DNA from: an uncultured Bacteroidota bacterium
GTDB taxonomy: Bacteria > Bacteroidota > Bacteroidia > JABEUT01
Assembly (NCBI GenBank): GCA_903916255.1
Contig: CAIWVW010000114.1
Coordinates: 1 to 42,405, forward strand
Length of the DNA stretch: 42,405 bases
Direction of reading: 5' to 3'
A model generated the notes under the pieces. That model had not been told where the DNA came from. It ran no database searches and worked only from the letters and a program-made list of their open reading frames with translations. Made by a program: the position numbers and the translations under genes. Of the stretch, positions 1-42,405 are shown piece after piece; the first letter of the stretch is position 1, and the number at the start of each line of letters is the position of its first letter.

Positions 1-4
1 CCAG

Positions 5-40
5 TCCTGTCATTCCGAGCGCAGTGAGGAATCTGGCTGT
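5..40 (+). repeat. Interspersed repeat, CATTCCGAGCG family
   Basis: The sequence GTCATTCCGAGCGCAGTGAG followed by GAATCT is one arm of a repeat that recurs in inverted orientation at the other end of the window (42344-42384) and in a relative at 22242-22319. It lies upstream of the efflux operon and has no coding content. Confidence 0.6.
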
Positions 41-117
41 TCCTTGTTTTTTCCACTTCATTTTTAATTATTTAAAAATATTTTCAAATAAAACTTCGGA
101 AACTAAAATAGTTTTCA

Positions 118-125
118 TAGTTTTG
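118..125 (+). promoter_or_regulatory. Candidate -7 box of the efflux operon
   Basis: TAGTTTTG fits the Bacteroidota TAnnTTTG box and sits 16 bp before the ATG at 142. A TTG at the usual -33 spacing is not evident, so the call rests on one box only. Confidence 0.4.
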
Positions 126-141
126 CGTCCTCGTTCAAACA

Positions 142-759
142 ATGAGTACTGAAGAACAAATATTAAAGGGAGCTGAAGAACTCTTTTTCCGCTACGGAAT
201 AAAGGGAATCACGATGGATGATGTGGCCAAGCACCTCTCCATGTCGAAGCGCACCATTTATGAAAAGTTCCCGCATAAGGAGGCCATCGTAGAAATTTTA
301 CTGAAAGAACATCTGAACAAACACGAAAGCAATTGCAAAAAATACCGCGATGCTTCATCGAATGCTATTGAAGAGATATTTATGATGTTGGCACCATTAA
401 AGGAGCTTTTTGAAACCATGAACCCAAGGCTGCTGTTTGAAATGAAAAAGTTTCATCCGAAAGCCTGGCAGGAGTTTGTAGATTTTAAACGCAATGCCTT
501 ATTGGAAAGCATGGTTGCCAATATGAAACGGGGCATTAAAGAAGGCCTTTACCGCGATGATATAGATGTGCACATACTGGCAGCCTTACGCATAGAAGAA
601 GTGGAACTTGCCTGGAACCCGGATGTGTTTCCACCTGCGGAGTTTAACCTGGCTAAGGTGCAAATATGTTTGCTGGAGCATTTCCTCTTCGGAATTACCA
701 ATATAAAAGGCCATCAGATTGCCGAAAAATTCAAGAAAAATTTAAACGTAGTGATATGA
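142..759 (+). CDS. TetR/AcrR family transcriptional regulator
   Basis: Probable repressor of the efflux operon that it heads. The N-terminal 50 residues are a typical TetR helix-turn-helix (ITMDDVAKHLSMSKRTIYEKF at about 23-43, with the characteristic IYEKFPHKEAI continuation), followed by a helical ligand-binding and dimerisation region with no recognisable ligand signature. The length of 205 aa is normal for the family. Its stop codon overlaps the next start in an ATGA junction (756-759), so it is translationally coupled to the TolC-like gene. Autoregulation of the pump operon in response to a pump substrate is inferred from context; the inducer cannot be read from the sequence. Confidence 0.88.
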   Translation: MSTEEQILKGAEELFFRYGIKGITMDDVAKHLSMSKRTIYEKFPHKEAIVEILLKEHLNKHESNCKKYRDASSNAIEEIFMMLAPLKELFETMNPRLLFEMKKFHPKAWQEFVDFKRNALLESMVANMKRGIKEGLYRDDIDVHILAALRIEEVELAWNPDVFPPAEFNLAKVQICLLEHFLFGITNIKGHQIAEKFKKNLNVVI

Positions 760-2111
760 GTAAAATAAAAACAAGTTTGTCGATTGTTCTGTTGCTTATG
801 GCGGTGCAGGTTTTCGCGCAGAAAAAATCGGACAGCATTTTTCATTTGTCGTTAAAGCAGAGTATTGATTATGCTTTGGCAAACCAGCCGAATATACGCA
901 ATGCCAAACTTGAAGAAAACAAAGCGGATGCCAAAGTGAAAGAAATTACCGGTATTGGCCTGCCCCAAATTACAGGCTCTATTACCGGGTTAGACTATCT
1001 TCAAATACCTACAACATTAATTCCCGGCGAATTTTTTGGCGGCCCTCCCGGCTCTTTCGAAGCTATTAAATTCGGTACGCAATATAACCTTACCGGCGAA
1101 TTGGACGGCTCGCAAATTCTTTTCGATGGAACATATTTGGTGGGTTTAAGGGCTTCAAAAATTTACAGAACGATGTCGGTTCAAAGCCTTACCCTTGCCA
1201 ATATACAAGCAATAGCGGCAGTTAAAAAGGCCTACTATGGGGTATTGGTGAACAACTGGAAATTGCAAATGACCATGGCGGATGCCAACCGTTTGAAAAA
1301 ACTGATGGATGAAACAGAACAAATGAATAAAGCGGGCTTCACCGAGAAACTGGATTATGACCGAATTAAAGTAAATTATAATAATTTAAAAACACTGCAA
1401 AGCACCATGGGCAAGGTGCTGACATTGAGTTACAAAATGCTGAAATTCCAAATGGGAATGCCTGTGAACGACAGCATTACATTAACAGACAGCCTCCAGT
1501 CCATTCCTATCAGCCCTACATTGGAAGCTGATACTTCTTTCAGGCCGACTAACCGTATTGAATATGCCATTGCACAAACCAATGTTTTCGGCAACCATGA
1601 ATTATTGAAAAAGGACCGCTTTGCCTATATGCCTAATCTGATTTTAATTGGTTCGGTAAACAGAGTGAACCAAGGCCAGACCACAGACTTTTTCAATGGT
1701 TCCCAACCCTGGTACCCGACGGCTATTGTAGGGTTGAAAATGAACATCCCTATTTTTGACGGGTTACAAAAAAACTACCGCATACAGCAGGATAAATACG
1801 GCCTTCAGGAAAGCGAATTGCAATTAAGCACTTTGAAAGAAAGCATTTCGCTGGAGATTGCCAACAGCATGACCAACCTGGAAAATGCGCTCGAAGATTT
1901 AAAAAATCAAAAAGAAAATATGGAACTGGCACAAAATGTGGAACACGATACTAAATTGAAATATGAAGCAGGAACCGGTTCCAACCTTGAGGTAGTGGAT
2001 GCCGAAACAGCACTTACGGAAGCCGAAACAAACTATTATAATGCCCTGTATAATGCCCTTACTGCAAAGGTTGATTATGACGAGGCTAAAGGAAATTTAA
2101 ATAATAAGTAA
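756..2111 (+). CDS. TolC-family outer membrane efflux protein
   Basis: Outer-membrane channel partner of the RND pump. The product is 451 aa with a signal peptide (MSKIKTSLSIVLLLMAVQVFA, cleavage near AQ at about 21-22), then two OEP-type repeats of long amphipathic helices, e.g. LSLKQSIDYALANQPNIRNAKLEE near the start and ESISLEIANSMTNLENALEDL plus GTGSNLEVVDAETALTEAE near the end, the latter being a hallmark of the family. An upstream ATG at 666 in the same frame would put coding sequence in the tetR gene and hide the signal peptide, so the start at 756 is preferred. The start overlaps the tetR stop by 4 bases. The adaptor gene follows after 23 bp. Confidence 0.92.
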   Translation: MSKIKTSLSIVLLLMAVQVFAQKKSDSIFHLSLKQSIDYALANQPNIRNAKLEENKADAKVKEITGIGLPQITGSITGLDYLQIPTTLIPGEFFGGPPGSFEAIKFGTQYNLTGELDGSQILFDGTYLVGLRASKIYRTMSVQSLTLANIQAIAAVKKAYYGVLVNNWKLQMTMADANRLKKLMDETEQMNKAGFTEKLDYDRIKVNYNNLKTLQSTMGKVLTLSYKMLKFQMGMPVNDSITLTDSLQSIPISPTLEADTSFRPTNRIEYAIAQTNVFGNHELLKKDRFAYMPNLILIGSVNRVNQGQTTDFFNGSQPWYPTAIVGLKMNIPIFDGLQKNYRIQQDKYGLQESELQLSTLKESISLEIANSMTNLENALEDLKNQKENMELAQNVEHDTKLKYEAGTGSNLEVVDAETALTEAETNYYNALYNALTAKVDYDEAKGNLNNK

Positions 2112-2134
2112 AATAAATAAATAATAACAGCTCT

Positions 2135-3253
2135 ATGAAAAAGCAACACATAGCCCTATTACTTTTAATGCTGGCAGCCGGATGTAAACCTACAGGCAAC
2201 AAGCTTGATGCCGACAAGGCAAAACTGGCTGAACTGAAAAAGCGGGACGGAGCCATAAGGGACAGCATTCAACTGATGGAGGACACCATTAAAGCCGAAG
2301 GCGGAAAAGAAGTCAAAACCATTAAGGTGGGCTTGCAAGTAGTTGCATTGCAACCTTTCAAGCATTATGTGGAAGTGCAGGCTTCCGTTTACGGGCAAGA
2401 TAACATCAATGTAAACGCTGAAATGCCGGGTGTTGTAAAAAGTATACTTGTAACCGAAGGAGACAAGGTTAGCAAAGGGCAGGTATTGGCTTCCATCGAT
2501 GATGCTGTTATTCAGCAAAACATTCAGGAAATACAAACTAATCTCGACCTTGCTAAAACATTGTATGAAAAGCAAAAAGGGTTGTGGGACCAAAAGATTG
2601 GTACCGAGGTGCAGTACCTGAGTGCAAAAAACAATTATGAATCAATGCAGAAAAGATTGGCAGGTGTTCAGCAACAGGCCGCCATGTCGCAAATTAAGTC
2701 GCCTATCGATGGTACCGTAGATGCCGTAAGTATTAAAGTAGGACAATCTGTAGGGCCGGGTTTGCCGACTATACAAGTAGTGAATAACGAACAACTGAAA
2801 GTAAGAGGTAATGTTACCGAAGCCTACATTTCCGATATTCATTTGGGCGATTCCTTGGTAGTAAGTTTCCCTGATTTGCATAAGGAAATTAAATCGGTGG
2901 CCAGTTATGTTTCCAGCGCTATTGATGTGGTTAACCGAACTTTTATGGTGGAAGTAAAGCTTCCGCAGGATGCAAATTACCACCCGAATATGATTGCCAT
3001 GATGAAGATTATCGACTATTCGAAACCATCTGCGACCGTTATTCCAATCAACCTTGTGCAAACAGACCCTACAGGTTCGTTCGTATATTTAGCGGTTGAC
3101 CAGAATGGAACTATGGTGGCGCAAAAAACATTGGTAACTGTAGGAAAAGTGTATAACGGAAACGCAGAAATAATCAGCGGGTTGAAAGCCGGAGACAAGC
3201 TTATCACCATTGGTTATGACGATTTGAATAACGGAGACGCAATAAGTTTATAA
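2135..3253 (+). CDS. RND efflux periplasmic adaptor (HlyD/AcrA family), lipoprotein
   Basis: Membrane fusion protein linking the inner-membrane pump to the outer-membrane channel. The N terminus is a lipoprotein signal (LLLMLAAGC, lipidated Cys17). It is followed by a short coiled coil (about 25-60), a biotinyl-lipoyl-like half (VNAEMPGVVKSILVTEGDKVSKGQVLASID, about 95-125), a helical hairpin, the second lipoyl half (MSQIKSPIDGTVDAVSIKVGQSVGPG) and beta-barrel and membrane-proximal domains ending at residue 372. Its length is normal for the family. It belongs to the TetR/TolC/adaptor/RND operon and is separated from the pump gene by 97 bp. Confidence 0.92.
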   Translation: MKKQHIALLLLMLAAGCKPTGNKLDADKAKLAELKKRDGAIRDSIQLMEDTIKAEGGKEVKTIKVGLQVVALQPFKHYVEVQASVYGQDNINVNAEMPGVVKSILVTEGDKVSKGQVLASIDDAVIQQNIQEIQTNLDLAKTLYEKQKGLWDQKIGTEVQYLSAKNNYESMQKRLAGVQQQAAMSQIKSPIDGTVDAVSIKVGQSVGPGLPTIQVVNNEQLKVRGNVTEAYISDIHLGDSLVVSFPDLHKEIKSVASYVSSAIDVVNRTFMVEVKLPQDANYHPNMIAMMKIIDYSKPSATVIPINLVQTDPTGSFVYLAVDQNGTMVAQKTLVTVGKVYNGNAEIISGLKAGDKLITIGYDDLNNGDAISL

Positions 3254-3258
3254 AGCAG

Positions 3259-3333
3259 AAAGTTTATTAAGTTCATAAAGTAAACCACCACTTTTATAAC
3301 TTCACAAACTTTATAACTTTAGAAACTTTAAAA
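3259..3333 (+). repeat. A+T-rich imperfect inverted repeat between adaptor and pump genes
   Basis: The arms 3260-3282 (AAAGTTTATTAAGTTCATAA and onward) and 3311-3332 (ACTTTATAACTTTAGAAAC and onward) are nearly complementary. The stem is A+T-rich with no U-tract of terminator type, so it may only modulate or separate expression within the operon, or be a degenerate repeat. Confidence 0.4.
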
Positions 3334-3350
3334 ATTTTATAATCTAATTT

Positions 3351-6300
3351 ATGAAAGATATTTTTAAAGAATTTAAGCCGAGCAGCTGGTCAATAGATAA
3401 CCGCACAAGCATTTTTGTGATAACGATTATCATTACCCTTGCGGGTATCATGTCATACTTCAGTATTGCCAAGGAAAAGTTTCCGGACATTGAAATTCCC
3501 ACCATTATTGTGCAAACCATTTATCCGGGAACATCTCCTTCGGACATGGAAAACCTGGTTACCCGCCATATTGAAAAAGAAATAAAAGCGGCATCGGGAG
3601 TGAAGAAAATCACGAGCCATTCCATTCAGGATTTTTCGTCCACGGTAGTGGAATTCAACACCGATGTAACGGTGGATGATGCGCGCCAAAAGGTGAAGGA
3701 CGCGGTTGACAAGGCAAAGCCCTACCTCCCTTCCGATATGCCAAACCCACCTTCGGTAACAGATATAAATTTTGCCGACATCCCAATTTTGAATGTTAAC
3801 TTATCCGGTGATTTTGATTTGGCGCGTTTGAAAAAGTATGCCGACGACATGAAGGATAAAATCGAGGGCTTGCCCGAAATTACCCGTGTGGATGAAGTAG
3901 GTGCGCTCGACAGGGAAATACAGATTAATGTGGACATGTATAAAATGCAGGCCGCAGAACTCACCATGACAGATATCGAGCGTTCCGTAGCATCCGAAAA
4001 CCTTGTAGTATCCGGCGGAACGGTTAATATGGGCAGCAAGGAGCGTTCACTTACCGTTTCGGGGCAGTTTACCAATATGGACCAAATCCGCAATTTGGTG
4101 TTACGCTCCATGAGTGGCGCTACCTTGTATTTGAAAGATATTGCAACCGTAAAAGACACGTTTGCCGATGCAAAAAGTTTTGCCCGGTTAGACAAGAAAA
4201 ATGTAATTTCCCTGAACATTATAAAGCGCAGCGGAACCAACCTGATTGATGCATCGGACAAGGTGCAGGATTTGGTGAAAACCATGCAAACGAATTCGTT
4301 TCCACCTAACCTGAATGTTACCATTACAGGTGACCAATCGGACCAGACAAGGCACACGCTGAAAGACCTTATCAATACAATCGTTATCGGTTTTATATTG
4401 GTAACTATTTTATTGACTTTTTTCATGGGGCCAACAAACGCATTGTTCGTAGGGCTTTCGGTTCCTTTATCCATGTGCGTGGCATTTATGGTGCTTCCGG
4501 GTATAGGTTATTCCATGAATATGATTGTGCTGTTTGCCTTTCTGCTCGGTTTGGGTATTGTGGTGGATGATGCTATTGTGGTAATTGAAAATACACACCG
4601 CATATTCGATAATGGAAAAGTTCCTATTGTACAAGCCGCCAAAGGTGCAGCCGGAGAGGTTTTCCTGCCGGTATTGGCAGGCACGCTCACCACACTTGCT
4701 CCATTTGTTCCGCTGGCATTTTGGGGTGGAATTATCGGTAAGTTTATGCACTACATGCCGGTTACACTCATCATTACACTGCTGGCATCACTGGTGGTGG
4801 CATATATTATTAACCCCGTGTTTGCGGTAACCTTCATGAAACCGCATAAGGAAGAAGATGCGCATAAAAAGGCGAAATGGACCAGGGGCCTTTCTATTGT
4901 CTCCATTATTTTTGTGGCGCTGGCGCTTATATTTTATGCTGCTGGCGTTAAGGGCTTAGGTAATTTTACCATCCTATTATTGCTGTTGCATATCATCTAC
5001 CGGTTCTTGCTGGTCGATTTTATTAAAAACTTCCAGACCAAAACATGGCCGGCTGTTCAAAACGCTTATGCGAAATTTATGCGCAGAAGCATTAAACATC
5101 CTGTGGTAATTATTTTCTCCACCATTACGGTATTCATCCTGTCAGTTGTTTTGATTACCAAACGAACACCCAACGTGGTTTTCTTCCCTTCAGGCGACCC
5201 GAATATGATTGATGTTTATGTCAACCTGCCGTTAGGAACGGACATACAATACACCGACTCTGTTACCCGTGTTTTGGAAGACAAGGTGTATAAAGTTATC
5301 GGGCACAACAACCCGATTGTGAAGTCGGTTATTACCAATGTGGCCATTGGCGCCACCGACCCGAGCGAATATGATTTCGGTACCTATTCCAACAAGAGTA
5401 AAATTGATATTGCCTTTGTAGATTATTCCTTGCGTAACGGTGTATCCACAGTGAAATATAAGGATACGCTGCAAAAAATTATGGTGGGTATTCCCGGCGT
5501 GGAAATTGCGGTGGACCAGGAAAAGAACGGGCCTCCTACCGGAAAGCCTATCAATATTGAAGTGCGCGGGGACGATTACAAAAGTTTGGTGAATGTTTCG
5601 CAGGGCTTATTACACTATCTCGATTCGCTGGATATTCCCGGAGTAGAAAAACTTAAATCGGATTTGCAAAAGAATAAACCCGAAATCGTTTTTGACATTG
5701 ACCGTGAACGCGCCAACTTTGAAGGTGTAAGTACCGGGCAAATAGGTTCGGAAGTGCGTACTGCTGTATATGGAAATGAAACATCCAAGTACCGCGACCT
5801 GAATGATGAATTCCCTATCATGCTCCGCTACCAGAAAGACCAGCGCGAGGATATAAACGCGCTTAAAAACCTCGACCTTACCTTCCGCGATATGAATATG
5901 GGCGGACGGATACGCCAAATCCCGATATCTTCTTTTGCCAATATTCATTATGGCAGAACATACGGTTCTATTATCCGCTTGAATGAAAAACCGGTTATCA
6001 CCATTTCATCCAATGTGCTGGGCGGATTTAATGCTAACAGCGTGGTTTCGCAGGTAACTGCCGCCATACATAATTACCATACTCCCACCGGAGTGGACGT
6101 GGAACTTACCGGCGAACAGCAGGACCAGAAAGAAACAGGCGCATTCCTCGGCAGAGCTTTGCTTATTGCAGTTGGGCTTATATTCATCATCCTTATTACG
6201 TTGTTTAATTCGGTAAGCAAACCATTCATAATCCTCACCGAAGTTGTTTTTTGTGTGGTAGGAATTATGCTGGGTTTCGGAATTACCAAAATGGATATGT

Positions 6301-7106
6301 CCATTGTAATGTGCGGTGTAGGCTTTATTGCATTGGCGGGTTTGGTGGTGCGTAATGGAATATTGCTGGTGGAATTTACCGACATGCTTATGGAGCAAGG
6401 CTATAAAGCCAAAGAAGCTGTTGTTGAAGCAGGACGCATCCGTATGACCCCGGTAATTTTAACTGCCATTGCCACTATTCTGGGCCTTATTCCGCTTGCT
6501 ATCGGGCTTAATATTGATTTTGGAACTTTGTTCAGCGAAGGGAATCCGCATATTTTCTTTGGCGGTGACAGCGTAGCTTTCTGGGGGCCTTTATCATGGA
6601 CCATGATTTTCGGATTGAGCTTTGCTGTTATCCTTACACTTGTATTAGTACCCGAATTATATTTCATTGTTGACTGGTTTAAACATTTCACCATGAAAGG
6701 CGGATACAAAGTTTGGCTGAAGAGTTTTACAGGCCACGGGATGTTTAAAAATCCTTTTTCCTTTAATGGAAGGATTAGAAGAACGGAATATTGGCTTTCA
6801 GCTATAATGAGCTGGATACTTCTTATCATAATCAATAACTCCCTTTTTGCACACCATACCCTAGCTTCTTCGGTGATTGGCACATTACTTGTTCTTATTC
6901 TGCTCTATTTTGGTTTTGCACAAGGAGCCAAGAGAAGCCATGACCTTGGTAAGAACGGATGGTGGCAATTGTTCCCCTTCTGGAACTGGCTTCTTTATGA
7001 CCAGGAAGGCGAATTGGTGGCCAACACCTATGGAGAATGCCCGAAAGAAATTGTTAAAGAAGCAACTCCATCCGGCAGCCCTGACATAATAGCAGCAACC
7101 GTTTAA
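3351..7106 (+). CDS. RND (HAE1/AcrB-type) efflux pump with C-terminal DUF805 domain
   Basis: Proton-driven inner-membrane exporter of the tripartite system. Residues 1 to about 1115 are a full RND transporter. TM1 lies near 20-35, the first large periplasmic loop follows, and TM4 contains GLGIVVDDAIVVIEN (about 400) with the paired acidic residues of the proton relay. The second TM block includes GFIALAGLVVRNGILLVEF (about 990-1005). An extra hydrophobic pair (LSIVSIIFVALALIFYAAG, about 515-535) lies before the second repeat. At about residue 1131 a separate domain begins: FSFNGRIRRTEYW, two or three hydrophobic segments and RSHDLGKNGWWQLFPF, the DUF805 signature. At 1251 aa it is about 200 residues longer than a usual AcrB-type pump. 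The fusion is continuous in one frame. The substrate is unknown. Confidence 0.92.
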   Translation: MKDIFKEFKPSSWSIDNRTSIFVITIIITLAGIMSYFSIAKEKFPDIEIPTIIVQTIYPGTSPSDMENLVTRHIEKEIKAASGVKKITSHSIQDFSSTVVEFNTDVTVDDARQKVKDAVDKAKPYLPSDMPNPPSVTDINFADIPILNVNLSGDFDLARLKKYADDMKDKIEGLPEITRVDEVGALDREIQINVDMYKMQAAELTMTDIERSVASENLVVSGGTVNMGSKERSLTVSGQFTNMDQIRNLVLRSMSGATLYLKDIATVKDTFADAKSFARLDKKNVISLNIIKRSGTNLIDASDKVQDLVKTMQTNSFPPNLNVTITGDQSDQTRHTLKDLINTIVIGFILVTILLTFFMGPTNALFVGLSVPLSMCVAFMVLPGIGYSMNMIVLFAFLLGLGIVVDDAIVVIENTHRIFDNGKVPIVQAAKGAAGEVFLPVLAGTLTTLAPFVPLAFWGGIIGKFMHYMPVTLIITLLASLVVAYIINPVFAVTFMKPHKEEDAHKKAKWTRGLSIVSIIFVALALIFYAAGVKGLGNFTILLLLLHIIYRFLLVDFIKNFQTKTWPAVQNAYAKFMRRSIKHPVVIIFSTITVFILSVVLITKRTPNVVFFPSGDPNMIDVYVNLPLGTDIQYTDSVTRVLEDKVYKVIGHNNPIVKSVITNVAIGATDPSEYDFGTYSNKSKIDIAFVDYSLRNGVSTVKYKDTLQKIMVGIPGVEIAVDQEKNGPPTGKPINIEVRGDDYKSLVNVSQGLLHYLDSLDIPGVEKLKSDLQKNKPEIVFDIDRERANFEGVSTGQIGSEVRTAVYGNETSKYRDLNDEFPIMLRYQKDQREDINALKNLDLTFRDMNMGGRIRQIPISSFANIHYGRTYGSIIRLNEKPVITISSNVLGGFNANSVVSQVTAAIHNYHTPTGVDVELTGEQQDQKETGAFLGRALLIAVGLIFIILITLFNSVSKPFIILTEVVFCVVGIMLGFGITKMDMSIVMCGVGFIALAGLVVRNGILLVEFTDMLMEQGYKAKEAVVEAGRIRMTPVILTAIATILGLIPLAIGLNIDFGTLFSEGNPHIFFGGDSVAFWGPLSWTMIFGLSFAVILTLVLVPELYFIVDWFKHFTMKGGYKVWLKSFTGHGMFKNPFSFNGRIRRTEYWLSAIMSWILLIIINNSLFAHHTLASSVIGTLLVLILLYFGFAQGAKRSHDLGKNGWWQLFPFWNWLLYDQEGELVANTYGECPKEIVKEATPSGSPDIIAATV

Positions 7107-7114
7107 GAACTGTT

Positions 7115-7666
7115 TTATTTTGGGCTTAACAGTGAATAAATAACGGTGTCCTTGAATTTCCCATCGTGAAAGTAGTCCTCTTTAAAGTGGGCTTCTTTCA
7201 CGAAGTGGTTTTTCTCTAATAAGGAATAAGAACCTTGATTAAAAGGGTCAATAATTGCGGCAATGGAGTGTAATTTCATCGTATTAAAGCCATAGTCAAG
7301 GATTGCGGTCAGGGCTTCTTGCATAATTCCTTTTCTCCAATAATCGGGATATAATTCATAGCCTACCTCGGCGCGGTCATGTTCTCTTTTAAGGTTCCAA
7401 ATGCAAATGGTGCCTATTACTTTGTTTTCATCTTTCAAGGTAATACCCCAAATAATAAATTCATTATTGGGTATTGCGGTGTCAGTTTTAGTGATGAAAG
7501 CATTGGCATCCTCCACCGATTGATAGGGCGCTCTTATTAAATAGTGGTTCACTCTTTTATCGGACCGCAGGCGGAAAAGTTCATGTATATCATCCCTTGT
7601 CATTCGTCGCAAAACGAGGCGGTCTGTGGTAAGCACAGGGAATGGAGTGAAATTCGGGGTGAGCAT
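7115..7666 (-). CDS. GNAT N-acetyltransferase, RimJ/RimL-like
   Basis: Predicted acetyl-CoA-dependent N-acetyltransferase. The opening FPVLTTDRLVLRRMTRDDIHELFRLR is the classic RimJ/RimL-type start. Motif A lies at GYELYPDYWRKGIMQEALTAIL (acetyl-CoA pyrophosphate loop), followed by the asparagine-rich IDPFNQGSYSLLEKNHFVKE. The ATG at 7666 is chosen because the family homology begins there; the frame is open up to an ATG at 7768, but the extra 34 residues look non-native. The stop lies 8 bp from the stop of the convergent RND gene. The target (ribosomal protein or small molecule) is not predictable. Confidence 0.85.
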   Translation of the reverse strand: MLTPNFTPFPVLTTDRLVLRRMTRDDIHELFRLRSDKRVNHYLIRAPYQSVEDANAFITKTDTAIPNNEFIIWGITLKDENKVIGTICIWNLKREHDRAEVGYELYPDYWRKGIMQEALTAILDYGFNTMKLHSIAAIIDPFNQGSYSLLEKNHFVKEAHFKEDYFHDGKFKDTVIYSLLSPK

Positions 7667-7833
7667 AGGTGTGTTTTGGTTGGCTAAAAATAAGGAATTA
7701 TTAAAGCGCAGCCATGTTAACATTTCAGGCCCCTTATAAAGTTTATTTCCCGCAAAGGCGGAAAGCAATACATGTCTTTTCTTAGCGTTCTTTGCGCCTC
7801 TGCGAGAAAAGGCTCTTGCAAGACTTCTGACTT

Positions 7834-8295
7834 CTAGTTCCCTCCCAGGATAGAAAGCGATTCTTTAATGGTGATGCGTTCCCCGTTTTTATACGCTACT
7901 ATGCAGGCATCTTCAAAACCGTTTTGAACCAGCTTTTCGCGGCATTGGTTAGCGGTGCCCAAATCTTTAAATTCGCCCATATAATAGCGGGTAAGGTCGC
8001 TGCTTTTCGCGGAATAAATTTTTCCATCCACGCCATTTACTTTTACCGATTCGATATCGATAGGATGTTGCAAAGCCAATATCTGAACACGGTAGGTAAT
8101 GTTTACAGGTACGGCGGTGCTTTCGGTAGTTTCTGCCGGGGGGGCAACTGCACGCACCGGAATCCAGCCCGATGAAACAGGTATGGCAGGAGCGCTCGAA
8201 TTATTGCGCAAACTATCTTTGGAAGCCAGAGCTATGCAAGGCAATAAAAGGATTAACCCAAGTAAACAGTTACGGTTAAAAATTGTGTTTTTCAT
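7834..8295 (-). CDS. Exported protein with SPOR-like domain
   Basis: 153 aa with a signal peptide (NCLLGLILLLPCIALASK, about 9-26), a short Pro/Ser/Ala-rich linker, and a C-terminal region from about 68 (YRVQILALQ, then YYMGEFKDLGTANQCREKLVQNGFEDACIVAYKNGERI). The pattern Y.VQ, then GxF...A...L...G..DA.IV, is that of SPOR/sporulation-related repeats, which bind denuded peptidoglycan glycans. The assignment is by pattern only and the domain is somewhat divergent. It is a single gene on the minus strand, divergent from the lipoprotein at 8579. Confidence 0.6.
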   Translation of the reverse strand: MKNTIFNRNCLLGLILLLPCIALASKDSLRNNSSAPAIPVSSGWIPVRAVAPPAETTESTAVPVNITYRVQILALQHPIDIESVKVNGVDGKIYSAKSSDLTRYYMGEFKDLGTANQCREKLVQNGFEDACIVAYKNGERITIKESLSILGGN

Positions 8296-8359
8296 ACTTC
8301 TATATTAATTTAGGTTGTGTCTTTTTTACAAAACTACCTACAATTAATACGGAGTATCC

Positions 8360-8384
8360 GTCCCGTTTCGGGATGTTATAAACA
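8360..8384. other. Small hairpin in the 283-bp divergent intergenic region
   Basis: Between the divergent genes at 8295 and 8579 the only structure seen is GTCCCGTTTCGGGAT, a 5-bp CCCGT/CGGGA-type hairpin. No convincing TAnnTTTG box was identified for either gene. Confidence 0.3.
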
Positions 8385-8578
8385 ATGGATTGTAGAAATC
8401 ATGGGCTTTTTCACTCACCTTTGTACCATAAACTTCCGCCTTAAAATGAGAATTAATTAACATTGTGTTCTGTATAAATGTATCTGTTCCAGTTTCCTAA
8501 ATATCAATAAAATGATTATTTTCGTGAAAGATTTTGCGTCCCTGATACGGGAGGTTTGTTCCAAAAACTGAGTGCACT

Positions 8579-9412
8579 ATGAAGAAACTAATGCTCTTAT
8601 TTCCGGTTATTCTTTTGTTGTGGTCGTGCAACAATATGAATAAAGATACGGTAGATTTTAAGGTTCAGTATAAGCCCGATTGTGTTTATAACCAAGTGAT
8701 GAACGAAAAAACCAAAATGGAATCGAAATTTGATGCCAGCCCGGCTATGCTTCAGGCCTTGAAAGATAAAGGAGTTGAAAACCCGACTAAAAAGCAAAAT
8801 GAGATGACCGTTCTGATTGCCCTTAAAACAGGCAGGCTCGGCCCGCAAAATACATTTCCTTTTGCAATGGAATATTTAAAAACAACCAGCAAAGACGGGC
8901 ATGTGGAAATACCCGACAGTTCTATATTTTACGGAGTAGATACGATTGGTAAAATACCTGTTATAGATTCCATGTCGTCGCCTAAAATGAGCGATTATAT
9001 GAAAAGGGCGCTCACATCGTCGGTGCAGAATTTGCTGCAGGAATCGTGCGGGCCGGAGAAAAACCTGAAAGTAGGAGAGCAATTTACCCGCGAATCTCCC
9101 ATGAATATGGACCTTGGCGGAATAAAACTGCAACTTACCATTACCACTACCTATAAACTGAAAAGTATTAATGCAGGTACCGCCGCATTTGATATTTCGC
9201 AAGTATATAATTTGAATTCCACCATTACCGACCATACTTTTAAAGCCGAAGGCGAGGGCAAAGGAAAGTTAGTGTATGATTTGAAAAATAATTATTACAG
9301 GGACTATACTGTGAATATGGTTTTAGGCATATCGATGGATATTGGTGGCCTGTATGCCGAAATAAATACGGAAAGCAACATTGATATTCAAACTACGCTA
9401 ACGCAAAATTGA
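8579..9412 (+). CDS. Lipoprotein of unknown function (DUF6263-like)
   Basis: 277 aa with a lipoprotein signal (LFPVILLLWSC, lipidated Cys17). The rest is soluble and beta-rich: YKPDCVYNQVMNEKTKMESKF near the start, a central FPFAMEYLKTT segment, and later strands such as LQLTITTTYKLKSINAGTAAFDISQVYNL and GEGKGKLVYDLKNNYYRDYTVNMVLGI. This arrangement resembles Bacteroidota lipoproteins grouped under DUF6263, but the family call is from memory and tentative. It is probably anchored in the outer membrane facing the periplasm. It is monocistronic and ends at a strong terminator shared with the convergent gene. Confidence 0.65.
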   Translation: MKKLMLLFPVILLLWSCNNMNKDTVDFKVQYKPDCVYNQVMNEKTKMESKFDASPAMLQALKDKGVENPTKKQNEMTVLIALKTGRLGPQNTFPFAMEYLKTTSKDGHVEIPDSSIFYGVDTIGKIPVIDSMSSPKMSDYMKRALTSSVQNLLQESCGPEKNLKVGEQFTRESPMNMDLGGIKLQLTITTTYKLKSINAGTAAFDISQVYNLNSTITDHTFKAEGEGKGKLVYDLKNNYYRDYTVNMVLGISMDIGGLYAEINTESNIDIQTTLTQN

Positions 9413-9420
9413 GCGTTAGG

Positions 9421-9464
9421 AAATAAAATTCTCCACGAGCCTTGGCTCGTGGAGAATTTTATTT
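9421..9464. terminator. Bidirectional terminator with perfect 20-bp stem
   Basis: The arms 9421-9440 (AAATAAAATTCTCCACGAGC) and 9445-9464 are exact reverse complements around a CTTG loop. The A-rich/U-rich flanks are part of the stem, so both strands end in a U-tract. It separates the lipoprotein (ends 9412) from the convergent T9SS gene, whose stop codon (9459-9461) lies inside the right arm. Confidence 0.9.
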
Positions 9465-11678
9465 CGCTACCATCACTTTCTTCATCACCTGTCCGTCTTC
9501 ATTGGAGATGACTACACAATAGATACCTGCTGCTAAATTCTCGAGGTTTATATTGTAGTGTTCCACTCCGGCTTTTACGGTGTTTTCGTATACTACTGTA
9601 CCAAGGGATGAATACATGCGCACGGTTTTATCTTTCTGCGAAGCGCCTAACCCGCCAATTGTAAGCTGTGTGCGGGCCGGATTCGGATATACGTAGTAGT
9701 CTAAATTATGTACAATGTTATCTATACCGGTAGGAATGCCCACATTAAAGTTTTGGCAAATAGATGTTCCGAAATCAGGTTGGAAAAGCAGGATAGGGCT
9801 TGGAGGGCTTACTTTGGTAAACGCCAAAGCGCCGTTTCCATTACTGTTGGCAAAAAAGGAAAGTCCTTGTTCTCCCGATGCATCCAGTTCAAAGTGGTAA
9901 CATCCGTTAGCCAGGTGAACGGTATCACGGTAGGTGGTGGAATTGGCAAATCCTGTTTTAATATCAACAATATTTCCGTTTACATCTTTAATAAAGTACG
10001 TGTACTGGTAACCTGCCAGATTTGTTTCTAAACGGATAATAAAAGAAGACGGATAGGTGGGAACCGTATCATAAGGAACTACCATATAGTTGTTATTGGC
10101 ATATTGGTCGGTTCCGCCATTAGGCTGGCTGAGGGTAACCTCAAACTTATTGGTAGGTGATGATTTTACATTTATGGCAGGCAAGTCAACCGTGGTAGTA
10201 TCATCAAAAGGCAAACTGCCGGTCCATGTGTAGGTATTATGGTCGCCGCCTACTTGTCCGTAATTAATGTTTAAGCTGGTAAGTGTTTGCGCTCCTGTAT
10301 TACGAATAACTATTTGCGGGTCGCCGCAATTTGGGTTTGTACGGCTGTAAGGTGCATACATATTGGGTGAAATAACATCTTCTACGGCGGCATCTAAATT
10401 GAAGCTTGGCGCACCATAATAAATAAGCGAGGTTCCGAAGATGTAGATGCTTCCCCCGTTGGGTGATGTGTAGGGTGCCATTGTAATAAGCAAGGTATCG
10501 GTACCGCCACGGTGTACATAAGGAGTAAGGTCATCCAGATAAGGATTTACTAAATCGCCGGGGCACCAGTTGGCACGGTCATAAAGCCAGGTTCCACTTT
10601 GATGCAATAATGCATTCAGGCCGCAATCGGTGCGCCACACAAGCGGGTTGTAAACCAGATTACCGTTTACAGTAACATATTGCAAATTAGCGCAGAATTC
10701 TGTGCAGTTGTTGCCATCTTCACCGTGGCCTGTTTGCAAAATACGCAGGCGGGTAGCGTGGGCTGCCGTATCTATATGTGCCGGATATTTGGTGAGGTAA
10801 TTGGAAATAGGGTTGGCTGCACTTCCATAGGGGAAACTACCCGACCAAAGGTTAATGGCTTTATAGGGTTTATGGTCAGGGATACCGGTAATCATTTCAA
10901 AATCGCAGGTGGCCGTAAATCCATCGGTCCAGCCGCTATAGAACACTTCAATCTGAACAGAATCATGCAGCAGCGATGAAAAATCGGTGATATCATAACG
11001 GTATGGGTTTGTCCACGAAGCTGAATAATAACCGCCGTAAGGCGTAATCATACGGGCAAGTTCATAGGTTGCCAGTGAATCGTAAACGGAATAATAGGGG
11101 CAATGTGAAAGGTACATGCTGGTATCGGGTGTAACATAAACAGAATCGATAATATGCCCGGAGCTGTTGTAATAATAATTATAATAACCTGCCACCCACC
11201 AATGCACAGTATCGGTAGGGATGGTTGGTTTTGCACAGTTTTTATACTGTACAATAGTGTAAGCTGTGTTTTTTGTAGAATCGGTAAGGTGTGTAGTGGT
11301 ATCGTAATAGGTTGTGTAGGTGGTATCCTTTTTAGTTTTTACAGAATCCAGTTGGTTTCCGTTTACGGTAAAAGTAGGGCCCTGCATTAAGGTAGAATCT
11401 TTATGATGGGTATTTTGTATCAGGTAAATATCAACAGTATAATCCCAACCGCTGCAGCCTCCGGTGGGGCAGCCAAGGGTGAAATTGAGATACACTTTCC
11501 GGTAAGAAGTAGTATCAGCCGGAAAAACACCCCAACCATAATACCCGAGTGGAGGCGATGTCATCACCACGGCATTCTGGGTCATTACATGAATGGTATC
11601 TGCATTTTGAGCATTGGCAGATACTGCTAATCCAAATGCAAAAATTGCAAGCAGACGGGAAAATATATTTTTTATCAT
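9459..11678 (-). CDS. PNGase F-like secreted protein with T9SS sorting domain
   Basis: Predicted to be exported by Sec and then by the type IX system. A signal peptide occupies residues 1-23 (LLAIFAFGLAVSANAQ). Two regions match the two halves of peptide-N-glycosidase F: C70-PTGG-C75-SGWD79 corresponds to the segment with catalytic Asp60 of PNGase F, and CTEFC (E327) with RANWCPG (368-374) to the Glu206 region. The segment YELARMITPYGG...YDITDFSSLL also aligns. The position of PNGase F Glu118 appears to be Ser248 (YSGW against TETW), and about 110 residues rich in Thr and Tyr are inserted at about 95-205. The C terminus is a T9SS type A domain (YYVYPNPARTQLTI and the final KVMVAK). Activity on N-glycans is therefore uncertain; a carbohydrate- or glycoprotein-related role is inferred. 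PNGase F numbering is from memory. Confidence 0.8.
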   Translation of the reverse strand: MIKNIFSRLLAIFAFGLAVSANAQNADTIHVMTQNAVVMTSPPLGYYGWGVFPADTTSYRKVYLNFTLGCPTGGCSGWDYTVDIYLIQNTHHKDSTLMQGPTFTVNGNQLDSVKTKKDTTYTTYYDTTTHLTDSTKNTAYTIVQYKNCAKPTIPTDTVHWWVAGYYNYYYNSSGHIIDSVYVTPDTSMYLSHCPYYSVYDSLATYELARMITPYGGYYSASWTNPYRYDITDFSSLLHDSVQIEVFYSGWTDGFTATCDFEMITGIPDHKPYKAINLWSGSFPYGSAANPISNYLTKYPAHIDTAAHATRLRILQTGHGEDGNNCTEFCANLQYVTVNGNLVYNPLVWRTDCGLNALLHQSGTWLYDRANWCPGDLVNPYLDDLTPYVHRGGTDTLLITMAPYTSPNGGSIYIFGTSLIYYGAPSFNLDAAVEDVISPNMYAPYSRTNPNCGDPQIVIRNTGAQTLTSLNINYGQVGGDHNTYTWTGSLPFDDTTTVDLPAINVKSSPTNKFEVTLSQPNGGTDQYANNNYMVVPYDTVPTYPSSFIIRLETNLAGYQYTYFIKDVNGNIVDIKTGFANSTTYRDTVHLANGCYHFELDASGEQGLSFFANSNGNGALAFTKVSPPSPILLFQPDFGTSICQNFNVGIPTGIDNIVHNLDYYVYPNPARTQLTIGGLGASQKDKTVRMYSSLGTVVYENTVKAGVEHYNINLENLAAGIYCVVISNEDGQVMKKVMVAK

Positions 11679-11780
11679 AATGATTTTGTAACGATTTGGT
11701 AACCTTTCAAACCACTAAATTACGTTTTTTTATAATTAAGTGGCATTAATCTCTTTCAGCAGCTTATATTCGCGACCCTT

Positions 11781-12476
11781 ATGGGCATGGAAACCAATGA
11801 AACTGAAGTAAAAAAAAGCGGCTGCCTGCTGTTCGACAAACCGCTCCGCTGGACCAGTTTTGATGCCGTGGGACGCATACGCTGGGCATTGCGCAAAAAG
11901 TATGGCTATAAGTTTAAAGTGGGCCATGCAGGCACGCTCGACCCCTTGGCCACCGGCCTTTTAATAATTTGTTACGGCGCTTATACCAAAAAGATTAACG
12001 AATTCCAGGATTTAGAAAAGGAATATGAAGGTGTTTTTACGTTAGGCGCGTTCAGGCCTTCGTTCGATAAAGAAACGGAGATAACGGAAACTTTCCCTAC
12101 AGAACATATTACTGATAAAATGCTGCAGGAAGCTACCAAACAATTTATTGGGGAAATAGAACAAATACCACCCGCACATTCTGCCATAAAAGTTAATGGG
12201 AAACGCGCATATGTGTCGGCCAGAGATGGGACAGAAATAGAAATGAAACCGCGAAAGGTTACCATTAAATCGATGGAAGTAAAACGGATAGAAGGAAACC
12301 AGATTGCATTTAAAGTGGTTTGCGAAAAGGGAACATACATACGTTCGCTTGCACGCGATTATGGCGCTGCATTGGGCAGTTCAGCCTACCTCGATTCACT
12401 TGTGCGCACACGCATTGGCCAGTATGAATTGAAAAATGCATTGAAAGAAGACCAGTTGACGGAGGAGTATTTATAG
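11781..12476 (+). CDS. truB: tRNA pseudouridine(55) synthase TruB
   Basis: Isomerises U55 to pseudouridine in the T-loop of tRNAs. The family motif GHAGTLDPLATGLLI is at 48-62, with the nucleophile Asp53. Further hallmarks are the KEYEG strand (67-71 region of the alignment), IEQIPPAHSAIKVNGKRAY and the C-terminal GTYIRSLARDYG. The length of 231 aa fits the short Bacteroidota form, which has only a minimal C-terminal extension. A second ATG lies two codons downstream (11787) and either could be used. The gene converges with the cyclase gene, whose stop is 9 bp away. Confidence 0.95.
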   Translation: MGMETNETEVKKSGCLLFDKPLRWTSFDAVGRIRWALRKKYGYKFKVGHAGTLDPLATGLLIICYGAYTKKINEFQDLEKEYEGVFTLGAFRPSFDKETEITETFPTEHITDKMLQEATKQFIGEIEQIPPAHSAIKVNGKRAYVSARDGTEIEMKPRKVTIKSMEVKRIEGNQIAFKVVCEKGTYIRSLARDYGAALGSSAYLDSLVRTRIGQYELKNALKEDQLTEEYL

Positions 12477-12485
12477 ATTACTACT

Positions 12486-14636
12486 TCAACTTACAAAGTA
12501 CATATCCACCTCGCCTTTATTCTTGGCTTGTATTTTCCCACGATAGGTGCAATTGAAATCATTTTTCACCAACTCGTAAGTGCTGCCCGAAATATTAATC
12601 TTACCCGGTTCTCCGCTGCTCTCCATGCGGGAGGCGAGGTTTACGGTGTCACCCCAAATATCGTAAGCGAATTTTTTTATTCCTACAATCCCGGCAACAA
12701 CCGGGCCAGAATTAATACCAATGCGAATTTCAAAAACGGGTTTGCCTTCTTTCATTCTTTGTTGATTATGGGCTTCCATAAATTTTACAATTTTCAATGC
12801 AGCGCTAACAACATCTTTAGCATGGGTTTTATTGGGAATTGGTAATCCGCCGGCAGCCATGTAGCTATCGCCTATGGTTTTTATTTTTTCAATAGTATGT
12901 TTATGAATTATATTGTCAAAAGCATGAAAAATGGTGTGCAAATCATTCACCAGTTCAGCCGGGGATAGTGTTTCGGATATCTGAGTAAAGTCTTTAAAAT
13001 CAGTAAACATAACTGTTACCATATCAAAACTCCGGGCTTTGGCTGCGCCTGTAGCTTTCAATTCATCTGCCGTTTCTTTCGGAAGAATATTGGTCAACAG
13101 GTCATCGCTTCGTTTCTTTTCTTTTGAAATCCTTCTTCGTTGAATAAAAAATACTCCGGCAGCCAAAAACATAACTGAAAAACCGCCCCACAATGAATCT
13201 TTTATCACTTTTTGCCGTTGTTTTTCTTTTAATGCCATTACATTTAACTTGTCTTGCGCCGCTTTAGCCGAATCCGTTTTCCTGTCAAATTCATAATTCA
13301 TTTCCGCCTGAACTATCTTTTCGTTGTCTATATTATCTTTACAAATCATATAGTTTTTATTATCCTCCCAGGCAGCTTTATAATCACCTGTGGCACTGTC
13401 TACGCCGGACAAACTAAAATAAACGGTTTCAATTTGTAATGTATTTCCTGTATTTTTTGACAGATACAGTGCAGAATCAAGATATGCTTTTGCCAAACTG
13501 TATTTTTTTTGTGCAGCATAACAATTTCCAATGTTTGCATAATTATCCACAATGCCTTTATTATTGCCCGTTTCCTTTGAAATAGCTATTGCTTTAAAAA
13601 AGTTTTCGAGTGCTTCCGGATAATCACGAGCCTTAAAGTAATTACGGCCCACAAGGGCTATGGTGGCTGCCATTCCCTCGCTGTTAGGTGTTTCCCGAAG
13701 CAAGGCCAGCGCTTTATTAAAACAATCCATGGCGCCCGATAAATTGCCTTCATTTTGATAAATTTCTCCAATGAGGCCGTAATTATTAATGCAACCGTTT
13801 TTATCTCCAATTTCAAGTTCCATATTCAAGGATTTCAAATCGCATTCCAAAGCCTTTTGGTTGTTGCCTTGTAAAAAATAAATGCTTCCTATGGCACCAT
13901 AATTATATGCTGCACCGTATTTATTTCCAATTTTCTGATCTAATGCCAGCGATTTATAATAATACTCCAATGCCCTGGGGAAATTCCCCATATCGGCATA
14001 AACAATACCTATATTGCAAAGGTTATGAGCGTATCCCACTTTGTTTTCATTTTTCTGATTATTGTCCAATGACTTAAAATCATATTCAAGTGCTTTTGTA
14101 TATTTCCCCTGCTTAAAATATGCAATTGCTACATTCTGAAGCCCGTTCGCATATCCTGCTTCATAACCGATTTCTTTTGACAAAGTCAGCCCTTTCAAAC
14201 TGTTCTCAATAGCTTTTTGATAGTTACCTATGTTTATGTATATGGCTCCTGAATTTACGTAAATGGAGGCTTCTCCTCTTTTGTTTCCTGTCTTTTGAAA
14301 TATGGACATTGCATCGGTATAATATTTTAATGCCACAGTATCATTTCCCTGATAATCGTTGCAAACGCCAATATTGTTCAACGAGAAGCCCCTTCCGTTT
14401 TCGTATCCCAGTTTACCTGATAAAACCAATGCCTGGTTGGATACTACCAATGACGTATCAAACTTATTTAGGTTGATTAATTGTCTGCTAAGGCTATTTA
14501 AGGTATTAACCTTATTCGTGTCTTCCTTTTCAGATTTAAGAACCCTTTTCAGGGAATCAATAATATGATTTTGCCCTTTGCATGTGAAAAACAAAAAACA
14601 AAAAATGAAAAGCAGAAGGGGTAATATTCTTTTCAT
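12486..14636 (-). CDS. TPR-repeat class III adenylate cyclase
   Basis: Predicted membrane-bound enzyme making cAMP. A signal or anchor segment (residues 1-22) is followed by about ten TPR units (30-430, e.g. GNFPRALEYYYKSLALDQKIGNKYGAAYNYGAIG). A TM segment follows (WGGFSVMFLAAGVFFI, about 485-502), then a coupling helix (RSDDLLTNILPKETADELK), and the cyclase domain to the end. It has the metal aspartates (MFTDFKDFT and IGDSY), the adenine-selecting Lys (EKIKTIGD) and Asp (YDIWGD), and the transition-state Asn and Arg (TVNLASRM). The catalytic set looks complete. The 3' 400 bp are closely similar to the second cyclase gene (16194-18091) and to two tail fragments nearby, suggesting duplication or gene conversion. 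The TPR part probably senses a periplasmic partner; this is inference. Confidence 0.9.
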   Translation of the reverse strand: MKRILPLLLFIFCFLFFTCKGQNHIIDSLKRVLKSEKEDTNKVNTLNSLSRQLINLNKFDTSLVVSNQALVLSGKLGYENGRGFSLNNIGVCNDYQGNDTVALKYYTDAMSIFQKTGNKRGEASIYVNSGAIYINIGNYQKAIENSLKGLTLSKEIGYEAGYANGLQNVAIAYFKQGKYTKALEYDFKSLDNNQKNENKVGYAHNLCNIGIVYADMGNFPRALEYYYKSLALDQKIGNKYGAAYNYGAIGSIYFLQGNNQKALECDLKSLNMELEIGDKNGCINNYGLIGEIYQNEGNLSGAMDCFNKALALLRETPNSEGMAATIALVGRNYFKARDYPEALENFFKAIAISKETGNNKGIVDNYANIGNCYAAQKKYSLAKAYLDSALYLSKNTGNTLQIETVYFSLSGVDSATGDYKAAWEDNKNYMICKDNIDNEKIVQAEMNYEFDRKTDSAKAAQDKLNVMALKEKQRQKVIKDSLWGGFSVMFLAAGVFFIQRRRISKEKKRSDDLLTNILPKETADELKATGAAKARSFDMVTVMFTDFKDFTQISETLSPAELVNDLHTIFHAFDNIIHKHTIEKIKTIGDSYMAAGGLPIPNKTHAKDVVSAALKIVKFMEAHNQQRMKEGKPVFEIRIGINSGPVVAGIVGIKKFAYDIWGDTVNLASRMESSGEPGKINISGSTYELVKNDFNCTYRGKIQAKNKGEVDMYFVS

Positions 14637-14679
14637 AAAGTGGCGATAGAAAAATCAAATATATGAAAATATCCTTGCC

Positions 14680-14775
14680 TTAATTCACAAAGTACATATC
14701 CACCTCACCTTTATTTTTGGCTTGTATTTTGCCCCTGTAGGTGCAGGTAAAATCATTTTTCACCAACGCATACGT
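14680..14775 (-). pseudogene. Truncated cyclase tail (last 31 codons)
   Basis: The minus strand reads TYALVKNDFTCTYRGKIQ followed by AKNKGEVDMYFVN and a TAA stop. This is almost the same as the C terminus of both intact cyclases. Homology stops exactly at 14775, where the outer end of repeat element A begins (GCCCCCGTACCCGCG). No start or upstream domain remains. It is a relic of a further cyclase gene copy that was cut by the element or by a recombination event. Confidence 0.85.
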
Positions 14776-14943
14776 GCCCCCGTACCCGCGTAGTTGCACT
14801 TAGTGGATTAATAACTGGTAAGTTGCACTTACCAAAAAATACTTGGAAAATCCAATAAAGCTGAGTGAAAAAATCTAAGGTAAAGCATAGCTTAAATGGT
14901 TGCTTACCCACGAAGTGCAACTTCGCGGGAATGGGGGTAAAAG
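14776..14943. mobile_element. MITE-like element, copy A
   Basis: A non-coding segment of about 165 bp with imperfect terminal inverted repeats of about 32 bp. The left end carries CCCCCGTACCCGCG then TAGTTGCACTTAGTGG; the right end is the complement of CCCATTCCCGCGA then AGTTGCACTTCGTGGG. The interior (AATAACTGGTAAGTTGCACT to about 14900) is about 80% identical to copy B at 15946-16163 in the same orientation. Its left end abuts the truncated cyclase tail. No transposase is seen, so mobilisation in trans is assumed. The boundaries are estimates. Confidence 0.65.
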
Positions 14944-14971
14944 AAGCTGAAAGTAGAAGAAAGAAAAACGG

Positions 14972-15838
14972 TTAATGTGGCTTATTTTGTTTGTTTTTAT
15001 CCCCATTGAATATGGATTGAACTTGTTTAATACAACCCTCTTGAAAATATCTATTAGCTTCTGCACTTCCCATATTTATCGCCTTTGACCAATCTAAACA
15101 TGCGCTATCTTTTTCCTTTAATTTAAAATATGCAATGCCCCTGTTAGCATAATACTCTGTATCATTAGGATTGATCCTAATAGCAATATCAAATTCGTTT
15201 TTAGCTTCAAGAAGAGAATCCATATATAAATAAGCAACCCCGCAATTATAATATAACTTTGAATCTATCTTAGAGAGAGAAATGGCTTTTTTAAAACATA
15301 CTACCGCCTCATTATGATAACCTAAATAATCTAAAGCTAGTCCTTTATTATTATATGGAATATAGGAATTACTATCAACTTTAATGCAAGCATTAAAATC
15401 ATCAATAGCTATGTCATACAATCCAATCTGTACATAAACTTGTCCCCGTTCATTTAAAGCCCATATATTCATCCTGTTTAAATTAACTAATTTATTAAGA
15501 GTTAAAAGAGCACTTTCAAGTTTTCCCATATGTTCATATGCTTTCACCATTCTAATAAAGACAAGTGTATCCATGCTATCATGATTACATACCATACTTA
15601 AATCATCTATTGTTCTAATATAATTACCTATTTTATAATAGCAAAGGCCCCTAAGTCGAATTGCAGAGTAATTCATTGCAGAATCATTTTTTAATAAGAG
15701 ATCAATCATTTTTATCGACTTTAAGTAATCTCCATTGTCATAAAGTTGTTGCGCATTTCTAATATTGTTACTGTTTACGCACGAAAACAACAACAGTACT
15801 ATAATCGAAGTAATTCCTATAAATCGTTGTATTTGCAT
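14972..15838 (-). CDS. TPR-repeat lipoprotein
   Basis: 288 aa starting at the ATG at 15838, which gives a lipoprotein signal (FIGITSIIVLLLFSC, lipidated Cys20); the frame is open to an earlier ATG at 15910, but that extension would bury the signal. From residue 25 to about 275 there are about seven TPR units (e.g. GLYDIAIDDFNACIKVDSNSYIPYNNKG, then ALDYLGYHNEAVVCFKKAISL). A likely periplasmic or outer-membrane scaffold for protein interactions, without catalytic domain. It is more A+T-rich than its neighbours and is bracketed by two direct copies of the MITE-like element, so the segment may have arrived or been duplicated together with them. Confidence 0.8.
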   Translation of the reverse strand: MQIQRFIGITSIIVLLLFSCVNSNNIRNAQQLYDNGDYLKSIKMIDLLLKNDSAMNYSAIRLRGLCYYKIGNYIRTIDDLSMVCNHDSMDTLVFIRMVKAYEHMGKLESALLTLNKLVNLNRMNIWALNERGQVYVQIGLYDIAIDDFNACIKVDSNSYIPYNNKGLALDYLGYHNEAVVCFKKAISLSKIDSKLYYNCGVAYLYMDSLLEAKNEFDIAIRINPNDTEYYANRGIAYFKLKEKDSACLDWSKAINMGSAEANRYFQEGCIKQVQSIFNGDKNKQNKPH

Positions 15839-15945
15839 TTTCTTTTTATTATAAGGCACTGTTTGAATAAGGTACAATAATATGTAAAAATACAAGAAAG
15901 AAAAATGCAAATCATGCTACGGCAATTTTATTTTGTAAATAAAAT

Positions 15946-16163
15946 TCCCCTATAAACGCAAAGTTGCACTTCGTGGGTTAATAACTGGCAAGTTGCATTT
16001 ATCAATAAATACATGGAAAATCTAATAAAGCTGCATTAGAAAATTTAATGTAAAGCAGAACTAAAATGGTTACTACCCCACTAAGCCTGTTTGGCTGAAC
16101 CCCGCCAAAATGAATCTTTCGGTCTGGCGTTAGGAAGGGTGCAACTTAGCGGGTACGAGGACA
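15946..16163. mobile_element. MITE-like element, copy B
   Basis: The left end ATAAACGCAAAGTTGCACTT and the interior TTAATAACTGGCAAGTTGCA match copy A in the same orientation. The right end GTGCAACTTAGCGGGTACG is the complement of copy A's left end. About 50 bp (near 16086-16136) interrupt the right part, compared with copy A, between CCCCACTAAG and GTGCAACTTAGC. It lies about 30 bp after the stop of the second cyclase gene. No coding content is recognised. Confidence 0.65.
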
Positions 16164-16193
16164 GGACAAAATTTTAATTTCACAAGTCTCTAT

Positions 16194-18091
16194 TCAACTC
16201 ACAAAGTACATATCCACCTCACCTTTATTCTTGGCTTGTATTTTACCCCTGTAGGTGCAAGTGAAATCATTTTTCACCAACTCATACGTAGTGCCTGATA
16301 TGTTTATTTTCCCCGGCTCTCCGCTACTCTCCATGCGCGATGCAAGGTTTACGGTATCTCCCCAAATATCGTAAGCAAACTTTTTTACTCCTACTATTCC
16401 TGCAACAACGTGCCCGGTATTAATACCAATTCGTATTTCAAAAATAGGTTTGCCTTCTTTCAATCTTTGTTGTTTATGGGCTTCCATGAATTGCACAATT
16501 TCCAGCGCAGCGCTAACAACATCTTTAGCATGGGTTTTATTGGGAATCGGTAATCCGCCGGCAGCCATGTAACTATCGCCAATGGTTTTAATTTTCTCAA
16601 TGCCATATTTATGAATGATATCATCAAAGCCTTTAAAACAATAATCTATTTCGGCAACCAATTCTTTAGCCGTCAAGTTTTCAGCAATGGTAGTAAAACC
16701 TTTAAAATCGGTAAACATAACAGTCACCTCATCAAATGCTTTTGCTTCTGCACTACCTTTTTCCTTTAATTCTTCCGCTACCTCTTCGGGTAAAATATTC
16801 AACAATAATTCATCGCTCCGTTTTTTACCCGTTTTTATTTTATTGCGCTGTCGATAAACAACAATTAAAAAAACTAAAACTCCTGCAAGTATTCCTATGA
16901 TTGAATTACGGATGGTGCGCTGGCGGACATCTTTCTTTTCCTGTTCGGCTTTAGCAATAGCCTCTTTCTTATCAAACTCGTAATTCATTTCATTACGGGT
17001 CATTTGCTTCCCTTTTTGTACATTAAATAGGGTATCCTTTAATACCATTGCCCTTTTATAATGTTCCAGCGCAAGTTCGGGCCTGCCGGTGGTATCGTAA
17101 AATTGAGAAATATATATTTCGAAATCAAAATTTTTGTCTTTAATTCCGGTACTGTCGGCTTTGGCAATAGCTTGTTTCAAATACTCTTCAGCTTCTTTAA
17201 ATTTTCCAAGGCGCATGTAGTCAAAACCAATATTACCAAGAGCGGTTGCCTGCATTGTTTTATCTCCAATTTCTACAGCCAGTTTTAACGCTTTATTCTG
17301 GTATTCCAATGCGGTAGGATATTTTTTTGCTCCCTATAAACGATTCCAATATTACTAAGCATGTTTCCCTGCAAATGGCTGTTTCCAATATCCTCTGCCA
17401 TCTTTAGGGCCTTAAAATCATATTCCAGTGCATTGGAATAATCGGCTTGTTCTTGGTAAACAAGCCCCGTGTTTCCTAATGTGTTTCCCTGCAAAAGTTT
17501 ATTCCCGGTTTCTTCTGCAATTTTCAATGTTTTAAAATAATATTCCAATGCTTTTGAATAATCGCCATGATTATCATAAATCATTCCAATGTTACCGAGG
17601 GTGTTTCCCTGCAACCGTTTATAGCCAATTTCTTCCGCTGTCTTTAATGCCTTAAACTGGTATTCCAAAGCCTTTGGATAATCACCCTCATCTATATAAA
17701 ACAGACCAATGTTACCCAACATATTTGCTATTTGACGCTTGTCTTTTAATTCTTCATAAAGGGTAATGGCTTTGTTCGTGTAATCAAGCGCATTGGGATA
17801 ATCTCCTTTTAGATAATAATACCAGCCAATATCGTTAGTCGATTTAGCTTCACCGTTTTTCCAATCTATTTTTGCCGAGAGTTGTAATGCTTGTTTGTCC
17901 AGTATAATTGAAGTGTCGGGATTAGTCTCGCCAAGTTCCCATGCTAATTCGTAAAAGGCATTTACTTCGGATGTATCACCCTTAGCCGCTTTTATAACTT
18001 TCGCAAGCGAATCAATTTTATGCCTGCTTTGCGGAAAAGCTTCAAATTGAAAAACGAAAATGAGTAACAGAGTTACTAAAAAATTGCGCAT
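16194..18091 (-). pseudogene. TPR/adenylate cyclase gene with a single-base frameshift
   Basis: The first frame (17285-18091) encodes a signal peptide (LVTLLLIFVFQFEAFPQS) and six TPR units. The second frame (16194-17309) continues with the last TPRs, a TM segment (IGILAGVLVFLIVVY), a coupling helix and a complete class III cyclase domain with the same Lys, Asp, Asn and Arg signature as the 12486 gene. The frames meet at a run of seven T on the plus strand (17322-17328, seven A in the mRNA). One more A restores CAA AAA AAA TAT, giving QKKYPTALEYQNK, the expected TPR, and a 632-residue protein. It may be a sequencing error, an inactivated gene, or a slippage or phase-variable site. Annotated as broken because the assembled sequence has no intact frame. 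Confidence 0.85.
17322..17328 (-). other. A7 homopolymer at the cyclase frameshift
   Basis: Seven T on the plus strand, read as CAAAAAAAT in the message. The conserved TPR pattern requires eight. It is the only place where both frames join without loss of a TPR residue. Confidence 0.8.
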
Positions 18092-18214
18092 TTTCTTTTG
18101 CAGCTTAATAATTTTTTAAAGAAGGCAGGTCGCGTATAAAGTTGGTATCACCACAAAGGTGTTGGTTTACGGAAAGATAAAAATTGCCTTAAGGCAATTT
18201 TGGGGTATAGTAAA

Positions 18215-18793
18215 TTATTCCAGGACTCCCCTGCCTTTAATCCGCGAAAGGGATGTAGGGGTAATGCCTAAAAAGGAGGCAAAATGTTTTTGCTTAATCC
18301 GCTGTTCCAAATCGGGGTGGGTTTTACAGAAATAGGCATAACGTTCTTCGGGAGTAAGCAGATTCAACAATTTTATATGCTCTACATTTCCCGCAATTAT
18401 TTCTTTTAAGCCTTCATTTTGGGTTTTCAGCAAACGGATATTGTTGGATGCTAATTTTTCAAATGCCCTAAAGTCTATTTTCACAATAATTGAATCCTCA
18501 AGCGCTACTATATTTTCCGTTGAAGGTTTATTGTGGAAAAGAGTGTCAATCATCGCGGTAACCTTTTTCTCGGGAACAAATAATAAGGTTTTTTCGGTTC
18601 CGTTTTCATCAGTTACATAGTGCCTGAATAAACCCTTAACAACAATTGAAATGTTGTAATTCAAATCTCCAACCATTAAAAGATGGTCATCTTTTTTTAC
18701 CGTTTTCATTTTTGAAATAGATGCAAGTTGAATCAGGTCCTTTGGGCTAAGAACTGTAAAACGGCTGAAAACTTCTTTAATTTGTTCGAACAT
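18215..18793 (-). CDS. Crp/Fnr-family transcriptional regulator
   Basis: 192 aa. Residues about 10-115 form a cyclic-nucleotide-binding-like beta-roll (VKKDDHLLMVGDLNYNISIVVKGLFRHYV, then EKTLLFVPEKKVTAMIDTLFHNKPSTENIVALEDSIIVKID). The C-terminal helix-turn-helix is HFASFLGITPTSLSRIKGR (about 169-187). The usual phosphate-binding cassette (GE...R.A) of cAMP-binding Crp is not evident, so it may sense another ligand or none, as is common for this Bacteroidota subgroup. It stands directly upstream of the second cyclase gene on the same strand with a 123-bp gap, which makes a link to cAMP tempting but unproven. CAAAGATA at 18805-18812 is a candidate -7 box. Confidence 0.85.
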   Translation of the reverse strand: MFEQIKEVFSRFTVLSPKDLIQLASISKMKTVKKDDHLLMVGDLNYNISIVVKGLFRHYVTDENGTEKTLLFVPEKKVTAMIDTLFHNKPSTENIVALEDSIIVKIDFRAFEKLASNNIRLLKTQNEGLKEIIAGNVEHIKLLNLLTPEERYAYFCKTHPDLEQRIKQKHFASFLGITPTSLSRIKGRGVLE

Positions 18794-18836
18794 AGGTGGT
18801 GAAACAAAGATAGCATTTCACAGATTCAAATCTGTA

Positions 18837-18890
18837 CTAACTCACGAAATACATATCCACCTCACCTTTATTCCTGGCTTGTATTTTGCC
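18837..18890 (-). pseudogene. Second truncated cyclase tail (last 17 codons)
   Basis: The minus strand reads GKIQARNKGEVDMYFVS followed by TAG, the exact C terminus of the neighbouring adenylate cyclases. Homology ends at 18890. It lies between the Crp/Fnr gene and the membrane protein gene and has no start. With the fragment at 14680-14775 it makes four cyclase tails on the same strand within 6.4 kb. Confidence 0.8.
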
Positions 18891-18908
18891 ATAAAATGGT
18901 AGGACTTC

Positions 18909-19250
18909 TTACCCCTTCACCTTGTCCTGAAAAGCAATGCTGAGCATTACGCCACAAATTACTATCCCGATAAAAACCACAAACAGCAATGCTTTCCGAT
19001 TCCAGCATGCTTTGCTTACTTTCAACAGAATATAGCCTACTAATAGATTAAAACAAGCCCAAAGTATATTGCAGGTTGGCGAAGAGAGCCCTTTACCGGG
19101 TGGGGTTGCAAATGGAGTAGGGAAGGAGTCGCCGGAAATGCCATGTGTAAAATGAGGAACTACATTGGCCAGAAAGAATCCGGCAAAAAATGCAGCGATG
19201 TAGTGATACCACTTGATTTTAATTTCGGTTGAAGGTGTTGTATTTTCCAT
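18909..19250 (-). CDS. Small integral membrane protein of unknown function
   Basis: 113 aa with three predicted TM segments: WYHYIAAFFAGFFLANVVP (about 14-32), CNILWACFNLLVGYILLKV (about 60-78) and ALLFVVFIGIVICGVMLSIAF (about 87-107). The loop between TM1 and TM2 contains HFTHGISGDSFPTPFATPPG. I do not recognise the family. The start at 19250 is supported by a TATATTTG box on the minus strand (19270-19277). It lies alone between the cyclase tail relic and the DUF3857 gene. Confidence 0.65.
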   Translation of the reverse strand: MENTTPSTEIKIKWYHYIAAFFAGFFLANVVPHFTHGISGDSFPTPFATPPGKGLSSPTCNILWACFNLLVGYILLKVSKACWNRKALLFVVFIGIVICGVMLSIAFQDKVKG

Positions 19251-19348
19251 GGGTGGGTATTTATATGTTCAAATATAATTTTTTTTTCAATACAGCAGGA
19301 TTTCAGGGTTGAATGCAGTGTTATAAAGAGATAATAGTGGAAAGGCAA

Positions 19349-21352
19349 TTATTTCTTTTCCAGAATAACCGGCTCTTTCCATTTTTTTATGGCAACATCA
19401 TACAGTTTTTTTAATTCCTTGTATTCGGAAGGTTCAAAAACAGGTACAGTGAATATTAAATTGCTGGTAAATTGTACAGCGCCATCCGATAGTTGTTTTA
19501 CAGTGTATGAGAATTTGGCATGGCCACCGGGAATGGCGTATTCTGTATCGGTTGGTTTTTCAGCCAGCTTGAATCCTGCCGGAATAACTACGATGCTGTT
19601 ATATTTATAATCGTGCGGAAATTCCATGTCTATTGGATATTTCCTGTCGTCTGTTTTTAACGGATTATCGGAAACAGGTTCGTTTAAAAAAGGACGGAAA
19701 AGCACCTTTGATGATTTTGTGCTGTCTGTTTTTTCAAATGACAATGGAGAAGAAGTTGAGTATATTATTGAAAATGGCTCTTCCGGTTTATCCAGCGAAA
19801 ATATTTTAATGCTGTCCGATAAGTGCATTTCTTTATTTTTTAGCAATTGAGTGTTCAGGGTATCATACCCCTTATAGGCATATTTCCTATATTCATAGCC
19901 GCTATAGCCGCTTGCTTTTATATTGAAACGGCAATGTAATGAATCAAAACCCGGTGATATTTTTAGTATCAGGTTTTCCATTATTCCCGAAGGCATTTGT
20001 GGTTTCAGGTCTACCCAGCTGCTGTCATTTTTTTGAACAATATATCCGGCTCCATTCGTACATTGAGGAGGAATGGCATAGTAAGGCAAAGCAGGTTCAG
20101 TAGCATCTAATAATAAAGACAGGCTGTCTGTTTTCACATAACAAACAACATCATTAAAAAGCCCTAAAAACGGATAATTGGTTTTTATTTTTCCATGCCC
20201 GCGGGTACTTATTAATACAGGGTTTGCATTTATACCGGCAGCTTTTAACAAGGCAGTTAAAAAAAGATTAATGGCTGCTGTATTTCCGGATTTATCAGTA
20301 ATAAAATCATCCATTTTTTTATCAGACAAAATATCGTAAGCATAGTTCCAGCTATAAGCAGCCTTAACATAATTAACGATAGTCTTTACTTTTTCAATTT
20401 GCGGTTTTTTATCCAGGTCTAATTGCTTTGCCAGTTTGGCCACATAGTTTTCTTTTGAATACAAATAGCCGCCAAAATAAGTATAGTCCAATAGCAGTTT
20501 ATCTGTAAATGCGGTCCATGTACTCATAAAAGTTTTTCCATTCAAGGCAGTGAATCCTTTTGCATCCCACTTTACAAATTGAAAAGCAATCTGCATTACA
20601 TAATCTTCGGGAGTTGATATAAATGCATCGTCCTTAAAAGCGGGAATATCCTTTAATGCATAGCTGAAAATAAGGTCTTCGTAATGTTGATTACCGATAA
20701 TTCTATCTGTGTTATCTGTCCAAATGTGGGATATTAAATCATTCGTGTCTATATTTTGCATAAGATATCGGTAATGACAGAATGGTGGAATGATAAGCGT
20801 GGCTTGGCTGGAGATTACAGGAATAGTATATTGAAAAAGCCAATTAAAATAGACGTTATAAGGGGATTTAATGGTGTAGGAGATATAAATTACCGAGCCT
20901 ACTTTAACATTTGGCAATGAAAATTTTTCTTCAGTTATTTGATTGGGTATAACGGTCTCTTTAAGTTCACTCATTGCAAAAGGAGAGCGAATAATCTTGC
21001 CATTTTCAAGGTTATAGGTGGCTGCTGAAAGATAAGTCATATCTTCCCCAAAGTTAGTATGATTAAAAAGCCTGATAATGTGTGTTCCATATTCAAGCCC
21101 GGCCTTGGAAAGTATCTTAATCTTTAGAACCCTGGATGAAAATTTTTTAAAATCATATTGATTTTTATCCGCAGCCAGTTGAAAAACTCCTTTGTCCGAC
21201 AATATTACGGCATCCGCAGAGGTGTCTTTATCATACCGGGTCATTTTAAGTTCTTCCAGTAACAAAGAATCGCTTGTACCGGGCATGGTTTGCCCATTTA
21301 CCTGCATACAAATAAGGAATAAAAGCAGAAAAAAATACGCAACTTTATTCAT
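19349..21352 (-). CDS. DUF3857 / transglutaminase-like exported protein
   Basis: 667 aa with a signal peptide (YFFLLLFLICMQVNGQ, about 6-21). Residues about 60-250 correspond to DUF3857 (NLENGKIIRSPFAMSELKE, NVKVGSVIYISYTIKSPY). Residues about 300-420 are a transglutaminase-like core (VKTIVNYVKAAYSWNYAY, then SGNTAAINLFLTALLKAAGINANPVLISTRGHG). The catalytic Cys of true transglutaminases (GNC) appears as GNT, while the later strand (LLLDATEP) is kept, so enzymatic crosslinking is unlikely; this is usual in Bacteroidota members. The C-terminal part is beta-rich. It is probably periplasmic, and no partner can be named from context. Confidence 0.82.
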   Translation of the reverse strand: MNKVAYFFLLLFLICMQVNGQTMPGTSDSLLLEELKMTRYDKDTSADAVILSDKGVFQLAADKNQYDFKKFSSRVLKIKILSKAGLEYGTHIIRLFNHTNFGEDMTYLSAATYNLENGKIIRSPFAMSELKETVIPNQITEEKFSLPNVKVGSVIYISYTIKSPYNVYFNWLFQYTIPVISSQATLIIPPFCHYRYLMQNIDTNDLISHIWTDNTDRIIGNQHYEDLIFSYALKDIPAFKDDAFISTPEDYVMQIAFQFVKWDAKGFTALNGKTFMSTWTAFTDKLLLDYTYFGGYLYSKENYVAKLAKQLDLDKKPQIEKVKTIVNYVKAAYSWNYAYDILSDKKMDDFITDKSGNTAAINLFLTALLKAAGINANPVLISTRGHGKIKTNYPFLGLFNDVVCYVKTDSLSLLLDATEPALPYYAIPPQCTNGAGYIVQKNDSSWVDLKPQMPSGIMENLILKISPGFDSLHCRFNIKASGYSGYEYRKYAYKGYDTLNTQLLKNKEMHLSDSIKIFSLDKPEEPFSIIYSTSSPLSFEKTDSTKSSKVLFRPFLNEPVSDNPLKTDDRKYPIDMEFPHDYKYNSIVVIPAGFKLAEKPTDTEYAIPGGHAKFSYTVKQLSDGAVQFTSNLIFTVPVFEPSEYKELKKLYDVAIKKWKEPVILEKK

Positions 21353-21373
21353 GGTAAAACGGTCTTGTCTATT

Positions 21374-21405
21374 TGCCTGATTGCGGAGAAATTCCGCAAT
21401 AGGCA
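21374..21405. other. GC-rich hairpin between thioesterase and DUF3857 genes
   Basis: TGCCTGATTGCGG and CCGCAATAGGCA pair over 12 bp with one bulged base and a 7-nt loop. No U-tract follows on the minus strand, so it could be a processing or leader structure of the DUF3857 gene rather than an intrinsic terminator. Confidence 0.5.
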
Positions 21406-21495
21406 GATATTAAGGCTGTAATACTACAAATTTTTTAGTCTCCACAATATTGCCAAAATGGATGTTTAAATTAATTGTAGAAATAATTGCAACGT

Positions 21496-21963
21496 TTAAC
21501 TTACACAGGGATTAAACAAATCATCGCTCGGAGTATACTCCTTTGGCAGATAATGATTGTGCGGATGAGGTTTACCATCTTTCAGCGAAACGAATACCAA
21601 ATGTGCATCGCAAATCTTTTCAATATTACCGAATTCATCTTCCTTGGTAACATGCACAAAAACTGAAATAGAGGTTCTTCCTAATTTATATATGGTTGAT
21701 GTCATTTCAATGATATCGCCCAGTTTGGCAGGTTTTAAAAAATCCACTCTATCTATACTCGCGGTAACTGTATTATCGCACTCGGTACTATACAACATCC
21801 TTCGTACAGGCTTCAGTCCGGCAATATCCATTTCAGCCAGAATTTTTCCGCCGAAGAGCGAACCTTTGTAATTTAAATCGTCAGGGAAGACGGTGAAGGA
21901 ATGTATCGCGCTCACATTTTTCAGTTCGCGTTTTTCAGTATTGGCTATTAATTCAAGTTCCAT
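21496..21963 (-). CDS. Acyl-CoA thioesterase, hotdog fold (YciA-like)
   Basis: Hydrolyses acyl-CoA thioesters (predicted). The 155-aa product from the ATG at 21963 shows the hotdog pattern: DDLNYKGSLFGGKILAEMDIAG (about 28-49, with the N..G..FGG..l...D signature of acyl-CoA thioesterases), TVTASIDRVDFLKPAKLGDIIEM and LGRTSISVFVHVTKED. The frame is open to an ATG at 22017, but those 18 residues are not family-like and the conserved region starts after 21963. A structured leader candidate lies upstream (22025-22124), and a TATCTTTG box on the minus strand lies near 22157-22164. Confidence 0.87.
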   Translation of the reverse strand: MELELIANTEKRELKNVSAIHSFTVFPDDLNYKGSLFGGKILAEMDIAGLKPVRRMLYSTECDNTVTASIDRVDFLKPAKLGDIIEMTSTIYKLGRTSISVFVHVTKEDEFGNIEKICDAHLVFVSLKDGKPHPHNHYLPKEYTPSDDLFNPCVS

Positions 21964-22024
21964 AATGGGTATAAGTATGAGGTAATTAAGATGCAGAAAT
22001 AAGAGGGGACAGGACAACAGAGAA

Positions 22025-22124
22025 GGACTATATCATTGTGCTTTTAGCACATGCACCGTCGTGACATAGGCATACAGCAACCCCGATGGGAATTGAACAG
22101 ATATGTTTGTGTTGCCTTCATGTC
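22025..22124 (-). ncRNA. Candidate structured RNA, partly like the 3' core of a group I intron
   Basis: Read on the minus strand, a 62-nt hairpin closed by GACAT/ATGTC and GGCA/TGCC (22063-22124) is followed by a perfect stem-loop GTGCTAAAAGCAC (22038-22050) and then AATGATATAGTCC (22025-22037). That last string, with the preceding hairpin, resembles the P8 and 3' P7 strand of group I introns. The rest of a group I core (P3, P4, P6) could not be identified and the P7 partner is reduced to GAC, so it may be an intron relic or an unrelated leader. It lies in the 5' leader of the thioesterase gene. Confidence 0.35.
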
Positions 22125-22156
22125 TTCGTATACGAATTATAAAATTTGACGCTGCA

Positions 22157-22164
22157 AAGATATG
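22157..22164 (-). promoter_or_regulatory. Candidate -7 box upstream of the thioesterase gene
   Basis: CAAAGATA on the plus strand, i.e. TATCTTTG on the minus strand, with a TTG about 16 bp further upstream. It would give a leader of roughly 185 nt that contains the structured RNA candidate. Confidence 0.45.
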
Positions 22165-22241
22165 TCATTTCTATAATTCAAAACAAGGGGTAAGTGAAAA
22201 ATTTACAAAATGGTAACCTTAGATGCCTATATAATGCACCA

Positions 22242-22319
22242 TGACTTTGTCATTCTGAACGCAGTGAAGAATCTCTTATACAATTGAGATCCTTCGCTCT
22301 GCTCAGGATGACAAAGTCA
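22242..22319. repeat. Long inverted repeat, CATTCTGAACGCAGTGAAGA family
   Basis: The arms 22242-22274 (TGACTTTGTCATTCTGAACG and onward) and 22286-22319 (GAGATCCTTCGCTCTGCTCA and onward) are about 85% complementary around a short loop. It lies between the membrane protein and thioesterase genes and could act as a terminator, but it is a dispersed repeat by type. Confidence 0.75.
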
Positions 22320-22335
22320 CTTTGTAGAAGACCAA

Positions 22336-22917
22336 TTATTTCGCCAACTTCCTCCTCCTAATCATTATCAGCACCACTACCAGCCCATTCATAAAAATTT
22401 GCGTGAGGGGATAAATCCAGGTGGCTATTTCATAATGCTGCAATGCCATGAATGAAAAGAAATGTTTTACAGAATTTAATCCGAAGGAAACAGCTTTTTC
22501 CTCATCGGGAAAATAGTAGCATTTCCAAAGCGTAGGGCCATACCCAAGCACATCAATACTTGCAATTAAAACGACAGAAATGGTAGGGTCTTTGGTGAAA
22601 AACCAAGGGATAAGTGCAAGTAAAGCTACGCTTATAAATAAAATATCCGATAGCGAATATTTTTTATCATATTTTAAAAGTGAAATTATGCCAATCGCCA
22701 AACATACGGTACAAGTAAATCCTGTTGACCATGAACCCGAGCCTCCGCCCTTGGTCCATTGGGCAATAAATACCACGGCAGTTGTCAGCGTCCATAAAAG
22801 CCATGAGAAAGCATGGGGCTTTATTTTGTCTTTAACAGTGCTATGAATATAGATGATGTATGCCGTTAAGCCTAAGCAGACAGCAATAATTCCTAAATAT
22901 GGTTTGAGATTTTCCAT
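22336..22917 (-). CDS. Multi-pass membrane protein of unknown function
   Basis: 193 aa from the ATG at 22917, with about six hydrophobic segments: YLGIIAVCLGLTAYIIYIHS (about 7-26), AFSWLLWTLTTAVVFIAQW, GFTCTVCLAIGIISLL, ILFISVALLALIPWFF, VVLIASIDVLGYGPTLW and a last one near MNGLVVVLIMI. The W.LW..TT motif after TM1 and the GYGPTLWK motif are suggestive of PQ-loop-type transporters, but this is not firm. An in-frame ATG at 22959 would add 14 residues across a repeat arm, so the later start is preferred. Confidence 0.6.
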   Translation of the reverse strand: MENLKPYLGIIAVCLGLTAYIIYIHSTVKDKIKPHAFSWLLWTLTTAVVFIAQWTKGGGSGSWSTGFTCTVCLAIGIISLLKYDKKYSLSDILFISVALLALIPWFFTKDPTISVVLIASIDVLGYGPTLWKCYYFPDEEKAVSFGLNSVKHFFSFMALQHYEIATWIYPLTQIFMNGLVVVLIMIRRRKLAK

Positions 22918-22958
22918 TAAGACAATAATACGGAAAATAGATGGAACGCAATAGAACA

Positions 22959-23058
22959 ATGGAACGCGGATGACGCAGATTGCTTAAGATTTAATATGAC
23001 TTTTAAAACAATTCATATCCGTGTTTATCATAAGCAATCTGCGTCATCCGCGTTCCAT
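22959..23058. repeat. Inverted repeat, ATGGAACGCGGATGACGCAG family, copy 1
   Basis: The arms 22959-22986 and 23030-23058 (the complement, ending CATCCGCGTTCCAT) are almost perfectly complementary around about 43 nt. A second, shorter-armed copy lies at 38389-38465. It fills the space between the TrmO gene and the membrane protein gene. Confidence 0.8.
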
Positions 23059-23519
23059 CACTTCCAGTAATCCCGCATCAATTCCGTCATCCAAGCAGGT
23101 TGGGTAACTTCTTCCCTTGGCAGGAATTCTTTTGCTACGGGTTTAATATCCAAAATAGGTGTATCGTTATCTGCATCCAAACCTTGTACGGTAAGCGTTC
23201 TGCCTTTTCGGGAAATGAGTTTTACGGTAGTCAATCCTAAATGGTTGGGCCTATCCTTCTTACGCTGTGCAAAGATGCCAACCATAGGCCAGTCTTTATT
23301 ACCACGGGGATGCGAGGCACCTTCAACGGTATCGGATTTAGTTGCTTTATCAAAATAAAAAATAATTTCCAAATGTGAGAATGTATCAATTCCATCCAGA
23401 CAAGCTTCCGGTAAATTATCCGAGATAACAATTTCAGAAATTATAGTTCCCCAAAAATCATCTTTCATTCCGCTGCGGGAATTTTTTACGTAGGCTATAG
23501 GGGTGAGGGTAATGTTCAT
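23058..23519 (-). CDS. trmO: TrmO-like tRNA (adenine(37)-N6)-methyltransferase (TsaA/UPF0066)
   Basis: Predicted SAM-dependent methylation of t6A37 in tRNA-Thr, the known role of TrmO. The 153-aa single domain has the family pattern: ITLTPIAYVKNSR (3-15), ISEIVISDNLPEACLDGIDTFSHLEIIFYF (27-56), RGNKDWPMVGIFAQRKKDRPNHLGLTTVKL (72-101) and LTVQGLDADNDTPILDIKPV (109-128). It is shorter than E. coli TrmO and lacks a C-terminal extension, as many homologues do. The first 15 codons are duplicated 290 bp away at the start of the mini-ORF 23631-23813. The symbol is by family; substrate untested. Confidence 0.87.
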   Translation of the reverse strand: MNITLTPIAYVKNSRSGMKDDFWGTIISEIVISDNLPEACLDGIDTFSHLEIIFYFDKATKSDTVEGASHPRGNKDWPMVGIFAQRKKDRPNHLGLTTVKLISRKGRTLTVQGLDADNDTPILDIKPVAKEFLPREEVTQPAWMTELMRDYWK

Positions 23520-23540
23520 AATACAAAATTAATGAATTTA

Positions 23541-23630
23541 CTCTGTGCACCTCCGTGGTTCTCCTGTATTTCTCTGTGTAACTGATATTCTTACACGGAG
23601 GTGCACTGAGAACCACGGAGGTGCACGGAG
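23541..23630. repeat. Inverted repeat with GTGCACCTCCGTGG arms
   Basis: CTCTGTGCACCTCCGTGGTT and the complementary region ending GGTGCACGGAG form an imperfect palindrome of about 90 bp, with the sub-motif ACGGAGGTGCAC repeated in the right arm. The related family ACCACGGAGACACAGAG occurs at 41806-41885 and 42286-42324. It separates trmO from its partial duplicate. Confidence 0.7.
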
Positions 23631-23813
23631 TTAAAAAAGCGATGGATATCTCTTCTTCATATCAGCCATTACTTTTTCATGGCTGAAAACTTTGCCTACC
23701 TTCATAGATTGCAGCGCTTTATCAACTGACATTTTTTCGGATGTAGTCAAGCGAATTCTGCTGCGGGAATTTTTTACGTAGGCGATTGGGGTGAGGGTGA
23801 TTTGGTTTTCCAT
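23631..23813 (-). CDS. Chimeric 60-aa ORF: duplicated TrmO start fused to a short unrelated C-terminal part
   Basis: Residues about 4-18 (ITLTPIAYVKNSRS) are identical in protein sequence to the TrmO N terminus, and the DNA is close to identical over about 45 bp (23755-23801 against 23468-23512). After residue 18 TrmO similarity stops, and the remainder (SVDKALQSMKVGKVFSHEKV followed by MADMKKRYPSLF) resembles the C-terminal end of short antitoxin proteins (GKVFSHEEVM pattern). It has its own CAAATGTA box on the plus strand (23818-23825). It may be a relic of a deletion joining two genes; expression is unknown. Confidence 0.45.
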   Translation of the reverse strand: MENQITLTPIAYVKNSRSRIRLTTSEKMSVDKALQSMKVGKVFSHEKVMADMKKRYPSLF

Positions 23814-23884
23814 TCTACAAATGTAGAAATTACTGTTTATGAAAAAGATTATGTTTGTATGAACATAAATCCGAATAGTACTCT

Positions 23885-24493
23885 ATGAAATATGTAATCC
23901 CCCTCTTTTTGATGCTGTTAATTGCCTCATGTGATTTATATCATCCGAAGGAGATGATTAAAATTGGAGATGAAAGGATTAAAGAAGATAAATCAAAATT
24001 CGATTCTTTAGTAAAAATTAGCAACCGGCTTGCGTTAAATTACTGCACGCTAAGCATATTAACTAGTAACTGTATTAGCGAGATTTATCCTTATGTGGAT
24101 AGTATCAAGGATGTAGGTAATGGAACGGATTTTGATATTGCTCGCAAGGATGAGCAATTCATATTTAGATATAAGCCAAGAAATGACCTGGAAGATATTA
24201 TTGCGGTTAAGGATTTATGGGTTGCTTTTGATTTACAGAATGAAAGAGATGCATACAGGTTTAAGATTGATCAGAGTAGCCACTATGGTAAGATTATTTA
24301 TTGCTTTGATGAAGATAAATTCAAAAAATGTTTTCCAAAGTATCATTACTACAGCGGAAATCAGATTGGAAGTATACCAGATTCTGTCCACTGGGTTTAT
24401 TTTTATGATGGACACTGGGGTATAACAACAAGTTCTGTTTTTCTATGCATTGATTCAACAGAATGCAAAAAAATACTTTCAGATGAAAAATAA
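23885..24493 (+). CDS. Lipoprotein of unknown function
   Basis: 202 aa with a lipoprotein signal (VIPLFLMLLIASC, lipidated Cys16). The mature part is mixed alpha/beta with Cys residues at CTLSILTSNC and CFDEDKFKKCF, and a C-terminal strand region (HWVYFYDGHWGITTSSVFLC). I do not recognise a family. It overlaps the next gene by 11 bp, suggesting an operon of two. Base composition is A+T-rich like the neighbours downstream. Confidence 0.6.
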   Translation: MKYVIPLFLMLLIASCDLYHPKEMIKIGDERIKEDKSKFDSLVKISNRLALNYCTLSILTSNCISEIYPYVDSIKDVGNGTDFDIARKDEQFIFRYKPRNDLEDIIAVKDLWVAFDLQNERDAYRFKIDQSSHYGKIIYCFDEDKFKKCFPKYHYYSGNQIGSIPDSVHWVYFYDGHWGITTSSVFLCIDSTECKKILSDEK

Positions 24494-24833
24494 ATATATT
24501 TATATTATTTTGGCTTTAGGCTTTTTCTTGCTAATAATGATAGCTTTTAAACCCTTAGATAAGGTAATAGAAGAGCGCTATAAAACAGTATTTTACCAAA
24601 GCCTGATATTGATTTTATTGGCAATATTCTTCAAAATTAGATTTAAATCCTTTCAAGGCGCGAAAATGAAGAAATTTGCATTTTACATGTTCATCCTATT
24701 GGCATCATCTGGTTTAGGCATGATTATAAAGTGCGCCTTTTCAGGTGAAATTACCTTCTTAGGACTTATTAATATTGTGGTATCACTTGCTTTTCTTATA
24801 TTATCTTCTTCCAGAATAGGCTTAAGCAAGTAA
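24483..24833 (+). CDS. Small membrane protein, partner of the upstream lipoprotein
   Basis: 116 aa from the ATG at 24483, which overlaps the end of the lipoprotein gene. Four hydrophobic segments: YIYIILALGFFLLIMIAF (about 5-22), VFYQSLILILLAIFFKIRF, FAFYMFILLASSGLGMIIK and LGLINIVVSLAFLILSSS. No catalytic motif or family is recognised. An earlier in-frame ATG at 24450 is less likely because it lies deeper in the upstream gene. The overlap suggests translational coupling and a shared role in the envelope. Confidence 0.6.
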   Translation: MKNKYIYIILALGFFLLIMIAFKPLDKVIEERYKTVFYQSLILILLAIFFKIRFKSFQGAKMKKFAFYMFILLASSGLGMIIKCAFSGEITFLGLINIVVSLAFLILSSSRIGLSK

Positions 24834-24855
24834 GGGCATAAAACTAAAACTTTCT

Positions 24856-27045
24856 TTAGCTATCCCCCTTCGGAGCTTCGCCACTACCAAACTTAGCTTT
24901 CCTTCTTTCAGCCCTGTTCATGCCACCGGGTGCTCTGGTCGGTGGGGTATTTGGTTTGCTTTCTGCGCTGCGTTTTTTAAATGCATCGCTTCTGTGGTCG
25001 CCGCCGCTGCCTACTTTACGCTCAAATGCGCCTCCGCTTTTCCGTTCGCGGGGTTTATAGTCGCTGCCGCTGCTGCGTTCTCTTGGTTTAAAAGCAGAGT
25101 CGCCTCCGCTTCTTTCACGCGGTTTAAAATCGCCGCTGCGTTCTCTTGGTTTGTAATCAGAGCCACCACCGCTTCTTTCACGTGGTTTGTAATCGGAACT
25201 GCCTCCGCTGCTTCTCCTATCGAATCCGCCACTGCTGCGCCTTTCACCGCTACCGCTGCTTCTCCTGTCAAAACCGCCGCCACCGCGTCTGTCGCCGCCC
25301 CTATCACCTCCACTGCTTCTTCTTTCGCCACCGCCGTCGCTGCCCCAGCCTTTTTCAAAACGTTTGTCGCTGGAACGTCCGCCACCCGAGCGTCCTCCGC
25401 CATAACTTCTGCTGCGTTCTCTCGGAACACCTTCTTCGCGGTTGCCGCGAGATTCAATCTTCACAGGCCTTCCGCGGTAAGTCGCTCCATCCAATCCGTT
25501 CATCAGCTGGTCTTTCATTTCGTTTTTCACTTCAATAAAAGAGAAACTGTTTTTCACATCGGTCCAGGTCAAAGCTTCTATAGGGACTTGTGTCGTTTCC
25601 GATAAATATTTTTTCAGGCTGTCATTTCCGAAGCCATCCATTTTGCCTACACTCAGGAATAATTTTACTACACCCGGAGGAGTTTCGCGTCCGCTGTATT
25701 CATCCATAGTGCTGCCGCCTGAATTAAGGTCGGGTGCATTGCGGTAATAGTCGAGGAAACGGTTAAACTCTATGGATACAAAACGCTTGATAATTTCTTC
25801 TTTACTCAAATGGCTCAACTGTTCCATTATTTTCGGGAGATATTCTTTTATCTCTTCTTCGTTCACCTTGGCATTATCGAGCCCTTGCACCAAATGGAAC
25901 AATTGCTTTTCGCAAATCTGGAAGCCGGTAGGTATTTCCGCACGGGTAAATTTTTTCTGCGTAAGCTTTTCTAACGTCTTAATTTTATATAAGTCCCTTG
26001 TATTTATAATAGCAATAGACATGCCTGTTTTTCCGGCACGGGCTGTACGTCCGCTACGGTGGGTATAGTTTTCAATTTCGTCGGGCAGGTTAAAGTGGAT
26101 AACGTGGGTAATATCGTTCACATCAATACCACGGGCTGCAACATCGGTTGCAACAAGCAATTGCAGGGTGCGTCCGCGAAAACGTTTCATCACATGGTCG
26201 CGCTGCGCCTGCGATAAATCACCATGCAAAGCATCGGCGTTGTATCCGTCCTTAATTAATTTGTCGGCTACACGCTGGGTTTCAATTTTGGTGCGGCAAA
26301 ATACCAATGCAAAAATATCGGGGTAAAAATCGGCGATGCGCTTCAATACATTATAACGTTCGCGCTCTTGTGTTACATAATAAGTGTGTTCAATATTTTC
26401 ATTCGCTAAATTCTTGGTTCCTGCAGTCACTTCTATCGGGTCCTTCATATAATTGCGCGAGATAGCCAACACCTCATTCGGCATGGTAGCTGAAAAAAGC
26501 CAGGTATTTTTGGTATCCGATGCGGAGGAAAGTATAAAGTCAAGGTCTTCTTTAAAACCCATATTCAGCATTTCATCGGCTTCGTCGAGTACTACGTATT
26601 TAATATTTTGAAGGTCTACGGCACCTCTGTTTATAATGTCGACCATACGGCCGGGGGTAGCAACTACAATTTGTGCACCGCGCCTTAAATCATCAACCTG
26701 TCCGCGGATGCTGGCTCCGCCATAAACGGCTACAATGTTAGAGCCATGTATATTTTTAGAAAAATTCTTTAAGTCGGATGTGATTTGCATGCAAAGCTCA
26801 CGGGTAGGAGCCAATACAAGCGCCACCGGTTTGCGTTCTGCAAAATCAATAAGTGATACTAATGGTAACCCGAATGCGGCGGTTTTTCCGGTTCCTGTCT
26901 GCGCCAATGCTACAATGTCGCAGGAATCGCTTAATAAGGTTGGTATTACCTTTTCCTGAATAGGGGTCGGGGTTTCGAAGCCGAGTTCGGTAATAGCGTC
27001 TAATACGGGTTTTAGTAGCCCGAGTTCTTTAAATGTTGTACTCAC
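24856..27045 (-). CDS. DEAD-box ATP-dependent RNA helicase (CsdA/DeaD-like) with RGG/S-rich tail
   Basis: Unwinds RNA duplexes, likely in ribosome assembly or cold adaptation. Visible motifs: Q motif and TPTPIQ (25-30), Walker A AQTGTGKT (48-55), PTRELC (80-85), TPGR (130-133), DEAD (154-157), SAT (185-187), and the helicase C domain with HRSGRTARAG (about 335). About 475-550 is a DbpA-type RNA-binding domain (VKLFLSVGKMDGFGNDSLKKYL). The last 180 residues are low complexity: RRSSGG and DYKPRERSG repeats, strongly basic, which probably bind RNA. Antisense frames over this tail are artefacts. The gene diverges from the PKD gene by 355 bp. Confidence 0.93.
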   Translation of the reverse strand: MSTTFKELGLLKPVLDAITELGFETPTPIQEKVIPTLLSDSCDIVALAQTGTGKTAAFGLPLVSLIDFAERKPVALVLAPTRELCMQITSDLKNFSKNIHGSNIVAVYGGASIRGQVDDLRRGAQIVVATPGRMVDIINRGAVDLQNIKYVVLDEADEMLNMGFKEDLDFILSSASDTKNTWLFSATMPNEVLAISRNYMKDPIEVTAGTKNLANENIEHTYYVTQERERYNVLKRIADFYPDIFALVFCRTKIETQRVADKLIKDGYNADALHGDLSQAQRDHVMKRFRGRTLQLLVATDVAARGIDVNDITHVIHFNLPDEIENYTHRSGRTARAGKTGMSIAIINTRDLYKIKTLEKLTQKKFTRAEIPTGFQICEKQLFHLVQGLDNAKVNEEEIKEYLPKIMEQLSHLSKEEIIKRFVSIEFNRFLDYYRNAPDLNSGGSTMDEYSGRETPPGVVKLFLSVGKMDGFGNDSLKKYLSETTQVPIEALTWTDVKNSFSFIEVKNEMKDQLMNGLDGATYRGRPVKIESRGNREEGVPRERSRSYGGGRSGGGRSSDKRFEKGWGSDGGGERRSSGGDRGGDRRGGGGFDRRSSGSGERRSSGGFDRRSSGGSSDYKPRERSGGGSDYKPRERSGDFKPRERSGGDSAFKPRERSSGSDYKPRERKSGGAFERKVGSGGDHRSDAFKKRSAESKPNTPPTRAPGGMNRAERRKAKFGSGEAPKGDS

Positions 27046-27125
27046 GTTGTTTGTTATAGTTAGACATCAACTTTTACAAACAGATAACAGAGACAGCAAC
27101 CCGAGTAAAAATTGATAATTGGCTG

Positions 27126-27133
27126 CAAAGATA
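27126..27133 (-). promoter_or_regulatory. Candidate -7 box for the DEAD-box helicase gene
   Basis: TATCTTTG on the minus strand (CAAAGATA on the plus), giving a leader of about 75-80 nt before the ATG at 27045. Confidence 0.45.
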
Positions 27134-27283
27134 CGCTTTTTATCGGCAGTCGGAGCCTGACCGGCAATTATTAAAGCCCTTTTAGGGGTTTGGGGCTGGC
27201 AGAAGACATTTGTAATTGGTGTTTTGGATAGAACCAATTATGAAACTGTGACAACAATTACTGCCTGTATTTCAGTATTTTAA

Positions 27284-27291
27284 TAACTTTG
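27284..27291 (+). promoter_or_regulatory. Candidate -7 box for the PKD-repeat gene
   Basis: TAACTTTG fits TAnnTTTG and would give a leader of about 110 nt before the start codons at 27401 and 27413. No clear -33 TTG is seen. Confidence 0.4.
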
Positions 27292-27400
27292 CAGAATAAT
27301 AATTATTCAGAACACCCAACCAATGCGCAATATTTGGCGTATTGGTGGCAATATAACGGCATAAAAGCCCAAACAACTTAAATAACAAAATTCAATTTTA

Positions 27401-29140
27401 ATGCAAAGTACTATGAAAACAAATAATCCTCAAACTCGTTCCCTTTTCAGAAAAATGATGGTATATGCCATTGTTCTGCTTTGCGGTTTTACCTTAAGCA
27501 GCTATAAGAGTTTAGCTTGCACGGCAAGTTTTAATTACACCATAGGCCCTAACGGCTATGTAACTTTTACCAGCACCTCTACCGGATTTGGTCCGGGTGT
27601 TTTTTATTCCTGGAATCCGGGAGATGGCAGTGGTTGGCAGGCATTTAACAATACAACATTTGCCCATTGGTATTTAACCAATAACACTTTTACTGCCAAA
27701 TTAGCAGTGAATGATAGTTTCTGCTATGATACCGCAACTATGAACATTACTATTTCAAATGTGGTTACACCTTGCACCTTATCTGCTAATTTTACTTATA
27801 CCGTTGCTGCACTTGGGTCGGTTTCATTTACGAGTACATCTACAGGAACAAACGCTAATACACTATATTATTGGAGGCCGGGTGACAGTAACCAGAGAGT
27901 TCAGGCTACGGCAAATTATTCGCACACCTATGAATATGGAGGTAATTATCCTGTATGGATAATAATAGAAGACACGGGCAGCGCTTATTGCATGGACTCT
28001 ATTATAGAATATGTGTATGTAGCTCACGGCCTTAACAGCAATTGCGGAATAAATGCGAACTTTACCTATACGCTTGATACCAACGGGCAGGTTTCCTTTA
28101 TGAGTAATTCAACAGGGGTTGCTGTGGGAGACACTTATAAATGGTTATTCGGCGATGGCAGTTCATATACCGCCGGATGGTATGACTCCCTGGCTAGTCA
28201 TACCTATGCTAATGACGGTACCTATCAGGATACGCTGATTGTAAGCTCCGATTCTAACTTCTGTGCCGATACAATCATTATTCCGGTGACAATTACCAAT
28301 GCCTGCAACCTGAACGTAAGTTTCACCATGCAATATGACAGCAACGGACAGGTTATGTTTACCAGCACTTCCACAGGTGTGCAATCCGGCGCACAATATG
28401 GTTGGTTCTTTGGTGATAATACATCTCTGAACGGAAAAGATACCGCTACTCACCAATATCCTTTTATCGGATATTATACAGTAACCTTGAATATTGTTAA
28501 TCCGGGCGGATGCACGGCTACCAGCACGCAAACTATTTATATTCAGAACAGGGATTCGCTGCAAGCAAGCTTTACGTATGTGAATGCGGATACCAATAAC
28601 CCGGGCGGAACATATAACTTTACCAGCACTTCTCTGGGGTACAATTCCAATACTTATTATAAATGGACTCCCGGTGACGGTGACCCATCTGATTCGGGCA
28701 TAGGAATGACTACCTATACACATACCTATAGCATCAATGGGCCATACAGCGCAACGCTTACTATTTGGTATACTGTATTGCCGGTAATCAGGAGGCATAC
28801 CGCAAACGGAAGATTTGATGAATCATCCTATACGCTGGTTATTTCTGTAACTGGTGCAACGGGTATTCAAGCTATCAATGATAACAGTGAATATACTATA
28901 TACCCTAACCCGAACAATGGCTTGTTCCACATTGCGGTAAATGGATTGACACAAGACAAGAATGCCGAAATACGCATCTCTAACATGATGGGCCAGGTAG
29001 TATATCAATCGAATGCAACCGTAAAAGGCGGAAGCACGTTGAGCGATGTGAGCCTGTCGAATGTTGCGGGCGGTGTTTATATGCTGCAAATTATTTCTAA
29101 CGGAACCACCTATACATCGCGTATAGCTATCCAGAAATAA
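27401..29140 (+). CDS. Secreted PKD-repeat protein with T9SS sorting domain
   Basis: 579 aa (or 575 from the second ATG at 27413). A signal peptide covers about 21-39 (VYAIVLLCGFTLSSYKSLA). Five PKD-like beta-sandwich repeats follow, each beginning C..SANFTYT...G.VSFTSTSTG and containing W.PGDG or W.FGDG, the PKD signature (about 40-460). The C terminus is a T9SS type A domain (YTIYPNPNNGLFHIAVNG, then GGVYMLQIISNG and the final SRIAIQK). Likely a cell-surface or extracellular adhesin or structural protein; no enzyme domain. A clear terminator follows. Confidence 0.87.
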   Translation: MQSTMKTNNPQTRSLFRKMMVYAIVLLCGFTLSSYKSLACTASFNYTIGPNGYVTFTSTSTGFGPGVFYSWNPGDGSGWQAFNNTTFAHWYLTNNTFTAKLAVNDSFCYDTATMNITISNVVTPCTLSANFTYTVAALGSVSFTSTSTGTNANTLYYWRPGDSNQRVQATANYSHTYEYGGNYPVWIIIEDTGSAYCMDSIIEYVYVAHGLNSNCGINANFTYTLDTNGQVSFMSNSTGVAVGDTYKWLFGDGSSYTAGWYDSLASHTYANDGTYQDTLIVSSDSNFCADTIIIPVTITNACNLNVSFTMQYDSNGQVMFTSTSTGVQSGAQYGWFFGDNTSLNGKDTATHQYPFIGYYTVTLNIVNPGGCTATSTQTIYIQNRDSLQASFTYVNADTNNPGGTYNFTSTSLGYNSNTYYKWTPGDGDPSDSGIGMTTYTHTYSINGPYSATLTIWYTVLPVIRRHTANGRFDESSYTLVISVTGATGIQAINDNSEYTIYPNPNNGLFHIAVNGLTQDKNAEIRISNMMGQVVYQSNATVKGGSTLSDVSLSNVAGGVYMLQIISNGTTYTSRIAIQK

Positions 29141-29162
29141 GAGGTGCAAAAGGGATTAAATG

Positions 29163-29196
29163 AAAAACCCCTGACGGTAAACGTCAGGGGTTTTTT
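29163..29196 (+). terminator. Intrinsic terminator after the PKD gene
   Basis: AAAAACCCCTGACG and CGTCAGGGGTTTTTT form a 14-bp stem with a 5-nt loop and a U-tract, 22 bp after the stop codon. The A-tract on the other strand may also serve the convergent proline-rich protein gene. Confidence 0.9.
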
Positions 29197-29218
29197 ATTG
29201 GTTTTTTTTAAATTAAGA

Positions 29219-29701
29219 TTATTGCATATTCTGCGGCTTTGCAGGTGCCGGAGGAACTGGTGGTTGTCCCGGTTGGCCCATTTGCGGAGGCATAGTAGGA
29301 CGGCCCGGCCTTGCCGGCCTTTTTTGTTTCACAATCATTTCATATTGAAAAATGCCTTTGGAAGAGCCCGAACCTTTCTGTTCTTTCACTTCAAAACTTT
29401 TGTCTGTCATTTCAGAAAGCGACAAGGCACCGCAATCGCCCACAGGGGTAAGCATAACCACATAATCGGGCGATGCCATGCTTTGTTTCATTTCATCCAG
29501 CGTTTGCCGGGTAATGGTTACAGTAGCCCTGCCGTTTTTAAGGGTATCGGTTCCTATTTGAACCGGTACAATGAACTCCGGCATTTGCGGCGGGCCCTGA
29601 GGGCCTTGTGGCGCGCCGGGAGGCGGTGCTTGTGGCGGTGCCACTTGTGCCATGGCATTAAATGCCAGTAATAAAATTGGGGATAACAATAGTTTGCGCA
29701 T
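29219..29701 (-). CDS. Secreted proline-rich protein of unknown function
   Basis: 160 aa from the ATG at 29701 (signal peptide LLLSPILLLAFNAMAQ, about 4-19). Residues 20-45 are PPQAPPPGAPQGPQGPP, a central folded part of about 90 residues (EFIVPVQIGTDTLKNGRATV and onward) follows, and the C terminus is again Pro-rich (PTMPPQMGQPGQPPVPPAPA). An upstream in-frame ATG at 29791 lies inside a repeat and is rejected. A TATCTTTG box on the minus strand lies 22 bp upstream (29723-29730). The function cannot be read from the sequence. Confidence 0.65.
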   Translation of the reverse strand: MRKLLLSPILLLAFNAMAQVAPPQAPPPGAPQGPQGPPQMPEFIVPVQIGTDTLKNGRATVTITRQTLDEMKQSMASPDYVVMLTPVGDCGALSLSEMTDKSFEVKEQKGSGSSKGIFQYEMIVKQKRPARPGRPTMPPQMGQPGQPPVPPAPAKPQNMQ

Positions 29702-29722
29702 AATTTTAAAATTTAGATATTT

Positions 29723-29730
29723 CAAAGATA
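29723..29730 (-). promoter_or_regulatory. Candidate -7 box of the proline-rich protein gene
   Basis: CAAAGATA on the plus strand (TATCTTTG on the minus), placing the transcription start about 10-15 nt before the ATG at 29701. Confidence 0.5.
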
Positions 29731-29745
29731 CTAATGAAATTGAAA

Positions 29746-29764
29746 CGCAGGGCTGCTTGTGGCA
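29746..29764 (+). repeat. Boundary motif, partial copy 0
   Basis: CGCAGGGCTGCTTGTGGCA, the middle of the boundary motif described for 29842-29897, directly joined to palindromic element P. It marks the left end of the mosaic. Confidence 0.6.
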
Positions 29765-29841
29765 CCCTATCCCTTTCCTTCCCTTCCCCACAATGGGGAA
29801 GGGGTAGGCCGCGTCCCGGGCTACGCGTCGGGAGGTTAGAG
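29765..29841. repeat. Palindromic element P, copy 1
   Basis: About 77 bp beginning CCCTATCCC and ending GGAGGTTAGAG, i.e. roughly inverted ends, with an internal CCTTCCCC/GGGGAAGG palindrome and a CGCGTCCC/GGGACGCG-type hairpin. Copy 2 at 30311-30389 is about 90% identical, and a partial relative lies at 35939-35975. Confidence 0.75.
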
Positions 29842-29897
29842 TAGCGCAACCAAAAAATAAAATACAGCGCAGGGCAGCTTGTGGTAACTGGAAATTT
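29842..29897 (+). repeat. Boundary motif, copy 1
   Basis: Consensus: TAGCTATTGC, an A-rich stretch ending AAATACG, then GCAGGGCAGCTTGTGGCAAC and TGGAAATTT (about 60 bp). Here TAGCGCAACC opens it and GTGGTAACTGGAAATTT closes it. It ends at the stop codon of the aspartic protease gene. Confidence 0.8.
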
Positions 29898-29898
29898 C

Positions 29899-30279
29899 CT
29901 ATTTCACAATTCCTGCTGGAATATTTGGACTCTCAGGATTCACACTAAGAAGTCTCTTTAATGGATGAATTACCAAATCCATATCCTCCATTGGAATAGC
30001 TCCGAGAAGAACAGAATCGCCCAATACTAATGCTCCAGCGTAACAACTTCTATTTTCGAAGGTTATTAGCAAAGGCCCAACATAAGAGCAATTATGTTTT
30101 TTACCGTCGGCGGTAGTAACTTCACGTTTTTCTAATTCTTGCAATCCCAATTGAATTACTATATGTTCGGGAATACACATCCACATAGCTCCTGTATCGA
30201 CAAGGCATTGAACATCCAATTTTTTCATATCCTCTTTTCTTGGATTGCCTAAAGACAGGTTTGCATATATTAATCCCAT
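29899..30279 (-). CDS. Clan AA (retropepsin-like) aspartic protease
   Basis: 126 aa, a single retropepsin-like domain. The active-site loop is CLVDTGAMW with D28-T29-G30, and the second hydrophobic-hydrophobic-Gly element is probably VLLGAIPMEDMDLVI. The single domain needs to dimerise for activity, as in AF_0612-type clan AA proteases, but substrates are unknown. No signal peptide, so it is probably cytoplasmic. It is flanked by direct repeats (P plus boundary on each side) inside the mosaic array, and its own box (30296-30303) leaves an almost leaderless mRNA. It could be a mobile-region passenger. Confidence 0.75.
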   Translation of the reverse strand: MGLIYANLSLGNPRKEDMKKLDVQCLVDTGAMWMCIPEHIVIQLGLQELEKREVTTADGKKHNCSYVGPLLITFENRSCYAGALVLGDSVLLGAIPMEDMDLVIHPLKRLLSVNPESPNIPAGIVK

Positions 30280-30295
30280 ATATGGATATTTTTCA

Positions 30296-30303
30296 CAAAG
30301 ATA
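30296..30303 (-). promoter_or_regulatory. Candidate -7 box of the aspartic protease gene
   Basis: TATCTTTG on the minus strand, 17 bp before the ATG at 30279, followed by GTGAAAAA as upstream of the toxin-antitoxin operon (31777-31784). Confidence 0.5.
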
Positions 30304-30310
30304 CGAAATT

Positions 30311-30389
30311 TACCCTATCCCTTTTATTCCCTTCCCCATAATGGGGAAGGGGTAGGCCGCGTCCCGGCTTAAGCGTCGGGAGGTTAGGG
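30311..30389. repeat. Palindromic element P, copy 2
   Basis: Starts TACCCTATCC and ends GGTTAGGGTA, a near-perfect 10-bp terminal inverted repeat, with internal CCTTCCCCATAATGGGGAAGG-type palindrome (21 bp). Same orientation as copy 1, so the protease gene lies between two direct copies. Confidence 0.75.
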
Positions 30390-30452
30390 TAGCTATTGCA
30401 GAAACCCAAAATGAAATACGCCGCAGGGCAGCTTGTAGCAACTGGAAAATTT
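30390..30452 (+). repeat. Boundary motif, copy 2
   Basis: Full-length copy between element P and the first palindrome-pair unit, ending AGCAACTGGAAAATTT and continuing GGGGTG. Confidence 0.85.
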
Positions 30453-30463
30453 GGGGTGTAAAC

Positions 30464-30540
30464 GTAGGGACATCACATGTGGTGTCCCTACCAATTATTG
30501 TGGATATGGTTTGTAGGGACACGACATGTCGTGTCCCTAC
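30464..30540. repeat. Palindrome pair, unit 1
   Basis: Two 28-bp palindromes: GTAGGGACATCACA with its complement (30464-30491, one mismatch) and GTAGGGACACGACA with its complement (30513-30540, perfect), separated by CAATTATTGTGGATATGGTTT (21 bp). The same pair recurs at 31947-32023 and 32100-32176. Confidence 0.9.
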
Positions 30541-30542
30541 CA

Positions 30543-30602
30543 TAGCCATTGCTGAAACCAAAAATAGAATACGCCGCAGGGCAGCTTGTGGCAATTGGAA
30601 AT
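30543..30602 (+). repeat. Boundary motif, copy 3
   Basis: Full-length copy 153 bp after copy 2, ending GTGGCAATTGGAAAT and followed by element D. Confidence 0.85.
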
Positions 30603-30650
30603 AAAATGTAAGCATTGTGCACGCACTGATTGCAAATCAGCGCCTACGGG
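30603..30650. repeat. Element D, copy 1
   Basis: About 48 bp, AAAATGTAAGCATT then GCACTGATTGCAAATCAGCG and CCTACGGG. It contains the palindrome CTGATTGCAAATCAG and is flanked on both sides by GTGGCAAYTGGAAAT (30588-30602 and 30653-30667), as if inserted into a boundary motif. Confidence 0.75.
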
Positions 30651-30670
30651 GTTGTGGCAACTGGAAATTT
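30651..30670 (+). repeat. Boundary motif, right half after element D
   Basis: GTTGTGGCAACTGGAAATTT. It lies next to the TATCTTTG box of the secreted-protein gene and supplies a TTG at 30652-30654, 17 bp before it. Confidence 0.7.
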
Positions 30671-30671
30671 G

Positions 30672-30679
30672 TATCTTTG
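30672..30679 (+). promoter_or_regulatory. Candidate promoter of the secreted-protein gene, partly made of repeat sequence
   Basis: TATCTTTG with a TTG 17 bp upstream (30652-30654) inside the boundary motif. The leader to the ATG at 30704 is about 18-20 nt. Confidence 0.5.
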
Positions 30680-30703
30680 ACGAATACTGTTAAATTTTTC
30701 ATA

Positions 30704-31162
30704 ATGAAAAAAACATATTTATTCCTGCTTGCAATTTTTATAAGCACTTTATCATACAGCCAATCAAATTGGCATTCGGGTGTTAGTAATGGAATAGGGC
30801 CTTTGTTTGATTCGGGTGGAGTTGCACTAAGTGTGAAGGAATATAATTTTGATAGCTGCGGGATAACAAAGAGGCAGATTTATAGGTGTGATTTTACCTT
30901 TATAAACAGCAATACATACCCTGTAATATTAAAACGGTATGATTTTTATACTGAAAATGTTACCGACTCAATAAATAAGGTGGGGTGTGCGATTAAGCGG
31001 GTTAGCTCGTCATGGAGTTTCGATACCCTTGCTGCTAATTCCACAAAAATTATTGCAATTTGCGGGGAAACTAATGGAGTATATCAGAAAGCAGGAACAC
31101 CTGTAGATAAAGGCTGTTTTTACCATTGGAAGTTTAGTGGGTTTATGCCTTTAAAGAAATAA
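30704..31162 (+). CDS. Secreted protein of unknown function inside the repeat mosaic
   Basis: 152 aa with a signal peptide (YLFLLAIFISTLSYSQ, about 4-19). The mature part has four Cys (two at YNFDSCGI and IYRCDF, then KVGCAIK and IAICGE) plus one near the end (DKGCFYHW), and looks like an extracellular beta-sandwich (CDFTFINSNTYPVILKRYDF). No family is recognised. A start at 30617 would read through the repeat and is rejected. The stop codon TAA (31160-31162) is part of the boundary motif's AAATAAAATACGGG, so this cassette is cut very close to the gene at both ends. Confidence 0.6.
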   Translation: MKKTYLFLLAIFISTLSYSQSNWHSGVSNGIGPLFDSGGVALSVKEYNFDSCGITKRQIYRCDFTFINSNTYPVILKRYDFYTENVTDSINKVGCAIKRVSSSWSFDTLAANSTKIIAICGETNGVYQKAGTPVDKGCFYHWKFSGFMPLKK

Positions 31163-31184
31163 AATACGGGAAGGGCAGCTTGTG
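31154..31184 (+). repeat. Boundary motif, partial copy 4
   Basis: AAAGAAATAAAATACGGGAA followed by GGGCAGCTTGTG; the right end (GCAACTGGAAATTT) is missing. It contains the stop codon of the upstream gene and ends 8 bp before the stop of the PemK toxin gene. Confidence 0.75.
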
Positions 31185-31191
31185 AATTAGA

Positions 31192-31521
31192 CTATTTAAT
31201 AATCTCGTTTATTTTTCTGACCACAGCTTTATATTTATTCGCTTTCAGTTCAGAAATCTTTTCAATAATCAGGTTTTGTTCAAGAACAAATATTTTGTGA
31301 CAACGGATAAAACTTTTTACCGGCAATGGTTTTGCAATATCCTTCTCATTGATTTCAATACTTAGCGAATCGCTTTTTTTCTTTGATGTAACTTGGACAA
31401 TCATTACGTCTCCTGTTGAATGAACTTCATCGCCGGAGATAACCAATGCAGGGCGAACCTTTCTGTTTTTGTTATCTGAAAAGGGTACAGGCACTAAAAC
31501 AATGTCTCTTTTATTATACAT
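31192..31521 (-). CDS. PemK/MazF-family toxin (endoribonuclease)
   Basis: 109 aa. The MYNKRDIVLVPVPFSDNKNR opening, RPALVIS (about 23-29) and the VMIVQVTSK strand (39-47) are the MazF/PemK pattern; these toxins cleave mRNA. The start ATG (31519-31521) shares one base with the stop of the upstream gene (TAATG), typical of translationally coupled toxin-antitoxin pairs. It lies between two boundary motifs in the mosaic. The catalytic Arg in RPALVIS and a conserved Thr/Ser after it (QVTSKKK) appear present. Confidence 0.82.
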   Translation of the reverse strand: MYNKRDIVLVPVPFSDNKNRKVRPALVISGDEVHSTGDVMIVQVTSKKKSDSLSIEINEKDIAKPLPVKSFIRCHKIFVLEQNLIIEKISELKANKYKAVVRKINEIIK

Positions 31522-31763
31522 TATTTACCTTTCTTTTTTCTTTTCCCATACCATTCATCCCAAACCTTGTCTTCCTCGCTTAACCATTCCTTGGCCAGCG
31601 AACTTTCAGATAATGCTGCAAACGTAACCGAAGCAGCTTTCTTTTTTCCGTTTTTCTTCTTCTTCTTAACCTCCAACTCTTCCACATTGCCAATTTGTGA
31701 CAACATTTTCTTAATCAACCTAAGTTCGGCTGTATTTCTGGGGGTTATTAATAATTGGTTCAT
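31521..31763 (-). CDS. Putative antitoxin of the PemK-type toxin
   Basis: 80 aa from the ATG at 31763 (MNQLLITPRNTAELRLIKKM). The frame is open to 31787, but an earlier start would overlap the TATCTTTG box at 31777-31784. A short N-terminal helix region is followed by a Lys-rich linker (VKKKKKNGKKKAAS) and an acidic-aromatic end (LSEEDKVWDEWYGKRKKK), the kind of tail seen in antitoxins that wrap the toxin. No DNA-binding motif is clear. The role is inferred from position upstream of and overlapping the toxin gene. Confidence 0.65.
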   Translation of the reverse strand: MNQLLITPRNTAELRLIKKMLSQIGNVEELEVKKKKKNGKKKAASVTFAALSESSLAKEWLSEEDKVWDEWYGKRKKKGK

Positions 31764-31776
31764 GGCTTTCTTTTCA

Positions 31777-31784
31777 CAAAGATA
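31777..31784 (-). promoter_or_regulatory. Candidate -7 box of the toxin-antitoxin operon
   Basis: TATCTTTG on the minus strand with a TTG 16 bp upstream, and only about 13 bp to the ATG at 31763, implying a very short leader. Confidence 0.5.
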
Positions 31785-31871
31785 CAAATTATTGCCTTTT
31801 CAATAACCCCTCTAAGGTCCCGTTTGCCCTTAGTGTCCCACATTAGGGACAACTGGGACTTGCGGGACTGT

Positions 31872-31934
31872 TAGCTATTGCCAAAACCCAAAAATGAAAT
31901 ACGGCACAGGGCAGCTTGTGGCAACTGGAAATTT
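31872..31934 (+). repeat. Boundary motif, copy 5
   Basis: Full-length copy after an 85-bp stretch that includes an imperfect GTCCCACATTAGGGAC palindrome. It starts the tandem 153-154-bp units. Confidence 0.85.
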
Positions 31935-31946
31935 AGGGGTGCAAAC

Positions 31947-32023
31947 GTAGGGACATCACATGTGATGTCCCTACCAATTATTGTGGATATGGTTTGTAGG
32001 GACACGACATGTCGTGTCCCTAC
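31947..32023. repeat. Palindrome pair, unit 2
   Basis: Palindromes at 31947-31974 and 31996-32023, both perfect over 28 bp, with the same spacer as unit 1. Confidence 0.9.
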
Positions 32024-32025
32024 AA

Positions 32026-32087
32026 TAGCTATTGCGGAATCACAAAATAAAATACGGGCAGGGCAGCTTGTGGCAGCCGGGAATTTT
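32026..32087 (+). repeat. Boundary motif, copy 6
   Basis: Full-length copy, 154 bp after copy 5, with the divergent right end GTGGCAGCCGGGAATTTTT. Confidence 0.85.
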
Positions 32088-32099
32088 TGGGGTGCTAGC

Positions 32100-32176
32100 G
32101 TAGGGACATCACATGTGATGTCCGTACCAATTATTGTGGATATGGTTTGTAGGGACACGACATGTCGTGTCCTTAC
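32100..32176. repeat. Palindrome pair, unit 3
   Basis: Palindromes at 32100-32127 and 32149-32176, each with one mismatch, in tandem with unit 2 at a 153-bp period. Confidence 0.88.
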
Positions 32177-32178
32177 CA

Positions 32179-32237
32179 TAGCTATTGCAGAAATGCAAAA
32201 TAAAATACGGGCAAGGCAGCTTGGGGCAACTGGAAAT
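32179..32237 (+). repeat. Boundary motif, copy 7
   Basis: Full-length copy (GCAAGGCAGCTTGGGGCAAC variant) followed by element D, the same order as copy 3. Confidence 0.85.
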
Positions 32238-32302
32238 AAAATGTAAGCATTATGCGGGCACTGATTGCAAATCAGCGCCTACGGGGGGCAACTGGAAATT
32301 TT
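32238..32302. repeat. Element D, copy 2, with following half boundary motif
   Basis: Near-identical to copy 1, including CACTGATTGCAAATCAGCGC, and again followed by a repeated GGCAACTGGAAATTT (32287-32301). It marks the right end of the mosaic. Confidence 0.75.
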
Positions 32303-32349
32303 TTGGGCTTTATGTAAAAGGTACACTTTAAATACTAGTTAGCCCCAAG

Positions 32350-32378
32350 TTGGTGAATGGTAAAATTTTGTAAATTTG
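32350..32378 (+). promoter_or_regulatory. Candidate promoter of the 32402-32898 gene pair
   Basis: TTG at 32350-32352 and TAAATTTG at 32371-32378, 18 bp apart, fit the Bacteroidota two-box pattern, about 24 bp before the ATG at 32402. Confidence 0.6.
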
Positions 32379-32401
32379 TTGTTTAACCAATATTATAAAG
32401 T

Positions 32402-32626
32402 ATGACAATTTCTGAGATTTCTGATTTTATTGCTTACGAGCATGTGGACCGCAGTGGCAGGCTTCAAAAAGTTGCAATGCAAAATCAGGTTGGATTTATT
32501 GGTCGCATTCTGGCAGCTGACCAAAAAGAAGAATTAAAACAAGAAAATAAATGGGTCTTCAGACATGCAAGCGGAGACTTAATTGTATTAAATGGTGATG
32601 ATATTATTTCGATTAAAATTTCTTAA
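32402..32626 (+). CDS. Small hypothetical protein
   Basis: 74 aa, apparently cytoplasmic, without signal peptide or TM segment. A basic-aromatic N-terminal part (AYEHVDRSGRLQKVAMQNQVG) and a C-terminal strand-rich part (WVFRHASGDLIVLNGDDIIS) suggest a small beta-barrel-like fold; no family is recognised. It has its own promoter candidate and is followed after 20 bp by a second small gene, so the two are probably co-transcribed. The position just outside a repeat mosaic suggests accessory status. Confidence 0.55.
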   Translation: MTISEISDFIAYEHVDRSGRLQKVAMQNQVGFIGRILAADQKEELKQENKWVFRHASGDLIVLNGDDIISIKIS

Positions 32627-32646
32627 GCGGTTATTAATCAAATAAT

Positions 32647-32898
32647 ATGGAACATCAATTTATTGGAAACTCGAAATTTATTGGTAATCATCAGTACCAG
32701 ATTTACGTAAAATTGTTGCCTGAAAATGAAACGGAAAAGCAAGCAATTATTAATGTACAAACATATAAAGCTACAGATGAAGAGAGAGAAATAGTGGATG
32801 GCTATTTAATTAATCTTATTTTAAAAATGGGACATTCTCCAATGCCATCTCATATCATTGGGGATTCTGTGTTTAAAATAATCTATGTAGATGTTTAA
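32647..32898 (+). CDS. Small hypothetical protein
   Basis: 83 aa, no signal peptide or TM segment. The sequence alternates strands (HQYQIYVKLLP, KQAIINVQTYKA) and one helix (TDEEREIVDGYLINLILKMGH). No recognisable domain. It is probably translated with the gene 20 bp upstream. It could be a phage- or mobile-element-type accessory protein, but nothing shows this directly. Confidence 0.5.
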   Translation: MEHQFIGNSKFIGNHQYQIYVKLLPENETEKQAIINVQTYKATDEEREIVDGYLINLILKMGHSPMPSHIIGDSVFKIIYVDV

Positions 32899-32987
32899 TT
32901 AATATAGTCAATAATGGGTATAATGGTTTTATATCTTTAAAATGTGATTTCTGTTGCTTGAAATGCTTAGTCTACAGATACCAAGAT

Positions 32988-33818
32988 TTATTTTATCTTT
33001 ATTATATCAGGTAGATTTTTTTCGTAAAAAGCCATTCTTGTCTTTAGATAATCTTGAAAGACATTAAATTTCGGATCACTAATGTCATAGTAATCTCCAT
33101 AACAATAGAAATGTAAGAAATTTAATATTTCAAGAACTTCATTTTTACTCATTGATTGATGTAATGAAGTTTGAATGGGTATTACTACTAATCGCAATTT
33201 TTCTTCCGACTTATCCTCCAAATCAGTTTTAGGTCTCCAGTAATCAAAATCTAATTCATACGTCTTTAGATTAAGCTTCTGCGCGCATGATTTGAATAGT
33301 TGCATCTTTTCCCCATCACGTTTGCCAATTTCAAGCTCATAAACAAGTAATTTACATTTGTGCTTTTTATGAATGATAGAATTCAATTTCTCAATAAGCT
33401 TTATTGTAGAGTATCTTACGGCTTCTCCGGCTTTTTCAGTTGCTTCTTTTGTTCGACCTATATAACCAATTATACCATATTCTAAGGTAGGATAATAGTA
33501 ACATGCCATAAATCCAATAGGCGCATTGTTATAATATGCTATTAAGGTAATGTTATGTGCTTGGACATGTTTTTTTTCATTATTGGGGTCTTCAACGGCA
33601 TCTAACAATTCTTCGGCAGTATAATTTGTGCCATCATCTGGAAAGGTTTCATTGTACAATTTAGTGAAATCTTCAACGCCTACTGGATCATCGAATTTAA
33701 GTTCAGTTACTCTAATTTGCCATTCAATTAATTTTCCTTTAGTAAAGGGCTTGATAAGAAATCCCAATCCCTTTAGTATTGTATCCTTGAAAGGCATTAA
33801 AATTGTAAGTATTGCCAT
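32988..33818 (-). CDS. GNAT-like acetyltransferase domain protein
   Basis: 276 aa. The central part matches a GNAT fold: LYNETFPDDGTNYTAEELLDAV, LIAYYNNAPIGFMACYYYP (beta4-like), then GYIGRTKEATEKAGEAVRYSTIKLIEKL, the acetyl-CoA-binding helix region with a weak Q/RxxGxG/A motif. A hydrophobic N terminus (ILTILMPFKDTILKGLGFLI) could be a membrane anchor. The C-terminal third is not recognised. Assigned with caution; catalytic activity is not certain. The gene follows dnaK on the same strand after a terminator, so it is not part of its transcript. Confidence 0.55.
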   Translation of the reverse strand: MAILTILMPFKDTILKGLGFLIKPFTKGKLIEWQIRVTELKFDDPVGVEDFTKLYNETFPDDGTNYTAEELLDAVEDPNNEKKHVQAHNITLIAYYNNAPIGFMACYYYPTLEYGIIGYIGRTKEATEKAGEAVRYSTIKLIEKLNSIIHKKHKCKLLVYELEIGKRDGEKMQLFKSCAQKLNLKTYELDFDYWRPKTDLEDKSEEKLRLVVIPIQTSLHQSMSKNEVLEILNFLHFYCYGDYYDISDPKFNVFQDYLKTRMAFYEKNLPDIIKIK

Positions 33819-33839
33819 TAGTATCTTAGGTTTGAAATT

Positions 33840-33871
33840 GAAAACCCCCGCATTTCTGCGAGGGTTTTTTA
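33840..33871. terminator. Terminator downstream of dnaK
   Basis: AAAACCCCCGCA and TGCGAGGGTTTTTT form an 11-bp stem around TTTC, with a U-tract on the plus strand and A/T flank on the minus, i.e. probably bidirectional. It lies between the dnaK stop (33905) and the next gene's start (33818). Confidence 0.8.
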
Positions 33872-33904
33872 TTAATTTTTCACTTTTCGTTTTTCACTCT
33901 TCAC

Positions 33905-35839
33905 TTATTTCTTATCGTCCTTCACCTCTTCAAAGTCTACATCGGTTACTTCCTTGTCCGCCGTAGCTCCAGCGGAGGAGGATTGTCCGCCTTCTGCGTT
34001 AGGTGCTCCGTTGGCACCATCTGCTCCCGGTTGGGCGGCTTGGGTAGCCTTGTACATTTCTTCGGAGGCGTTTTGCCATGCGGTGTTTAATTCACCCATG
34101 GTAACATCTATACGGGCGAGGTCTTTTGCTTTGTGAGCTTCTTTCAAGCCATCCAATGCTTTGATAATAGCTTCTTTCTTATCTGCAGAGAGTTTATCTC
34201 CGTAGTCTTTCAGTTGCTTATCGCTTTGGAAGATGAGGGCATCAGCACCGTTTATCTTGTCGGTTTCTTCCTTGGCTTTCTTATCAGCTTCCGCATTGGC
34301 AGCTGCTTCTTCTTTCATACGTTTTATTTCAGCTTCGCTTAATCCGCTGGCTGCTTCAATACGTATGTGTTGAGATTTGCCTGTTGCCTTGTCTTTTGCC
34401 GATACGTTCACAATTCCGTTCGCATCAATATCAAAGGTCACTTCAATTTGAGGTGTGCCACGCATTGCCGGTGGAAGACCATCTAATGTAAAGCGGCCAA
34501 TGGTACGGTTATCTTTTGCCATCGGGCGTTCGCCTTGCAGCACATGTATCTCAACCGAAGGCTGGTTATCAGCAGCGGTAGAAAAGGTTTCCGATTTGCG
34601 CGATGGTATGGTAGTGTTCGATTCAATCAACTTGGTAAACACACCTCCCAGGGTTTCAATACCCAATGAAAGCGGGGTTACGTCAAGCAATAACACGTCT
34701 TTAATTTCGCCTGTCAATACAGCGCCTTGTATGGCTGCACCTACTGCCACAGCTTCATCCGGATTTACACCTTTGCTCGGTGTCTTTCCGAAGAATTTTT
34801 CTACAATGGCTTGTATAGCAGGTATACGGGTTGAACCACCTACGAGAATTACTTCGTCAATGTCTTTGTTGGTAAGGCCTGCATCCTTCATAGCTTTTTC
34901 GCATGGAGCGATACAAGCCTGGATTAAACTGTCGCAAAGGCTTTCAAATTTTGCTTTTGTTAAAGTCTTAACCAAGTGCTTTGGCATACCATCAACCGGC
35001 ATAATATAAGGCAGGTTAATTTCGGTAGAAGTAGAACTGGAAAGTTCAATCTTGGCTTTTTCAGCAGCTTCTTTCAAGCGTTGCAAAGCCATAGGGTCCT
35101 TGCGGAGGTCCAGGCCTTCATCTTTCTTGAATTCATCTGCCAGCCAGTCCACAATCTTCTGGTCGAAGTCATCACCACCTAAGTGGGTGTTACCGTTGGT
35201 CGATTTTACTTCAAATACGCCGTCGCCTAATTCCAATATAGATATATCGAATGTTCCACCACCTAAGTCGAACACCGCTATTTTCATGTTTTTATGTTTC
35301 TTGTCGAGGCCATAAGCCAAAGCGGCTGCGGTAGGCTCGTTTATAATACGACGAACCTTGAGGCCTGCAATTTCTCCGGCTTCTTTGGTAGCCTGGCGTT
35401 GTGCATCGTTAAAGTATGCAGGTACAGTGATAACTGCTTCGGTAACTTCATGTCCCAGGTAATCTTCAGCGGTTTTCTTCATCTTCTGAAGAATCATAGC
35501 CGATATTTCCTGCGGAGAATACTTGCGGTCGTCAATCTGTACTTTAGGTACGTTACCTTCATTTACTACAGTATATGGTACCCGTTTCATTTCGTCGGTC
35601 ACTTCGCTCATGTTGTGCCCCATAAACCTCTTGATGGAGGCAACGGTCTTTTTGGCGTTGGTTATCGCCTGTCTTTTGGCAGGGTCGCCCACTTTACGTT
35701 CGCCGTTTTCTACAAAGGCTACAATAGATGGGGTTGTACGTCTGCCCTCGCTGTTAGCTATTACGGTAGGCTCGCTGCCTTCCATTACCGCCACGCACGA
35801 GTTGGTTGTTCCTAAGTCTATTCCAATGATTTTGCTCAT
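33905..35839 (-). CDS. dnaK: Molecular chaperone DnaK (Hsp70)
   Basis: ATP-driven chaperone. The 644-aa product has [14 protein letters not shown] (4-17), the ATPase signatures [15 protein letters not shown] (about 190-204) and [14 protein letters not shown] (about 334-347), the substrate-binding domain ([20 protein letters not shown]), and the conserved C-terminal end [12 protein letters not shown]. The length is normal and the start at 35839 gives the standard [10 protein letters not shown]. dnaJ and grpE are not next to it, as is common in Bacteroidota. The upstream region has a sigma-54-like promoter overlapping a palindrome (35886-35937). Confidence 0.98.
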
Positions 35840-35885
35840 TTCTATTTATTTTTCGGTTTATAATTTATGTTCTATTAAAGTACTT

Positions 35886-35903
35886 ATCAATTAGTGTGCC
35901 AAA
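35886..35903 (-). promoter_or_regulatory. Candidate sigma-54-type promoter of dnaK
   Basis: On the minus strand TTGGCACACTAATTGAT resembles the -24/-12 pattern TGGCACg-N4-TTGCw; it deviates at one base in the -24 part and in the last C of the -12 part. The predicted start would leave a leader of about 37 nt. Sequence-based only. Confidence 0.45.
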
Positions 35904-35937
35904 ATGGCAGGGGAGGGGGTACTGACAAAATGGCAGT
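35897..35937. promoter_or_regulatory. Twin palindromes upstream of dnaK, possible regulator sites
   Basis: TGCCAAAATGGCA (35897-35909) is a perfect palindrome with arms TGCCA and TGGCA. ACTGACAAAATGGCAGT (35921-35937) is a near-palindrome of the same type with one mismatched pair. The first overlaps the -24 element of the candidate promoter and the second lies about 20 bp further upstream, as for an activator or heat-shock regulator. Confidence 0.5.
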
Positions 35938-35938
35938 A

Positions 35939-35975
35939 TTACCCTAACCCTTCCCTTACCCATATTGGGGAAGGC
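35939..35975. repeat. Partial P-like repeat
   Basis: TTACCCTAACCCTTCCC followed by a CCATATTGGGGAAGG half, similar to the palindromic element P (29765-29841), without its right part. Confidence 0.55.
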
Positions 35976-36062
35976 GTTACATCTTCCTATAAACCAAGTT
36001 ATTGCGAGGAACGAAGCAGTCTCTGTCCTCACTTTTCACTTTCTCCTTTTCACTTTTAACTG

Positions 36063-36116
36063 ATTTGGGCGTGCCCCCATGCCAAAGCGCAAGGGGTCGG
36101 GCTTTCCGTTACAAGT
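36063..36116. repeat. Interspersed repeat, GGGCGTGCCCC...GGGTCGGGC family
   Basis: GATTTGGGCGTGCCCCC and AAGGGGTCGGGCTTTCCG lie 15 bp apart in the gap between dnaK and the Imm26-like gene. The type is frequent in Bacteroidota intergenic DNA (recalled from general knowledge); its role is unknown. Confidence 0.5.
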
Positions 36117-36153
36117 CCGCAGGCAATTAAAACCAATTAGAAAACTTTATAGC

Positions 36154-36906
36154 TTACCATTTCCTGTCCCTGTCGTCAAATTCGGGAAGTCCAGCCGCCT
36201 TAACGATTTCATCAAAAAATGAAAGTATTTGTTCTCTTTCCGGCGTTTCGATAAAACCTTCGTTGTCTTCATCCAGGGTATTTAGTTTGAGGATTCCTTC
36301 CCCTAATATTTTTGAAATTTGTTCAGCAGATGGATTTCCTTCGAGGGCCAGCAAATTCTTTACAAGGTTCAACAAAATCGAATTAACCCTACCTTTCAAT
36401 CCCTCATCAACTCCGGATACATGGAAAGGGGTTTTATCGAGTAATTTTTCGAGGTCTTTCCGGTTGAATTCTTTCCCGGCAGGTTGCAATTGTTTTTTTA
36501 GGAATTCATTAATTTCATCAGTACTGGTCCCGGTATATTTTTCCCAATAATTTTTTTTCAGATTCGAACTTATAAGTGCATTCCGGAATCTTTTTTTCTC
36601 ATCATTTGACAGCGGAATATTTCCCACATAAATAATATCCCCGGGAATATCCTCCGTATTATAAAATGCAAGTATATGATGTTCCTTACCTTGCAGGTTA
36701 TTAACGTACAGGTTTTTCTCCGGCTCCAAATCAGTTAATGATGGAAGTTCTGACAAGATGCGTTGGCAAACAACAAACATGTAGGCATTATCGCCATATT
36801 GCTTTTTCTGCCAATCCTTTTCTACCTTGTTCACTACCCTGAACAATCCGAATCTCCCATCGGGAAGAGGTTTGGCAAAAATGTCGCCAAGGTTAATAGT
36901 GCTCAT
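36154..36906 (-). CDS. Imm26-like N-terminal domain protein, function unknown
   Basis: 250 aa. The first 40 residues (NLGDIFAKPLPDGRFGLFRVV) resemble the opening of Imm26 immunity proteins of polymorphic toxin systems. The middle and C-terminal parts (KTPFHVSGVDEGLKGRVNSI, then LNLVKNLLALEGNPSAEQIS and the end DDRDRKW) are not recognised. No toxin gene is seen next to it. The call is tentative. It is separated from dnaK by the repeats and from the ArsR operon by its divergent promoter region. Confidence 0.45.
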   Translation of the reverse strand: MSTINLGDIFAKPLPDGRFGLFRVVNKVEKDWQKKQYGDNAYMFVVCQRILSELPSLTDLEPEKNLYVNNLQGKEHHILAFYNTEDIPGDIIYVGNIPLSNDEKKRFRNALISSNLKKNYWEKYTGTSTDEINEFLKKQLQPAGKEFNRKDLEKLLDKTPFHVSGVDEGLKGRVNSILLNLVKNLLALEGNPSAEQISKILGEGILKLNTLDEDNEGFIETPEREQILSFFDEIVKAAGLPEFDDRDRKW

Positions 36907-37027
36907 TTATATTCTGTTGTATATGTATATATGCGGGGATAAATGTACATTTTTATTTCTTTTTCTTAAAATTTTTATTGGTTGATTATCTATATTTTAC
37001 AGGAAGTATTTTAAAATTAATATGCGT

Positions 37028-37070
37028 AGTCAAATAACTTCATATATATTTGCAGTCAAATAGCTACATA
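37028..37070 (+). promoter_or_regulatory. Promoter and direct-repeat operator of the ArsR operon
   Basis: AGTCAAATAACTTCATA (37028-37044) and AGTCAAATAGCTACATA (37054-37070) are direct repeats (15 of 17 identical) with a 26-bp period. A TATATTTG box (37045-37052) lies exactly between them, and the ATG at 37071 follows immediately after the second. Binding of a repressor such as the encoded ArsR would block the promoter; the mRNA would have a very short leader. Confidence 0.6.
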
Positions 37071-37397
37071 ATGAATTTAAGACGCGACGTCTTTCAAGCC
37101 ATATCCGACCCCACCAGAAGGGCCATACTTACTTTAGTCGCCTCACAAGTGATGACGGCAGGTGCTATAGCCTCTAACTTTGATACAGCCAGGCCAACGG
37201 TTTCAAAACATTTGCAAATACTCACCGAGTGCCAATTGCTTCAACAAGAACAAAAGGGCAGGGAGGTTTATTACAACTTAAATCCAACTAAAATGCAAGA
37301 AATAGCAGACTTTATTGAACCATTCCGCAAAATGTGGGATGACAGGTATAATAAATTAGAAGCCGTTTTAAAAAACTTAAAAAAAGATGGAAAATAA
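37071..37397 (+). CDS. ArsR-family transcriptional regulator
   Basis: 108 aa with the winged-helix pattern: [17 protein letters not shown] (8-24), [23 protein letters not shown] (29-51, recognition helix) and [15 protein letters not shown] (wing). The metal-binding Cys pairs of ArsR proper are absent, as in the ArsR-AHSA1 type. The ATG at 37071 is preferred; a TTG at 37050 would extend it only by 7 codons into the promoter. It overlaps the following gene by 11 bp. It probably represses its own operon via the direct repeats at 37028-37070. Confidence 0.9.
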
Positions 37398-37881
37398 CAG
37401 CAAAACAGAATTTGTAACAGATTTACAAAACAAAAAAGTTACCATTACAAGAGCGTTTGATGCACCGCTTGAAAACGTTTGGCGCGCATGGACCGAAAAG
37501 GATTTATTGGACCAATGGTGGGCGCCTAAACCTTTCATTTCAAAAACAAAAGTTATGGATTTCAAAGTGGGCGGGCGAAGGTTTTACGCTATGGTAAGCC
37601 CTGAAGGGCAAGAGCATTGGTCTGTCCAAAAATATACTTCCATTAGCCCAAAAACCAATTTTAAAATGATGAATGCTTTTGCCGACAAGGATGAAAACCC
37701 CCAATTGCCGGGTTCCGATTGGGATGTGAATTTCAGCGAACAAAACGGTACGACAAAAGTGTACGTTATTATTACAAATGAATCCCTCGACCGTATGAAA
37801 ATGATGATTGAGATGGGCTTTGTGCAAGGGTTTACGGCTACACTTGAATTACTTGACGGATTGTTGAAAATGCAGCAATAA
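37387..37881 (+). CDS. SRPBCC/AHSA1-like protein
   Basis: 164 aa START/SRPBCC helix-grip fold: [31 protein letters not shown] (17-47) is the AHSA1 signature; the later [17 protein letters not shown] and [12 protein letters not shown] are typical. Such proteins bind hydrophobic ligands or act as Hsp90 co-chaperone-like folds; its ligand is unknown. The start overlaps the arsR stop, so the two are co-translated. It is a paralogue of the next gene. Confidence 0.88.
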
Positions 37882-37905
37882 ATTAAATTTTAGAAAGCAA
37901 ATACT

Positions 37906-38382
37906 ATGGAACTGAAAACAAAAATAAATGCCGAAAACGGCAAGCATGACTTAATAGTAACAAGGGAATTTGATTTACCGGTTGAGCTTCTATTTAAGGC
38001 TCATGCAGAAGCGGAACTCCTTGAGCAATGGATGTCGAACCCGTATGCAACAGCAAAAATGCTAAAGTTTGAAGCCCGGAAGCATGGCAGTTATCAAGGG
38101 GAATCAACCGATGCAAATGGTAAGGTGGTGTTTCGCAGCAATGGAGTGTTCCATGAGTTTATCCCCAACAAAAAAATCATCCGTACATTTGAAATGGAGA
38201 GTATGCCGATGGGCGTACAACTCGAGATATATGATTTTGAAAAACTGACCGACAACACCAGCAAACTCACCATGCATACCATTTTTGAATCGGTTGCCTT
38301 ACGCGACCAACTGCTGAAAATGCCTTTTGCACAAGGCTTAAATATGGCGCACGACAGGATTCAGGAGGTTATGAGCAAATAA
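37906..38382 (+). CDS. SRPBCC/AHSA1-like protein, second copy
   Basis: 158 aa, same fold: VTREFDLPVELLFKAHAEAELLEQW (18-42), KHGSYQGESTDANGKVVFRSNG, LEIYDFEKLTDNTSKLTMHTIFESV and the helix LLKMPFAQGLNMAHDRIQEVM. It is the second member of the ArsR operon, 24 bp after the first SRPBCC gene. Ligand unknown. Confidence 0.87.
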   Translation: MELKTKINAENGKHDLIVTREFDLPVELLFKAHAEAELLEQWMSNPYATAKMLKFEARKHGSYQGESTDANGKVVFRSNGVFHEFIPNKKIIRTFEMESMPMGVQLEIYDFEKLTDNTSKLTMHTIFESVALRDQLLKMPFAQGLNMAHDRIQEVMSK

Positions 38383-38388
38383 AATACA

Positions 38389-38465
38389 ATGGAACGCGGA
38401 TGAGTATGATAAACAAGGATAAAATCATTTTTAATCTTAAGCAATCCGCGTCATCCGCGTTCCAT
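38389..38465. repeat. Inverted repeat, ATGGAACGCGGATGA family, copy 2
   Basis: ATGGAACGCGGATGA (38389-38403) and TCATCCGCGTTCCAT (38451-38465) are exact complements. It lies 7 bp after the second SRPBCC gene and may mark the end of that transcript. The first copy is at 22959-23058. Confidence 0.85.
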
Positions 38466-38500
38466 GTTCTACAGGTAATAACTCAAATTAAAAAAACACC

Positions 38501-39097
38501 ATGACATCAAGCAAACCAAACCCTAAAGTAGATTGGTTCTTTACCAAACCCACAAAATGGCAGGAAGAATACGGCAAATTGAGAACCATTGCCCTTGATT
38601 GCGGCCTGCGGGAGGAATTGAAATGGGGCAACCCTTGCTATACTACAGGAGATGACAAAAACGTTGTGCTGATTCATGGCTTTAAAGATTACTGCGCCTA
38701 TCTGTTTTTCAAAGGTTCGTTGATGAAAGATGAAAGTGGTATCCTTATCCAGCAAACCCCGAATGTGCAGGTGCCACGGCAGATACGGTTCACCAATACA
38801 AAGGAAATTACAAAACTGGCATCTACCCTGAAAGCCTACATTAAAGAGGCCATTGAATTGGAAAAATCAGGTGTGAAAGCCGAGTTGAAAAAAACTTCTG
38901 AATACAAAATGCCCGAAGAACTTCAACATAAATTAGAAGAAGACCCGGCTTTGAAAAAGGCTTTCTATGCATTAACGCCGGGGCGGCAACGGGGATATAT
39001 TTACACTATCTCACAAGCTAAGCAAGCCAAAACCAGAGAGGCGAAAGTTGAAAAATATATACCCTTAATTATGAATGGTAAAGGAATTGACGATTAG
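38501..39097 (+). CDS. YdeI/OmdA-like protein with DUF1801-type N-terminal part
   Basis: 198 aa, apparently cytoplasmic. The N-terminal half is a YdhG/DUF1801-like domain (WQEEYGKLRTIALDCGLREELKWGNPCYTT, then KDYCAYLFFKGSLMKDESG), and the C-terminal half is the YdeI-type end ALKKAFYALTPGRQRGYIYTI followed by SQAKQAKTREAKVEKYIPLI. Function unknown; the family is widespread in Bacteroidota next to SRPBCC and DoxX genes. A paralogue is at 41215-41793. Confidence 0.85.
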   Translation: MTSSKPNPKVDWFFTKPTKWQEEYGKLRTIALDCGLREELKWGNPCYTTGDDKNVVLIHGFKDYCAYLFFKGSLMKDESGILIQQTPNVQVPRQIRFTNTKEITKLASTLKAYIKEAIELEKSGVKAELKKTSEYKMPEELQHKLEEDPALKKAFYALTPGRQRGYIYTISQAKQAKTREAKVEKYIPLIMNGKGIDD

Positions 39098-39119
39098 AAA
39101 ATCAGGAGCAATATTAGCA

Positions 39120-39205
39120 GATATGCCACTAAATCACAAAAACACTAAAAAATCACATGCAAAATTTTTGTGGGGTTTGAAGATTTAGTGTTTTTGTGGC
39201 GAAAA
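39120..39205. repeat. Inverted repeat with CCACTAAATCACAAAAACAC arms
   Basis: The region 39124-39143 and the complementary stretch TTAGTGTTTTTGTGG (39186-39200) form an imperfect palindrome. It lies between the YdeI-like and DoxX-like genes; it may terminate transcription or be a dispersed repeat. Confidence 0.5.
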
Positions 39206-39240
39206 GTATTTTAACGGATTCTAAATAAAAAACAGAAATC

Positions 39241-39624
39241 ATGGAAAAACGTAATAAAATTATCTACTGGATTTTCACAGCATTATTCACCATTGGTATG
39301 TTCTCAAGCGGCCTGCAACAAATTTTCAGGCAAAAAGATATGGTCGATATGGTAAGCGCATTGGGTTACCCTATGTACTTCATGACCATACTGGGTGTTT
39401 GGAAAATTCTCGGTGTTATAGCTGTTCTTTTGCCGGGTTTTAAACTCTTGAAGGAATGGGCATACGCGGGTTTCTTCTTTGTTATGACCGGTGCATTAAT
39501 TTCCCACATAGCCTGTGGTGATTTTGGTGTAAAAGCAATGCTTGGCCCAATTTTTCAAACTCTATTTATTGTTTTATCTTGGTACTTTAGGCCGGCAAGC
39601 AGGAAGGTTCAGGTGGTGAGTTAA
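39241..39624 (+). CDS. DoxX-like membrane protein
   Basis: 127 aa with four TM segments: IIYWIFTALFTIGMFSSGL (8-26), YPMYFMTILGVWKILGVIAVLL (43-64), YAGFFFVMTGALISHIACG and MLGPIFQTLFIVLSWYF. The pattern SG..Q...D.......GYP.YF...LG..K.LGV is the DoxX-like family. Function unknown; possibly redox- or stress-related, by analogy only. The gene sits in the ArsR/SRPBCC/YdeI cluster, as in many Bacteroidota. Confidence 0.88.
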   Translation: MEKRNKIIYWIFTALFTIGMFSSGLQQIFRQKDMVDMVSALGYPMYFMTILGVWKILGVIAVLLPGFKLLKEWAYAGFFFVMTGALISHIACGDFGVKAMLGPIFQTLFIVLSWYFRPASRKVQVVS

Positions 39625-39716
39625 ATACATAATGGCTAACCGGTATCCTTCAACGCTTACCTTCTTTGTAGTTGGTTCAATACTAAAAATTCCTTAGTAT
39701 TGTATAAAATTAAAGT

Positions 39717-40370
39717 ATGGAACAAACGAGTTCTGCTCTAAATCCGGGTACTATTGACTTGGTAGTAAAGCAGGGAATCTTCAAAAACAAATTGGTGATT
39801 GACCGGCTCGGAATCGAATTCAAAAAAAGATATGTGCCATTCAGCGATATAGAAAGTTTGCGATATGGAGTTACAAATGTGTATGTTAACGGAATTCACA
39901 CCAATGTTAATTATACGTTTGATTTTCTCGAAACGAACCAAAAGAAATTCAGGGTATTCTTTTCCGCAGTTGGATTCAGCAAGAAAAGCAAGCAGGAAGC
40001 AGCGGAACACTATCCGGTAATTGTCGATATTTTATGGAAACATATTACCTCTAAAATTGTGAATACAATGATTCAGACACTCAACTCGAATGGGACTGTG
40101 AGAGTAGGGAATTTTGAAGTCGGGCGGAAAGGAATCAAGGTGTTTTACAGGAAGTTCTTTTTCTTTAAGCGGGAAATTTTTCTTCCCTGGAAGGATTGCC
40201 TGAAAGGGGTCGGCCCGGGATATTTTTATATACAATCGGCATCTGATAAAGGGATATTAGCAAAAAGCACTTTCCTTTCTACCTGGAACCTGAATGCCCT
40301 TCATTCTCTTATAAATTATTTATGGGAAAATGGCAACTGCTTTAAACTGGAAAGGGGCGAGAAGATTTAA
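39717..40370 (+). CDS. Protein with two tandem PH-like (bacterial PH) domains
   Basis: 217 aa with no TM segment. Two similar halves: FKNKLVIDRLGIEFKKRYVPFSDIESLRYG (22-51) and VGNFEVGRKGIKVFYRKFFFFKREIFLPWKDCL (about 131-163). Each is a beta-rich core with a final helix, as in bacterial PH-type folds. The internal repeat is weak but visible. The function is not known. It lies 20 bp before the SDR gene, which it probably shares a transcript with. Confidence 0.55.
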   Translation: MEQTSSALNPGTIDLVVKQGIFKNKLVIDRLGIEFKKRYVPFSDIESLRYGVTNVYVNGIHTNVNYTFDFLETNQKKFRVFFSAVGFSKKSKQEAAEHYPVIVDILWKHITSKIVNTMIQTLNSNGTVRVGNFEVGRKGIKVFYRKFFFFKREIFLPWKDCLKGVGPGYFYIQSASDKGILAKSTFLSTWNLNALHSLINYLWENGNCFKLERGEKI

Positions 40371-40390
40371 ATAATCAATAAAATTGAATT

Positions 40391-41218
40391 ATGAAAAATG
40401 TAATTGTAGTAATTGGTGCCGGGTCGATTGGCCAGGCTATAGCGCGACGTGTAAGTTCAGGCAAACATGTATTGCTTGCCGATTTACGCAAAGAGAATGC
40501 TGAAGCAGCAGCTAAGGTATTGAGCGAGGCCGGATTTGATGTGAGCACCACAATTGTTGATGTTTCATCACGGCAGTCAGTTCATGAACTTGTTGAAAAG
40601 GCAACAGGGCTTGGTTCTGTAATGGGGCTGATTCATGCTGCGGGGGTTTCTCCTTCACAAGCGCCTAAGGAAGCTGTCCTTAAGGTAGACCTTTATGGAA
40701 CCGCTCTTATACTTGAAGAGTTTGGGAATATAATTGCACAAGGAGGTTCGGGTGTTGTAATCGCGTCGCAATCGGGGCACCGCCTTCCTGCACTTACTCC
40801 TGATCAGGATAAAGAACTCGCAACAACTCCGGTAGAAAAATTACTGGCGCTTCCCTGGTTGCAACCGGAAAAAATAAAAGACACGTTACATGCTTATCAG
40901 GTTTCCAAACGTGCAAACTCCTTACGTGTGATGGCTGAAGCGGTGCGCTGGGGCAAGCGGGGTGCCCGAATCAATACCATCAGTCCGGGCATAATAATTA
41001 CACCTTTGGCCAAAGATGAGCTAACAGGTCCTCGCGGCGAAGGTTACCGCAACATGATTGAAAAATGTCCCGCAGGGCGTGCAGGAACTCCCGATGAAGT
41101 AGGAAACGTAGGCGCCCTGCTAATGGGCGCAGACGGTGCATTTATTACAGGCAGCGATTTCCTTATGGATGGCGGGGTTACAGCTGCTTATTGGTATGGC
41201 GAATTAGCACCAAAATGA
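40391..41218 (+). CDS. Short-chain dehydrogenase/reductase (SDR)
   Basis: 275 aa NAD(P)-dependent oxidoreductase. The Rossmann motif is VIGAGSIGQAIA (7-18, a GAGSIG variant of the usual TGxxxGIG), AAGVSPS gives the NAG-like motif, catalytic Ser near 126-128 (IASQSG), Tyr169 and Lys173 (AYQVSK), and ISPGIIITPL after the active site. The substrate is unknown. Its stop overlaps the start of the next gene (ATGA at 41215-41218), so they are coupled. Confidence 0.9.
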   Translation: MKNVIVVIGAGSIGQAIARRVSSGKHVLLADLRKENAEAAAKVLSEAGFDVSTTIVDVSSRQSVHELVEKATGLGSVMGLIHAAGVSPSQAPKEAVLKVDLYGTALILEEFGNIIAQGGSGVVIASQSGHRLPALTPDQDKELATTPVEKLLALPWLQPEKIKDTLHAYQVSKRANSLRVMAEAVRWGKRGARINTISPGIIITPLAKDELTGPRGEGYRNMIEKCPAGRAGTPDEVGNVGALLMGADGAFITGSDFLMDGGVTAAYWYGELAPK

Positions 41219-41793
41219 ATCCTAAAGCAGACGAATACATAAGCAATATCCCACAGTGGCAGCAAGAACTGAAAGCATTGAGAATGATTTGCCTTGATTG
41301 CAACCTTGTGGAGGAATTCAAATGGAGCATTCCTGTTTATACATTTCATAAGAAAAATATTGTCGGGATAAACAGATTAAAGGAATCTGTTGTGCTTGCG
41401 TTTTTTAAAGGGGCCTTGTTAAGTGATGAGGATGGTATTCTCCTCCAGCCCGGAAAAGTGCAAGCGGCACGTTGGGTTAAATTCAAGTCTATTAAGGAAA
41501 TAATCAAATTGGAGCCTATTTTGAAAGCCTATATTTTTGAAGCTATTGAAGTGGAAAAGGCAGGATTGAAAGTAATTAAGAAAAAGACCTCTGACTACCC
41601 TATGCCCGAAGAATTTCAAAATAAATTAAATGAAATACCTGCCCTAAAAAAAGCATTTTATGCATTAACACCCGGTCGGCAACGTGCATATATTCTTTAT
41701 TTTTCCCAAGCAAAACAATCCAAAACAAGGGAAGCAAGGGTTGAAAAATATGTGCAACAGATTTTGAAGGGTAAGGGACTTAATGATTTGTAA
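41215..41793 (+). CDS. YdeI/OmdA-like protein, second copy
   Basis: 192 aa from the ATG at 41215, which overlaps the SDR stop; an in-frame ATG at 41191 lies inside the SDR gene. It matches the protein at 38501-39097 throughout (LRMICLDCNLVEEFKWSIPVYTF, VVLAFFKGALLSDEDG, and the end ALKKAFYALTPGRQRAYILY followed by FSQAKQSKTREARVEKY), a duplication within the cluster. Function unknown; co-translated with the SDR. Confidence 0.87.
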   Translation: MNPKADEYISNIPQWQQELKALRMICLDCNLVEEFKWSIPVYTFHKKNIVGINRLKESVVLAFFKGALLSDEDGILLQPGKVQAARWVKFKSIKEIIKLEPILKAYIFEAIEVEKAGLKVIKKKTSDYPMPEEFQNKLNEIPALKKAFYALTPGRQRAYILYFSQAKQSKTREARVEKYVQQILKGKGLNDL

Positions 41794-41805
41794 GGGTAGA
41801 ATGCT

Positions 41806-41885
41806 AACCACGGAGACACAGAGGGCACAGATTTTCACAGAAAATGCTATTCCGTGTTTATCTGTGTCCTCCGTGTCTCCGTGGT
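41806..41885. repeat. Inverted repeat, ACCACGGAGACACAGAG family
   Basis: ACCACGGAGACACAGAG followed by GGCACAGA (41807-41831) pairs with TCTGTGTCCTCCGTGTCTCC and GTGGT (41861-41885), a 25-bp imperfect stem with a 29-nt loop. A half copy is at 42286-42324 and a relative is at 23541-23630. Confidence 0.8.
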
Positions 41886-41888
41886 GAA

Positions 41889-41896
41889 TATATTTG
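41889..41896 (+). promoter_or_regulatory. Candidate -7 box of the DUF1801 gene
   Basis: TATATTTG, 21 bp before the ATG at 41917 and directly after the inverted repeat. Confidence 0.5.
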
Positions 41897-41916
41897 TATC
41901 AATAAACTTTCCCCTT

Positions 41917-42273
41917 ATGAAGAAGCCCAAATCCGTTGATGAATATATCTCCTGGTTTCCGGAAGAAGACCAGAAACTGCTAGAAAAAATGAGAGCCGTT
42001 ATTAAAGAAACTGCGCCCGATGCAGAGGAAGTAATAAGTTACGGTATGCCCGGCTATAAACTAAATGGGCAGCTGGTATGGTTTGCCAGCTTTAAAAACC
42101 ATATCGGGTTTTATCCGAGGGGTTCTTCCGCCATTAATGCATTCGAAAAAGAACTGGCAGGATATAAAACATCCAAGGGCGCTATTCAGTTTCCAAAGGA
42201 TAAACCGCTGCCAATAGCTCTTATTAAAAAGATAGTGAAATATAGGGTGAAGGAGAATTTGGGGAAGAAATAG
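41917..42273 (+). CDS. DUF1801 domain protein
   Basis: 118 aa from the ATG at 41917; the frame is open to 41854, but that stretch lies in the inverted repeat. It has the DUF1801 pattern SVDEYISWFPEEDQKLLEKMRAVIKETAPDAEEVISYGMPGYKLNGQLV, with IGFYPRGSSAINAFEKEL and GAIQFPKDKPLPIALIKKIV at the end. The fold is related to frataxin-like proteins in structure databases (recalled); a metal-related role is speculation. It has its own promoter candidate and is the last gene of the cluster. Confidence 0.87.
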   Translation: MKKPKSVDEYISWFPEEDQKLLEKMRAVIKETAPDAEEVISYGMPGYKLNGQLVWFASFKNHIGFYPRGSSAINAFEKELAGYKTSKGAIQFPKDKPLPIALIKKIVKYRVKENLGKK

Positions 42274-42285
42274 AACAGGAATACT

Positions 42286-42324
42286 AACCATGGAGGCATG
42301 GAGGACACAGATTTTCACAGAGAA
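42286..42324 (+). repeat. Half copy of the ACCACGGAGACACAGAG family
   Basis: ACCATGGAGGCATGGAGGAC followed by ACAGATTTTCACAGAGA; the right arm is missing or replaced by the next repeat. Confidence 0.6.
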
Positions 42325-42343
42325 GAATATCCATTTTTATGAA

Positions 42344-42384
42344 CGAGATTCCTCACTACGCTTCGCTCCGTTCGGAATGACAGC
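42344..42384 (-). repeat. Interspersed repeat, CATTCCGAACGGAGCGAAGC family
   Basis: Reverse complement reads GTCATTCCGAACGGAGCGAA then GCGTAGTGAGGAATCTCG, the same family as the repeat at 5-40 in opposite orientation. Confidence 0.6.
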
Positions 42385-42405
42385 TTTTCTGGGGTTGGAA
42401 AGGGG

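Follow-up and report, generated by a model that had tools for sequence, protein, structure and literature searches.

A putative sigma-54 heat-shock promoter with a helix-phased upstream site at dnaK of an uncultured Bacteroidota bacterium

Promoters of the sigma-54 type require an activator of the enhancer-binding protein (EBP) class. One such activator, PspF, has no N-terminal sensor domain; it drives the phage-shock genes and is held by PspA. Heat-shock control of the genes considered here is known from CIRCE/HrcA and from sigma-32. For the Bacteroidota, we know of no named activator in the control of chaperone genes.

The closest described case is Flavobacterium psychrophilum, in which mapped transcription starts carry a sigma-54 motif (SM4) at dnaK, groES, grpE-dnaJ, htpG, lon and clpB (PMC9723704). 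The same account lists three PF00158 proteins and says of its co-expression clusters that these "might correspond to distinct activators" (PMC9723704). A 2025 survey predicts an enrichment of sigma-54 promoters at Bacteroidota chaperone genes; where it states that grpE and groES of Bacteroides thetaiotaomicron are under sigma-54, it cites its reference 80, a Blattabacterium genome paper (PMC12316311), and we place no weight on that statement. The word RpoN does not occur in the main text of the B. thetaiotaomicron atlas (PMC10994844). A full-text literature search, with most subscription journals outside its reach, returned no source naming the upstream site described below or its activator.

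We analysed a stretch of 42,405 nucleotides (the window) from a genome of 3.74 Mb in 149 contigs, 97% complete. Identity of its DnaK to those of other Bacteroidota reaches 95% (best 80 of at least 345 confirmed relatives), and among the matches listed the closest dnaK is that of L018, an uncultured Bacteroidetes MAG, at 95% identity. The features of the locus are collected in Table 1. Read along the dnaK coding strand, they follow one another as the putative enhancer (UAS) CTGCCATTTTGTCAG, the palindrome TGCCATTTTGGCA, the -24/-12 element TTGGCACACTAATTGA, the leader and the ATG. A first-pass annotation had described a -24/-12 promoter and two palindromes here, and all three of its strings were found where it had placed them, upstream of the dnaK start: TTGGCACACTAATTGAT on the minus strand at 35886-35902; TGCCAAAATGGCA at 35897-35909, with perfect five-base arms (TGCCA/TGGCA) around AAA; and ACTGACAAAATGGCAGT at 35921-35937, whose arms contain one non-matching pair. 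Its observation as a whole was confirmed, and its interpretation was partly supported. Within the window, CTGNCANNNTGNCAG occurs once against 0.03 expected and TGGCAYNNNNNTTGA once against 0.22 expected; such single-window counts are far weaker evidence than the comparative data.

Table 1. Features of the dnaK upstream region in the window, and the candidate activator gene of the source genome.
Feature	Position	Strand	Basis or remark
dnaK (Hsp70), 644 aa	33905..35839	-	ORF and translation; PF00012, E 6.5e-257
Predicted 5' UTR, 36-nt leader, start site near 35875	35840..35875	-	Inferred from the position of the -12 box
Sigma-54-type -24/-12 element TTGGCACACTAATTGA (-24 TGGCAC, -12 TTGA)	35887..35902	-	Conservation of the pattern; identical in L018
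Palindrome TGCCATTTTGGCA overlapping the -24 box	35897..35909	.	Probably fortuitous; not conserved in L018
Putative enhancer (UAS) CTGCCATTTTGTCAG, given on the dnaK coding strand	35922..35936	.	21 bp upstream of the -24 TGGCA
C127 EBP, 406 aa	Contig C127, between a miaB-like gene and lptE		PF00158, 8.3e-69; HTH_8, 8.5e-13

To quantify the promoter at dnaK, we compared the 250 bp upstream of the gene in the window and in the best 80 of at least 345 confirmed DnaK relatives. The pattern TGGCA[CT]-N5-TTG was present in 80 of these 81 upstreams, against 0.10 in dinucleotide shuffles, 0-3 matches when the spacing of TGGCA and TTG was slid, and 1 of 272 control upstreams, the latter belonging to other mechanical ORFs of at least 120 aa at the same loci, some of which are surely spurious. 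The claim of a -24/-12 promoter is therefore supported, and the accompanying remark that such a promoter is unusual for dnaK is not supported, since it is the rule among the Bacteroidota examined. The copy in the window, TGGCAC-N5-TTGA, has GG and TTG at the spacing expected for sigma-54. At -12 it departs from the textbook TTGC in having TTGA; over the 80 dnaK promoters the fourth base is A in 71%, T in 25% and C in 4%. The genome was also found to contain rpoN, as the first-pass annotation had proposed to check (PF04552, E 1.1e-52, contig C132), and the gene is present in 294 of 296 genomes of the phylum, the two without it being fragmented assemblies of 310 and 450 contigs. Genome-wide, the promoter pattern is only mildly enriched, with 104 sites where the reversed control has 68. 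Of the 100 sites inspected, 12 were not covered by an ORF of 100 codons or more; this filter removed the lon site, which was regained by a second listing. Judging from this conservation of sequence, we regard the sigma-54 promoter at the window dnaK as real.

The same type of promoter was found at other chaperone genes. A looser pattern, TGGCA-N6-[TCG][TC]G, stood upstream of groES in 17 of 20 relatives, of htpG in 12 of 14 and of grpE in 13 of 17. Shuffles stayed below 0.5, and sliding the spacing gave 0-1; the loose -12 pattern had been picked after viewing the sequences and was then given these controls of its own. The strict -12 pattern occurs in only 4-5 of the 20 groES promoters. For groES, 29 GroES-type rows were obtained in 20 genomes and the best row per genome was used (20), leaving out 9 further rows; the searches for htpG, grpE and the EBP covered 17 of these 20 genomes. 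HtpG (HSP90, PF00183) is present in 14 of the 17 Bacteroidota searched, with no match in the source genome (G000) and its near relatives G001 and G002. Altogether, 126 of 133 chaperone upstreams carry the loose promoter and 7 of 133 do not. In the source genome itself, groES, hsp20 (assigned by PF00011) and lon (assigned by PF02190) carry the strict element, which precedes the start codon by 61-70 bp.

Two further observations concern the promoter sequences themselves. Of the 80 dnaK promoters, 96% have TTGA or TTGT at -12, versus TTGC in 58% of 12 htpG promoters, and this base difference may tune the basal level. Upstream of grpE in the source genome (L150, contig C50), the sigma-54-like TTTGGCAAGGTTTTTGA is followed by TATATTTG, which matches TAnnTTTG, the -7 box of sigma-A promoters as published for F. 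psychrophilum. Judged by these two strings, grpE of the source genome may have overlapping promoters.

The upstream site was examined over the 126 upstreams with a loose promoter, leaving out the 7 without one. With at most one mismatch, TGnCA-N3-TGnCA lay within 110 bp above the -24 box in 104 of the 126 promoters, and thirteen other spacers gave 7-38 of 126. Exact copies were found in 35 of the 133 chaperone upstreams (shuffles 0.35), among them 24 of the 81 dnaK upstreams of the window and the best 80 of at least 345 relatives, against 3 of the 272 controls. Within 100 bp, sites with at most one mismatch were present at dnaK in 72 of 81 (shuffles 4.0), at groES in 13 of 17 (1.05), at htpG in 12 of 14 (0.6) and at grpE in 6 of 13 (0.4); none of 17 grpE upstreams has an exact one. 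When the scan was extended to 130 bp above the -24 box, 22 of the 126 promoters had no site with at most one mismatch. The consensus of the 104 best sites is approximately CTGnCA(A/T)(T/A)(T/C)TGTCA(C/G), a family that can be written CTGnCA-N3-TGTCA. In the source genome the site is exact at dnaK and hsp20, has one mismatch at groES and is reduced to a half-site at lon. The hsp20 copy, GACTGACA-AAA-TGTCAGTC, has perfect eight-base arms and lies 12 bp above the -24 box, counted from its inner 13-mer. In L018 the dnaK site is kept as CTGACATTTTGTCAC at an unchanged distance from the -24 box.

A stricter motif had been suggested in the first-pass annotation as the one to look for at other chaperone genes. 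As a regulon motif (TGCCAnnnTGGCA, TGCCANNNTGGCA) it was rejected for being too strict: it has 16 sites in the genome, and of the 15 outside the dnaK promoter 13 fall within mechanical ORFs (80 aa or longer). By eye, no chaperone gene was recognised next to any of the 15, including those outside ORFs (L007, L009). TGnCA-N3-TGnCA is the better motif.

Some variant sites were also seen. In the dnaK upstreams of L030, L035, L043, L046, L049 and L085, TGTCA-N7-TGACA lies 62-64 bp above the -24 box; exact TGnCA-N7-TGnCA occurs in 15 of the 126 promoters, and from its sequence the N7 arrangement may represent an alternative version of the UAS. A gene for a small GIY-YIG domain protein in the source genome (L298 1610-1861, contig C85) has the promoter TTTGGCACGGAAATTGA with TGCCAAAATGACA 30 bp upstream, and looks like a member of the same regulon, although it is off the 10.5-bp ladder described next.

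The distances between the UAS and the -24 box, scanned up to 110 bp, are not spread evenly and cluster at 11-14, 21-25, 32-35, 43-44, 54-55, 63-67 and 73-76 bp. These clusters form a ladder of about 12, 22, 33, 43, 55, 65 and 75 bp, that is, of 10.5-bp steps, on which the near rungs at 12 and 22 bp and the far ones at 65 and 75 bp are common; the UAS of the window is on the second rung. Among periods of 6-16 bp the best was 10.5 bp, with R 0.754 (117 best hits, 113 thinned promoters), a figure inflated by the relatedness that remains after automatic thinning at an 8-mer Jaccard of 0.15 had removed 13 of the 126 promoters. The exact sites alone (n=28) gave R 0.661 at 10.5 bp and peaked at R 0.677 at 10.4 bp. 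For 18 hand-thinned lineages R was 0.723, with p 8e-5, to be taken as indicative, and 1 of 20,000 random sets was as good; this set omits the hits of L020 and L120 beyond 100 bp, the overlapping hit of the window, two hits without a -24 box, and the second hits of L072 and L148. Of the 126 promoters (scanned to 130 bp), 19 combine a near with a far site, and in 18 of the 19 there is a pair 51-55 bp apart, about five turns. Phasing of 10.5 bp is what would be expected of an activator bound on the same face of the DNA as the sigma-54 polymerase. The usual sites of EBPs lie much farther upstream than 11-25 bp.

The phasing also bears on whether the site could serve a repressor. In one rival reading, which we consider unlikely, the promoter is of the sigma-54 type, its palindrome is occupied by a repressor (a response regulator resembling RprY, for instance), and the EBP acts elsewhere. 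RprY of Porphyromonas gingivalis does behave like a repressor, and in EMSA it binds the groES, clpB and dnaK promoters (PMC3646045). However, a repressor has no obvious need of 10.5-bp phasing up to 76 bp upstream of the -24 box, and RprY does not bind htpG (PMC3646045), whereas a site with at most one mismatch is found at 12 of 14 htpG promoters. The word "motif" is absent from the main text of the RprY paper (PMC3646045).

We then searched for the protein that might bind the UAS. In the source genome, PF00158 gave 7 rows over the Pfam cut-off, two strong (1.4e-70 and 2.3e-69) and five weak (4e-9 or worse); PF00158 also matches in all 14 control genomes, so that weak rows mean little. A query with the full EBP protein matched only the two strong EBPs. 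One of them, encoded on contig C127 (Table 1), begins its Sigma54_activat domain (12-178) with no N-terminal sensor domain in front; a lid comes next, and a stretch of about 100 residues then leads to a Fis-type HTH (365-405). It was found at full length in 17 of 17 relatives, the source genome included, at 54-100% identity. In the 17 orthologues the GAFTGA loop reads GSFTGA or GAFTGA, and the HTH contains a near-invariant helix, ISERT(L/M)(Y/F)RK(I/L)K. In 7 of the 17 the gene shares its strand with groES, from which it is 2.1-3.2 kb upstream; its own upstream neighbour is not always miaB-like and differs in some relatives. Locus tags in F. psychrophilum likewise place a sigma-54 regulator and LptE (0733, 0732) close to groES (0729) (PMC9723704).

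Elimination and this synteny are the grounds on which we assign the UAS to the C127 EBP. In Porphyromonas crevioricanis the one EBP match is of the C127 type. The promoter is accompanied there by an exact UAS at dnaK and htpG (TGCCAAGTTGTCA, TGTCAATTTGTCA) and by a UAS with one mismatch at groES, and at grpE even the loose promoter was not found. Another genome, G134, also has a single EBP match, with rpoN present. Provided that the sites are real, the sequences make it probable that the chaperone UAS belong to the C127 EBP. We find it improbable that they are bound by a different EBP, such as the contig C116 response regulator, in place of the one linked to miaB and lptE. Such an exchange is conceivable in that several relatives are rich in EBPs, with up to 10 matches in one genome. 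Against it stand the P. crevioricanis genome, which has kept UAS and promoter with the C127-type EBP as its sole match, the presence of the C127 EBP in all 17 relatives and near groES in 7, and the surroundings of the C116 EBP itself.

The C116 EBP is a response regulator whose gene adjoins kdpA (PF03814) and a gene for a P-type ATPase, taken to be kdpB (L296 62-5543, contig C116 of G000, and L275 742-765). Between it and kdpA lies the sigma-54-like TTGGCACACAACTTGC, with GAAAATCAT-N6-ATGATTTTC 27 bp above. The latter two form a 9-bp inverted repeat, a palindrome different from the chaperone UAS. This arrangement of sequences suggests sigma-54 control of potassium uptake.

The second palindrome of the dnaK promoter, TGCCATTTTGGCA, could be thought of as a functional partner of the UAS, for instance one through which twin sites allow auto-repression by occlusion of the -24 box. 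Its arms are perfect and it has half-sites in common with the UAS. Nevertheless, we find this quite improbable. In the alignment with L018, the closest relative listed, the upstream site is shared as CTG[C/A]CATTTTGTCA, and identity is complete from TTTTGGCAC on through the leader, so that UAS and -24/-12 element are kept; where the window has the palindrome, L018 has TTGGCATGTTTTGGCA, and the left half is not kept. The right half is simply the -24 box. Six further relatives in the alignment have no exact site aligned with the palindrome, some keeping the left half only, and among the 81 dnaK upstreams (the window and the best 80 of at least 345 relatives) the window has the sole exact spacer-3 match at that position. 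As the left half is not conserved in L018, we treated the overlapping palindrome as incidental, and on these alignments it is probably fortuitous. The earlier idea that the palindromes may be the site of a dedicated heat-shock regulator is supported for the upstream one, on the strength of the 104 of 126 promoters, and is not supported as a twin-site reading. A chance explanation, with sigma-A transcribing dnaK and the two elements there by coincidence, is extremely improbable: short-motif counts in one genome are weak, as the 104 sites against 68 illustrate, but chance is contradicted by the dnaK upstreams compared with their controls and by the mapped sigma-54 starts of F. psychrophilum (PMC9723704).

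Taking into account the computed conservation of promoter and UAS, their helical phasing and the presence of rpoN and the EBP, we put at roughly three in four the probability that dnaK has a heat-shock promoter dependent on sigma-54, equipped with an enhancer that the C127 EBP binds, and belonging to a shared ancestral regulon. The C127 EBP as binder of the UAS and heat as the signal are what we infer. Under this proposal, sigma-54 RNA polymerase would sit on TTGGCACACTAATTGA as a closed complex, waiting, and the C127 EBP, an AAA+ protein, would bind the same face of the helix at CTGCCATTTTGTCAG, using ATP to open the complex. The same EBP would act at groES, hsp20 and other quality-control genes, which together would make up a sigma-54 heat-shock regulon ancestral in Bacteroidota. 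The conserved UAS points to one dedicated activator for heat-shock genes across much of the phylum. The more general statement, that a single dedicated sensorless sigma-54 activator runs the Bacteroidota heat-shock response from close-in, strictly helix-phased enhancers, seems to us about evenly balanced between true and false. By analogy with PspF and PspA, our guess would be that the sensorless EBP is switched by release from an inhibitor, perhaps a chaperone.

If the proposal is true, an activator at 12-22 bp would stand almost against the polymerase, and direct contact would take the place of conventional looping. This would be a different geometry for sigma-54 activation and would inform how activators reach the polymerase. 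For a major phylum of gut, oral and environmental bacteria, one DNA site and one candidate gene are now proposed for chaperone control.

Compared with the known systems, the target genes are those of CIRCE/HrcA and sigma-32, whereas the sigma factor and the DNA element are different. Classical CIRCE had already been noted as absent at dnaK, and this held for the exact inverted repeat, TTAGCACTC-N9-GAGTGCTAA being found in 0 of 299 loci, dnaK and groES upstreams included. Like PspF, the C127 EBP has an AAA+ domain followed by a Fis-type HTH, with no receiver or sensor domain in front; unlike PspF, it has core chaperones as putative targets and about 100 residues between the AAA+ lid and the HTH. 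RprY differs in being a repressor-like two-component regulator that binds groES, clpB and dnaK and not htpG (PMC3646045). F. psychrophilum with its SM4 promoters comes closest, having the phylum, the genes and the -24/-12 type in common with the present case; its account, as far as it treats these promoters, names no activator and gives no enhancer sequence (PMC9723704), whereas here there are a phased UAS and a candidate EBP. The promoter type at chaperone genes was thus already known, and the phased UAS together with a candidate dedicated activator is the new part.
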